DNA of 55,145 nt, taken from Naegleria lovaniensis. Its lineage: Eukaryota; Heterolobosea; Eutetramitea; Acrasida; Naegleriidae. The position numbers and the translations under genes are program-made. A model generated the notes under the pieces. That model was not told the DNA's origin. It was given only the letters and a program-made list of their open reading frames with translations, and did no database searches. Of this stretch, positions 1 through 55,145 are shown piece by piece (within the stretch, counting starts at the first letter, position 1; every line of letters begins with the position of its first letter). The DNA is taken from contig NW_025407895.1 of the NCBI RefSeq assembly GCF_003324165.1, positions 1 to 55,145 of the forward strand. Direction: 5' to 3'.

Positions 1-1415
1 CTGGAGTGAAAGCGATGTGGCTCACTTCCTTCTCTCCAATCACTTTCCAGAAGAACAGATTGTCTGTGGTAAGTCAATTTATTTGATCATAACCGAGCGA
101 GTTTTATATTTTCATTAAACAGAACTTTGGTCCAAAAACGTCAATGGCGTTCAATTGTTGAAAGCTTGCTCCTCTCAATTGCGTGACTTTGACCTTGACA
201 AAAATTATGCATTGTTAATTTGTGATTTGATCAAAAATTATCAGAAGAATCATCATCAAATAAGAAAGACAGCAACAATGTCGTCCGCACTCACTCATGA
301 TGATGTCTTGTTGGAAAAAATTAATAATTATGAGCTGAGCGCTGAACAATTTTTAAAGATGAAATACTTCAGCACGAATGATGAAGAGTTGTCGTCATTA
401 TCTATTGAGAGTTCTCCATTTGGAAATCTCAATATATGTCACTTGTCTAACAATCGATTGGGAACCATATATACAGCTTTCAATGGGAATAGAAAAAGTG
501 GCACTCAAATTGCATGCCCTGTTGAACGAAACCAATCAAAAATATTTTGTGAAACAAATGTTAATGATGAATCAACTTTCTCACCCCAACATTGTAAATG
601 TTTATGATGTGTTTAAGGTCAACTCTACAAGAAGAATAATTTGTATTGAAATGGAGTTATTGCAAGGAAATTTATTCTCTCAATTATTGTCACCGGAGAC
701 AAATGTGGACATTAGTGAAAATTTGATTCTTCAAATTGGATATCAAGTGTGTTCAGCATTGAGCTACTTGGATGCAGTAGACATGGTACACATGTAAGTA
801 CATTAATGTACACATGGATTTTTTAAATACTTTATTTCCTTAACCAATTTTAGTAATCTTAAACCTGAGAATATTCTGGTGAGAAATTTTGATGCACAGA
901 CGCAAACCATTAACGTTACTCTCTCAGATGTGGTTTGTAGTTTTGTATCAGGCACTGGTCACTCATACATTCCACCAGAATACGCTGCGAATGAGCAGAA
1001 TAGTGAATATACAAATCGTGGAAATATTTTCATTCTTGGAGTAATTTTATGTCAACTCATTCTTCATGACAAGGTATTCAATGTCACATCTACTACCACA
1101 AATTTCATTCGAAATAGATACGGTACCAAGTATTCAGAAACGTTGCTCACTTTAATTGATTTTATGTTACTTTTAGATCCAAACGATCGTCTCTCTGTGA
1201 ATGAAACCTTAGAAAGGTTTTCAAAGTTGACCAATCAAAGAGTGAATCAGCCACAACCACTTAAACCTGTGGTTCGATATTTGGAAGGTAGTAACAATAC
1301 TTCATTTGTTGCAACCGATGAAGAGGTTGTATTGCAACATTTATTGTTGAAATATGATAATTTACAACCAATTTTTCACAACACGTACTGGACAGCTATT
1401 GAGCGTAGAAGATAA
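1..1415 (+). CDS. SAM-domain pseudokinase, 5' partial, with one frameshift
   Basis: The gene is cut by the window start. I read exons 1-68, 123-793 and 854-1415 with GTAAGT donors and AG acceptors. Exon 1 and the start of exon 2 encode a SAM-like fold (W-x-x-x-x-VAHFLL ... LWSKNVNGVQLLKAC), a protein-interaction module. A protein-kinase-like domain follows: VALKLH for the Lys strand, then LSHPNIVNVYDVF and CIEMELLQGNLF. The catalytic loop reads HINLKPEN instead of HRDxKPEN, and no DFG is seen (SDV in its place), so catalysis is unlikely. The reading frame breaks at an A5 run (493-497): upstream ...YTAFNGNRK and downstream VALK lie in different frames, and one A fewer would join them. This is either slippage decay or an assembly error. 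It is the first of three related kinase units in a row. Confidence 0.6.
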
Positions 1416-1513
1416 AAGAAATAGTTACTCGAGAAAGTCTATTCTATTACTTGCTATTAATGACCATGCGGTGCTTAATCCAGTATTTTTTACAAGCAAG
1501 GAGAATTAAGAAC

Positions 1514-2183
1514 AAGTATAGACATCCAAATCTTTCCAAAAATATATTCTGTTTTTTAAGCCTGGAGTATTGTTGACGTTATGTATTGAAATGGAAGAAG
1601 TGAAGGGCAGTTTGTTCTCAGAATTTGTAGAGAAACGAGCCTAGAGAGCATTTGTTAAAACAGATTGCTATTCAAATTTGTGAAGCTTTGATTTACTTAT
1701 ACACGTTGGACACACAATGTGGAGTTGTGTAAGTAATGATTGATAATAATTCGTTGACTTTTTGGATGTATCATTCTGAACATATAGTGACATCAATTTG
1801 TCCACAATTTTTGTGAAACAAATAGAGGGACAAAAGATTAAAGTTGCCTTGTGTGATTTTGGATTGGCCACAGTTTTGAACGACACAGCTATTGAAACGG
1901 AGCAGTACAAAGCTCCAGAGGTTTTGAATCACAAGCTGTTTTCATCTGCAAGCGATGTCTTTGCCCTTGGGGTGACGTTATATCAATTAATGTCCCTCGA
2001 TACCGACACAAGAATGGGAATGAAATCCATAGAAACAAGCAATATGAAAGAATTTATTCTCAAAAACACCTCACCGTTCGGCTATAGCAATGATTTTGTG
2101 CAACTAGTGGCTTCAATGCTTTGCTTCGATTCTAAACAAAGAATTTCAGTGAGAGTATCAGGAAACAACTCAAAGAGGATGCT
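1514..2183 (+). pseudogene. Decayed protein kinase copy (second unit of the tandem array)
   Basis: This region resembles the intact kinase that follows but cannot be read in one frame. Pieces recognised in order are YRHPNL, LCIEMEEVKGSLFSEF, EHLLKQIAIQICEALIYL, then after an intron (1729-1787) DINL, VALCDFGLA, YKAPEVL, SASDVFALGVTLYQL and SKQRISV. The N-lobe upstream of YRHPNL is missing or unrecognisable. There are apparent extra bases in the A5 and T6 runs near 1540-1557, and a TAG plus a frame change near 1645. Near 2148 the frame changes again, and the C-lobe helix continues (ESIRKQLKEDAM) straight into the next unit. The intron falls next to the catalytic loop, as in both neighbours. DFG is intact but the HRD region is degraded. 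I read it as a degraded tandem duplicate. Confidence 0.6.
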
Positions 2184-3168
2184 ATGGATACCAGATTCAA
2201 CTCCATGTCATATCAATTTGTCACAAAATATACCACAGCAAGTTCCGTACGACAAGTTTCATTTGGATGGATAGATGCGGATGTTCACATTCAGTTAAGC
2301 AAACGCTATTCAAACGTTGAGCAACTTGGCGAGGGAGGCCAAGGTATGGTTTACAAAGTGTTCGATCACAGGTCCAAGAAAAACATTGCACTAAAGGTTT
2401 CCAAGACATCTGACTTGAATTCTGCTATTGATGAAGTGATGACTATGGCAAAACTGACACATCCACATATTGTTCCTACGTATTATGCCTTTCCAGTTGG
2501 AGTTGACACCATTTGCATTGAGATGGAATTATTGAAAGGGAGTTTGAAACAGGAGTTCATAGAACGGAAAATCGTGGTACCTGAGAAAATATTAACCCAA
2601 ATTATTGAACAGGCATGTTTGGCTCTCAAATATTTGCATGAGGATAGAAAAGTGTTGCATAGGTAAGTGTTGTAGTTTGAAATTGAATTCCTTAAATGCC
2701 CAACACGTCGCATGCAGAGATGTTAAACCCATGAATATTCTTGTGAAAGAATATGAAGCTGAGAAACAAGAAATTATTATCGCGTTAGCTGACTTTGGAC
2801 TAGTTAAATCCATCAATAATCTTACCAATAACACAGACAAAGTAGGAACTGCAGAATTTATGGCTCCCGAATTGCTGGCCAACGAACAAGACAAGTTTTC
2901 TTCTGCAATAGATGTTTTCGCTTTGGGTGCAACATTGTACCAGTTGATGACCTTGGACGAACGCACAACTCTAGGTGTGCTCATGCAGGAACTAAATAAG
3001 GAAGAAAATCCAGCAATGTCATTCGTGAGACTATTGGCACAAAAATCAGAAAGACGTTATTCAGCAGGGTTAATGAAATTAGTTTCCGAGATGCTACGTC
3101 TAAGGGCAAGCCAAAGAATATCAGTTCAAAACATTCTTACAAAAATCCATGATCCGAAAAAAAACTAA
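2184..3168 (+). CDS. Protein kinase, complete catalytic domain (third unit)
   Basis: Exons are 2184-2662 and 2718-3168, joined by a 55-nt intron that splits the Arg codon of HRD. All kinase landmarks are present: Gly-rich loop GEGGQGMVYKV, ALKVSK (ATP Lys), a Glu in the following helix, HRDVKPMN catalytic loop, ADFGLV, MAPEL, and DVFALGATLYQL of the F helix. It should therefore be an active Ser/Thr kinase, but I cannot name a substrate or subfamily. The ATG at 2184 is the first in frame. The frame stays open upstream to 2136, and the upstream sequence continues the helix of the previous unit, so the true polypeptide may be longer and contain more than one kinase domain. Its stop is 18 nt from the convergent stop of the next gene. 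Confidence 0.75.
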
Positions 3169-3186
3169 ACCAGTAAAGTCCGTGGT

Positions 3187-4749
3187 TTACAAGCACGATA
3201 CACGTGACGTGTTATCAATTTCATTTAACATGAGCCTGCGTGGATCTTCACTCCATTTTGGCAGCCATATCAATGGCTTGCTTGCACAATCCCTGATATC
3301 AATAAACAGCGAAGAAGGATCGCTATGTGTCTTCTTGGTGAAAAAATCCTGAATTTCTTGATCGTTATTTGAACGCAACCCTTTGGTATGTTGAAAAAAT
3401 AAATCTATATCTTGCAACACATATCTCAATCTTGCAGATGAAATGGAGCTAGCTTTCGAATAGTGAGTCAGTAAATATTCTAAAAACTGCCCTCCTGCAG
3501 TAGCAAAAACAACGAACGCTGAAGAATAATGTGACTCAGCGGTTGAAGTCAATAATTGAGGAATAATTGTTGAAAGCTGGTGCACCATGTTGTCAAAATG
3601 CTCCATCAGACTTGACGCACTGCAGGACGACATACATTTCACGTTGAATACCAAAAATGTAGGCATAACCTGTCCGCTTTTCATGTCCTTGGAGTATTGG
3701 CCTTTCCACAGTTGAAACGTTAAATACTTGTTTTGAAAACATCCCAAAAAGTATTGATTATCGAAATACGATTTCAAATTCTTCAACAATAATCCATGGT
3801 TATGAAACACTGATTTCATCAAATCTTCATATTCTCTATACGTCTCAACTTTTTGAAATGTTTGTTCACATGTGGTTCCATTCCATGCTGCTTCTCTTAC
3901 TATTGAATTATTCCGTTCTGCAACAAGCTCATTCAATGTAATTCCAATATACGAAAGGCTCAATTTTGTGGGAATCATTCCACTCTTAATGATAGATTTG
4001 AATGATTTTACATTTCCTTCAAAAACATGTCCATACGAAAATCGAACACCCATTTGTCGATGAATCAGTAAATGAAGATACCATAAAGAGCCTTTCATCA
4101 AAATATTTCCTCTATATTTCTTGTGTAACCATCCTGATCCATCAAATCCAATGTTTTCAGGCTTTCCATTCAACAGGACGCTCTTGATACACATTCCGAT
4201 CAATGAGGCAGGATCATAGCTTCTGGTGGAGTCGTCATATACCTGCAAGTGAAGAACAAAGAAAGATGGAGAATTATCGTTTGGTGTGTCTTGGTTTAGG
4301 TGGATTGCATTGGCATATTGTGACCATCTCTCATAAACATTCCTATCGTTCATCTTTAAAAAGGTTTTAATTTCAAATTCTGACAAGTATTGATAGTACT
4401 CTTCCAAAGATTCTTTGGATTGCTCAATTTGTTTCATCATCTGATCAAACCACGATGAGTCGGCGTTGTTGATATTATTTGATGATTCATTACTTCTCAA
4501 GAGGTTGGATTGGCAGAATAATTTCAAATTGAAATTATTCGGAGACAGATAGGCAATGCAATAACGAGGAGGAGGTTGATGGTTATTCAATGATGATGAC
4601 GATGGTTGCTGCTGCATTAAATTCCAATCATCATCATAGAAAAGCACTCCGTTTTTCAACAAAATTTGAGCATGATGAGGAAATATCTTGTTCAGTACAA
4701 GACTCATACCACTTGCTTCCTGTGTTGTTGTTGATGATGGAGAATTCAT
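3187..4749 (-). CDS. GNAT-like N-acetyltransferase domain protein (uncertain)
   Basis: A single-exon gene of about 520 residues, starting at the ATG at 4749. The middle part suggests a GNAT fold: a beta strand SLIGMCIKSVLLNG, then LHKKYRGNILMKGSLWYLHLL in the place of the acyl-CoA-binding R/Q-x-x-G-x-G/A loop, then VFEGNVKSFKSIIKSGMIPT matching the N-x-x-S-x-x-x-x-x-x-x-G strand-helix of motif B. The phosphate-binding loop is degenerate, so acetyl-CoA binding is not assured. The N-terminus has Gln/Ser/Asn-rich low-complexity stretches. No signal peptide or membrane segment is visible. The gene is convergent with the kinase array. Substrate unknown. Confidence 0.45.
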   Translation of the reverse strand: MNSPSSTTTQEASGMSLVLNKIFPHHAQILLKNGVLFYDDDWNLMQQQPSSSSLNNHQPPPRYCIAYLSPNNFNLKLFCQSNLLRSNESSNNINNADSSWFDQMMKQIEQSKESLEEYYQYLSEFEIKTFLKMNDRNVYERWSQYANAIHLNQDTPNDNSPSFFVLHLQVYDDSTRSYDPASLIGMCIKSVLLNGKPENIGFDGSGWLHKKYRGNILMKGSLWYLHLLIHRQMGVRFSYGHVFEGNVKSFKSIIKSGMIPTKLSLSYIGITLNELVAERNNSIVREAAWNGTTCEQTFQKVETYREYEDLMKSVFHNHGLLLKNLKSYFDNQYFLGCFQNKYLTFQLWKGQYSKDMKSGQVMPTFLVFNVKCMSSCSASSLMEHFDNMVHQLSTIIPQLLTSTAESHYSSAFVVFATAGGQFLEYLLTHYSKASSISSARLRYVLQDIDLFFQHTKGLRSNNDQEIQDFFTKKTHSDPSSLFIDIRDCASKPLIWLPKWSEDPRRLMLNEIDNTSRVSCL

Positions 4750-4816
4750 TTTGTTGTTGTGAGAGATGAATCCCAATTTTCCGTTTCAAAAGCTTCAATT
4801 CGTTGTTCCGTTTCAT

Positions 4817-5002
4817 TTAATTTAATTTTTTAGTTTTAAAATTCAAAACGACAACAACAACATGTTTATTTCTAAAGAAAGTTGTTTCTGATGGTTCTAA
4901 TCGAATTGCAGGCCACAGCTCTTTGAATTCAGATCCTCCACTAGCCCATCCACTGTTACCATATTGTCTTAATGCCTCTTGATGTCGTCTTTTGGCATTC
5001 AT
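4817..5002 (-). CDS. Possible small protein, 61 residues, unrecognised
   Basis: A short frame beginning at ATG 5002 lies 67 nt upstream of the GNAT-like gene on the same strand. The first 45 residues have a protein-like composition (QYGNSGWASGGSEF, ELWPAIRL); the end is Val/Lys-rich. It could be a separate small gene, a leader exon of the downstream gene through an intron I could not place, or chance. No family is recognised. Confidence 0.22.
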   Translation of the reverse strand: MNAKRRHQEALRQYGNSGWASGGSEFKELWPAIRLEPSETTFFRNKHVVVVVLNFKTKKLN

Positions 5003-5292
5003 CAATCACTCACCCCATCACCTTTCGGTTTCATTTTGAACCTGTTCCCTTCACTTGTCTTTTTTAACACAAAAAAAAATCTAAGAGAACTCACCACGTG
5101 GTTGTTCAAAGCATCATCATTGCACCACTGACAACAGCATCAACAACACGAGAGAGATTGCCTGTGTTGTTGTCCTCATATTATCCTCCTTCTTCTCTGA
5201 TCACATATCCCTTTACCTTTTTAAGAAAGTATTTAATAACGTCATCATCATCATCATAATATTACTTGCTTCTACTAACCACATAAACAAGA

Positions 5293-8200
5293 ATGTCCAA
5301 TCAAACGAAAATGGATCTCTCCATTGCAGAGAGAAGAGCCTACGAATTTCTTCTCCGTTCAGAAGAAGCCAAACGTTGGATCGAAGAAATGATTCAAGAA
5401 CGTTTCGGTCAAGGTTCTACCATTGCCTATTTCGGTGAAATGTTAAGAGATGGTGTTGCTTTGGCCAAGTTAGCCAAGATCTTTGCTCCTTCACAAGTCA
5501 AGAAGATTAACAAACCAAATCAGAATACCATCAAATTAGAGTTTAGCTTGGTGGATAATATTACTCAATTTTTGAATGCTTGTAAATCGACCGGGTTTAG
5601 AGAAATTTATTTGTTTGGTATGTTGTTCAATCGATTGTTACTTCAATGGTTTCTAATGGGGTTTCGAATGATAACTAATAATGACTCATACTCATAATTA
5701 TTATTACTGATGATTTTGACTCTACAACCACCACCAAAACTCAACATATGTTTGGCATCTTCTAATTTTATCCGTGTGTCATCACGAATCATCATGAAAA
5801 CGTTTTTTACCATAACTCCACGAACTGACATTAACACTTGTCAATCTCTACAACGAATCTCTCTTGAATAATTTTATCATCCACATGGCTTGCTTCACAC
5901 AACCATAGAGGTTACCGATTTGTGGGAACTCAAGAATGTCTACAAAGTTGTCCATTGTCTTCACTCTCTTTCATTGTATCTTTTCCAACACGGTCTTGCC
6001 ATCAAAATGGAAAGACTCAAATCTCTCAACGTTTCTAGAGAAGATTTGGAACGAACCAAGAAGATGCTCGATGATTTAGAAAATTCTGGTATCAAATTCG
6101 ATCAATCCTTGATTGAAGGAGATGATGATGGAACATTTAGTGAAGATTTGTCCTCTGATTTGAGATCGGATAATATTCGAGCCTATGTTACTGGTTTGTC
6201 TGATCCTGAAATGTGTCAAGTGAGTGGAGACAGTTTGACTCGTGCTGTGTGTGGTGTGGAAAACAAATTCACAATTCACGCTTTCGATTCTGATGGAAAA
6301 CCATTAAAGTATTGTACGGACACATTTGTGGTTGAACTCAAATCATCGTCAACCACAATTCATGCTCAAGTTTTAAACAATGGAGATGGAACTTTCACCG
6401 TCAAGTATACTCCTCAAGTTGCTGATGAATATGTCATGACCATTTCATTGTACGATGAAGAATTGGGTGATGTTGCTGGTTTGCTAACCAATAAGAACAG
6501 TTCCGATGGAGTCTGGAATGTGAAAGTGACCGCAAATCCAATTTCCGATCCAACCAAGAGTGTTCTCAAACCATCTTCTCAACACGCTTCAAACAATCAA
6601 AGATCGTATCGTGCAGGTCAAGCCATTGAAGATTTGATTTTAGAGAGCAGAGATTTATACGGAAATAGAGGAGCTGGAGGTGAACCATTCTCTGCCAAAC
6701 TCATTTCTCAAACTCCTGAGAATGTAGTTGAGGCAAAAGTTGTTGATACTCGTGATGGATATTATCAATTGCTTTTTAAGGTTGAGAAGGCTGGTAATTA
6801 TACATTGGAAATTTCTCGACCTGGACCAAATGCAGGAGAAACCATCGTTTTAACACAAATTCGTGACAGTACTAAAATTACTGTACATGATTCAGGAAAG
6901 AGTGATCCTGATAACTGTGTGTTCATTGGTTTGACCACCAATTTACATCATTTGGTAGATGAGAATGCTGTTGAAACTGACAGAATTGTTTCTCAAAAAT
7001 CCAATACTGTTAAATTAGAAAGAAAAGCCGGTGACGTGATTCGTTTCTTAATTCAAGCACGTGACGAGTTTGGAAATGTTCGTGAAGTTGATTCAGAAAT
7101 TCCTTTGCCTCCTCTCATTTCTGAACAATTCCACGTCATTGCTTGTTTGGAAGGAGCTAGAGAGTCACCTGCAGAATCAGCAGATAATTTATTAATGACT
7201 CCTAGAACTGCTAAGGTTGCTAAACAAATTGAAACCTTTAAGACTGAAACTGAATCAGAAGCTTACGATTCAACAATTGTTAAATTACCAACCATTGATT
7301 CAGATTCAGAATTGACTGCACTTCTCGGTCTCGCTCAATTACAAACTGGTGACGCTCAACAATTAGAATCAAAACTTCACTCGACATTGCTCAAATTTGT
7401 TTCACATACTGGTCATCATGGATTGTATCTTGTTGAAACTAAATTGATCAAGAGTGGTGAATATTCATTGCAATGTAGAGTTGCTCAAGGAAGTGAAACT
7501 TCAACATCCACTGCTGCAGAATCTTCTGAAGAAACTCCAAAGCCAAAACAAACACTCTTAACAGTTGGAGGTGCTCATACTGTCATTGTTCGTGATGCAG
7601 GAGTTACTGATGCAAGTCAATGTGTTGTGATTCAAAGCTTTGCAAAGGCAGAAAATGCTTCCAAGACCATCATTGTTCCAAATCTCAACAAAATGGACAT
7701 GAAAACTGAAGAATCTTCTGAAAATCCAGATGCATTCACAGATACTTTCAAGAAATTCCATGCTGGTCGTGAAATGCACTTGATTGTTGAAGCACGTGAT
7801 CGATATGGAAATGCAAGAGAAATTGCAGAGAATGATGAATTTTTGGTAAAGTTGACACCAAAGACTGAATCTGTTTCATCTCCAATTAGTCCAAGAGGTG
7901 ATGCCAAGGTTTGTCATGCTGCCTCAACCAAGTTTGTTCAAGGAAAGGGACTTTTTGAAGTTGTCTACACTGTCACAACTGCACAAAACTACATTATGGA
8001 AGTTGTGTACGTTGACAAGTCAAAAGTCACCACATCCGATGATCAAAATCTTGCAGAACGTTATACATTTGCTCAACCTGTAAAAGCATTCCCTCAAGAA
8101 GTGGTTGTGACAGATGCTGCTAAAACTGATGCTCAAAATGTTCTCTTCTCAGGAACTGGTGTCACCAATGGAGTTCAAGGAAAGGAAGCATTCTTTGTCA

Positions 8201-10803
8201 TGAGAATGAGAGATTCATTCAAGAATTTAAGACGTCAAGGAGGTGATCAAGTGGAAGTAACAGTGATCAATGATGCTCGTAAAATTGAAACTCCAGCAAC
8301 TGAAATTGTTGACAATCAAGATGGTACTTATACAGTTCGATATGTGGCAAAAGCATCTGGTAAGAATCGATTCCAAATCAGAATCAATGGTGAACTCGTT
8401 CAAGGAAATGATATTTTGGATGCTGGTTTATTCATTTCTCCACCAAACATTGAAGATGCAAGCAATGTTGAAACCATTCTTGACCATGATTTACTTTCTG
8501 CTCTCTTGAATGCATTCCGTGTGGAACAAAAGACTGACAATTTGGTTGAACAAATTCAAGCTTTGAGACAAGAACTTGTGAGACAGTTGAGAGAAAATAC
8601 CCGAGTTGGTTCCGGTGTTCGTGAAAAGGAGAGAAAGATTTCATTGCTCGCTGAAAATAAGTATCATGCCGAAGAGTTGATGAATCAAAAGGGAGGTATT
8701 ATTGGATATTTCCAACGTAGAAGAACTATGCAACTTAATAATGGACTCGATGGTCTCTCTACTTCAGCTGCCGATGCCATGATTAAGGAAAATATTAATC
8801 TTTATGGAAATTTGTTCTATTTACTTCAAACTAATCCAAAATATTTGGCCAAATGCATTTTCCTTGTTCCTCCATCTGAGCTTGACCAATTCTTGAACAC
8901 TGTCACTTTGACTTTGTACGGTTATGCTTTCAACCCTCGTGAAGAATACTTGATTTTGAACTTGTTCAATGAGGCTCTATTGTTGGAAGTTCAAAACTCT
9001 AATCTTGACAGCTTCTTGTCAGGTAACCCAATTTTGATCAAATTATTGATCAACTATTGTCACGAAAGAATTTCTGGAAAGACTTTCTTACAAAAGGTCC
9101 TCTATGATAAGATTCTTGATCCAATTATTGAAGAGAAGGACCTCAACTTAGATTTGAATCCTATCACATTGCTTCGTGAAATGGTTTCTCAATCCGAAGT
9201 TGAAACTGGTATCAAGTCAACCATTGACTTTAAAGAAATGACTTATGAGAAAGCCATGGAAACCAATGAAACTGTTCGTAATGTCATTAACATGAGAAAG
9301 CAAAAGATGATCCAAATTTGCGAACAAATTCTTACAAGTATCTATGATAACATTGCCGAGTTACCTTATGGTTTGAGATTTGTTTGCCGACAATTGAGAG
9401 CACTCTTACTCAAGAAACATCCAAATACTGATGAAAAGAAGATTAATCAAGTTATTTCATACATTCTCTTCTTCCGTTATTTGAACCCTCCTCTCTGTGC
9501 ACCTGATGGTTTCAACTTGACCAAGAAGAAGATTTCAGCAGTGATGAGAAACAACTTGGGTCACATTTCCAAAGTCTTGATGAGAATTACCACTTTCAGA
9601 GAATTTGAACCTCATGTCGATCATCACATGGTCATGATGAATGAATGGGTTCATAACAATACTGGACCATTCGTTGAAAAATTCCTCATTCCTAGCTTAC
9701 AAATTGTTGAACCTGAAGAATTCCTTGGTGTTAATCAATACGCTGAATTGACACAAAAGAAATCACCAAGTATTACCATCACTATTAATGAAATTGCTCT
9801 CACACATAATTTATTGGTCAAGTTTGCCAAGAGAATTATTTCACAAGAACAAAACACTCCTGATCCATTGAGTGATTTACTCACCAAGTTCAAGGATAAG
9901 ATTCCAGAACAAGTCGATACTGGAAAGAATGAAGAGATTACTCTTCTACTTGTTCCACCATCCAATGATGAAAAATCAGCTGATGACAATGATGACTCAT
10001 GGTTGGATGTGACACCAGAACAATTATATGAACTCACTAAGGAAAATCTTCGAACTCTTCTCAAATATATCACTCCACAACAATTGGGTGAAAGTGTTGA
10101 CGATACCATTCAAAAATCTGCCATCTATACTGAAGAATTGGCCAAGAATAAGGAAACAGAAGCTACTGCATCGATTGTGAAGAAGAAGATTGATGATATT
10201 AGTCGTGCTCTTCCAAAATTGGAAGAATATCAAATCATCTCTAAGGAGAATAATTATCGTAAATTATTGATTGACATTACCAAGGAAATTCAAAATCGTG
10301 AAGAACTTCAAAAGAAGCAACAAAAAGAAATTGAGAGATTGAAGGAAAGTTTGAATAGCTTGAAATCTTATTATACTTTCTTGACTGAAAAGGATGCAAG
10401 CTTGGATGAATATGTTCAACAAACACTTCGAAATTATTTCAAGAAGCAAGAGAAGAAACAAGAATCTTCCAAGAATGCCAAGAGCAAGACTTACAAATTC
10501 TCGTACAAGAAGTTGACAGAAAAGTACAAGGTCATTCAAGAAATTCAAGATGGTGGTTCAGTGAACTCGTTGCAAAAGAAGGCTGTTAAATTCACCATCT
10601 CCATGAATGAATCTGAACCTGGTGTGTTTTTAGTGACACCAACGCTGGCTGGTGTGACCATTACAACATTGAAATTGAAGTTGGATGAATTGTTGGATAA
10701 ACGTGAAAAGGGTGTGTCAACCATTAAGATTGAAGGAGTTGTTTTGGATGTGAACATGACCATTCACTTGCTGAATAAGAAATTCTTGTCAAAGATGAAG
10801 TAA
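5293..10803 (+). CDS. IQGAP-related RasGAP with CH domain and filamin repeats
   Basis: Exons are 5293-5617 and 5909-10803 (291-nt intron), giving about 1739 residues. Residues about 10-140 form an IQGAP-type calponin-homology domain (EEAKRWIEEMI, LRDGVALAKLAKIFAP, LVDNITQFLNA, VHCLHSLSLYLFQHGLA), expected to bind actin. Residues about 207-942 contain roughly five filamin/ABP280 Ig-like repeats, marked by NNGDGTFTVKYTP, RDLYGNRGAGG, ARDEFGNVREV, ARDRYGNAREI and NQDGTYTVRYVA. Residues about 1075-1375 are a RasGAP domain of the IQGAP class (FFRYLNPPLCAPDGF; compare YYRYMNP in IQGAPs). A coiled coil and the RasGAP C-terminal domain end the protein (VKFTISMNE, IHLLNKKF). I see no clear IQ motifs. 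It probably links small-GTPase signalling to the actin cortex. IQGAP GAP domains usually bind Rac/Cdc42 without stimulating hydrolysis; whether that holds here is unknown. Confidence 0.88.
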
Positions 10804-10977
10804 ATTTCTAAAATTGAATAATAATGGGACAAATTTTGATTACAAAATTAACAAACACCTTACGTAATTAAGAGTGACAAGGGGCAGATTAAAACTACAG
10901 CTTCCACCCTAAGCTGAGGTTAGTGGGTTTCGTTCATGTTCTGGAACTCTCTTATATCCCAACTACAGTAGTTGAGC

Positions 10978-10984
10978 AAAAAAA
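10978..10984 (-). terminator. Pol III terminator of the tRNA-Val gene
   Basis: Seven A residues on the plus strand give a T7 run on the minus strand, beginning 3 nt beyond the tRNA discriminator base. This is the standard RNA polymerase III stop signal. Confidence 0.8.
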
Positions 10985-10987
10985 GTT

Positions 10988-11061
10988 TACAACGAACGGG
11001 AATCGAACCCATGACCTTAAGCGTGTTAGGCTTACGATCTAACCAACTGATCTACCGTTGC
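10988..11061 (-). tRNA. tRNA-Val (anticodon AAC)
   Basis: The minus strand folds as a full cloverleaf of 74 nt. The acceptor stem GCAACGG pairs with TCGTTGT (two G-T wobbles), and the D stem is GATC/GATC. The anticodon stem TAAGC/GCTTA encloses the loop CTAACAC, so the anticodon is AAC (Val, GUU; A34 is expected to be edited to inosine). The T stem ATGGG/CCCGT carries a TTCGATT loop. The internal B box GGTTCGATTCC is perfect. There is no intron and CCA is not encoded, as expected for a eukaryotic gene. Confidence 0.95.
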
Positions 11062-11270
11062 TTACATAAGGATTGAAACCTATCTGTTATTTCTTCGCAA
11101 TTCTTACAAGAACACCCTGCACGAATACGATCATTATTGAGGACATAACAAGTGGCCACGGATGATGATTGTGGAGATGATATGAAACGGACTCATGATT
11201 CAACAAAACACAATAAAGAAAAACATCTTCTTGAAAAGCACAATTCTCATTTTAAGACAACTCTTTAAAA

Positions 11271-11987
11271 ATGTCTACATTGCCCACTCAATTATCATCC
11301 TCCTCATCCATACCTTCTTCCACCCTACCACCAGTCACAACCAAAGTCCTAGTGTTATGTGGTGTTTGTGGATGTGGAAAATCCACCATCGCCTCGAAAA
11401 TCATTGAATATCTAAATTCAAACTCAACTACCACTGGCCTCTCATCCAACGATTATGCATTCATCGAAGGCGATTTATTTCATTCCGTGAGTAATATTGA
11501 AAAGATGAAGAATGGTATTCCTCTCACTGATAATGATCGGAAACCATGGTTATTGGCCATTCATCTTCAAATCATGAATGAAATCAAACATTTTAATCGG
11601 AAATTCATCCTTGTCACATGTTCCGCGTTGAAACATCAATACAGAGAATTACTCATTGCTGGTGATCAGTATTTGTGTGAACGTGAGGAAGATGTTTTAG
11701 ATCAACCCTTGATAACCAATGAAAATATGAATATTCTCCCCCAACAACAATCATTGAAATGGTATTTTGTTCATTTAACAACCAATAAGGATGTTATTTC
11801 ACAACGAATGCAAGAACGAACGGGTCATTATATGAATCCATCATTGATACAGAGTCAATTTGATTGTTTGGATATGATGCCATTCGATCCATACAAGTTT
11901 CCAAATGCAACATTGGTGAGTGTGGACAATGAAGGACCCGTGGAAATGGTTGTTGATAATATTATTTCATTTGTGCTCAACAAGTGA
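11271..11987 (+). CDS. Gluconokinase
   Basis: A single exon encodes 238 residues of the GntK/IDNK P-loop family, which phosphorylates D-gluconate to 6-phosphogluconate with ATP and feeds the pentose phosphate pathway in the cytosol. The P-loop is at residues 31-39 (GVCGCGKST). Family signatures follow: EGDLFHSVSNIEKMKNGIPL with TDNDRKPWL, the VTCSALKHQYRELL strand and helix, and QERTGHYMNPSLIQSQFDCL near the C-terminus. The first 22 residues are Ser/Thr/Pro-rich and lie outside the fold. The loop between the core and the lid is somewhat longer than in the bacterial enzymes. Start and length fit the family. Confidence 0.93.
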   Translation: MSTLPTQLSSSSSIPSSTLPPVTTKVLVLCGVCGCGKSTIASKIIEYLNSNSTTTGLSSNDYAFIEGDLFHSVSNIEKMKNGIPLTDNDRKPWLLAIHLQIMNEIKHFNRKFILVTCSALKHQYRELLIAGDQYLCEREEDVLDQPLITNENMNILPQQQSLKWYFVHLTTNKDVISQRMQERTGHYMNPSLIQSQFDCLDMMPFDPYKFPNATLVSVDNEGPVEMVVDNIISFVLNK

Positions 11988-12255
11988 GAAAAGAAACAAC
12001 TTGGTGTTGCAAGGTGTGTAATAATTCCTGAGACCAATTAGGATCAACTTCTCATTGATGTTAAAATGTAATAAAATGACAGCACATATAACACAAGGTT
12101 AAGAAATTAACATCGTGGGTCTTTTGACATGAAGTTTGGTATAACACTAATGCTTTTGATGTCTTTTCTCAATATGGCAATAAAATCACGGATCGCGACA
12201 AAGCGAGGCGAAGATTAGCATCAAAAAAATTATCTTTCCAAAGTGCCACTTGTCA

Positions 12256-15200
12256 ATGACGCGGCCAGCACCCACAAGCTGCAGTTATCGTCGTTGCAGC
12301 TCGCTTCTCATCTTCCTATCCTCTCTTCTATGTGTTTACTTTTCTTTCGAATTTGTTGCTTCTCAACAAGAACAACACTTTTATCCAACTTCACAAATTC
12401 TCGTGTGGGGTAACAATGTGGACCACAAATGTGGTTATCCCTACATGATGAGTTCAGAGCTTCCCGTTCGAAGTAAACGATTGGAACAGGCTGCTTTCAC
12501 AAATTCTTATTCCTCGTATTATCATCCAGCTTTGGGTTTGTCGAATGTGAACTCTTCGTTAGTGCAAGTCGCGGATGGATTTTCATTTAAAATGATTTTA
12601 GTACATTATGTGAATGGAGAGAATGGAAATTTTGTCAATGAAACCATCTATGGATGTGGAGATAATGGAAATAAGTAGGTTTTTGTTGTGGAATGATGTT
12701 TGGTAAATTCACAATTAATAGTCAATTAGGTGAGTCATGGAATTTTGGAATTGAAAATTTAATTTGCAAAATATTATTTAAAACAAAAAAATATTTCAAA
12801 AACATGTGATGGAGAAAAGGCTTTTTTGATCAACCACCGATTGCTATCTCTCCGATGGCTCCAATTTATACATTTAGTACTGCTGATTTATTATCAACCA
12901 ATCCATTGCGAGATTTAAAAATTGTACAACTCACTTGCTGGTTTGATTGTCTTGCTTTGACCAATGATGGAAAGGTATTTCGACATGAAATTTACACGAG
13001 AAAATGGGTACAATTAGCATTTCCTTCCACCATGATTCATCCCGATACGTCATTGGAAATCCCAGTAAATATTATTCAAATTGAAGAAACTGGAGCTTTT
13101 GGAAAAGAAACATATTTCGCCTTGACCAGTGAAGGATTTGTATTCACTTGGGGTTACAACAATTCGGGAATTCGAGGACATTCCTTCGAGGTAGAACTCG
13201 CAGAAACTCCAATGATCATTCCTTCTTTAAGAAATATTACGTTCATCACGACAGGAAGTTTTATCAATGAGGATCATTCTTCTTCGATGGCTCTTGCCAT
13301 TAATTCCACAGGACATGTCTTTACATGGGGAAGTAATGAAGAAGGAGCTCTTGGATTGAACATGGTTGAAACTTGTGTGACCTGTATTGTCCCATTTCCT
13401 CAATTAGTTCCATTCAATTATGAACTAACAGGTCGAATTGTAAAAGCTGATGCCATTGCGTTGCATGTCGTAGCATGGAGTGAAAATGGTCAAATTTTCA
13501 CATGGGGAAGCGATGTCGATGCTCAAACCAGTAATGGTCTCGGCATGCAAATTTCACCTTGGAACATGACAGAATATTTCTATGAAAAAGTAATAGAAAA
13601 CTCTCCAATGGATTCTTTCATTGTAAAGGAATGTAGTGTTTCAGTTGGAGCTACTGCATGTTTAATTGGAGGAAATATTTATTCATTTGGATCAATTCCA
13701 ACTCGTGGAACGCTGGTGAGTGAGCAAATTGCTTTGGTTCCATTACCGAGCAATGTAACAACCTTCAAATTGTTGAGAGAGGGAGGAATTGCAGTTTTGG
13801 AAAATAATGAAGTTTATGTGTGGGGTGTGAATTGGCAGGCAAAAGGATGTTTTGATGATTATTATCATTTACAGTTTCCACAGCCATTGTCTAGGAATCC
13901 ACCAACGCCATTCAAGCCATTTATCAATAGTTCTGAACCTGAAGACAAACAACAGCTATCTAACGTCATTATTCAGGGAGGATTTGATTGTAACTATGTC
14001 CTCATTACAAAACCAAACAAGACACAATCCACGCTACATGTTTGGGGTCAATGCCAAAATAGTCTCAATTTAGCAGCAACAGCACCTGTCAAAGAACCTT
14101 CCGATGATCAAATTCCGTTTTTCAACCTCTCAGACAGAATGATTGACATTAGTTACAAGCAAACACATGCACTAGCTCTCACTTCGAATGGAACAGTGAT
14201 TGGTTGGGGTGAAAATTACAACAATCAATTAGGCTTTTCTTCGCAAACTCAAACTCCTATCCCATTATTACAAGAAATACCACTCGAGGAGAGAAGAGCA
14301 ACACAGATTTCAGCAGGTGTGAGCTTCTCTCTCATTTTGTTGAATAATGGATCTTTGATTGGAGCTGGAAGTAATTATCGAGGAAATTTAGCCTCTGAAA
14401 TTAGCCCAGTTTCACAATTTACAATCATTAACACTACATTTTTACAAGAAGGTGAATCGATTATAGATATTGAAGCTTGTGATGAAGTATCCTTTGTCGT
14501 GACTTCTTCAGGTAAAGTTTACGGATCTGGCTCCAACGATGGGTTGAGACTAGTGAATAATCCCAGTATTGTACAAATTCCTTATTTCGTTCCGTTGAAA
14601 GGTGGAATTATTGATTCAAAACGAATTATTAAGGTGGTTGGTTATTATTTCGCAGTTTTGCTTTCTGAGGATGGTGATGCAATAGTTTTCAAAGATGGAA
14701 CTTCCAAAAAATTGGAATTACCAGACCCTACTGACTCAGTAATTGACATTTCTGTACATAGAGGAAACGAGCATATGTATGATGGAGTTCAAAACGTTCA
14801 TTTACTGACACGAAAAGGAAACATTTATGGAAATGGAAGCAATGCCTGGTTTGAAATGAGTGCAACACTTGAAATTCAAGAAGCCATTACTCCAACTTTG
14901 ACAATTTCTTCAAAAAATACCGATGGAATTCCTTATGCGATTGGTACTGGTTTAAATCATGCCATCGTCGCAGTGGCTAAAGCGTGGTCATGTTTTTCAA
15001 AGAATTCTACTGATGACGCTGTTTGTAACTCTTCTGGATTTTGTGTGGCACCTGACACCTGTCGTTGTAAACATGTCAATATTTCTGGAATTGATTGTGG
15101 TGAATTTAAATGTTTTGGAATTTGGCGAAACGATTCAAATGTTTGTTCAGGAGCTGGAAATTGCACCACGTTGGACACTTGTGTTTGTCAAGAAGGTTTT

Positions 15201-15440
15201 TTTGGTGCCAATTGTTCCGTTCGAGTAGCAACATGTTTTAGGAAGTTTCCACATGATGCCTGTAATGGAAATGGAGTTTGTGTCGCTCCTGACAAGTGTG
15301 AATGCAAAGAAGGATATTATGGACCTCAATGTGAAAACAAATCTTGTTACGAATTTGCAAGCTTTGAAAAGGAATTGGCAGCGAGCAGACGATCCTCTAG
15401 TATGAAAATGAATTTATGCAATAAAATTTTACGCTTGTGA
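12256..15440 (+). CDS. Secreted RCC1-repeat protein with C-terminal EGF-like motifs
   Basis: My model has exons 12256-12674, 12722-12729 (8 nt) and 12820-15440, about 1015 residues. The N-terminus is a signal peptide (SSLLIFLSSLLCVYFSF, cleavage near VASQQ). A long run of RCC1-type blades follows (YGCGDNGN, FTWGYNNSGIRG, FTWGSNEEGALGL, IGWGENYNNQLGF, GSGSND), so a beta-propeller is expected. The last 150 residues hold Cys-rich EGF/tenascin-like motifs (CVCQEGFFGANC, CECKEGYYGPQC). The 8-nt exon removes an in-frame TGA (12807-12809) and restores the blade motif NNQLGFFDQPP. No transmembrane helix is seen after the EGF motifs, and the protein ends in an unusual basic tail, so it may be C-terminally shortened. 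It is probably secreted or cell-surface; the ligand is unknown. Confidence 0.8.
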
Positions 15441-15540
15441 AGCGCATCCTCTCAAACTCGAGTTCTCTCGATCACTCGAACTTTTTTTAAACAAACGGCA
15501 AGTCCCTTCAATCTGTCAGTTTGACAAACAAGAGAAAAAA

Positions 15541-17217
15541 ATGAGAACAAGGACCACATTCAATTCTTCATCAACAACCAAGAGAACTACATTTGACGGT
15601 CATCATTCGATCAAGAGCAACAAACCTTCGAAAAAGATCAAACAGTCTTCCGAGCAAAAAACTCATACACGACAGTTCAGCAACGATGAATTGTTTTCAA
15701 TATTCCGCTTCCTATCTCCGCAATCGATTCTGTATCCATGTTGTGCTGTGTGTAAGCAATGGAATCAATTGGCCTTTAGTAACATTTTGTGGAAACATTA
15801 TTGTTCCACTTTGCTGATGAACGACTTGTTTAAATGGAACGAAAAGTGCACACTTTTTAAGGTAGAATTAGAGTCTCAAACAAGTAATGATGAGAATGAA
15901 TTTGTTGCGTCTGAAAATGATCCACAGTATTGGTATTCCATTTTCTGAACCGTGTTTTATTTTCCAATGTTTCAATGTTTCAACTCATTTACAGAACAAG
16001 ACTTTGACAACGATCAACAAGATAGTGACGGTGAATATGTTGAATCTGAGATTTGTGGTTCAGAAGAATGTTTAACTTTTCAAATGCCGCCAACTTTCAT
16101 TTCAGATTTTGAATGTGTTCCAGGCGAATTTGTTCGGCAAAATTTCAGGCAAAATAAATTCAGGCAAAATTTTTTTGTACTGGGCGGGCAATCCAAATTT
16201 GTACATGGGAAAAACCGTAGATAGACAGATCTACGTTAAAAAAAACACAGCAATCATCAGCCCTTACTTCTTGTAGCTTGCACTTCATTTCCTAACTCGA
16301 GTATTCTCTTCAGGTACCGTTTCATAATTTTCTTCAATAATGTAGAACATAGAGATTACACTATTCTCAACACTCGATTCCTTATGGTACGGGCTCCTTG
16401 AGAAGTGAGTTGATTTCTCCTTTTCTTCATCTTTGGTGATGAAGAAATTGATGATGATGAGCAGATGATTCCTCGTCTTATTCCTCATATGTTTCCTCAA
16501 TAACTGTCGTAATGCGATTGAAGAGAATCTTGGTAAGTTGTCTCGAAACCTCAGATACTGTAAGGCGTCCTTAATTCCAATCCACATACTCGTATAAACT
16601 TGTCGAACATCGACACATTGAACATCTTTTCAAATGAATGTAACGAAACACAACACAGCTGAGATGGTATAACAGAATGTGAATTGCAAGAACCTTCTGA
16701 CTATTACAAAAACGAATTGGAACAAGTTTACAAAAAACGATCCCTTCAAGCAAAACAAGCCATTCTACTGACCATCCTGGGAAGGCGAGAATGTATGCCC
16801 AATGTATGGACAGACAAGGTTTTCATTTCCAAATGTGACCACCGCCATGTTGTGTTAGAAAGTTGTGCCATTCCTCTCGCTGCATTTCTCGTGTCCATCA
16901 CCTTTCAGGAATATGACACATTGAAAACATTGGTAGATTTTAGCACGCACAATCACCAACTAGCAGTGTCTCCTTTCGTTTCTGATAAGGTTCAACCATT
17001 TGTGTATTTTCAAGTCATGGATGACTATTTGGACGATTTGGAATTTGACACTGAAAATTTTGAGTGGACTGATCGAGATTTTGGCAAGGGAGGAGAATGG
17101 ATTCCCAAATTTTTCAATGCTGGTGCATATGCTGAAGAGTATTCATACAGAGCTTCCTTTATTGACGAGTCTCGAGAATGGAAAGTTACAAAAGTTTACA
17201 ATTCCTATTATGTGTAA
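15541..17217 (+). pseudogene. F-box protein gene, frame interrupted
   Basis: The first segment (15541-15948) encodes a basic leader and an F-box (FSNDELFSIFRFLSPQSILYPCCAVCKQWNQLA, then LWKHYC), the SKP1-binding module of SCF ubiquitin ligases. It ends at a TGA after DPQYWYSIF. Coding-like sequence continues in other frames: EQDFDNDQQDSDG...FISDFECVPGEF (about 15995-16130), GDEEIDDDEQMIPRLIPHMF (about 16440), CRNAIEENL ending at a GTAAGT donor (about 16532), then from about 16670 DGITECELQEPSDYYKNELEQ through to YNSYYV (stop at 17217). No set of introns I tried joins all the pieces, and at least one 1-nt frame change near 16500 is needed. I call it a disrupted F-box gene; assembly indels are the alternative. 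Confidence 0.5.
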
Positions 17218-17429
17218 GAATGTTCGACCATACCAAAATTGAAAAGTATTAAAGAACAATATGTATTGGAAAGCAGAATAGAAACCAACCCAGCAACGAT
17301 AGCCAACATATACACGTTCCAAAGTTTAACCTTTGATTTCATTACCATGTCAGATCATTTCGTATAATTTTGGACATTTGACAGCAAAGGCAAGTAAACA
17401 ATTACTATAATTTTTTCCAAATTTCACAC

Positions 17430-20207
17430 ATGATTTGGTTGAAAAAGTCAAAAAAGAGCCAAAAGATGTTGCTGCGGCTGCCGTTCAGAACCTCTCCGAT
17501 TCGACATATTCTCATAACAATTTGTGTCGTTGTTACAAGTGTTTTGCTGCGGATTACATGTTCGGCACAAGACCATGTTCATCCGAATCCATTCGACAGC
17601 AATTCCCTATTATCATCAGCAACAACAACAAGCAATCCAACGAATACGAAGGATTCAACAGCTCCTCGATCTTTGTGCTTTTCCATGACGGACACACCAT
17701 GGAAGTGTGATTCAAATAATCGAATAACATTAATTTATAATAATTGGCTTTCCTCTCAAGTCAATGTCGAAGTGGCAAAAATCATTCTCGAAGAACAATT
17801 GGGAGTTTGTGTGCAGTTATTGTTACTTCCAGTCATGGACGGAGTGTTTTTAATTAATAACAAGGGAAATGAAACGGCGTTGGCCATTTTAGAATTTTGG
17901 AAAATTAATCGATATGAAGATTACAAGTAGGTGTTGTTGTTTCAAAAATTCACACCCATGGTAACAATGGCTATATTGAAAATATTATTTCAACTACTAT
18001 TATTTTGGATTCATTAATATTTATCATGTCACACATTTAGAGCCCATGTTCAAAATGGTAAATTCATTTCAGACATTGGAGAACTTGGTCCTCTTGGAAG
18101 AGTCGGATGGTACATTCCTCATTTCATGACACATGATCCATCAGCACTCAATGACAACAACAATCAAGAATTTATTCGATCCTATCGATATTTCAGAACC
18201 ACTCCAAAATATCGTTTAATTACAGGATCGAGGACTTGGTCCATGGTCGATCAACAAATTGTTCGAAATTTAAAATTGAATTTACAAGTGGAATATCCTC
18301 CTGAAAACAACACGGAACAATATCTTATTGACACGCTGGAAAAGGCTCAACTTGAGAAAAAACCTATCGTGGTCGTGTTTTGGACACCTCATCAAATCTT
18401 TGGTTCTGAAAATCCTCCTCAACGAGTTTTTCTACCTGCCTATTCTGAAGATTGTCGAAAATTATCGAATATTGAGAGAAGCCTAGTCGATTGTGATTAT
18501 CCACCAACGACACTCAACAAGTTGATTAGTGACGCTGTGTCAAAACTTTCTGCACGGGCACAATTGTTTTTGAGAAATTTCAAATATCAAAGTTCAGATC
18601 AATTACAAATCATGGGTGACATTTTCTACCATCAAATGCAACCGCGAGAGGCTGCATGTAAATGGCTCAAGAATAATACTGAATTGTGGATGTCATGGAT
18701 TCGAGAATCGTCGCCTTCTCGTCCTCAACAAGATCTTCCACTTTCTATTGGAATGGCTGTTTTGGCAGCATCGATTGGAATTTCAATCATTGCTCTTGCA
18801 ACCATACTCATTGGATGCAGCATTCAGCGAAGATCTTCCACTCGAAGACTTGAGAATCGGCTTGCTCCAAAAACACCTCCTATTTGTATTGTTTTTACAA
18901 GTATTCAAAATGCAGCACTATTGTGGACATTGGCCACTGAAACCATGAAAAAAGTCATGACCATACATAATCGAGTTATGAGACGTAATATCAAGAAATT
19001 TCGAGGATATGAAGTGAAAACTCATTTGGATTCATTCATGATTGCATTTCAATGTCCTCTGGATGCTGTGGCTTGTTGCTTGTCCATTCAGAAAGAGCTT
19101 CTCGAGTGTGAATGGACAAGTGACATGTTGGCATTTCCTGACCTTCGAAAAGTGGTTTGGAACGATCATGTCGTGTATCATGGTCCTCGTGTGAAAATTG
19201 GAATTCATTTTGGAAGTGACATTCAAGCACAATATGATACAACCACTCGACGATTTGATTATTTCGGAACGACGGTCAATAAGGCAAGTCGAGTGTCCAA
19301 AGTGTGTGAGAGAGGAGGAAGAATTTATATCAGTGAAGAGACAATGCAATATATTAAGGATCAAGTGATCCAATATGATTCATTCCATGATACAAACATG
19401 TCGACAACAGCAACGTCGACGATGGTCAAGCATGTACACTTCACATTGTTCTCGTCAAGTCATGAAGATGAACATTCGGTTGCTGCACATGGAGTGGATG
19501 ACCACCCAATCGTGACACCTACACCCTCATTGAAGCAATTAGTGGCATCAGGACAAGTGGTTTTTGAACTTGTTGAAGAGGTTTTCTTGAAAGGTTTAAC
19601 TGGAAAGCATGCCATTTATTGGGTCAAGGAAGTGAATGATCCTCGATCGACCTTTATTGAGAACTATGAAATGCATGGAAGAAATCATGTGGCAGTGGCA
19701 AAAATTGGTTCCGTAGCAACTCCGTTATCGTGTACTACTACAACACATGCAGTGAGTGGAATTACTGGAGAGGAGTCTCCATTGAAATCTCCTTCATTAA
19801 TGAATGTGTCACAATTGGCAAAATATGATTTCCAAGCTTCGATTGAACAAACGTTAAAGAATAGTGCGACATTATCGGAAGAGGAAAAATCCATTCTGAT
19901 TCAACGATTTGTCTTGTGGAGTGCTTGTTGTGAATATGGTTCTGTTGGTGGCAGAGCTTGCCTGATACGTGACATGTGGATCAAATTTCCTGACTCTACC
20001 TTGATGAAATTTATTGCAAATGTTTTGGCTCAACAAGATGAAGGACAACCATGTCATGTCATGGAGACAACAATTATTGGTGAAAGTACAACAAACTCGT
20101 CGAATTCGAGTACAAGGAATGATGATGTTAATTTTGGACTGGAAATTCATGAAGATGATCAAGACACTGCAGTGAAATACTCTCACAGTAAAGATGAAAC
20201 ACATTAA
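17430..20207 (+). CDS. Receptor-type class III nucleotide cyclase with OpuAC-like ectodomain
   Basis: Exons 17430-17926 and 18041-20207 encode 887 residues. A signal-anchor-like helix near residues 25-45 precedes an ectodomain resembling glycine-betaine/choline substrate-binding proteins (ITLIYNNWLSSQVNVEVAKI, then IVVVFWTPHQIF and VFLPAY). A single transmembrane helix follows (about 401-426), then a cytosolic class III cyclase domain of the trypanosomatid/fungal style (GYEVKTHLDSFMIAF, VKIGIHFG, DYFGTTVNKASRV). The usual first metal Asp is Ser453 (IVFTSIQ for IVFTDIE), while the second (Asp496), the N-x-x-x-R pair, and Lys/Asp of the adenine-selecting type are kept. It is probably a surface receptor making cAMP on binding a small osmolyte-like ligand. 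The missing Asp makes activity of a homodimer doubtful. Confidence 0.82.
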
Positions 20208-20556
20208 GCTCGTTTGCAAGTTAAAAGACTTTACCAATTCAATATAGGGTCATATTCTTCTAGCATCGTTAAAGTCATCATAATCAGAGAGTTTTTGCAT
20301 CAATTGGGAAGGAAATCTTGCAATATTTTTCAAACATGAACCTTCTGAAATCACTTACTGTTGGCTCTCGTATGAAGAATTGTGGTATCTGTGCATTTTG
20401 AAAACATTCATATTTTCAGATTGTAGCCGGCCGCTTCACCCAAAAAAGAGCGTTTAATGTGTGGGATGCTGCATGTGTGTTTCAAATGTTCCAAAATTTA
20501 CATATTTAAGTATAACTAATGGCTCTTCCAACACAATAACTTTCAAACATCATGCT
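20208..20556. other. Intergenic stretch, no gene seen
   Basis: This is the 3' flank of the receptor cyclase (+) and of the broken Cys-rich gene (-), which converge here. I see no RNA gene or convincing coding segment. Confidence 0.4.
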
Positions 20557-21929
20557 TCAGGATCGTCTTTGAAACATTTTACACATTTGGAGTTGTGGAC
20601 TACCCTTGTCCACGTGACGGATATGAATGACACGATGTGCATTTGCATCTAGATCCTTATAATCTAATGACACACCAAACATTTACCTCCGAGTTTGTTG
20701 ACACACTCCTTATGAGCCTTACGTGAATTGGAAGCATTCACCTGCTTCTTCAGTAACGCTTTGGTGTGAATAATATAATGACAACCTCGACATAGAACAA
20801 CCACTGGCTCTTCATGTCGAAAATAGAAGGAGCCTTTGTGTACCTGACAGGAATGGAAGGAACGAGTGTTTCGAAAGGTTTTCTTTGCTTCTGGACATCC
20901 AAATATCAAGTGATGAATCGATCCTCCAATGGAAACCATCCCGGACAGGTCTATTTTGCATCGAGTACATTGGACAGAATCCATTCGTTGCACTGTACAA
21001 GCACACGTTTCCAAACTTTTTTGACATCCATTCAATCGATCATTTCCACATCTCAAACACGCTCTTCTTCGTCCATTATCAACCAATTGAAAAGGAATAT
21101 TGATGTGTCTGCTGCACCAAATTCCTTCCTCTCTCACTTGATCTCGTTTCAATCTCTCACTCTCCCTTCTCCTCTCGACACAACGAAAACATCTTTTTGC
21201 TTTAACCTCTCCATTTGGTTGAACCATACCATCTCGTTCCCACAATTGAAGCATGTTGGAGCAAGTTCTACATTTGAACAAGGCAGCACTTTTCATGACT
21301 CGTTGCTGTTGTTTGGTGTTGACTGTTAATCGTGCTCGATCCTGTTGCCTGCAATTGGTGTAAAAATTCTTAACTAAATTATAAATTTTTACAGTTATGG
21401 TGTTGATATTTTTGAATGTTTCCTTAATATCAGCAGGAATTTCGGAATCTTCATTTTCCAACTTGCCAACCACTTCAAATGAGCTGTCTACAAGAACAGT
21501 ATGACTGAAAAAATCATCGTCTCCCAAAGTGGCACGTAACGATGCCAGTTTTTCCACATTCTCCCTTCGTTCCTTGATACAGAATTGCCTGCTTCGAACC
21601 AACCATTCAAATCTCTCCTTAATTGTTGGTTTCATATTCTTCAATTTTGCTCCAAGTGCAAGGGTTACCACTTTGCCACTTTTAGGATCGGTTATGGTTG
21701 GAAGATCCGGTAAGAATCGTTGAGTCGTGGCAGTAAAGTGCCAAAATCCGCTCACTCCATTCACAACGTCCTTTTCAGTAAGGACATCCTTCTTCTTAGC
21801 AGCCTTTGACTCTTTGTCCGTAATTTTTTTCTTTTTTATCTGGCTGGGTGAGAGAGACGATAGATCGTTGTTTCTCTTTTTCAATTAAACGGGTGCTTCT
21901 TCAAGGATTTGCTCTTCCATTACGGACAT
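20557..21929 (-). pseudogene. Cys-rich (zinc-finger/HNH-like) protein gene with broken ends
   Basis: The main frame (21884 to 20664) encodes a basic, Lys-rich N-terminus (NLS-like QIKKKKI, SKAAKKKD) and several CxxC pairs (FKCRTCSN, RCFRCVER, ACLRCGN, VQCTRC, LCRGCHY), suggesting zinc-binding knuckles. It ends HKECVNKLGGKCLVCH-stop. One base further on, another frame continues as SLDYKDLDANAH and HIRHVDKG down to 20557, as an HNH-type C-x-x-C...H finger would. At the 5' end the only nearby in-frame ATG (21929) is followed after 14 codons by TAA (21887-21885). A premature stop plus a 3' frame break point to a pseudogene. Assignment to HNH proteins rests on spacing only; function unknown. Confidence 0.5.
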
Positions 21930-22058
21930 TCTATTACCATCTCTATGGGTGAGAGAGACGACTGATCACTTTTGAACAGTTTGCGAGATGATGAGGAACA
22001 GTATGAATATCTACTAACGATAACCCGAGCAATACACTCAGAGACTTGAAAGTATATG

Positions 22059-22139
22059 GGAAGAGTGACCGAGTGGTTATGGTGCCAGATTCAGGTTCTG
22101 GTGGTTCGCGCCTCCCGGGTTCAAATCCCGGCTCTTTCA
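22059..22139 (+). tRNA. tRNA-Leu (anticodon CAG)
   Basis: A class II tRNA of 81 nt. The acceptor GGAAGAG pairs with CTCTTTC (one G-T wobble), with discriminator A. The D stem is ACC/GGT with a GAGTGGTTAT loop. The anticodon stem CCAGA/TCTGG encloses TTCAGGT, giving anticodon CAG (Leu, CUG). A long variable arm follows (TGGTTCGCGCCT), then the T stem CCGGG/CCCGG with TTCAAAT. The B box GGTTCAAATCC is perfect. No intron is present. The gene lies between the broken Cys-rich gene and a transposable element. Confidence 0.94.
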
Positions 22140-22230
22140 AAATTTTGATCTAATTTGTGTCACCGGCTCTTTCAAAATTTTTGATCTAATTTGTGTCACC
22201 GGCTCTTTCAAAATTTTTGATCTAATTTTT
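22128..22230 (+). repeat. Tandem reiteration of the tRNA-Leu 3' end plus flank
   Basis: A 35-36 nt unit starts with the last T-stem bases and acceptor strand of the tRNA (CCGGCTCTTTCA) and runs through AAAATTTTTGATCTAATTT. It occurs at 22128-22162, 22163-22198 and, truncated, from 22199. Copies differ by one T in the T run and at the tail. The second and third units carry a tRNA 3' half-stem without a tRNA body. Confidence 0.9.
22143..22146 (+). terminator. Pol III terminator of the tRNA-Leu gene
   Basis: A T4 run begins 4 nt after the discriminator base. The downstream repeat units contain T5 runs in the same position, which could serve as back-up terminators. Confidence 0.6.
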
Positions 22231-22449
22231 GTTAAAATTGATTTTTTGCTGTTGTGCTTTTCGTTTAAGTGCGTTCGTTTTTTTTCAAATTTTTCTTCCA
22301 ATTCCAATCAAAACGAATCTCATTTTTTTTAAAACGAACGGCATTCAAATCCAATGAGGGGTGGAAGAAATCGCCCATCCTAGCACACAGCTAAAAATTT
22401 GATTGCATCTGGATAGTAATTTCCAGAGCGTTTTGGAAATGAGGATTTC
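22231..22449. other. Flank between tRNA repeats and transposable element
   Basis: AT-rich sequence with long T runs on the left, then about 110 nt of more mixed composition up to the element's insertion site. No gene is recognised. Confidence 0.4.
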
Positions 22450-22458
22450 TTGGGCGGG
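22450..22458 (+). repeat. Target site duplication, left copy
   Basis: TTGGGCGGG lies immediately outside the left terminal inverted repeat. The same 9 bases in the same orientation lie immediately outside the right one. Confidence 0.8.
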
Positions 22459-22501
22459 GAGGAGGTAGATTTTGGCGACTAACGACTGGCGATTTTCGCC
22501 A
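22459..22501 (+). repeat. Left terminal inverted repeat of the element
   Basis: It begins GAGGAGGTAGA, then TTTTGGCGACT, and after a 7-nt insertion AACGACT continues GGCGATTTTCGCC. Its reverse complement recurs at 23641-23676, with 3 mismatches in the outer 22 nt and lacking the 7-nt insertion. Confidence 0.85.
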
Positions 22502-22631
22502 GGTGCAATTGGCGAGCACGCCAAATACCAAGCGTTGAATTGGCGAACTCGCCGGGTCCTCAATTTGAATTGGCGAACTCGCCACCCTTAAAAATGAATT
22601 TGGCGAATTTTCAAAAAAAAATATCTGAACA

Positions 22632-23413
22632 TCAAAACGATGCTGATTTACGTCCGTAATTACATGCTTCTTTGAACTGCTTGCTCAACGAGCGGTTATT
22701 GAATTGGTTTAACGCGCCCCGTCTCAATCTTCCAGATGCTGGTGAAGGAGGAACATTGTTCTCTGGCTCTGACTCAGAGGATTGACTGTCCTCTGAGTCC
22801 TCGATGACTCGTTTTCTCTTGGTACTTCCGTTGCTTTTAGTACGTGGCTTCTTAGGTGTTTCAGATGCAAGTGCACTGTTGGATGGTGTTGTCGGAGAAT
22901 CTATTTTGCTTGGTTGAAATTGTGTTGCAGTATGAGGTAAGTTGTGCTGGCTGCTATTTGTTGAGTTGACTTTCTCTTTTTCCTCTTGGTTATTCCCCGC
23001 ATCATCAAGTAAGTCTTCTTCAAGATCCTCGTCTTCATCAAAATCCTCATCTTGTCCATCATTATCATCATCATCTCCTTCTTCATAATCCTCGTCCTCG
23101 TCCTCATCATAAGATCCTTCCAAATAAGTAACCACCTGCTGTCTTTCTTCGTTTTGAATGTTAGATACAAAGTTTTGGACAGCTTCAAGTGAAGTAGTTG
23201 TTGATTTCAAGCCTCTTGCTGTTGTGTCTGCAGGTCTAGAATCATATACATCCTTCTTTTGCTTCTTACGCTTATTTCTCCTTCCTTCAAACAGAAAAAT
23301 CTGTTGACTGCCAAAAAATCTTCTTGAATCATCATAGTGGTCTCAATAAAAGCATTTCCGTTGTGAGTTGGAACAACAGTAGCATTCAATACCTCTTGCA
23401 CATTAGTATACAA
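22632..23413 (-). pseudogene. Interrupted gene for an acidic protein inside the element
   Basis: The longest frame (down to the stop at 22632) encodes about 190 residues: a Glu/Asp-rich tract (DEDEDEDYEEGDDDDNDG), an NLS-like basic patch (STKRKRV), a Ser/Glu/Asp run and a basic C-terminus. The frame is open further upstream, giving FFGSQQIFLFEGRRNKRKKQ and KKDVYDSRPADTTARG. It meets a different frame near 23320 at a T6 run, where LYTNVQEVLNATVVPTHNG and IETTMMIQE are encoded. The joined product would be a nuclear-looking acidic/basic protein. I do not recognise a family and see no DDE transposase motif. It lies wholly within the terminal repeats. Confidence 0.4.
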
Positions 23414-23640
23414 CTCTCAGATATTACAATTAATATTTTATTATTCTCAACGGTAACAATAAAGTTTGGAGGCAATCACAACGATTGGATGATTTGGCTT
23501 TGAATTGGCATTGTAGTTTTTGTAATCAGCCAAGTGTGTAATTGGCGAATGGCGAATATGGTTGTGTATAATTGGCGAATTGCGATTATGGTAGTGTGTA
23601 ATTGGCGACTGGCGTCTAACAGTAGTGTGTAATTGGCGGT

Positions 23641-23676
23641 TGGCGAAAATCGCCAGTCGCCAAAATGTACCAACTC
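23641..23676 (-). repeat. Right terminal inverted repeat of the element
   Basis: Read on the minus strand it begins GAGTTGGTACA, then TTTTGGCGACT and GGCGATTTTCGCCA, matching the left end apart from 3 substitutions and a 7-nt gap. Confidence 0.85.
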
Positions 23677-23685
23677 TTGGGCGGG
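23677..23685 (+). repeat. Target site duplication, right copy
   Basis: TTGGGCGGG directly follows the right terminal repeat. Removing the element and one copy would restore a continuous flank of GAGGATTTC, TTGGGCGGG, CTGGACTCG. Confidence 0.8.
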
Positions 23686-24699
23686 CTGGACTCGCTGAAG
23701 CGGCTGATTGCTAATAAAAAAATTTTTATTTTAAAAAAATGAAAAGCATTCGCCAACGTGGCCACTAACAAGTAAATTTGCTGCACGTTTCTCGCAAACA
23801 AGGCAACACAATTAATGCACCAAGAAGCATCGGCATTTCATTACCTCACACTAAAACCTAAAGAGTCGAAGAACTATTCATATCAATAATTTTCGAAATG
23901 TGATTAATTTTTGGATTTGAAACTCAGGTGACGTCGATGATGTCAAAGATTGGACCAAGTTTTGACTGCTGTGAAGAGTGGAGAGAAATACGCTTCCAAT
24001 TTGGTTACTATTCACCTTGGTTTGGATGAGGATTGGGAGAAAACAAATTCGGTGGTGGCCCGTCTAATTCCAAAATCAACGTACACCTCGAATAATACAC
24101 GTGAGTGGATAAATAAGAACATCAAGACGTCAGTTAAATATACATGGCTCCATCGTTGTACACTATGATCTACAATTTGAAAATTGCAGAATTAGATGCA
24201 TTGTTGAATTCAGATTGTGAAACTCCTCACTTTGAATTTTTAAGATTTTATAGAATTGGAAAAAATTGGAGAATGAAGATGATTTCGAAAAGCTTGCACA
24301 AGAAGACAACAACGAAATGTAGATCATCATCAATATTCCATCTGGGTAAAAGATACTGAATGCGAAGAATATGCGTTCATGCAACTAAAGTCACCAACAA
24401 TGATCATTCGGAATGTTTGACGTTGTAGTATTCCCAACCAAAACATCAAGCGTATTACATAATACCGAAGTGACAACTAATTCTTAGATTTATTGTTCAA
24501 ACATTCCGTATTGAACGCAACAACATTGTGGAAAATGAAAAAAATTTTGGGATTGTTTGGTGGCTATTGTGGCTGGAGTTGCTGCAATTAAGCAGTATTT
24601 TTGCAACCGTACCATCCGGGGTAACAGCTGGATGGACGATTTCTCCCCTCCTAAGAGTATTAACTGCACAAACTGAAAATCCGACCACAAACGAATGAA
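23686..24699. other. About 1 kb without a recognisable intact gene
   Basis: Short frames occur (for example at 23950-24168 and 24144-24359) but none is recognisable or long enough to support. A stretch near 24560-24700 (TVPSGVTAGWTISPLLRVLTAQ) is in an open frame just upstream of the reverse transcriptase remnant and may belong to it. I read the region as decayed mobile-element or intergenic sequence. Confidence 0.4.
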
Positions 24700-25560
24700 G
24701 GGAAGTTGTGACAATGCATGGGGATGGACATGACACAGAGTTTGATTACGCCCCAGTTGACGAGAACGAAATCGTCACAAGAAAAGACCTTTATTCGTGG
24801 AAGCTAAAGAGAACAGGTCTCCGCACTCAAGTAATTCAGGACATTCAAGGGTTGGCATTAATGGTATCAGACGCAGCTAAATGTAAAGACAATCCTGATC
24901 AGACCATGTTTAAGAAAATGCCACTCAACTCACATCATCTGTTAGGATTCCAATTCGAAGGAAACATCTTCGAATTTCTCTGCCTCCCTTTCGTCTCGCT
25001 CCAGCGCCAATTATTTTCACAAAGATATTCAAGGACATAATCATTGTTTGGAGAAGGAACGGAATGATGGTTTATGTTTACATAGACGATACTGGCCTTC
25101 TCTCTACAAGAACTTTGGGACCATATTATGACCATAATTCTCGACCTAATGTTCCTAAAGGTTGGCTGCTTCAATAAGAAAAATGCATCCTCATAACCAT
25201 TCACCGTCTCAGAAAGGATGTGTTGTGGTCCAAAAGAGAAGTTGGAAAGCATCTATGAGGATCAACAGAGGAGCCAAGTAGGATCTCGAAACTCTTCAGC
25301 AAAGTGTGCAAGAGAATATTGGAGTTTGTTTCGAATTAGATACACCAACCCCAATCGTCGTCAATTCAGCCCCTTCAAGCTTATGGAATTGCAAACTCCA
25401 ACATTTTGGTTGGCAAATTCGATCAGACAGACGAAACACAGACTCATATCAACCAGAAGGAACTTCTAGCGGTCCTCTACTTTTTCCGTCATGCAGTTAC
25501 CCTCAAAACACCTATTTCGAGTTCAGAGGAGACAACACAATACAGAGGAGTATATTTATC
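24700..25560 (+). mobile_element. Degenerate reverse transcriptase/RNase H remnant (DIRS/Ty3-like)
   Basis: Pieces of a retroelement polymerase lie in successive frames. HHLLGFQFEGNIFEFLCLPF is followed, after a frame break near 24993, by LAPAPIIFTKIFKDIII, RRNGMMVYV and the catalytic YIDD (25079-25090). A further broken stretch GWLLQ-stop-EKCIL matches the usual strand after the catalytic box. At 25445-25474 HINQKELLAV is the RNase H signature of DIRS/Ngaro and Ty3/gypsy elements. Frame breaks and stops show it cannot encode an enzyme. I saw no integrase, tyrosine recombinase, LTR or split repeat, so the order is unresolved; DIRS-like is favoured by the short LPFxLAPAPIIFTK form. It is a cellular retrotransposon fossil. 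Confidence 0.72.
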
Positions 25561-25815
25561 CAACACCAATATGTGATATTTCTACTAACTTGGATGACAG
25601 TATATACTATATCGCAGACATAACATTATATTGAAATAAAATGTTGAAAAGCCTTTGTCTCACAATACGTTCATTTTGACGTGGTCAAGAGTCCAAACAA
25701 CCGTTGGTAATGCCTAACACCAACAATTCATTTCGTGTCATTAACACCCGTTTCCTAGACCTCAAAAGCAAAAGCCTCCTTGAAAATAGTTTTTGTTAAT
25801 AACCGCTGCAAAAAA

Positions 25816-27234
25816 ATGTTAAACTCCCTTCGAAAGCTGTTCTCCAACAAAAACCACAACAACCCTACCTCCTCACGATCGTCGGACGACAACAATAAGA
25901 ATGAATCATCCTCTTCCGATAAAAGTAGCAAGAACGAACAAGTAATCATCATTCAAAATAACGTTGATCCCTATACTGATCCAGACTCGGCACCTCTCAC
26001 GTCATTACAACGAAATCGGGAGGTATTGGTACGAAAAGTTTCAATGACTGCTTCCAATTTCTATTATCCCTACAATTATACATGCGGAACGTATGAATAT
26101 CGTTTTGAATCTCGTTCGTTGGTGTTTGTGGTTCACTCAAATATGGATTTCAACGATATTGCTCCACCAGCTGTTGAAATTCATCAAGTATCTCTGATGA
26201 TTGAATCATTGTCCACTCCTTTACATCAGGAAGAAAAGAATATTGAAAATACTGAAAATGAACCAATCTCATTGACGTTAACGGCCAACAACTACATGAC
26301 AAAATGTAGTAAAGTTTCTCCTCATCTATTGAGAAGGATAATTTCCGAGATTGGACTTGATCAATTCATATTGTCAGAACGATCAGCATGGAATTGTTTG
26401 ATGGATTATTTTAGAGTTTTTGGATATTTTCATTATGATCTGATCATGCACCGACGTGAATATATAGCTCAACAAATTTCATCACATTTTGGAAAAAATT
26501 GTTCTCTAAATTTAAGTGGAATGTATGATGTGGAATTTACTACCTATGACAGCACAAGAAACATGAATTTAAAATCATTGAAAGTTGCCATGTCATGGGA
26601 ACAACAATCTTTAATCAAGTTAAAACAAACGAAAAGTAGAGTTGAAGGTCCGTATCGAGTTATTTTGGAATATAACGGACAAAAGTTGGAATATATTGAA
26701 CAAGCAACTGAGAAGAACTCTTTATTGACCAATGAAAGAAATAGCAACAGCTCAAAAAGTACAAACATATCTGTGAAACCAATATATATCCACACAAGTG
26801 AAATATTATTTAATGATGAAGTGATTTTCAAGTGTACCTTTCCATCATACTATGAAAGTGTAGCATTCAAGAATTATTCACCTGGCATGCGAATTGAAAT
26901 TGAACAACGACACGAGTCACATCCAAGCATCAAGTTCGCTCAAATCATTCTTGAAGAAGTCTTTGGATATAAATTTAATAATACTTGGAACCGATCGAAT
27001 AGTGGCTTCAACAAAGACATACCAATCAACAACAACCCAATCGACGAAATGACTGTTGAAGAAGTTTGGACTTCATTCATGGAACATCATCAGTTCAGGG
27101 GCCTTTGTTCACTTTTTTCATTCTTCAATCCTTTGGAAAATGAATTCATGGCAATGAATTTTATGAAATTGGCAAAAGAAAAAGATTATGCTGTTGTACT
27201 GAGCGACATTTTCATTAAGATTACAGAGCAATAA
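25816..27234 (+). CDS. Unrecognised protein, 472 residues
   Basis: A single-exon gene; ATG 25816 is the first in frame (the frame is open a little upstream without ATG). The first 60 residues are low-complexity Asn/Ser/Lys/Asp. The rest is a folded-looking protein without signal peptide or membrane helix. Noted segments are NFYYPYNYTCGTYEYRF, a central beta-rich part (LNLSGMYDVEFTTYD, YRVILEYNGQKLEYIEQ), FNDEVIFKCTFPSYYESV and a helical C-terminus (EEVWTSFMEHHQFRGLCSLF). I recognise no catalytic motif or family. It lies just downstream of the retroelement remnant but has no frame breaks, so it looks like a live gene. Confidence 0.65.
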   Translation: MLNSLRKLFSNKNHNNPTSSRSSDDNNKNESSSSDKSSKNEQVIIIQNNVDPYTDPDSAPLTSLQRNREVLVRKVSMTASNFYYPYNYTCGTYEYRFESRSLVFVVHSNMDFNDIAPPAVEIHQVSLMIESLSTPLHQEEKNIENTENEPISLTLTANNYMTKCSKVSPHLLRRIISEIGLDQFILSERSAWNCLMDYFRVFGYFHYDLIMHRREYIAQQISSHFGKNCSLNLSGMYDVEFTTYDSTRNMNLKSLKVAMSWEQQSLIKLKQTKSRVEGPYRVILEYNGQKLEYIEQATEKNSLLTNERNSNSSKSTNISVKPIYIHTSEILFNDEVIFKCTFPSYYESVAFKNYSPGMRIEIEQRHESHPSIKFAQIILEEVFGYKFNNTWNRSNSGFNKDIPINNNPIDEMTVEEVWTSFMEHHQFRGLCSLFSFFNPLENEFMAMNFMKLAKEKDYAVVLSDIFIKITEQ

Positions 27235-27519
27235 TTGGGTTTGACATTTCAATAACTAAATCTAGAATTTAGTATCAATTACAGTTGCTGAAGAACAATG
27301 ATTTTTACAGGATCCCAAAAGCAACCATTGATAAAAAGAAGAATTCACTGGTCGAGCACGTCCTCCCTGGATCCTTGCATGAATGAATTCAGATGGAATA
27401 CAATTTTGTTGATTTGTTTACAAGGAAATTAGTTGACAAGCCTTATATAATGAATTTTACCAGTCGTCAAGCCTTGATTCATACATAGTTAGGAATATTA
27501 TACGAAACAATCTGTGAAA

Positions 27520-29387
27520 TTACTTTTTATTCCTCCACTCGACAAGAAATTTCATTCCATCACCACAACTGCCTTCTTCTTTCAAGACATTCATTACGAA
27601 TGGATGTTCCAACAAATCGTCCACACTTGCTCGTTGTTGTGCATTCTTTTTCAAACAACATGCTAAAAAATCCTTAAACACGCTACTCCATTGTTGTGGT
27701 TCTTTCAACGTGGGCGGTGGTTGAGTAGCAATGATAAACATGGCTCGCAACATGGGAAGGTCCATGAGTGGAGGTTCTCCTTCGGCCATTTCCAACGCCA
27801 TAATTCCCAGTGACCATATATCCACTTTGGAATCATAGTTCACTCCACGAATAACTTCCTGTCAGATTGGTGGTTCATAATTTTCATGATGAATACACCC
27901 AACGAATTGACAAGTACTTACAGGCTAATTAGGGTTTACACAAAAATCCGAAATATTGCAAAAGGATTCAACAATTTTTGTGCCACGAACCATATCATAC
28001 TTACTGCCATCCAATAAGGAGTTCCAACGACGGAATTTCTCGATCCATTTCTTCCAGTTCCTCCTTGAGGAGTTATTTCAGCACAAAAACCAAAGTCTCC
28101 CAATTTCACTTGTCCATTCTCTCCCAGTAAAATATTATCTGACTTGATATCACGATGAATCAATTGATGGTCATGAAGGAATTTCAACGATTTCAATACT
28201 TGACAGCAAACAAGAGCAATTTGTTGTTCCGTAAACCGACCTTTTTCTAAAATGACATCTGTCAGTTTACCTCCACTCATGAGTTCCATGACAATCCACA
28301 ACTGTTGATCACGAATGTAAGACCCGACATATTTTACAATGTTTTCATGTTGACATGTGTGCATCACGGCAATTTCATTTTCCAACTTTTCCAATTTTGT
28401 AAATGTCGCCATATTCATCACCTTAATCGCTACTTTCATTCCAGATTTTTTATGAACAGCTCGATACACGACCGCTGTTGAACCTCGATCCAATTCGACC
28501 AAATTTGAGAATAATTTCGAAGGATCTTCCTGTGAAACGTAATCTGCAAGTGTTAACTTTTTTTTAGAAACAATTTCTAATTGTTTCGTTTCCTCAGGAC
28601 GTTGAAAATCATTGGCTGATTTAAATGTAAAAATTCCAATTCCATAACCATTTAGATCGATTGTATATACAATATATACAGTAAGTGAAAGAATTTGAGA
28701 GAAACTCCATTCATCATATCCTTACCAGCTAAATTTAATATTTCTAACACTTCCTCTGGATGTTGACAAGTTTCAATTTTCGTGAGAGAACTCGAACGAA
28801 GTATCAATTCCCACTCGTGAGGAAGACCTGTAAAACCAGTCTTCTCGTCATATGGCGATCATTATTTCATGTTATATTCACACCAAATACATAAAGATGG
28901 TGTAGTTGTTACAGTTATTTAAACATTTCATTCACATGAACAGAATCATAATACATACCTCACTATTGTAATCCACATGAATATTATGTTTAAATTCAAA
29001 GGGTCTGGAAATGACAAAACCTTGAGGAATCTCATTCTTGTTGTCAAGAATTCTCTCATTCTTCGCTCGTGTATCCATGGATGCAGAATTGGTTAAAGGC
29101 GTGCCTTCCTCATACTCGACATATTCAACATTTGCATTGTCTTCTCCCAATATGGATTTCCATGAAGAAGGTACTCCTTTCAGCACATCTTGTTGAGGAT
29201 CAGCACTGATGTGAATACATTGTTGAAAATCTGTTGGAGATGAAATTTCAACTGGAGCATGTTGTTGGTTGCTGGTATGGTTTGAGGGTGCGCCCTGTCT
29301 AGATTCTCGTGTTTTAAAAAGTCTCATGAAATGTTTTTTTTCAAAAATGAAAAACCGAAAATTTGGGAGATGGTGAAAAACTCTCAT
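27520..29387 (-). CDS. p21-activated protein kinase (PAK), CRIB + STE20 kinase
   Basis: Exons on the minus strand are 29387-28959, 28840-28726, 28615-28005, 27924-27922 (3 nt) and 27858-27520, 498 residues in one continuous frame. A CRIB motif at about 125-143 (ISRPFEFKHNIHVDYNSE, continuing TGFTGLPHEWE) should bind GTP-loaded Rac/Cdc42. The C-terminal kinase has VAIKVM, HRDIKSDN, LGDFGF, SVVGTPYWMAPEV and VDIWSLGIMALEM, the PAK/STE20 hallmarks. It probably acts in actin and motility control downstream of Rho GTPases. The start is uncertain: ATG 29387 adds a Phe/His-rich leader, while ATG 29327 would begin MRLFKTRES. Upstream of the kinase, the segment EETKQLEIVSKKKLTLADY links CRIB and kinase. 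Confidence 0.9.
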
Positions 29388-29627
29388 AATCAATGCACGA
29401 GAATAAGGACTTGGAACAAGCTAGAAATGATGAAAAATCAATCAGTTTCAACTCTACATTCGGTCGTTGTTAAGGTGGAAATGTGAACTTGAAAGCTGAC
29501 ATTGGAAACATGAATTAGCGCTCGTCAAAAAATTTCAAAAACTCGTCAAACGTTTAAAGTATGGATTCGTTGTTGAAGACACAAGTTGTATAGCGTCACG
29601 TGTTTACAGTTTTCAAGTGAGCAAGCT

Positions 29628-32285
29628 TTATTGTTCGAGCTTGGCCTTCATTTTCCTCAATTTTTTGAGCTTTCGTTTGTACTGTTTGAGAATTTCTCTT
29701 CGTTCTAAAAACTCGCTCTGTTTTGAAAAGTCTTGAACATAGGACTCTTCTTCCATGTCAATCATGGTTCCATAAAAACCACGATGTCTTCCCATAATCA
29801 TGACAATGCAAATCATTACTTTGGAGAATGATGTCCAAAATGCGCAATATGCCAATGCAGATCCTTCCATGCCTACGGTGAGCCCAGAATTTGCAAAAGC
29901 ACTAATGACTTCAAATAGAATGTAAAATAGTGAATAGTGTGCTGGATCATTCTTCAATTTGTCATTCTCAGCTATAGAAATTGCAAAAATGATAATAATC
30001 ATCCACATGTTGTTTGTTGAGAGCATGGTTGTCAAATAAAACCAAAAATCTTTTACGCATTTAACCAGCAAATTCCAGAGCTTTTTTGCAAATCTTCTAG
30101 ACTTGACAGGAAATGGAACTTGTGGAAGAGTAGCCTTGTCAAGTGGAGGTACCACTGATGAATAACTCGAAGATCTTAGATAGGGCTTCATGGTTGACAG
30201 AGAATATCCATAGACACTTTTCTCTTCTTCTTCCAATTCCTCCATAGCTTTTTGTTCTTCTTCTGAAGGTTCCTTTTGCAATTTGATATAAATGACTTCA
30301 TCCTTTTGATCAACAGCAGAAATTAAACTCTTTCCATCCTCAACTTTTCCTAATTCCTTCACTGTTCCAACATCAATATCACTGCTAACAATTGAGTGAG
30401 TAGATTTGATTTTTCCCATTGGGGCTAGTTTTGGGTTGAAAGTAGAAAGTGTGGCTGTTTCGACCACGGATTTTTCTTCTTCATTCAAATATCGAACCAT
30501 GTCAACAATCTTGTATGCGTTTTCTCGCAAGCTGCAAGCCATTTGAGGTTTGATACGCATCATGAGAGCATACGCTACCAAGGTGGGGTACGACAGTGTG
30601 AACAAATCAACGCTGTTAAAGCCTCCTGTTCGAGAACTCATGGGATGGAAAAATGCAACCAAAACTCTCGTAGAAATAGATTGGCCCACCAATCTTGGGC
30701 TGTTCCAGTCACTTGCAAGTGTTACTACAATACCAAATACTAACAATAGCAATGTAACAACGCCATAGATGGTGGTTTGAAGTCCAGGGAACACATATGG
30801 AGACAGATGGTGATGTTTTTCGAGAATGTACTTGAAAACCACCTTTCTCTTTGTGGAACATTTGTAGATGAGTACGAGAATGTATCGAAGAATGAGAGGG
30901 AACAATACGTTTCCAAGCATGACCAAAACTCCAACAGTGAAGCATATGGACCAATCATGAACAAAATTGCTCAAATTTTCATCAAGTAAGGTAAGGCCAC
31001 AATTATTGAAGGCACTCACAGCAATAAAGAGTCCAAGCCAGAAGGGATCTTTTCCGTGCATGTACTTATCTTCATTGTAGTAGGTTGCAAAAACGCCTCC
31101 AAGAATAAAAAAGCCTATTGCAACAATTACCAACACCAAGATTGCTGTGACCACGGTCACCCAACACATGGCAGAGCATTCAACGTCTGTGAGAGGGAAA
31201 GGATCTCCATTGGGAACAAAAATATCCTTAATATTTTCCCACAAAGTGAGTGGTTTGATTGGTGGTGGCAGAGGTATTGAATTACTGCGCGGTAGTGGTT
31301 TTTCGTTTGTTGTTGAATCTTCTAATGAGATTAGCTCTTGGGAATTGCTAACTTCTCGCAATTCGACCATGGTTCCTTCTTGTTGTTGTTCTTTTTCCAA
31401 TTGTCGTTTGATAAGTTCGGCTTCTCTCAATGCAAACATTCGCAGACGACAGCGTCGAATTTTCAGTAACGTTATAGGGAGACAAGTGAGCGTCAGTCCT
31501 CCACTGACAATTGCGAAAAACAGGCATACCTGAGATGAGACTGTGATATTGGTGATGGGTTGAGTTAAGAATCCAGACAGACATACACTAGCAAAGCTCA
31601 TGACCAATGCATCAATGTACGGAATGTTAGTTTTAGGATTTGATAATTCCAAAATGTAGAAAATCGTTCCGAAAAAGAATCCACAAAATATAATATAAAA
31701 GATATGAATAGGTGCATAATTTCTATAGAGCCAAGGTCCTCGTGATTTCATTGATCCCGTCTCTAAATCTCTTTGACCTCTCTTGCAACCAAATGCGCAC
31801 AAAAAGTTAAAACATTGGTCCATCACCGAGGCAAATCGTTCTCGCTTGTTCTCCTTTTCGTGAGTGTTATCGTCGACAATTTCATCCAAATTAATTTGCT
31901 TATTCCTAGTAGCTACTGTGGCTGTTGTGGGTTTATGGGTTTCAACATGATTATGATGTTGGCTGTTTCCGTTTGCCTGTATTTGTTGTTGTTGTTGTTG
32001 GTGTTGAGAAGAATTTGGGAAAGGTTCTTCAGAAAAGTTTACCCGTTTAGTTGTTGGTGTTGATAATGAACAGGGTGTTTCTACGTTATCTTTGTTTGAA
32101 GAGGTGGTAGTAGTAATTGTTGCGATGGCATGAGGAGGTGGTGCTTGTGATGATGAGATGTCTGTTGTTACCTGAAGTTCGGATGATTTTACTTGATCAT
32201 CGGGAAGTACAATACTTTCGTTCGTTGCTTGTTGTTGGGTGTTATTTTCAACCTCCAGTGTCGTTGTTGGAGCTTCGTTGTTCAT
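29628..32285 (-). CDS. TRK/HKT/KtrB-family potassium transporter
   Basis: A single exon of 885 residues. A long cytosolic N-terminus is rich in Thr/Gln/His (with a poly-Gln run), then four membrane-pore-membrane units follow as in TrkH/TRK1. The pore-loop glycines are visible in SFASVCLSGFLT, SAFNNCGLTL, SSRTGGFNSVDLF and SAFANSGLTVG; Gly in all four fits K+ rather than Na+ selectivity. The GRHRGFYGTM near the C-terminus matches the conserved end of the family. A hydrophilic loop of about 200 residues sits between units 3 and 4. It should be a plasma-membrane K+ uptake protein. Confidence 0.92.
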   Translation of the reverse strand: MNNEAPTTTLEVENNTQQQATNESIVLPDDQVKSSELQVTTDISSSQAPPPHAIATITTTTSSNKDNVETPCSLSTPTTKRVNFSEEPFPNSSQHQQQQQQIQANGNSQHHNHVETHKPTTATVATRNKQINLDEIVDDNTHEKENKRERFASVMDQCFNFLCAFGCKRGQRDLETGSMKSRGPWLYRNYAPIHIFYIIFCGFFFGTIFYILELSNPKTNIPYIDALVMSFASVCLSGFLTQPITNITVSSQVCLFFAIVSGGLTLTCLPITLLKIRRCRLRMFALREAELIKRQLEKEQQQEGTMVELREVSNSQELISLEDSTTNEKPLPRSNSIPLPPPIKPLTLWENIKDIFVPNGDPFPLTDVECSAMCWVTVVTAILVLVIVAIGFFILGGVFATYYNEDKYMHGKDPFWLGLFIAVSAFNNCGLTLLDENLSNFVHDWSICFTVGVLVMLGNVLFPLILRYILVLIYKCSTKRKVVFKYILEKHHHLSPYVFPGLQTTIYGVVTLLLLVFGIVVTLASDWNSPRLVGQSISTRVLVAFFHPMSSRTGGFNSVDLFTLSYPTLVAYALMMRIKPQMACSLRENAYKIVDMVRYLNEEEKSVVETATLSTFNPKLAPMGKIKSTHSIVSSDIDVGTVKELGKVEDGKSLISAVDQKDEVIYIKLQKEPSEEEQKAMEELEEEEKSVYGYSLSTMKPYLRSSSYSSVVPPLDKATLPQVPFPVKSRRFAKKLWNLLVKCVKDFWFYLTTMLSTNNMWMIIIIFAISIAENDKLKNDPAHYSLFYILFEVISAFANSGLTVGMEGSALAYCAFWTSFSKVMICIVMIMGRHRGFYGTMIDMEEESYVQDFSKQSEFLERREILKQYKRKLKKLRKMKAKLEQ

Positions 32286-33306
32286 TGCTGCTGAATTGGT
32301 GAGCTCCCACGGACGATGATGGTGAACGTTGGTGGTAGTTACCGAGAGCGTTTTTTTTGTTCAAGGTTCTCGTTTGGGTGCTGTATTTTATTCGAGCCTC
32401 GTTTCCAAATGAGACAAAATAAACGGTTTTGTATCACTCTCTGATTGCGGTCGTATCAATAAATCTCGGTATATTCCAGAGATATCAGCTCAGTGAAAAT
32501 CATTGTATTGTTTGAACATACACCAATTTGTGATACACAAAAGATAATTCGCCCATCTGTTGAAAGTCACTTGACACAAACAAAAAAATTTTTGTTGCAC
32601 TCGTTCTCAGTACTGGCGTGGAACATCAAGCAACCTGAAAGATGGAATTAAATTACATGTGTACACATGATGGTGTAGTAACGAGCATGATCATCTGACC
32701 ATGAGATATGATCCCATCGTTACCGCAAAATTATTATTATAATTATTTTCATTTCATTCAATATTATTGTCGCATCGATTTGGCCTCTCTTGTTTTATGG
32801 AACTTTGTTTTCTTTGATTAACACACTTCGCTGAGTTTGCAAAAGGAAATTTCTGTTTCGCGATTCAGCCTGAACAATGAAAAAGAACACTCCCGTAGTT
32901 GCCGATGGTCAAAAAGGAAGGTGGTGGTAGAGAACATTTCGTTTGGCGGTTAAGTAAAGGCTCACTCACAAAAAAAAACCTTAACAATTCCTCCCTCGCG
33001 TGTGTGATCGTATCCTCCCTCTACCTACCATCATCATCACAGCCTCAGAGTGTGCAAACGGGAAATTATTTTTACCGCTTCTCATCATCACGATTTATTC
33101 ATTGATTCATCATATAGTCGTACTGTATTTTCATATATATTTACAAAGAACAAGACTGTCTTAATTGATGTTCATACACTAATAACCCTAAGGAATAGAA
33201 AAAACTAAACTCATAACCTCTGCTATTGGACTTACAAATCTATCATTGAAAAACGAACATAACCTCTCTAAACGCAATATCACTATCTCACCTCCAATTA
33301 ATTGAC
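32286..33306. other. 1 kb divergent intergenic region
   Basis: This is the upstream region shared by the potassium transporter (-) and the large PAS cyclase (+). It is unusually long for this window. I found no tRNA, no convincing open frame and no repeat; AT-rich stretches near 32720-32770 and pyrimidine runs are the only features. It presumably holds both promoters. Confidence 0.5.
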
Positions 33307-36300
33307 ATGACCACTCATTCCATTGCAAGTAACGGAAGCTGCTCAGTGGAGGTAGACGATACCCCTCAAATACACTCCTCACAATCTCAAAATTTTGCAA
33401 ATGGTATTGCAGCCGCTGGTAGGGCAGCTTCTGTTCTCTCCGCTGATCAGCAAACATCTCTAACAGCTACAGGTGCAGCCTCATTACTCGACGAAGGAGC
33501 AACATTGTGGAACTCTATTGAAGAATCAGCCACCAATTTCCTCCTAAGCATCCAAGTCAAGACCAAGATTCACGCTACCAATTGGTATGGATTTGTTTAC
33601 AATTTGTTCGTGAACTTGTACTGGATATGGACCATGCTCTTTCTTCCAGCCCTAGCTGAGAGAGAATATCAATGGGGAGAGTATTCAACATGGGTGTTTC
33701 GTGCTCTCAACTATCCAGTTACGCTTTCCCTGAGCCTGGTATCATATGAGGCTATCATTGCTATTTTCTTTGTCTATATAGCTATTTTGACTGCATACAT
33801 TGTGATACTGGCTGTAGGATATAGAGCCAGCTTGTTAGCAAATAAGTATTGGAAACGGCTAAAGCTTGCACTTCGAGTTATTCATGGTTTTGTCACCATT
33901 ACTAGTTTCATTTTTTGTTATGTGATAGGAGCCTTCTTTGATTGCAATTATGCATCTTCCATCTTGCTACCTGGGTCGGAAAGACCAGTACAAGTACTTG
34001 CTCGTCACCCTACTGTTGCTTGTTATGGAGCTTTAAACTCTGTTCTCATAGCATTGTCTGCCATTTTCCTTATTGTGCTACTAGTAATACTCTTTATTTC
34101 AGCAGTTTCCATGACCGAAGACAACCCTAGCAGTAAGAATGTATTTTCCACTGATTTTGTTTTTTACTATTATCCTTTCCTTATTACACAATGCCTATAC
34201 ATCATATTGGTCTCAGCAATTCCTTCCACGTATCCTGTTGTTAAACCTGTCATTTATCTGGCGTTGAGCTTACTCTTCCTTGTATATCATTTATATGTTC
34301 TCCCTTTTTTCAGAAAGATTGAAAACTCGATATTTTTTGGTTTTTTGACTGCAAGAGTCGGTGGCTCCATTGGATTTTTGGTTAGTGCACTCGTAGCAAC
34401 CAACAATAAGGATTGGGAATTTGGACTTGGTATGATGGGGCTAACTTTGGGACTTATTGTCATTGCTTTCGTTATTGGAATTGTAGCCTCAGAGATTTAT
34501 ATTGGCATCTTGTACAATTCCATTCGAAGCTCTATCATCAATGTTCTAAAAAGCTCATTTGAGTTGAGTCAGCTAGCAGCAACAAAAACCCCAATCGAGA
34601 GAGAAGCTTCCAATATTTATCAAAAATTTGAGAAAGAAGGAAAACTACGAAATTTTAATTTATTTCTCAAGTTTTCAATGAAGTCTGGAAAACAAAGCAT
34701 TTCCAATGAAGCACCAGTCTCCGATGTTGACATTTCACTTTCTCTCATTAAAGGAGTGTCATCTCAAAAGAGCGCCAACAACGTTGATATTTTAGTAACC
34801 TCTGCAATCGTGGTTGCTTATTACTTGCCCAACTTTACTAGTGTAATATTGGCAGGAGGTATTCTGAGAAAAGTGGTCAAGCTGAAGAAAAACATGATGA
34901 AAAAGTTCGTGGTTACCCAAAGAACCAAAGAGATTGAGTTTTTGAGTGGAGAAGATTTATCTGGAAAGAATATTATGGAAATTAAGAATATTATATCTAT
35001 ACTAGAGAAAAAGCAAGAACTTATTTTACTATTACACAAGGCTTTTTGGAAGGAAATGGTCAATGAATCACTTGATATTGTTAAAATTGAGAATATTAAC
35101 AGAAAGATATCAAACCTCGTATCATCTTGCCAAAGTACATATGATATTCTGCTTTCTAATTACAGTAACGAGAAAACAGTTATCAGGTCATACGCACGAT
35201 TTATTGAAGATTATAAATTTGATCCAGAGAAAGCACAAGAAATGTATCAAGAGGCAAACATTATTGAAGAAGAAGAAGCAATTAACAGAAGACACCAGCT
35301 TCAAAAGACCTTGACAAAATCCAAGTACCCAACCACTACGCATATTAATAGAGTTGTACCTGTGCCTATTAATCCTTCAACTACCAGCATGTATGGCGGT
35401 CAACCAGAGGACGATGACAACCGAGGATATTTCGAGAAGGTTGACACTCAAAAACAAGGTTTTTCAGTTAGCCGAATGGACGACTTGGACTATGAAAATG
35501 AAAAATTCGAGGGTGTAGAAGAAAATGCTGCAACCGCACAACAAAAGAAGGAATTTCTGTTCAGGACAGCATTAAGATCATCAATGTATAACAAACCTCA
35601 ATGTGTCACATTTGTCATTTTTGCAGTTGGCTCGTTAGTGTGCTTAGCGGTAGGCTTAATACTCGGCCTCGTTTTTTCTACAGGTGTAACTGAAGATATT
35701 CACATGTCAAACGATGTTTGTTTACCTTCTTCATCGCCATTGGGCTTATTGAGATACGTTCGTTACAAACAAATACACGACGAAATTGTTGGAAAGGTAC
35801 CTCTGTGGGATATTTCTAACAGACAAAACCTAAAAGAAGAATGCACAAAATTGCAAAACCTATATACTTTGAGTATGTCAACTTCATCCTTTTCTGAAAA
35901 TGTAAGGGCAGACTATACGAGAAGCTCTAGATTCGTTACTGAGCCAATCCTTCTGTATTCCAACGCAACAGAAGCCACTTACACTGGCTATTCAACAACT
36001 AGAAATTCTACAATTGCTGAAATTACCAAGTCTCTTATCAAATCATGTAACAGTTTTTTACGCTATAGTGATGCAGAATTCAAAAACTCGGTAACCGACT
36101 ACAACTTTATGTTTCTTTACATGAACAGAATTAACTTTTCAGCTTCATATGAAAAGTTTTGTTCTGAATACTTGAGTAGAAATAAGGAAAAGTCTTCCAC
36201 TTTTAGAACGATATTTCTTGGCTACTACGTTGCAAGCACGGCGCTATACATTTTCTGCGCATTCTCAGTTATTGCATTTACTAGGTATAACCTCACAACC

Positions 36301-38958
36301 ATTACTGATTCTGTCAGATTAATGGGCAAACATCTTTCCAAGGATAAAGTAGGAAAGATTTATCACAAGTTGGAAAGTAAGGTAGATGAAGACGTTCAAA
36401 TTGGTGCTGAAGGCATTGTAGCCATGATTTTCAAACCCTCTAACGCGATATCTATATTGGTAATTACGATGATATCAATCACTGCTATTTGTGTTACTCT
36501 CTTCTTTGTTGAGACAGTCATCAACTCTGATAGTTCATCTTTAGCTATTCAGAATATTCAATTCAGTGTTAATGCAATGATGACAGCACAAAGAATTGGT
36601 CTTCGCCTGGGTGAAATTTTTGTTTTTAAATCTCCAAATTTTACCGAAAATTTTTACTTGAGCGATAAGAGACTTACATCTGATCGAGAATTAAGCAAAT
36701 TCCATACTGATCATAAGGATCTTGCAGGCTTAATTCAAGTATCATGGTATTCATTACTGTTTGGAACAGCAGAAAATAATTACTTCAAACTTCTTGGAAA
36801 GTATCCTGAAATTGATGATTTGATCATGGGAACGTGTGGCAATTCTGGTAATTCTTCAAACTCAACGGATTGTACTGGCGTAGATGATCTTATTACTAGC
36901 GTTACAAGCTCTTCGGCAAAGTTTAATGAGGATGTTTATTATAATTCTGACAAATTCACAAGCTTAATTATTTACGATTGGCTCACCAAACTATATGATG
37001 ACATTGATTTAATATCTCACAAAATTGAACGTATGGTCGATTTATACTCTGGATTTACATCCTCTCCGTCCATTGCAATTACAATTGTTTTTGCATTAGT
37101 CGGTTTTATTACCCTGATACTTGCAATATATTTCACTGCAAAATCAATGGGCTCTTTCTGGGAAGAATACCGCCATTTAAGAATGATGTTGAACTATTTT
37201 TCACATGAAGTATTGGAGGAAAATGAAGAGCTAAAGAATTTTGTGCTATTTAAGACTTTACCTGGAAGAGTTACAGACATTTTAAAGGTGAGAAAACGTA
37301 GAAGTGCAGATCTTATGGTTAACGAAGATTCCCATGTTAGAAGTATTTTGAACGCAGCTGTGGTACGTAGTTGTTATTTGGTACTGTATGAAGCATTGTC
37401 AAAAACACCATGTTCCAATTTTTTCATACCTTATAGGACGGAGCCGTTCTTTGTAACTCTCAAGCTGAAGTTACAATTTTCAATCCATCTGCCGAACGAT
37501 CCTTTGGATACAAGAAGAGTGATGTATTTGGTTTGTCCATATATACTCTTTTCGATGAATCTAGCCATGTCAAGCTTAAAAAGGTTATTGACTCTGTGTT
37601 AATTTCTAGTCAAACAAACAATAACAACGCAGCTGGAGAGTCATTGGAATTAGATTGTATTAGAAAGAATCAAACCAAATTCCCAGCAAAAATCAACGTA
37701 TTTGCGAGCAATATGGGTAATGAAACTGTAGTGGTGTGCTTCATAAAGGATATTACTCCTGAAAAGAAGCAAAACATGCTCTTGGAGGAAGAAAAGAAAA
37801 AGTCAGATTCTCTCTTGCTGAACATTCTTCCAGAAGCTGTCGGTAATCGCTTGAAGAGTGGTGAGACATTTATCGCAGAAAAGTTCAATGATGTTTCATG
37901 TTTTTTCAGTGATATGTAAGTAGTTTCAACTGACAGTTAAACACAGATCAACACGAATACTTTTTCTTAGGGTCGGTTTCACCAGCATGAGCTCTGTACT
38001 CAATGCAACAGATTTGGTAAAGATGCTAAATACTATTGTCAATGGTATGTATATATCAGTTCTTTGTTGATGAATCCTAACCTATGGATATTTTTCACAC
38101 TTATTAATTTGTGCAGGCTTTGATGCTCTCACTGACAAGTATCATTTAGAAAAAATCAAAACAATGTAAGTTTTGTTATGTTCGTTTGACTGATTTTACA
38201 CCATCTTTTTATTCAATAAGTGGTGACGCCTACTTTTGTGTTGGAGGTATTCATAACAACTCCACTTCAGACCATCCTGAACGAGTGCTGCGTTTTGCCA
38301 TAGACGTATTCACTGTTGTTCATGATTACAACCATAACCATGTTTTTGCACAAGACACCACGAACAATCCAAACTACCTTAATATTCGTATTGGAATCAA
38401 TACAGGACCTGTGGTAGGAGGTGTAATTGGAACTAAGAAGTTTGCTTATGGTAAGTGGTTGCAGAGTGTTGTGCAGAAATGCTGACAATTTTTTTTAGAT
38501 ATGTGGGGAGATACCATTAATGTTGCTAGTAGAATGGTAAGTATTCTTTGGTGATGTTTATTTTAATGTCACACATAATTTTTAGGAGTCTACAAGGTAG
38601 GTAGTTGCTTAATAACCATTAATTAACTTCCCTTATCATCACAGTAAACCTGGAAGAGTACAATGTTCAAGGTCCACCTATGAGCGAGTTTATGATTTGG
38701 GCTTTGAATTTGAAGAACGGCGTATAGAAGGTGAGTACTTTTATCTGTTTGTTATTCATATTGACACTCGAATTTTGCACCTTTGAAGTCAAGGGAAAGG
38801 GAATTACACAGACATATTTACTCTTCGATCGACATCACAAAAACCCTCTTCCTATCAACGCCAACCAATTAGTCAGCGAAAGCGACACCATCATTAGAAA
38901 AGTGTCCAGTAGTGCCACCAACGAAGATATGATGATTGGTGAGGCTGATTCAATGTAA
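33307..38958 (+). CDS. Multi-membrane-segment PAS-domain adenylate cyclase (class III)
   Basis: Nine exons: 33307-37362, 37437-37915, 37971-38044, 38117-38165, 38221-38450, 38499-38536, 38586-38596, 38645-38730, 38789-38958. They sum to 1730 codons plus stop with every phase matching. The N-terminal 1350 residues contain many membrane helices in clusters (about 90-400, then around 765, 980, 1050 and 1260), similar in style to the tiny-macrocysts TmcB-like proteins of protists. A PAS domain starts near 1353 (DGAVLCNSQAEVTIFNPSAE, RSFGYKKSDVFG). It is followed by a signalling helix (EEEKKKSDSLLLNILPEAV) and a complete cyclase: FSDMVGFT (Asp1511), KTIGDAYFCVGG (Lys1551, Asp1555), DMWGDTINVASRM (Asp1630). 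The Lys/Asp pair predicts ATP as substrate, so cAMP is made. Its stop converges with that of DNA-PKcs. Confidence 0.9.
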
Positions 38959-39024
38959 ACATTTTAATAGTGATCATCCATCATTAGCATGTATAAAAAG
39001 TACACAAGAATGATCTTTCAAGAA

Positions 39025-42000
39025 TTAAAATTGAGCTGCCCAACCAATATAGGTTCTTCCCAAGATCTTGACATCGGTAGCCATATCGATCAAACATTCG
39101 ACTTGTTCTTTCACACTCGAGCAAACTTCTCCAACCTTGGCTCTCTTATTAATCTCGGCATCTCCCTCAATGGCTCTCTCGACATATTTAATTCCCTTTT
39201 TAATGCAAGGATTGGCCTGAACATCGCTCTTGAAAATAACTTTTGGATTTGCCAATTCCAATTTCATTTTGGCCAATTCCACTTTCCGTTGTGGATACCA
39301 TTTCATCAGAGAGACTTCACTATTGCTTTCAGTCTGTGAAACAGCTGCCGAGGATGATGACGAACCACCACTCAATGCATTGTCACTCAATCCTAAACTA
39401 GTCGTGCTACTACCACCTTCTTGCATCATCATACTCTGATAAAATTGTGGATTTTTCTTTGCATTCTTCAACCAATCAACAAGTGGCTCCTTAATAAATA
39501 CATCCATGGTATTTAACAAAATATGTCTATGATTATGTAATGCTCGCATGCAATGAACCATACTTTCAAACAAAAGACCTGTTCCAACATTTTCATTTGA
39601 AAAATCATCCAAAGTCGTCGAAATGGGTGAAAACACAGCCAACAATTGACGTGTCAATCGGAAAGGAACGAGTTCAGGAACTGGCAAAATTTCAGTAGCA
39701 CTTCCAAAGGCATGTCCAAAGTCAATTCCAATCAAAGATCCACTCGAATAATCCACAAGGAAGTTTTCCAAGTGACGATCTCCAATTCCTAAAATGTATG
39801 AACAAATAGAGAAAGTGGCAAGTGACTTGGCAAATCGATTTCTAATCGTGAAATAAGCTTCATTAGAAATTGCCAATGATCTCAATCCATTTCTCAATAA
39901 ATCTGGATTAATCGTCTTGTATTGCTCATCCATGACTTGTGTTAAACTATCTTGATTGGCTTTCTGATAAGATAAAATATATTTTTGATATAAATTCAAT
40001 TCAGGATGATTTCCTGCTAATTTTTCCATCATTTTCAAATGAATGGTTGAAGAAATGTGTTTCAATACTTCTTGATCTTTGGTTCCAGATTCCTTATTCA
40101 ATTGTTCTTCAATAATTGCCTTTAATGGCATGGTATTATCGACCCATTCAATAATTCCAACTTCGGTGCTCATTGGGATGACCTTATACATTCGAATGGA
40201 TAATTCTCGTTGTTTACAATTAGCATCTTGATCTAAAATATTATTCATGACATGGAAAAGTTGTTGAATTCTTTGATCTTGACGTAAATCTTCTCCTCCT
40301 TTCACAAGGAATGCATAATCCTTTTCGTCTGAACCATGAATCTTTAAACGTTTGGGTTTTCTCATCGAAGACATGGTCAACAACGTTGGATCGAAACTAA
40401 TAATTCTTACATGATCGTCCAAATTTGGTGGTTGCATATTGGGATAGTTCGTATTCATGGATAATGTTCCTAACATTAAGGAAGAAGCTGCCTTTCCAAT
40501 GTTATCAATATATTGTCCAGGTAGTTCAATGAAATGTTGATGAGAAGAATCAGAAGAGGAGGACATTGAATGATTCATATTCAATGAAGATGACGATTGA
40601 TGGAAATCAAGCATCCATTTAGAAAAGTATTCAAGTTTCGTCTTGCCATGTTGTAAAGCTCCTTTCGTTTCTTTCATCTTTTTGAATTTTGATAAATAGG
40701 AACTTTCAAACGTCTTTTCATCCATTTTTAACAATTTTTCACCGTCACGTCCTCCAAAGTCCTTCTTGATGGCTGGAGCCCAATTTTTGGCAAATCTTAC
40801 ATTGTAAACGCCAATATGAGGAGCATTGGGATCAAAAACATCATCATAGCATTCTTCCCATTTGGATTTGATATCTTTCTTTCGACTATTTTCTGACTTG
40901 TAATTTTTGGATTTCATAATTTCCTTAATGTCATCCATGAATGCTTTGAATCGTAATTCTGGATAATTCAACTTTTTGAGAGAATAAATAAATGTTTCAA
41001 TGAGTGGGTTTTTCACTTTTTGTCTCATAATTTTGATACCTTCCAACACTTTGCGAGTAATAGTGGTATTTCCTTTTTCGTAAGAATCAATAATTTCATC
41101 TGCACTGATATTCAATGGATAATATAAGGACTGTGGATAGTTTTCAGCAATGGAAATTAATATTGGAACTAGACATTCTCCCTCTGGTCCTGTTAGGTGA
41201 GCCAATAATTGTGAAATCCATGTGATAAACATCCAACTTGGAATTTGTAACGTACAAGTTGAAGGTACAAATTTGGAAAAGACACTTCTTGTGGTTGGAT
41301 ATTTTTCTAATAATTCTAATAAACGTGGGAATCGATCTCTTGCTTCCTTGTTGAAATATTTCATACTGTTCATGAGATTTTCAACAATATAATTGGCTAA
41401 TTGATCATTAGAAGGAAGTGAACTATGTTGTTGATCTCTTGTTAAAATAATATCTTCGTCATCATCAGTTTGATTCAAGCGTTGCTTCAAAAGATTATCA
41501 CAAAATAGTGCAAACTTGAGATAAATCTTGGATGCTTGAGGATGTGACACATAGTCGACGTCGTCATCGACTTTGATGATCTTGGAATCATCAGACACTT
41601 GTGCAATATGTTTGTTCACCAATTCAATCGATTCTTTAAATCGAACAAATGAAGATCTTAAAATGTCTTCTGAAGATCCTAAATCTGTGTTTTGAACTTT
41701 GATTTCTCGAAGAGTAGAAGCAAACGAAGCGTTTGCATCTGCATCTAATAATTTGTAGGTCAACAAGTATTTGATTGGCATGCTTGCTTCGTTTCCATAC
41801 TTGTTTCCATTTTGTTTGATAAATCGAACAAGTTTCTCAAACACAGAAACAGTGTCAGCAGTAGTCGATCCTTTGCTTGTTGCCTTAATCTTCAATAATT
41901 TCACAAGAGATTTGAAAAATTCAAAATCAAAAGCGATTGCATCACTGCTGTTAGAATCTGAAGTCAACAAATTCTTACTGCATCCTTGTGCAATTTTGAG

Positions 42001-45000
42001 ATAACTCTGAGCAACAGTATTGTTCTTTTGTTTTCTGGCGGCTTTTGTGACGGTCAAATACATGATGGCCTTCTCTCTTGCAATAGATTTTGAGAGAGAT
42101 TCAGAGTCCATTGTCAAAATAGATGAACCAGTAGAGGTAGCACCAACCACATAGTCTTGTTGTGAAAGAGATCCTGCTGAGAGAAGAAGTGTAGTCGTTG
42201 GGTCGTCACCTAACAAGCTGCTTGTGAGAGGTCGAAGTGAAGACGACTTTCCACTGAGTGAAAGTTTTGGTTGATCTTTTTCAATAAAGTTCTCCAAATT
42301 TTGTGAAATTAAATCATACATGAAATTTCGATTGGTGACCACATTGTCCCACGTGTTCATATCATCAATGTATGAACTTGGATATCTCGATTTCCATGTT
42401 TGCAACAATTGAATTAACTTCTTTGGTTTCATATTCATTTGAGATTGCCACAAATCAATAAATTCTTCAATTTCTACAAGAGGTTGAAGTTTTTGCAAAT
42501 AAATATGACGACCAGTTTTAGCGAGCGGTGACAATGAGCTCCAACTTTGTAAAAATTCGGCGTAACTATCCACAATGTAGGACTTGGCCTTTTCATATTG
42601 TTGAATAAAGAGTGACAAGAATGAAAGGCGATCACAGAACTTGCTCTCCAAGGTGTCTCTCTTTGTGTTTGAACTCATGGCAACTTCAATGAAATGTTGT
42701 AACGCGCTCCATCGTTCTTTCAGTTTCAAATTACTATCCAAAAATAGGGAAAGCAACTTGTCACTATTTTCACTTTGCCAAATCTTTTCTTGTATCAATG
42801 ATGATTCATCATTGGTGATATTTTCAGATTTGGTCATTCGTTTCAAATCAGACACAACTTCTTGTAACACAGTATCCCATTGGTTCATCTTTTTAAGACA
42901 TTCTAATTTTTGTTCTCGCCAAAAGACTACTTCTTCTTCTAATGGTGGAGTATCATGAGATTTCCAACCAGCATCCCAATCTTGTAGACCCTGTCCATAA
43001 ATTTTCAGTGCGCTATTGTACCGACCAGCTAATTCTTCGGAAAGAGCTCTCTTGGTATTTTCTTGTTGAGCGACGTGATACTCGAAAATGGATCGAACCA
43101 CGTCTTCTTCATCGATGGATTTGTATAGTTTACCTAATTCGATCCATGCGTCGATGTAAGCTCTCATGTCTCGATCTTGATCAATCATGTCTTCGTCATT
43201 TCCAGAATCAATAGCATTGTTTTCAATTAAAGATTCCAACAATAGGATTCCTAATTCAACGTTGAAACTTTGCATACTAACAGATCGAACAAGTTTGGGT
43301 GATAGAATGTTAAATTTAGGTGATTGAAGGTCCAAAATTTCAAGACATAAAGTCATTAACGCAGACATCAATACTGAGCTATCCCCAGATTGTTTTAACA
43401 TTTGATTGAAGGTCGTGTGAATATTATTCTTCAATGTCTCAGCTTGTTTTTCATCCAATTTTTGTGCAATATTTGGATATAGAGAAGAGAATACCGAAAC
43501 AAACAAATGCTTGGAAACATTCACATCATAGAGACAAAGTGCTTGCAATGGAGTAATAATTTCCTTTAAAGCAATTTGAATATCTGGTAATTCTCCAGTT
43601 CTGTACTTTCTGTACATGGTAATCTTATTTTTCTTTGCAATTTTTTGTCGAGTTTCCCAAGCTTCTTTTTCTCTCTTCAATCGAACAGCTCTACGTGCTT
43701 GATATTGTGTCATGGTATTTTCCTTTAACTTTAAAAATCTTCTTCTCAAGTATGGACCTTGGAATGACTCGGAAGTAGCCCCACTAGCTCCTCCAGTAGC
43801 TGTAGCAGAATTTCCACCTGTGGTATCTGCACTATTTCCTTGAGCATTATTACTGGTCACAGACTTGAACGGTGTGAACAATAGTGATGTTTGACTCATA
43901 CTTGGAGCTGAAAGAATATCTTTCAACGTCTCTGTTGCATATTGTGTTGGAGTAAATTGAGGAGTTTGAGTGGCCTTGACCATTCCAACACCAATAGTTG
44001 CTGGAACTTGTTGAGATTGTGACAAAGTGGCATAGGGATCTTCCAATGCAAGAGATTCATAAGGAAGAGATGCATAACTTTGAACAGTTCCATGTCCCTT
44101 CTTGGAACTAGATCCTATCGATACTCCAGATCCAAGAACAATGGATGTGGCCGTTAGTGGTAAACTTCTGTGTTGCCAACTTGTGTCAATCTTGTATTCT
44201 TTAAAGACACAATTGGAAAGACTCTCTGAGAAGATGGCGTTGGTATCAGAAAAATCAGGTGAACGATGTAATAATTGAAGAATCAAGTATGAGGAAAATT
44301 GAAGCCACTTGTCACCTAAATTTTGTGAAAATAAGAGAGTAAATGATTGCTCCAAACGACGTAAACTTTCGTTGGATAATCTAGATTCGTGATCCCAAAA
44401 GATGAGCATTTTCTTTCGAATGTCTTCGGAAGGATCATTCATGGCCTTTAGCAACTCTGTTCGGATCATTTCATCACTTCTAAATTCGGTAGGTCTGTTA
44501 TCGAATAACCAAATTAAAATGTCATAATACTTTTCTCGGCAAGGTTCAGAGAATGTTGCAATCATTTGAGCATCACTCGTGTTAATATGTGTAGTAATAA
44601 TTTCCATAAAGTGCATGACGTCATCTTTTGGAATTGCTTTCACGAGTTGATAAACAATTTGAAGTGTTAATAATTGAGTAGGTTCATCTTTGTGTTGTAA
44701 ATGTTGACGAATGAATGGCTTCAAAGAAGTATACAAATCAGTAATATGTTCAGCTCTCCATGAAATCAATTGAAGAGCTGTCTTCTTATAAACACCATAT
44801 AAATTTGGTAAAATATCCAAAATCTTGGTTGGCAAGAAATTGTCAATAAATCCAGTATCATGAATTCCAATCTTGTAGAGACAATTCAAGAATCGATCGT
44901 ATTGCATTTTCTGTAGAATTCCCAAACATCTTGCAAGAAGTAATTTTTCAAACAATTTCACACTATCATTTGAATGTGTTTTAGAATTTGAAAGACTCTT

Positions 45001-48000
45001 CAAAATCATTCCGCTAATTTCTGCAGCTGCTTCATAAACGTCCTTGTTCTTGAAGCTTAAATTATCGAGAATCTTCTCATAGAATTGTTCTTCATTCACT
45101 CCTAAATTGGAATCTGTCTCGGTCATGTAGATTGGAATATCATTCGCAATCATGATTCCCAAAAGTTGAAGTCCTGTTGTTCTCGCTAATTTTGCTGACG
45201 ATTTCGATTCGTCATGACATAGCCATCCTAGAATAATAGTTTTGTTAATAGTCATTGCCTCTCTCCATTTCTCAACCATCAGTTTAATCAATTCAAGATT
45301 GGATCTCAGAATCACTTTCTTTTGATGAGCACAATTCTTAAACATGAATGCGAGTAATTTGGAAGCTAAATCTTTGGTGAGTGCTGATTTGTGTGGAGAC
45401 ACGTCTTTCCATCTCAACAATAAAATTAACAAGTCTCTGATAAAGTAGTTGATACCTCTAGTAGAGACGTCTTCACTTTGTTCCTCTTCTTCTCTCAAAA
45501 TTAGTTTCACAATAGGTTCGAAGAAGTGTTTGGCAAATGGTTCAAACACATTGGGTCTGTTAATGATGACCTTGCAAATGAAGAGTTTGATATTTCTATG
45601 TGTAGAGTCGTTATTTAGCTTTTTGTGCATTTCACCCATCCATGAAGGCATGGTTTGTGTCGTGGTGGACGTTACGGATGAAGCATCTGATGAAACGCCA
45701 GGATATTTGAAAATAGAGACCATGTGATCGATCGTTCTCAACACGGCAGACATGCAAGGATTAGCATTAATTTCGTCCATTTCCAAAGTAGAGTTGGTGT
45801 TGCTGTCATTGCTCGTGGAAGAGGTAGAACCAACATCTTGTGGCTTGTTCGATGATGCTTCTTCTTCTGATGAATTGCTCAAAATGGCCTCTTCTGCATA
45901 TTTCGATCCAGGAATAAAGAAATTACTAGCAATTGGCAAACTAGAGCTCAATGAACTGTCAGAAAGATATTGTGACGAAAGATAACCGATTTGTAGCTCT
46001 CCTGGTTTTCTGTGAGTGCCAGCATGGGATTCAATTTTCTTTTGATTAGAATCTACTCGTAATTCGTCCACTGCTTTTCGATGGAATGCAAAATTGGTCT
46101 CAATTTCAAAGTTATAATGGCAATCGAGATTGACAATATTTTCCCACAAATCATCCTCTTTTTCTTTGAAGAGAAATCCTGTATAAAACTTTTCTTGAGT
46201 TTGTGTACATTTCACACCTCCAGCAAGCACATTGAAAGCACTTGTTCTAAAATCGAGTAACAAGTCGTGACCCAACAACTTGAATTCTTGATCGTTGGGT
46301 TTCCATGAACGTGCAGCAAAGCTCGATCTCATAACTTTCTCCGTCAATTCTTTACCAGTAAGCTGACCGCTGTTTGCTGTTTTTTCACAATACTTGTTGT
46401 TGATAAATTCCTTGACAGCAGTAGCAGGCAATAAACGATACATGGCTTCCAGTAAATTGTAACAGCAAGTTCTCGTGACAACGAGAGCTTTTACAGAATC
46501 TGTATCGAGTTCATCAATATTGGGATTTGAACTTTCTTCACTTAGAGCCGTTGGTTTTGCGATCGATTTCATTAATCGTTGAATATTGTCCTCAAAGAAT
46601 TGAATTAACACTCGTTCAGGCATGTGTGTGAGGCATGTGAGACAAACCCACTGAATCACTTGTCTTCGAATATCGATTGGCAAACTTTCCTTGTAGAATG
46701 TCTCTAAACAACTATTGGCTGCTTTCAATAGCTTTTCATTTGTGAATTTTCCAAATAAGGATTTCAATGATTGTGTCATTCGTTCTTGAATTGGATGATT
46801 TTTCCATCGATAAAGTGGCAAAATTTGTTCCAACACTTCAACAGAATCAGATCCTTGAAGAGCAAAAAGTAAGTCCTCAAGTAATGAAACATGATCATCG
46901 TATTCGCTTGACTCAACTTCTATTTCTTCATAATTCAATGGAAAATCATCAATCACAATTTTCTTGATTTGATTAAGAATTGGTGCAAGTTCTCCTTTGA
47001 ACTTTTCTTTTACTTCGTCCTTTTCAGACGACAGTAGAGAGTTCTTAAAGATGACTGGCAAAATACGAATGGCTTTCAATTTCAAATCAAATAGATTGGA
47101 TGGTGATTCACTCTCTGAAGTTCTAGAAGAATCATCTCTCTTGATTTTGAGACATGTCAAAAGGAATTCAATAATAGCCTCTTGATAAATGACATGCTGC
47201 AATATTAATGTAGCATCCAAAGCGAAAAGTCTCTCAATGAGTGACATGGTCTTGATTTTGTAATCGTCATCGGTAGTGTTCTTACATTTTTCAAGAACTG
47301 GTTTCAGAGAATCCAATACATGCTGCACAAAGATCGACTTCTTATCTTTTTTCGAAGTTGGAAGTCTTAAAAATTTCAAACTCACGCTCAGAATTACATC
47401 AAATAAAAAGTGATGGTTCAGCTCGTGCTGATCTTTGAGTGATGGAATGTTTGCAATTCGTGTCAGGAGTGCCTTGGAAAATACATCCAAGTGTTCAGAA
47501 ATGTACGTGTCAATTTCTGAGTGGAATATTTTGTAAAATTGCGCTCCTTTCGTGGTTGGCTTCACTCTGTGAGGCTGTTTGGAATGATGTTCTGCGCTGC
47601 TACCTTCGTCACCTGCAATTTGATATGAAGAATCAATTTGGGATAACTTCTTCGATAAAATGTTGTCGGCTGAAGAGGAAGCTGTGGTGTTTGTGACCAT
47701 ATCTAATAAATGATCAACATCAATGGAAAACTCAAAGCACATCTGAAGCATTTCTTTGCAAATAATAACATTCACTGGTCCCATTAAAGGATCAAAATGT
47801 TGATTAAATAACTTGTCTAAAATCTTCTTTCCAAACTCATTTTTTGATGAGTAATGAGGTCGTAAGGCATCGTCATCTAAATAATCTAATTTGTGCAAAA
47901 GTCTTATTCCTCTAAACATGAATGTATAATCATCCATATTCAACTTGACTGATTTTGTGAAATCTAATTGATGAATATGTTTTTCAACAAGTTGTGACAA

Positions 48001-51000
48001 CATGTCATTCAAAATCTTTTTGCATTTAGCAATAATTGCTGATCCATTAGCGGTATGCTTTGAATACGTGACAATTGATTCTAGAATCTTTCGTGTTAAT
48101 CGAGGTAGCATAGTTTGCACTTCCTCTTGATTCGTGTTAAAGCCTTGCTTGGATGGTGTTAAAATGCAAAGGAATAATAATGTGAGGAATTTGGTGTTCT
48201 CCAAAATATTTTCCTTCTCTGTGACTTTTTGTGATAATAAACTGCTTGGATACTTGTCAAGCATCAAGCCAAAGAAGGTCAGTAACTTGAATAATGTAGA
48301 GGTCTTTCTGTGAATATACTTTTCTGAGTCGGAAGAACTGATCAAAATAAATGACTCACTCGTCTTTTTGAGAGCAAATTTTTCAATAAAGTTATAAATG
48401 TGACCAATGATCGAGCATGAAGTCGAGGCCACATGTTCTTGTTCATCCTCTATTACTCTCACTTCTCCATCATCATCGAGCATGTCATTGTCATCAGTTG
48501 TTTTCCTCTTTTTGTAATTTGTAGCTCGACTTCCAGATGAAGATGCTCTCTTATTTTCGAGATTCAATTCATCATGTTCCTTTTCCAAGTTAAACAATTG
48601 GTGAGGATACAAAAATTTGTGATTAAATAACCAATAAAGACAATCAAAAGAGGCCTCTAACTTTTGAAGCCAAACCATTACTTTTTCAAAATAAGAAATG
48701 TCATTGGCTGTTGCTGTCGTACTGAGAGCAATATTCACTTTCTTTTCTTCTTTCTCTGATTTGACCTTAATTGAACCTCCATAGCTTGGAATGTACGAAG
48801 AAGGAACGTCTACCACTCGAAGAACGCTCGATTCGTCAGATTTGAATTTTGCATGAATCCATCTTCGTGGCCATCATCTGTATCAAATCCAGGCAATAAC
48901 ATGCACAACGTTGGGAATAATCTCATGCATTGCTCACGACAAATTCTCTCGCCGTTTCCACATTGCATGAAAATCCAATCCACACAATCAGCAAGCGTTG
49001 TGTGAATTCTACGATCCATCTCACTGATAAGAAGAGATGATTTTTGAACTACAATTCTCTCGATATGTCCAATTAATTGAATAGATTTTTCAATGATACC
49101 AGTGCTGTTGGAGCTCGAATGAGATGTTTTTTGATTTTCTAAAATTTCTGAATCATTGTCAATAATTTTTAAACTGATAATCACATTGTGTAACCAATCA
49201 AGCACATGTCTTTGAACGAGTGCGTCTACTTCTCTAAAGCTTTTGTACATGCTGTTAAAAGCAATAACAGCTCCCAATCTCTTGAACAAATTTGGATGAT
49301 GGATGTTGCTGTATAGCCTTTGGAAAAGTGATTTCACATTAATGTATTTCTTGTCACGATCGTGCTTGACTGACCACTTCAAGAATTCATTCAATAATAA
49401 AGCACATTGATCTCTGAGAGCTCCATCCGTAGTGTTTGACATGGAATCAATGATTGAGTCCAATAAAGCCATGGTCTCCTTATTTTCATATTGCATGTTT
49501 TGAGTAAGCCAGTGGACCAATTGGAACATTAAAGGTTCAAATAATTGTTTGGTGACTTGTTCAGTATCGACTGAAAGTCTCAACAATACTGGAAATAATT
49601 TTTCATAGATTTTGTAATAAGGGGTTGGGTCGCTTGAGACTACTACAGTAGATTCTTCATCATTGATTGATGAATCTTGCTTGTTTTTGCGCTTTTCATC
49701 TTCTTCCTGTTGCTTCATTTGAATTTCTTGTGCCCTTTGTCTTGCTTGTGGGCTATATGCATTTTTACCAACCATATAAAGTACAATCGAGTGCAAGAAT
49801 TCACATGCCGCAATCTTGGTTTGTCTATCACTAGATTTTTCAGCAAGTTCCGTAATTCTGGGTAAAACAGGATCAAAGAAAAGTTCCATTTTCACATCAC
49901 GGAATGGCATTGAGAATTTCACACGTGGCTCCGTGTCCCATGTAATAATGATATCGTCATTGGCGTGTGAATTTTCGGCCTTGTTCAAAATATTGGCATT
50001 GTCTCCTCCAATTTTTCCTAGTAATCGGATGATACCTAATTGTACTTTCTTGAGTGGGGTTTTGTCAAAACTAGAAAGCTTGTTTTTAGCTTGTGTAGTG
50101 TTATCATTGGTTTTTCTGATGGAAGTTTTGGTTTGTCCTTTCAACAGTTTGGAAATGTCGGACACCTCTGCATCTACATCATTGTCGTCACCGCTCACAC
50201 CAATAGAGTTGTTGTGCTTGACCATCAGATAGGGATCTAATTTTGGTAAAACTTTAGGGAAGCACTTTTCAACAAGTTCAGATCTTGGCAACACTTTCAA
50301 CCAATATTCAATGGCTTCAAGACCGATGTTTGCAAGAGGTAAATAACTTAGGCCCAACTCGAAGGATAACTGCAATGGATGCACCCAATATTTGAGATCA
50401 ATAAATGATTTAGGCATGGAAAGCACAAATTTGATGCAACTAGTGAGTAATTCTCCTTTGAATTCATGCAATCGTTGAATGACGTTATCTTTAACAAACT
50501 TCAAAAGTAATTGATAGCAAATGACTTTGGTATTGTAATCGACAATGAAGAGTTTCTTCATGAGAATTTCATCATCTTCAACTTCTTCATCTGTCATTTG
50601 GGCAGCATTCTCAGCCAATAGTGATTGAGATTCTTGTTTTACAATTGTGGAAGATGACTTCATGATGGTACTCTTGTCGTTGATATTTTCAAAATAGTCA
50701 TACTTGTCACTAATCTTCATGGCCACTGATAACATTTTGTAGAATCCGCTAATGTATGGATATTGAATTGATTTTTCTACAACAAGTTTCGAGAACACAT
50801 AATTCCATCTTAAAAAGTGTTTTGGTTTACACTTCTTCAAAAATCTTTTTGAAAATTCAACCAAGTTCAAGAACAGCTCCATATCTTTAGCATTTGATGG
50901 GATGAGTGCATCTTGAAGAATTGCAGTTCCTTCATCAACTACCTGCCCTGTAGCTGTTGTGACTGAGTTTCCAGAGGTACTGCCATCTCCCGACAAGGTA

Positions 51001-53012
51001 CTTGCATGTGTACATCTGAGATCGAATTTGGATATCATTTGCATAATCACTTCGATCAATTTGTCATACACAATGGAATGCAAATGTTCAATAAGATCTT
51101 CGGATAGTGTTAAATCAACCCATGGATAATTCCAATCTCCTAGTTTGATATTCTTTGGATTTAAAATATTGTACCATAAATCTAAGTATTCTTCATAGAG
51201 GGATGGAGGTTGGTCGGAGGCCATTGAATTAGTATTGGTGTTCACATCATTGGTGGTCACTAGAGAAGTCACACTAGAAATTGTCAAAGTCATACATTGA
51301 AACACAATTCGATCTAAAAAGTTTCCAAGAGCTCTCTCTTTCATATACAATGCAATCAATAATTTCACAAATGCGCTATAATTAGCATACTTATACTTGG
51401 GGAACAGATATTGCTTTGGGTAAACCAAAAACAAAATTCCTGAAATTTTCTCTAACGAGTCCATAATCCATGAATCAACAATGTCAAGTTCAAGAATAAT
51501 ATTCGCAAAAGCAGATAAAAAAGATGGAATGTGAGAAACAGATTCTTCAAGTTGCTCTTGACTTCTTGTAAGTAATTGATCACTCAATTTCAGTAATTGT
51601 CTTAGAATTATTTTCATGTCGTTTTGTGTCAAGAATTTCTTCATTGGAAGAGCAAATTGTCCAAAACTTCTAATTGCAATACTTAGGAAATACTTGTTGA
51701 TGTTTGGATTAATGGATGGAGCCGTACTCGATTGAACAGAGACATCAGAAAAATTTAGTGAAAGTAAACCTTTGAATTTTTGCATGAGATTCTTAAACGT
51801 TCGCAAATTCGATTCAAGTTTTCTTCCGCCATCACGAATTAACTCGTATGAAATTTGTGCTAGGAAACTCTCAAGTGCAGGGAATGCATTCTTTCGTACC
51901 TTGTCATTTCGATGAGAACATAATGTTGAAAGTCGATCAAACATTTTCTCTGCATCCACTGTGAGATATTCCTTAAATTGGAATGCATGTTTCGCAAGTA
52001 AAATCAATGCAGATTTTGGAACGTCGTATCGAGTTTCATTCACAAGCTCCAGACTTGTGCACAAGAGTTGATACAATGGTTTGATATAGGTCGAACCTTC
52101 TTCTACAGAACCACCAAATTGAGACAAGAAATGGGAGAGACCTCGAAACGTCGAAGCAATCAATTGTGGTTCTGGTTTTGCCTTCTTTGACTGATTGAGT
52201 AGTGTACTCATGAGAAGAGACAACATTTGTTGTTGATACATGTGTGTCTCTCCAGGAAAATATTCACACAACACACCTAATAAGTGTAAAATACTTCCTT
52301 TCAATGTTTGATTACCATTATTGCCCAATCGTTGGAATTCTTTGAAATAGACTTGGAACACTTCTCGAATATTGAGACTTGTATCGGACTCTGCAGGAGA
52401 TCGATTGGATAAAGTAGCCACAGCACTTGATGATTCTCCAGTAGTAGAGTTTTCATTCCTCTCATCTGTCTCCATTTGATTGTTATTCTTGGTTGCGTCA
52501 TCATTGGTCGTTGAGGACGTACCTGCTTCATCCGATTCGGAGGAGGAAGAGGAACTTTTTGATATCAATAATGGAGAATCATTCTCCATCAAAATAATTA
52601 ATAATTTAATGAGAGGAGGAATGGTTGCGAGTCGTACTTGATTCGAACTCTCTCGTCGGAAGACATTGACACACCACCTTTTGATCACAAGAACGTGCTC
52701 TAAAATTCGTTCTTTTGCAATTTTAATATAATTCAATAAAAAGTCGAAAATTGCTTTCCGACTCAGAGTCATCGTCTTGTTGCCTCCAATCGAACTTGGA
52801 TATAAAGTGAGTGATCGATTGACATAGGCAAATATTCCCTTCTCTTCATGGAATAGAATACTAGAGCAGAGACCAATGTCGTCCGAGGAGAGTCGACTGC
52901 AAAAATCGTTCATATCCGAAACGATAGAAATTGGATTTAACAGTGCTGTGCACTTTTCTCCTTCTTCGAGTACTGTATGTAAATCGAGAAGATGACGATC
53001 CAAGGCTTGCAT
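39025..53012 (-). CDS. PRKDC: DNA-dependent protein kinase catalytic subunit (DNA-PKcs)
   Basis: Two abutting frames, 53012-48810 (about 1400 residues) and about 48870-39025 (about 3265), form one PIKK of about 4660 residues (human 4128). The N-terminus matches DNA-PKcs (LSHFLSQFG with EEGSTYIKPL, SALILLAKHAFQF, NAFPALESFLAQIS). HEAT-like helices and a FAT region follow, then the kinase: KGGEDLRQDQRIQQLF, GIGDRHLENFLVD, IGIDFGHAFGSA, LPVPELVPFRLTRQ, NTMDVFIKEPLVDW. The FATC end is CLIDMATDVKILGRTYIGW. Catalytic Asp/Asn and DFG are intact, so it should be an active kinase of non-homologous end joining, recruited by Ku to DNA ends. TRRAP is excluded because that family lacks these residues. The frame breaks once near 48810-48875; no intron fits, so this is a 1-nt indel in the sequence or genome. 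It starts 124 nt downstream of AP-3 beta. Confidence 0.92.
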
Positions 53013-53136
53013 TTTTTTGTTGTTGTGGGTTTTGATGATTTCCAATCTCTCGTCCTTCCCTTGTGGCAAATATTTGTGTGAAAAGTCAAACGATGAGTCA
53101 GCACAAAAAGTGAAATATTATTTAATTGTCTCGAGA

Positions 53137-55145
53137 CTAGTAAAAATCAAAGGTGGTAGTGGTTGGCTTTTTGGCGCTTGTTGGTGTTTTTACAGCTGAT
53201 TTGGAGCTCGATGAAGGCTTCATGAATTCTTCTTCATCATCTTCTTCCTCCTCCTCTTCCTCCTCTTCTTCTTCTTCCTCTTCTTCGTCTTCTTCTTCTT
53301 CACCCTCTTCTTCTTCCTCTTCTTCTTCGCCTTCCTCTTCCTCACCTTCCTCTTCTTCTTCTTCTTCGCCATAAAAGTTGTCAATATCATCCTCTTCCTC
53401 TTCTTCCTCTTCCTCTTCCTCAAATTCAGCATCTCCCTCCAATTCATCATCCTCTTCTTCTTCTTCCTCTTCTTCACCATAAAAGTCGTCGATATCTCCA
53501 GAGAATAAATCTGAGGATGTCTCTCCAATAGCACCAACATCAGCTTGCACGTCAGTCGATGCCAAAACATTTCTGTCTTCGTAGTTGAGAGTTTCTGGTG
53601 GGAAATCAGGAAGAGGCAAATAGCCATCTGTAGAATGGTTTAGAATGTGTGACAATGTACCTAAAATAAATCTAGCACGGTCCTCAACAAACTTGCTGTT
53701 AAGTGAAATGGATGTTTTGGTGTTGGCTCCGAAAATATCGTCCGATTTTTCATGCAAAGTAGATACAAGTCCTTTTGGATTGAATAAAATATTTCTCATA
53801 AATCTGGCACGATCACGAACATCATAACTCTGGTCATATCGAGCCAAGTTCAAAACATATTGAATCAATAAATTGATTTGCTCTGACTTTTTAACGTCAG
53901 CGGTATTGGCAACCTTCAAATACAATTTGGTACTCAAATTCAAAGCTTGCAATTTGACCAAGTCATCTTCCTTGACAAAATCCTTGGCTAAAATACGTAG
54001 AGCATCAGCAGCAACGCCAATGCCAATACCCTCCTTTGAAGGAAGATAGTCAATATATTCTCCAATCATGTAGGCAATGCTTGCTCTGGCAACTGGAATT
54101 TTGATATCATCCAACAAAATGGCCATTTGCAAAATAATTTTCTTGTTATCTTCAGGATTTTGTTGCAAGAGTTGATGAATGACAATAATGGATTCTGCCA
54201 CAATTGTATCTGATCCCTTTGTAATTAAATTCATCAATGTACCAATACATGATTCTACAACTTCAGGAATTCTTGATGCCACTCTTCCCATGGCTCTAAC
54301 AGTATTGTTAACAAAGTCTTGTTCGTTGGGGAATTTGACATAAGTTCTGAATTCTTTCAGAATACTGTGAACTGTTTCATCAGTGGCGAGAAGTGACAAA
54401 ATCTCTAATTTGAGATTCTTTACATAGGCTGGATCTGTTGAATAAATAAAGAAATCCTTCAGGTGATTTGCAAAAATTTCTGGTCGTTCTCTTGCGATGG
54501 TTGAGACAGACATTAACCCAATGTATGCATTCTCACGATAAAATCTCAAAATTCTCAATAATGGGGCGACACATTTCAAAGCAAATTCTTGTTTAGGTGC
54601 CAAATAGAAATGTAAATCGACCACCATTAAAACAACAGCGCTGTTGTTAGTTTTCAATAAAGGAGCTGTTGATTTCAATAATAATCTGTGATCTTGATCA
54701 AGTTCCATCTCTGCTCCTGGTTCAAACCCATCATCGAATATTTCTTGTTTCCGTCATGATTTCCTTCTGTGTCATCGTCATCTTCGTAGAAAGCACGTTT
54801 CTTGTATGCATCACTCTTGAATGGAGATTGGAAATGAGCACGTCCATACCGTAACAACATTTGCATAATTGAACATTGTCCCCATTCATCACAATCAACA
54901 AGAATCGGCACAGTTTTCTGAATACTGGGTGAATCAATGAGTAGTTGGTTGGACAGACTTCATTGAAAGCGTGAACTGCGGCTCCCAAAACCATAGTATT
55001 GTTATCCTTCAATAATTCTCCGATTAAATCAGCACATTCTGCTCCGAGTTCATCTGGATTTTGTCTGAATACTTTAATGATACCTAAAGCAGCTGCTTTT
55101 CTCACGTAGGGACTCATATCATGAAGACATTTTTTGATTTCCGAC
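53137..55145 (-). CDS. AP3B: AP-3 complex subunit beta, 5' partial, frame broken twice
   Basis: The gene runs off the window end; the first visible residues are IKKCLHDMSPYVRKAAALGI. Adaptin HEAT repeats follow (LLKDNNTMVLGAAVHAFNEV, DCDEWGQCSIMQMLLRYGR, DQDHRLLLKSTAPLLK, RYDQSYDVRDRARFMRNILF), then a very acidic hinge and a Lys/Ser/Thr tail ending TTTTFDFY. It belongs to the AP-3 vesicle coat, sorting cargo from endosomes/Golgi to lysosome-like organelles. The appendage (ear) domain of animal AP-3 beta is absent. The frame shifts near 54908 (FRKLC versus ILVDCDEW) and again between about 54740 and 54760 (HDGNKK versus EIFDDGFEPGAEMEL). Each is repaired by one extra base, so they look like single-base deletions in the sequence. 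Confidence 0.88.
53220..53480 (-). repeat. Low-complexity Glu/Asp codon tract in AP-3 beta hinge
   Basis: About 260 nt of nearly pure GAA/GAG with some GAT/GAC (TCY on the plus strand) encode uninterrupted runs of Glu with few Asp, Gly and Phe. AP-3 beta hinges are acidic in other eukaryotes; this one is unusually pure. The plus strand of the tract gives a spurious poly-Ser frame. Confidence 0.85.

Follow-up and report, generated by a model that had tools for sequence, protein, structure and literature searches.

The 55,145-nucleotide stretch of Naegleria lovaniensis DNA analysed here (hereafter the window; contig NW_025407895.1, positions 1 to 55,145) contains a 1.2-kb segment with inverted ends, placed between two identical 9-bp sequences. 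This locus raises the question of whether the segment arrived by transposition, and further what it carries and what kind of enzyme moved it. The features of the segment are collected in Table 1.

The 9-bp direct repeat that had been described in a sequence-only reading as abutting the inverted repeats on both sides was found to be exact to the base (TTGGGCGGG). Directly inside its two copies lie inverted ends of 27 nt (22459-22485 and 23650-23676) that are 81% complementary, and an additional inverted pair, perfect over 19 nt and shifted in register, is formed by 22483-22501 and 23641-23659. The chance that two 9-mers at a spacing of 1000-1500 are identical is about 1.2e-5 when counted in the 55-kb window (46 of 3,879,900 position pairs). 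The reported iteration of TGGCGA at the ends also holds. The motif recurs in arrays with a spacing of 30-31 bp, and the 1.2 kb of the element hold 11 of the 15 forward and four of the nine reverse copies counted over the whole window. At the transposase-3' end the repeat unit is 19 nt long and present three times (spacing 31 and 30), and at the transposase-5' end it is 30 nt long and present four times (spacing 30, 30, and 31).

Table 1. Features of the element in the window, with positions counted from the first letter of the window.
Feature	Position	Strand	Remarks
Element, complete, non-autonomous TIR element	22459..23676	- (transposase sense)	1218 bp
Left target site duplication, TTGGGCGGG	22450..22458	.	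Single copy at the C10 empty site
Right target site duplication, TTGGGCGGG	23677..23685	.	Perfect match to left, 9 bp
Transposase-3' end	22459..22608	-	Terminal GAGGAGGTAGATTTTGGCGACT and TGGCGA subterminal repeats; common to the C27 and C34 copies
Transposase-5' end	23534..23676	-	Subterminal repeats and terminal GAGTTGGTACATTTTGGCGACT
Transposase C-terminal remnant	22635..23282	-	216 aa, 96% identity to the C27 copy; acidic and basic tail
Upstream piece of the transposase remnant, other frame	23273..23410	-	46 aa, 89% identity to the C27 copy
Stretch unalignable to the C27 copy	23411..23533	.	Origin unexplained; no second genome match

The flanks of the element were joined with one TTGGGCGGG and searched against the genome. 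Of the 21 places that matched, two were the window's own two flanks and ten covered one side only, while the remaining nine cross the junction (C28, C25 twice, C5, C26, C40, C10, C16, and C37), most of them with small length differences. Since the joined flanks match other genome places across the junction, the element is judged to be inserted into a copy of a dispersed repeat. Of the nine, C10 was the one examined letter by letter; all 41 of its 41 bases agree with the joined flanks, and it holds a single TTGGGCGGG. The empty sites are paralogous copies of the dispersed repeat, rather than orthologous sites from other strains, and from these alignments the insertion can be regarded as close to proven. 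A target site duplication that abuts terminal inverted repeats on either side, and empty sites with a single target copy (here paralogous, and with letters from C10 only), are both what a cut-and-paste TIR DNA transposon leaves.

The genome searched for copies was the assembly containing the window (30.69 Mb in 97 contigs). A second complete copy of 1263 bp was found at C27 with a perfect 9-bp duplication of its own, ACAAGTTTG, and in the shared part it differs from the window element at 17 of 946 gap-free columns. Further copies with the same ends and different flanking repeats had been named beforehand as what would support a transposon, and the C27 copy is such a case. At C34 only a 3' half is present, of which 399 bp align with C27 at 99.7% identity. 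The same 5' end was seen alone at C3 (L004 1501-1577), C5 (L005 1501-1545), and C11 (L007 1496-1541), with matches of 77, 45, and 46 bp, respectively. The genome search gave no 3' partner for these solo ends, and no convincing 9-bp duplication was seen beside them by eye. The TGGCGA subfamily is thus of low copy number, with two complete copies found. Such a low number would suit the reading that the repeats flank an ordinary host gene by chance and that no transposition took place. However, this reading is refuted by the junction-spanning matches of the joined flanks and by the empty site at C10, while the different duplication at C27 and the family of related elements also speak against it, so that it is next to impossible. 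The earlier description of a TIR element bearing the signature of transposition is consequently borne out by the 9-bp duplications, the second copy with another duplication, the related empty sites, and the repeated subterminal motifs. Counting the related families treated below, seven of the nine complete elements for which both flanks were read have a perfect 9-bp duplication (two of two of the TGGCGA type, four of five autonomous, and one of two other non-autonomous elements).

The interior had been taken for an interrupted host-like gene, and the element, accordingly, for a possible Pack-MULE-like carrier. Neither proposal stood up. The translated sequence identifies the interior as the C-terminal part of the transposon family's own transposase, homologous to a protein of elements with related ends. 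The C27 copy has a continuous open frame of 356 codons on the transposase strand, and residues 21-229 of this frame match the C-terminus of a 697-aa ORF with 48% identity over 209 aa (E 1.5e-55); the six genomic places that give this match belong to copies of the 2528-bp element described below. The remnant in the window corresponds to amino acids 141-356 of the C27 frame (96%) and, in a different frame, to amino acids 86-131 (89%). A gap of 37 bp in the alignment of the window with C27 is located at this upstream piece.

Pack-MULEs (PMC8277862) resemble the window element in being non-autonomous TIR elements with a protein-coding-like interior, but differ in that the interior here is transposase rather than host gene. 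Capture of a host gene fragment, carried between the TIRs, could be argued from the lack of a transposase-domain match in the window copy, from the interior being unlike C27 at 23411-23533, and from two weak non-transposon matches of the protein search, at C29 (E 6.7e-5, 34%) and C5 (E 0.04, 33%). However, tblastn did not recover the former with E allowed up to 1, and the latter sits in the acidic tail and is gone after low-complexity masking. A query covering the unalignable stretch (23405-23540) found itself alone in the genome, and the genome search thus gave no captured fragment with a parent copy elsewhere. With the homology of the interior to the protein C-terminus of transposons with related ends, the collapse of the two weak matches, and the unmatched stretch, capture was rejected as highly improbable.

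A second alternative is that the interior is a maintained gene, such as a domesticated transposase tail, and not a decaying remnant. The open frames of 356 codons in C27 and 216 aa in the window are in line with this. Against it, the window and C27 differ by eight non-synonymous and two synonymous changes over 215 codons, numbers that are too small for a test and give no sign of purifying selection; the frame is broken in the window copy, and the C27 frame lacks the part bearing the presumed first D, second D, and CxxH. Maintenance is therefore quite improbable. The preferred reading is that of a deletion derivative, as a transposase remnant lies between conserved ends. An autonomous element with TGGCGA ends was not found in the genome search, the assembly having gaps, and a sister family was found instead; the direct autonomous parent is, as far as the sequence matches go, missing from the search results.

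This sister family consists of a 2528-bp element with five full copies (C12, C22, C30, C49, and C61) that encode an identical 697-aa protein. Their DNA is 99.84-100% identical, with one alignment extending some bases past the element. Because the copies are nearly identical, the family appears to be young and to have moved very recently. Additional copies at C45, C4, and C62 are interrupted by runs of N or by a contig end. The ends are GAGTTGTTATATTTTGGCACC and GAGGACATACCTTTTAGCACC, and four of the five full copies have perfect 9-bp duplications, while the one at C30 matches at six of nine flanking positions. The 2528-bp element shares with the window element the terminal GAG..(G/T)TA..TTTTGGC-type ends, the 9-bp duplications, subterminal repeats about 30 bp apart (5'-side spacings 40 and 31, 3'-side spacing 31), and the homologous transposase C-terminus. 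The asymmetry of the ends, GAGTTG at the 5' end and GAGGA at the 3' end, is common to both subfamilies and has the same orientation relative to the transposase. They differ in that the repeats of the 2528-bp element are of the TGACACTTGAGTG type, while those of the window element are TGGCGA, and in that the former has five full copies with an intact ORF, while the latter holds a frame-broken remnant whose identity to the 697-aa protein, given above, refers to the C27 frame in the shared part. An autonomous copy with a MULE/DDE transposase had also been named as possible support. An intact sister family was indeed found, but its ends have diverged, the protein identity is limited to 48%, and the protein has no MULE match in Pfam.

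Two side observations concern C45 and C62. The reading frame at L037 3-785 (C45) terminates in a zinc-ribbon-like CxxC...CxxC stretch and by eye resembles a TnpB-type protein. The sequence flanking the C62 element end on the right has 76-83% similarity to window positions 24217-24617, and hence the C62 element also seems to be inserted into a dispersed repeat.

Shorter relatives are more numerous. The pattern GAGTTGNTANATTTTGGC occurs at 86 places with at most two mismatches, versus 32 for the reversed control. The match is exact at 37 of the 86, five of which belong to the TGGCGA subfamily (C3, C5, C11, C27, and C73). Pairing of 5' and 3' ends gave at least 23 non-autonomous relatives of 1083-1194 bp, 22 of them within 1181-1194 bp and one, at C30, of 1083 bp. 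Their alignment with the autonomous element covers its nucleotides 1-219 or 1-214 (94%) and, in 22 of the 23, nucleotides 2341-2528 (91%), the one at C30 matching 2475-2528; the interiors of the 23 have no match to the autonomous element. The flanks of two were read, giving a perfect 9-bp duplication at C46 and none at C66. In L056, an example of the 1.18-1.19-kb relatives, the longest stop-free stretch of the interior is 89 codons. Searching the genome with this interior gave 35 matches, mostly at the family's own copies, together with partial ones such as those at C3 (89% over about 125 bp) and C40 (74 and 81%, over less sequence), which may represent relics or a source. A rearranged non-autonomous relative at C74 (G000) has its 5' and 3' parts in opposite orientations, 24713-24932 (-) and 25144-25333 (+).

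What kind of transposase this is can be approached from the duplications, the domain searches, and the order of the presumed catalytic residues. The duplications of hAT, P, and Dada elements are shorter than 9 bp. For MULEs, target site duplications of 8-11 bp are given in the relevant part of PMC6446971, a range that includes the 9 bp seen in the family of the window element and in that of the 2528-bp element. The searches of Pfam, NCBIfam, and PDB (phmmer) gave no convincing family match for the 697-aa protein; in Pfam there were just two unrelated matches below threshold and no MULE match, where the HMMER filters discard most matches above an E of about 0.1. Its N-terminus is rich in C and H by eye and has no Pfam zinc finger. 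Relatives were also sought in viral and prokaryotic collections, in which none of the 48 and 66 pattern matches, respectively, was confirmed by tblastn.

The genome does contain MULEs recognized by PF10551, at C11, C20, and C31 (L017, L018, and L019), which all exceed the cut-off in a genome profile search. In a separate Pfam scan C11 was over the PF10551 cut-off and C20 just under it, C31 being outside that scan. The elements at C20 (2456 bp) and C31 (2455 bp) have the ends GAGGGGAGT and are 99.8% identical in DNA, and C11 is a diverged copy. Their duplications are of 8 bp, AATATTGC at C20 and a run of A at C31, the latter being weak evidence. They resemble the 2528-bp element in size, in ends starting with GAG, and in the order of the DDE motifs as placed partly by eye, but differ in the length of the duplication and in otherwise different TIR sequences, and hhalign gave no significant profile similarity between the two transposases.

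Genuine membership of the window element in the Mutator (MULE/MuDR) superfamily, as part of a divergent lineage that Pfam does not reach, is considered likely. Besides the length of the duplications, this is favoured by the motif order of the 697-aa protein (D276, D352, C384xxH387, and E473), which is close to that of the PF10551-positive C11 protein (D284, D352, C373xxH376, and E482), the first D and the last E of this comparison being picked by eye. In a local alignment of the core with the C11 and C20 proteins, D352 falls opposite their second D and GCFIH opposite their GCQFH, and the core score was reached in one of 300 shuffles for each of them. On the other hand, the whole-length score was equalled in 15 and 20 of 300 shuffles, the 697-aa protein is not among the three PF10551 matches of the genome, and the TIRs are short and imperfect. 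The hhalign probability was 0.2%, obtained with shallow alignments of just two and three rows, and neither this comparison nor Pfam detected a MULE/MuDR DDE domain. The proposal that 9 bp fits Mutator-like elements is hence made plausible by the duplication length and the motif order but is not shown by the domain and profile searches. Since Pfam, NCBIfam, PDB, and the profile comparison gave no MULE domain, we do not claim membership; that the element works like a Mutator-like one is plausible from its sequence features, and the 9-bp duplications, the related ends, and the D-D-CxxH-E-like motif order favour a Mutator-type chemistry. A more doubtful possibility would make the window element and the related 2528-bp element the first representatives of a DDE transposon lineage that split off deeply. 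This lineage, perhaps sister to the MULEs and equipped with a transposase type peculiar to it, would have been very recently active in a heterolobosean amoeba, in view of the five full copies with identical protein and the many non-autonomous elements beside them.

MULEs with some of these traits have been described from other protists. In the sections of PMC2725143 and PMC6446971 devoted to them, TvMULE of Trichomonas is given TIRs that are short, at 20-38 bp, and one ORF (629 aa in TvMULE1), while EMULE-Ei1 of Entamoeba is given TIRs of 187 bp and an ORF of 456 aa. As compared by description, they are like the families found here in having duplications in the 9-bp range, and TvMULE is so also in its short TIRs and single ORF, but the 697-aa protein, unlike them, has no detectable MULE domain.

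Taken together, the window element is very probably a DNA transposon that has lost internal sequence, carries a broken frame, and is not autonomous. It would belong to the low-copy TGGCGA-ended subfamily, sister to the apparently recently active 2528-bp autonomous family, and moving by cut and paste now or formerly. A DDE-type transposase supplied in trans would bind the spaced subterminal repeats and pair the element ends, and cleavage would then occur at the GAG...CTC ends. Insertion at staggered breaks followed by fill-in would give the 9-bp duplications. The 2528-bp enzyme may at present be able to mobilise the window element, with the caveat that the subterminal repeat sequences differ between the two.

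The window element is ordinary in kind, and the interest lies in its apparently young autonomous relative, the transposase of which is not recognized by the standard libraries. What is documented is a transposon system, of which the window holds a dead carrier and the genome an intact and apparently young autonomous relative, along with many non-autonomous partners, duplications, and empty sites. The subterminal repeats of the two subfamilies differ in sequence, but their interval of about 30 bp and the asymmetry of the ends are retained; this is a testable case of co-evolution between a transposase and the sites that it binds. Being native and young, such a transposon might further be used for tagging in this lineage, for which genetic tools are scarce. 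Among the literature matches listed, no Mutator-like family in Naegleria appeared in titles or abstract openings; Repbase lies outside this scope, and absence from print is not claimed. In the portions of the publications that bear on the subject, DNA transposons as a class are given as 1.25% of the N. lovaniensis genome (PMC6125883), Kolobok is mentioned in Naegleria (PMC9587614), and Naegleria is named for its TET enzyme only (PMC12730594).

To the left of the element, at 22059-22232, lies a tRNA-Leu (CAG) gene whose 3' end continues into a tandem array with 2.9 copies of its unit. This unit, 36 bp long, consists of the last bases of the tRNA repeated (CCGGCTCTTTCA...) and a spacer.
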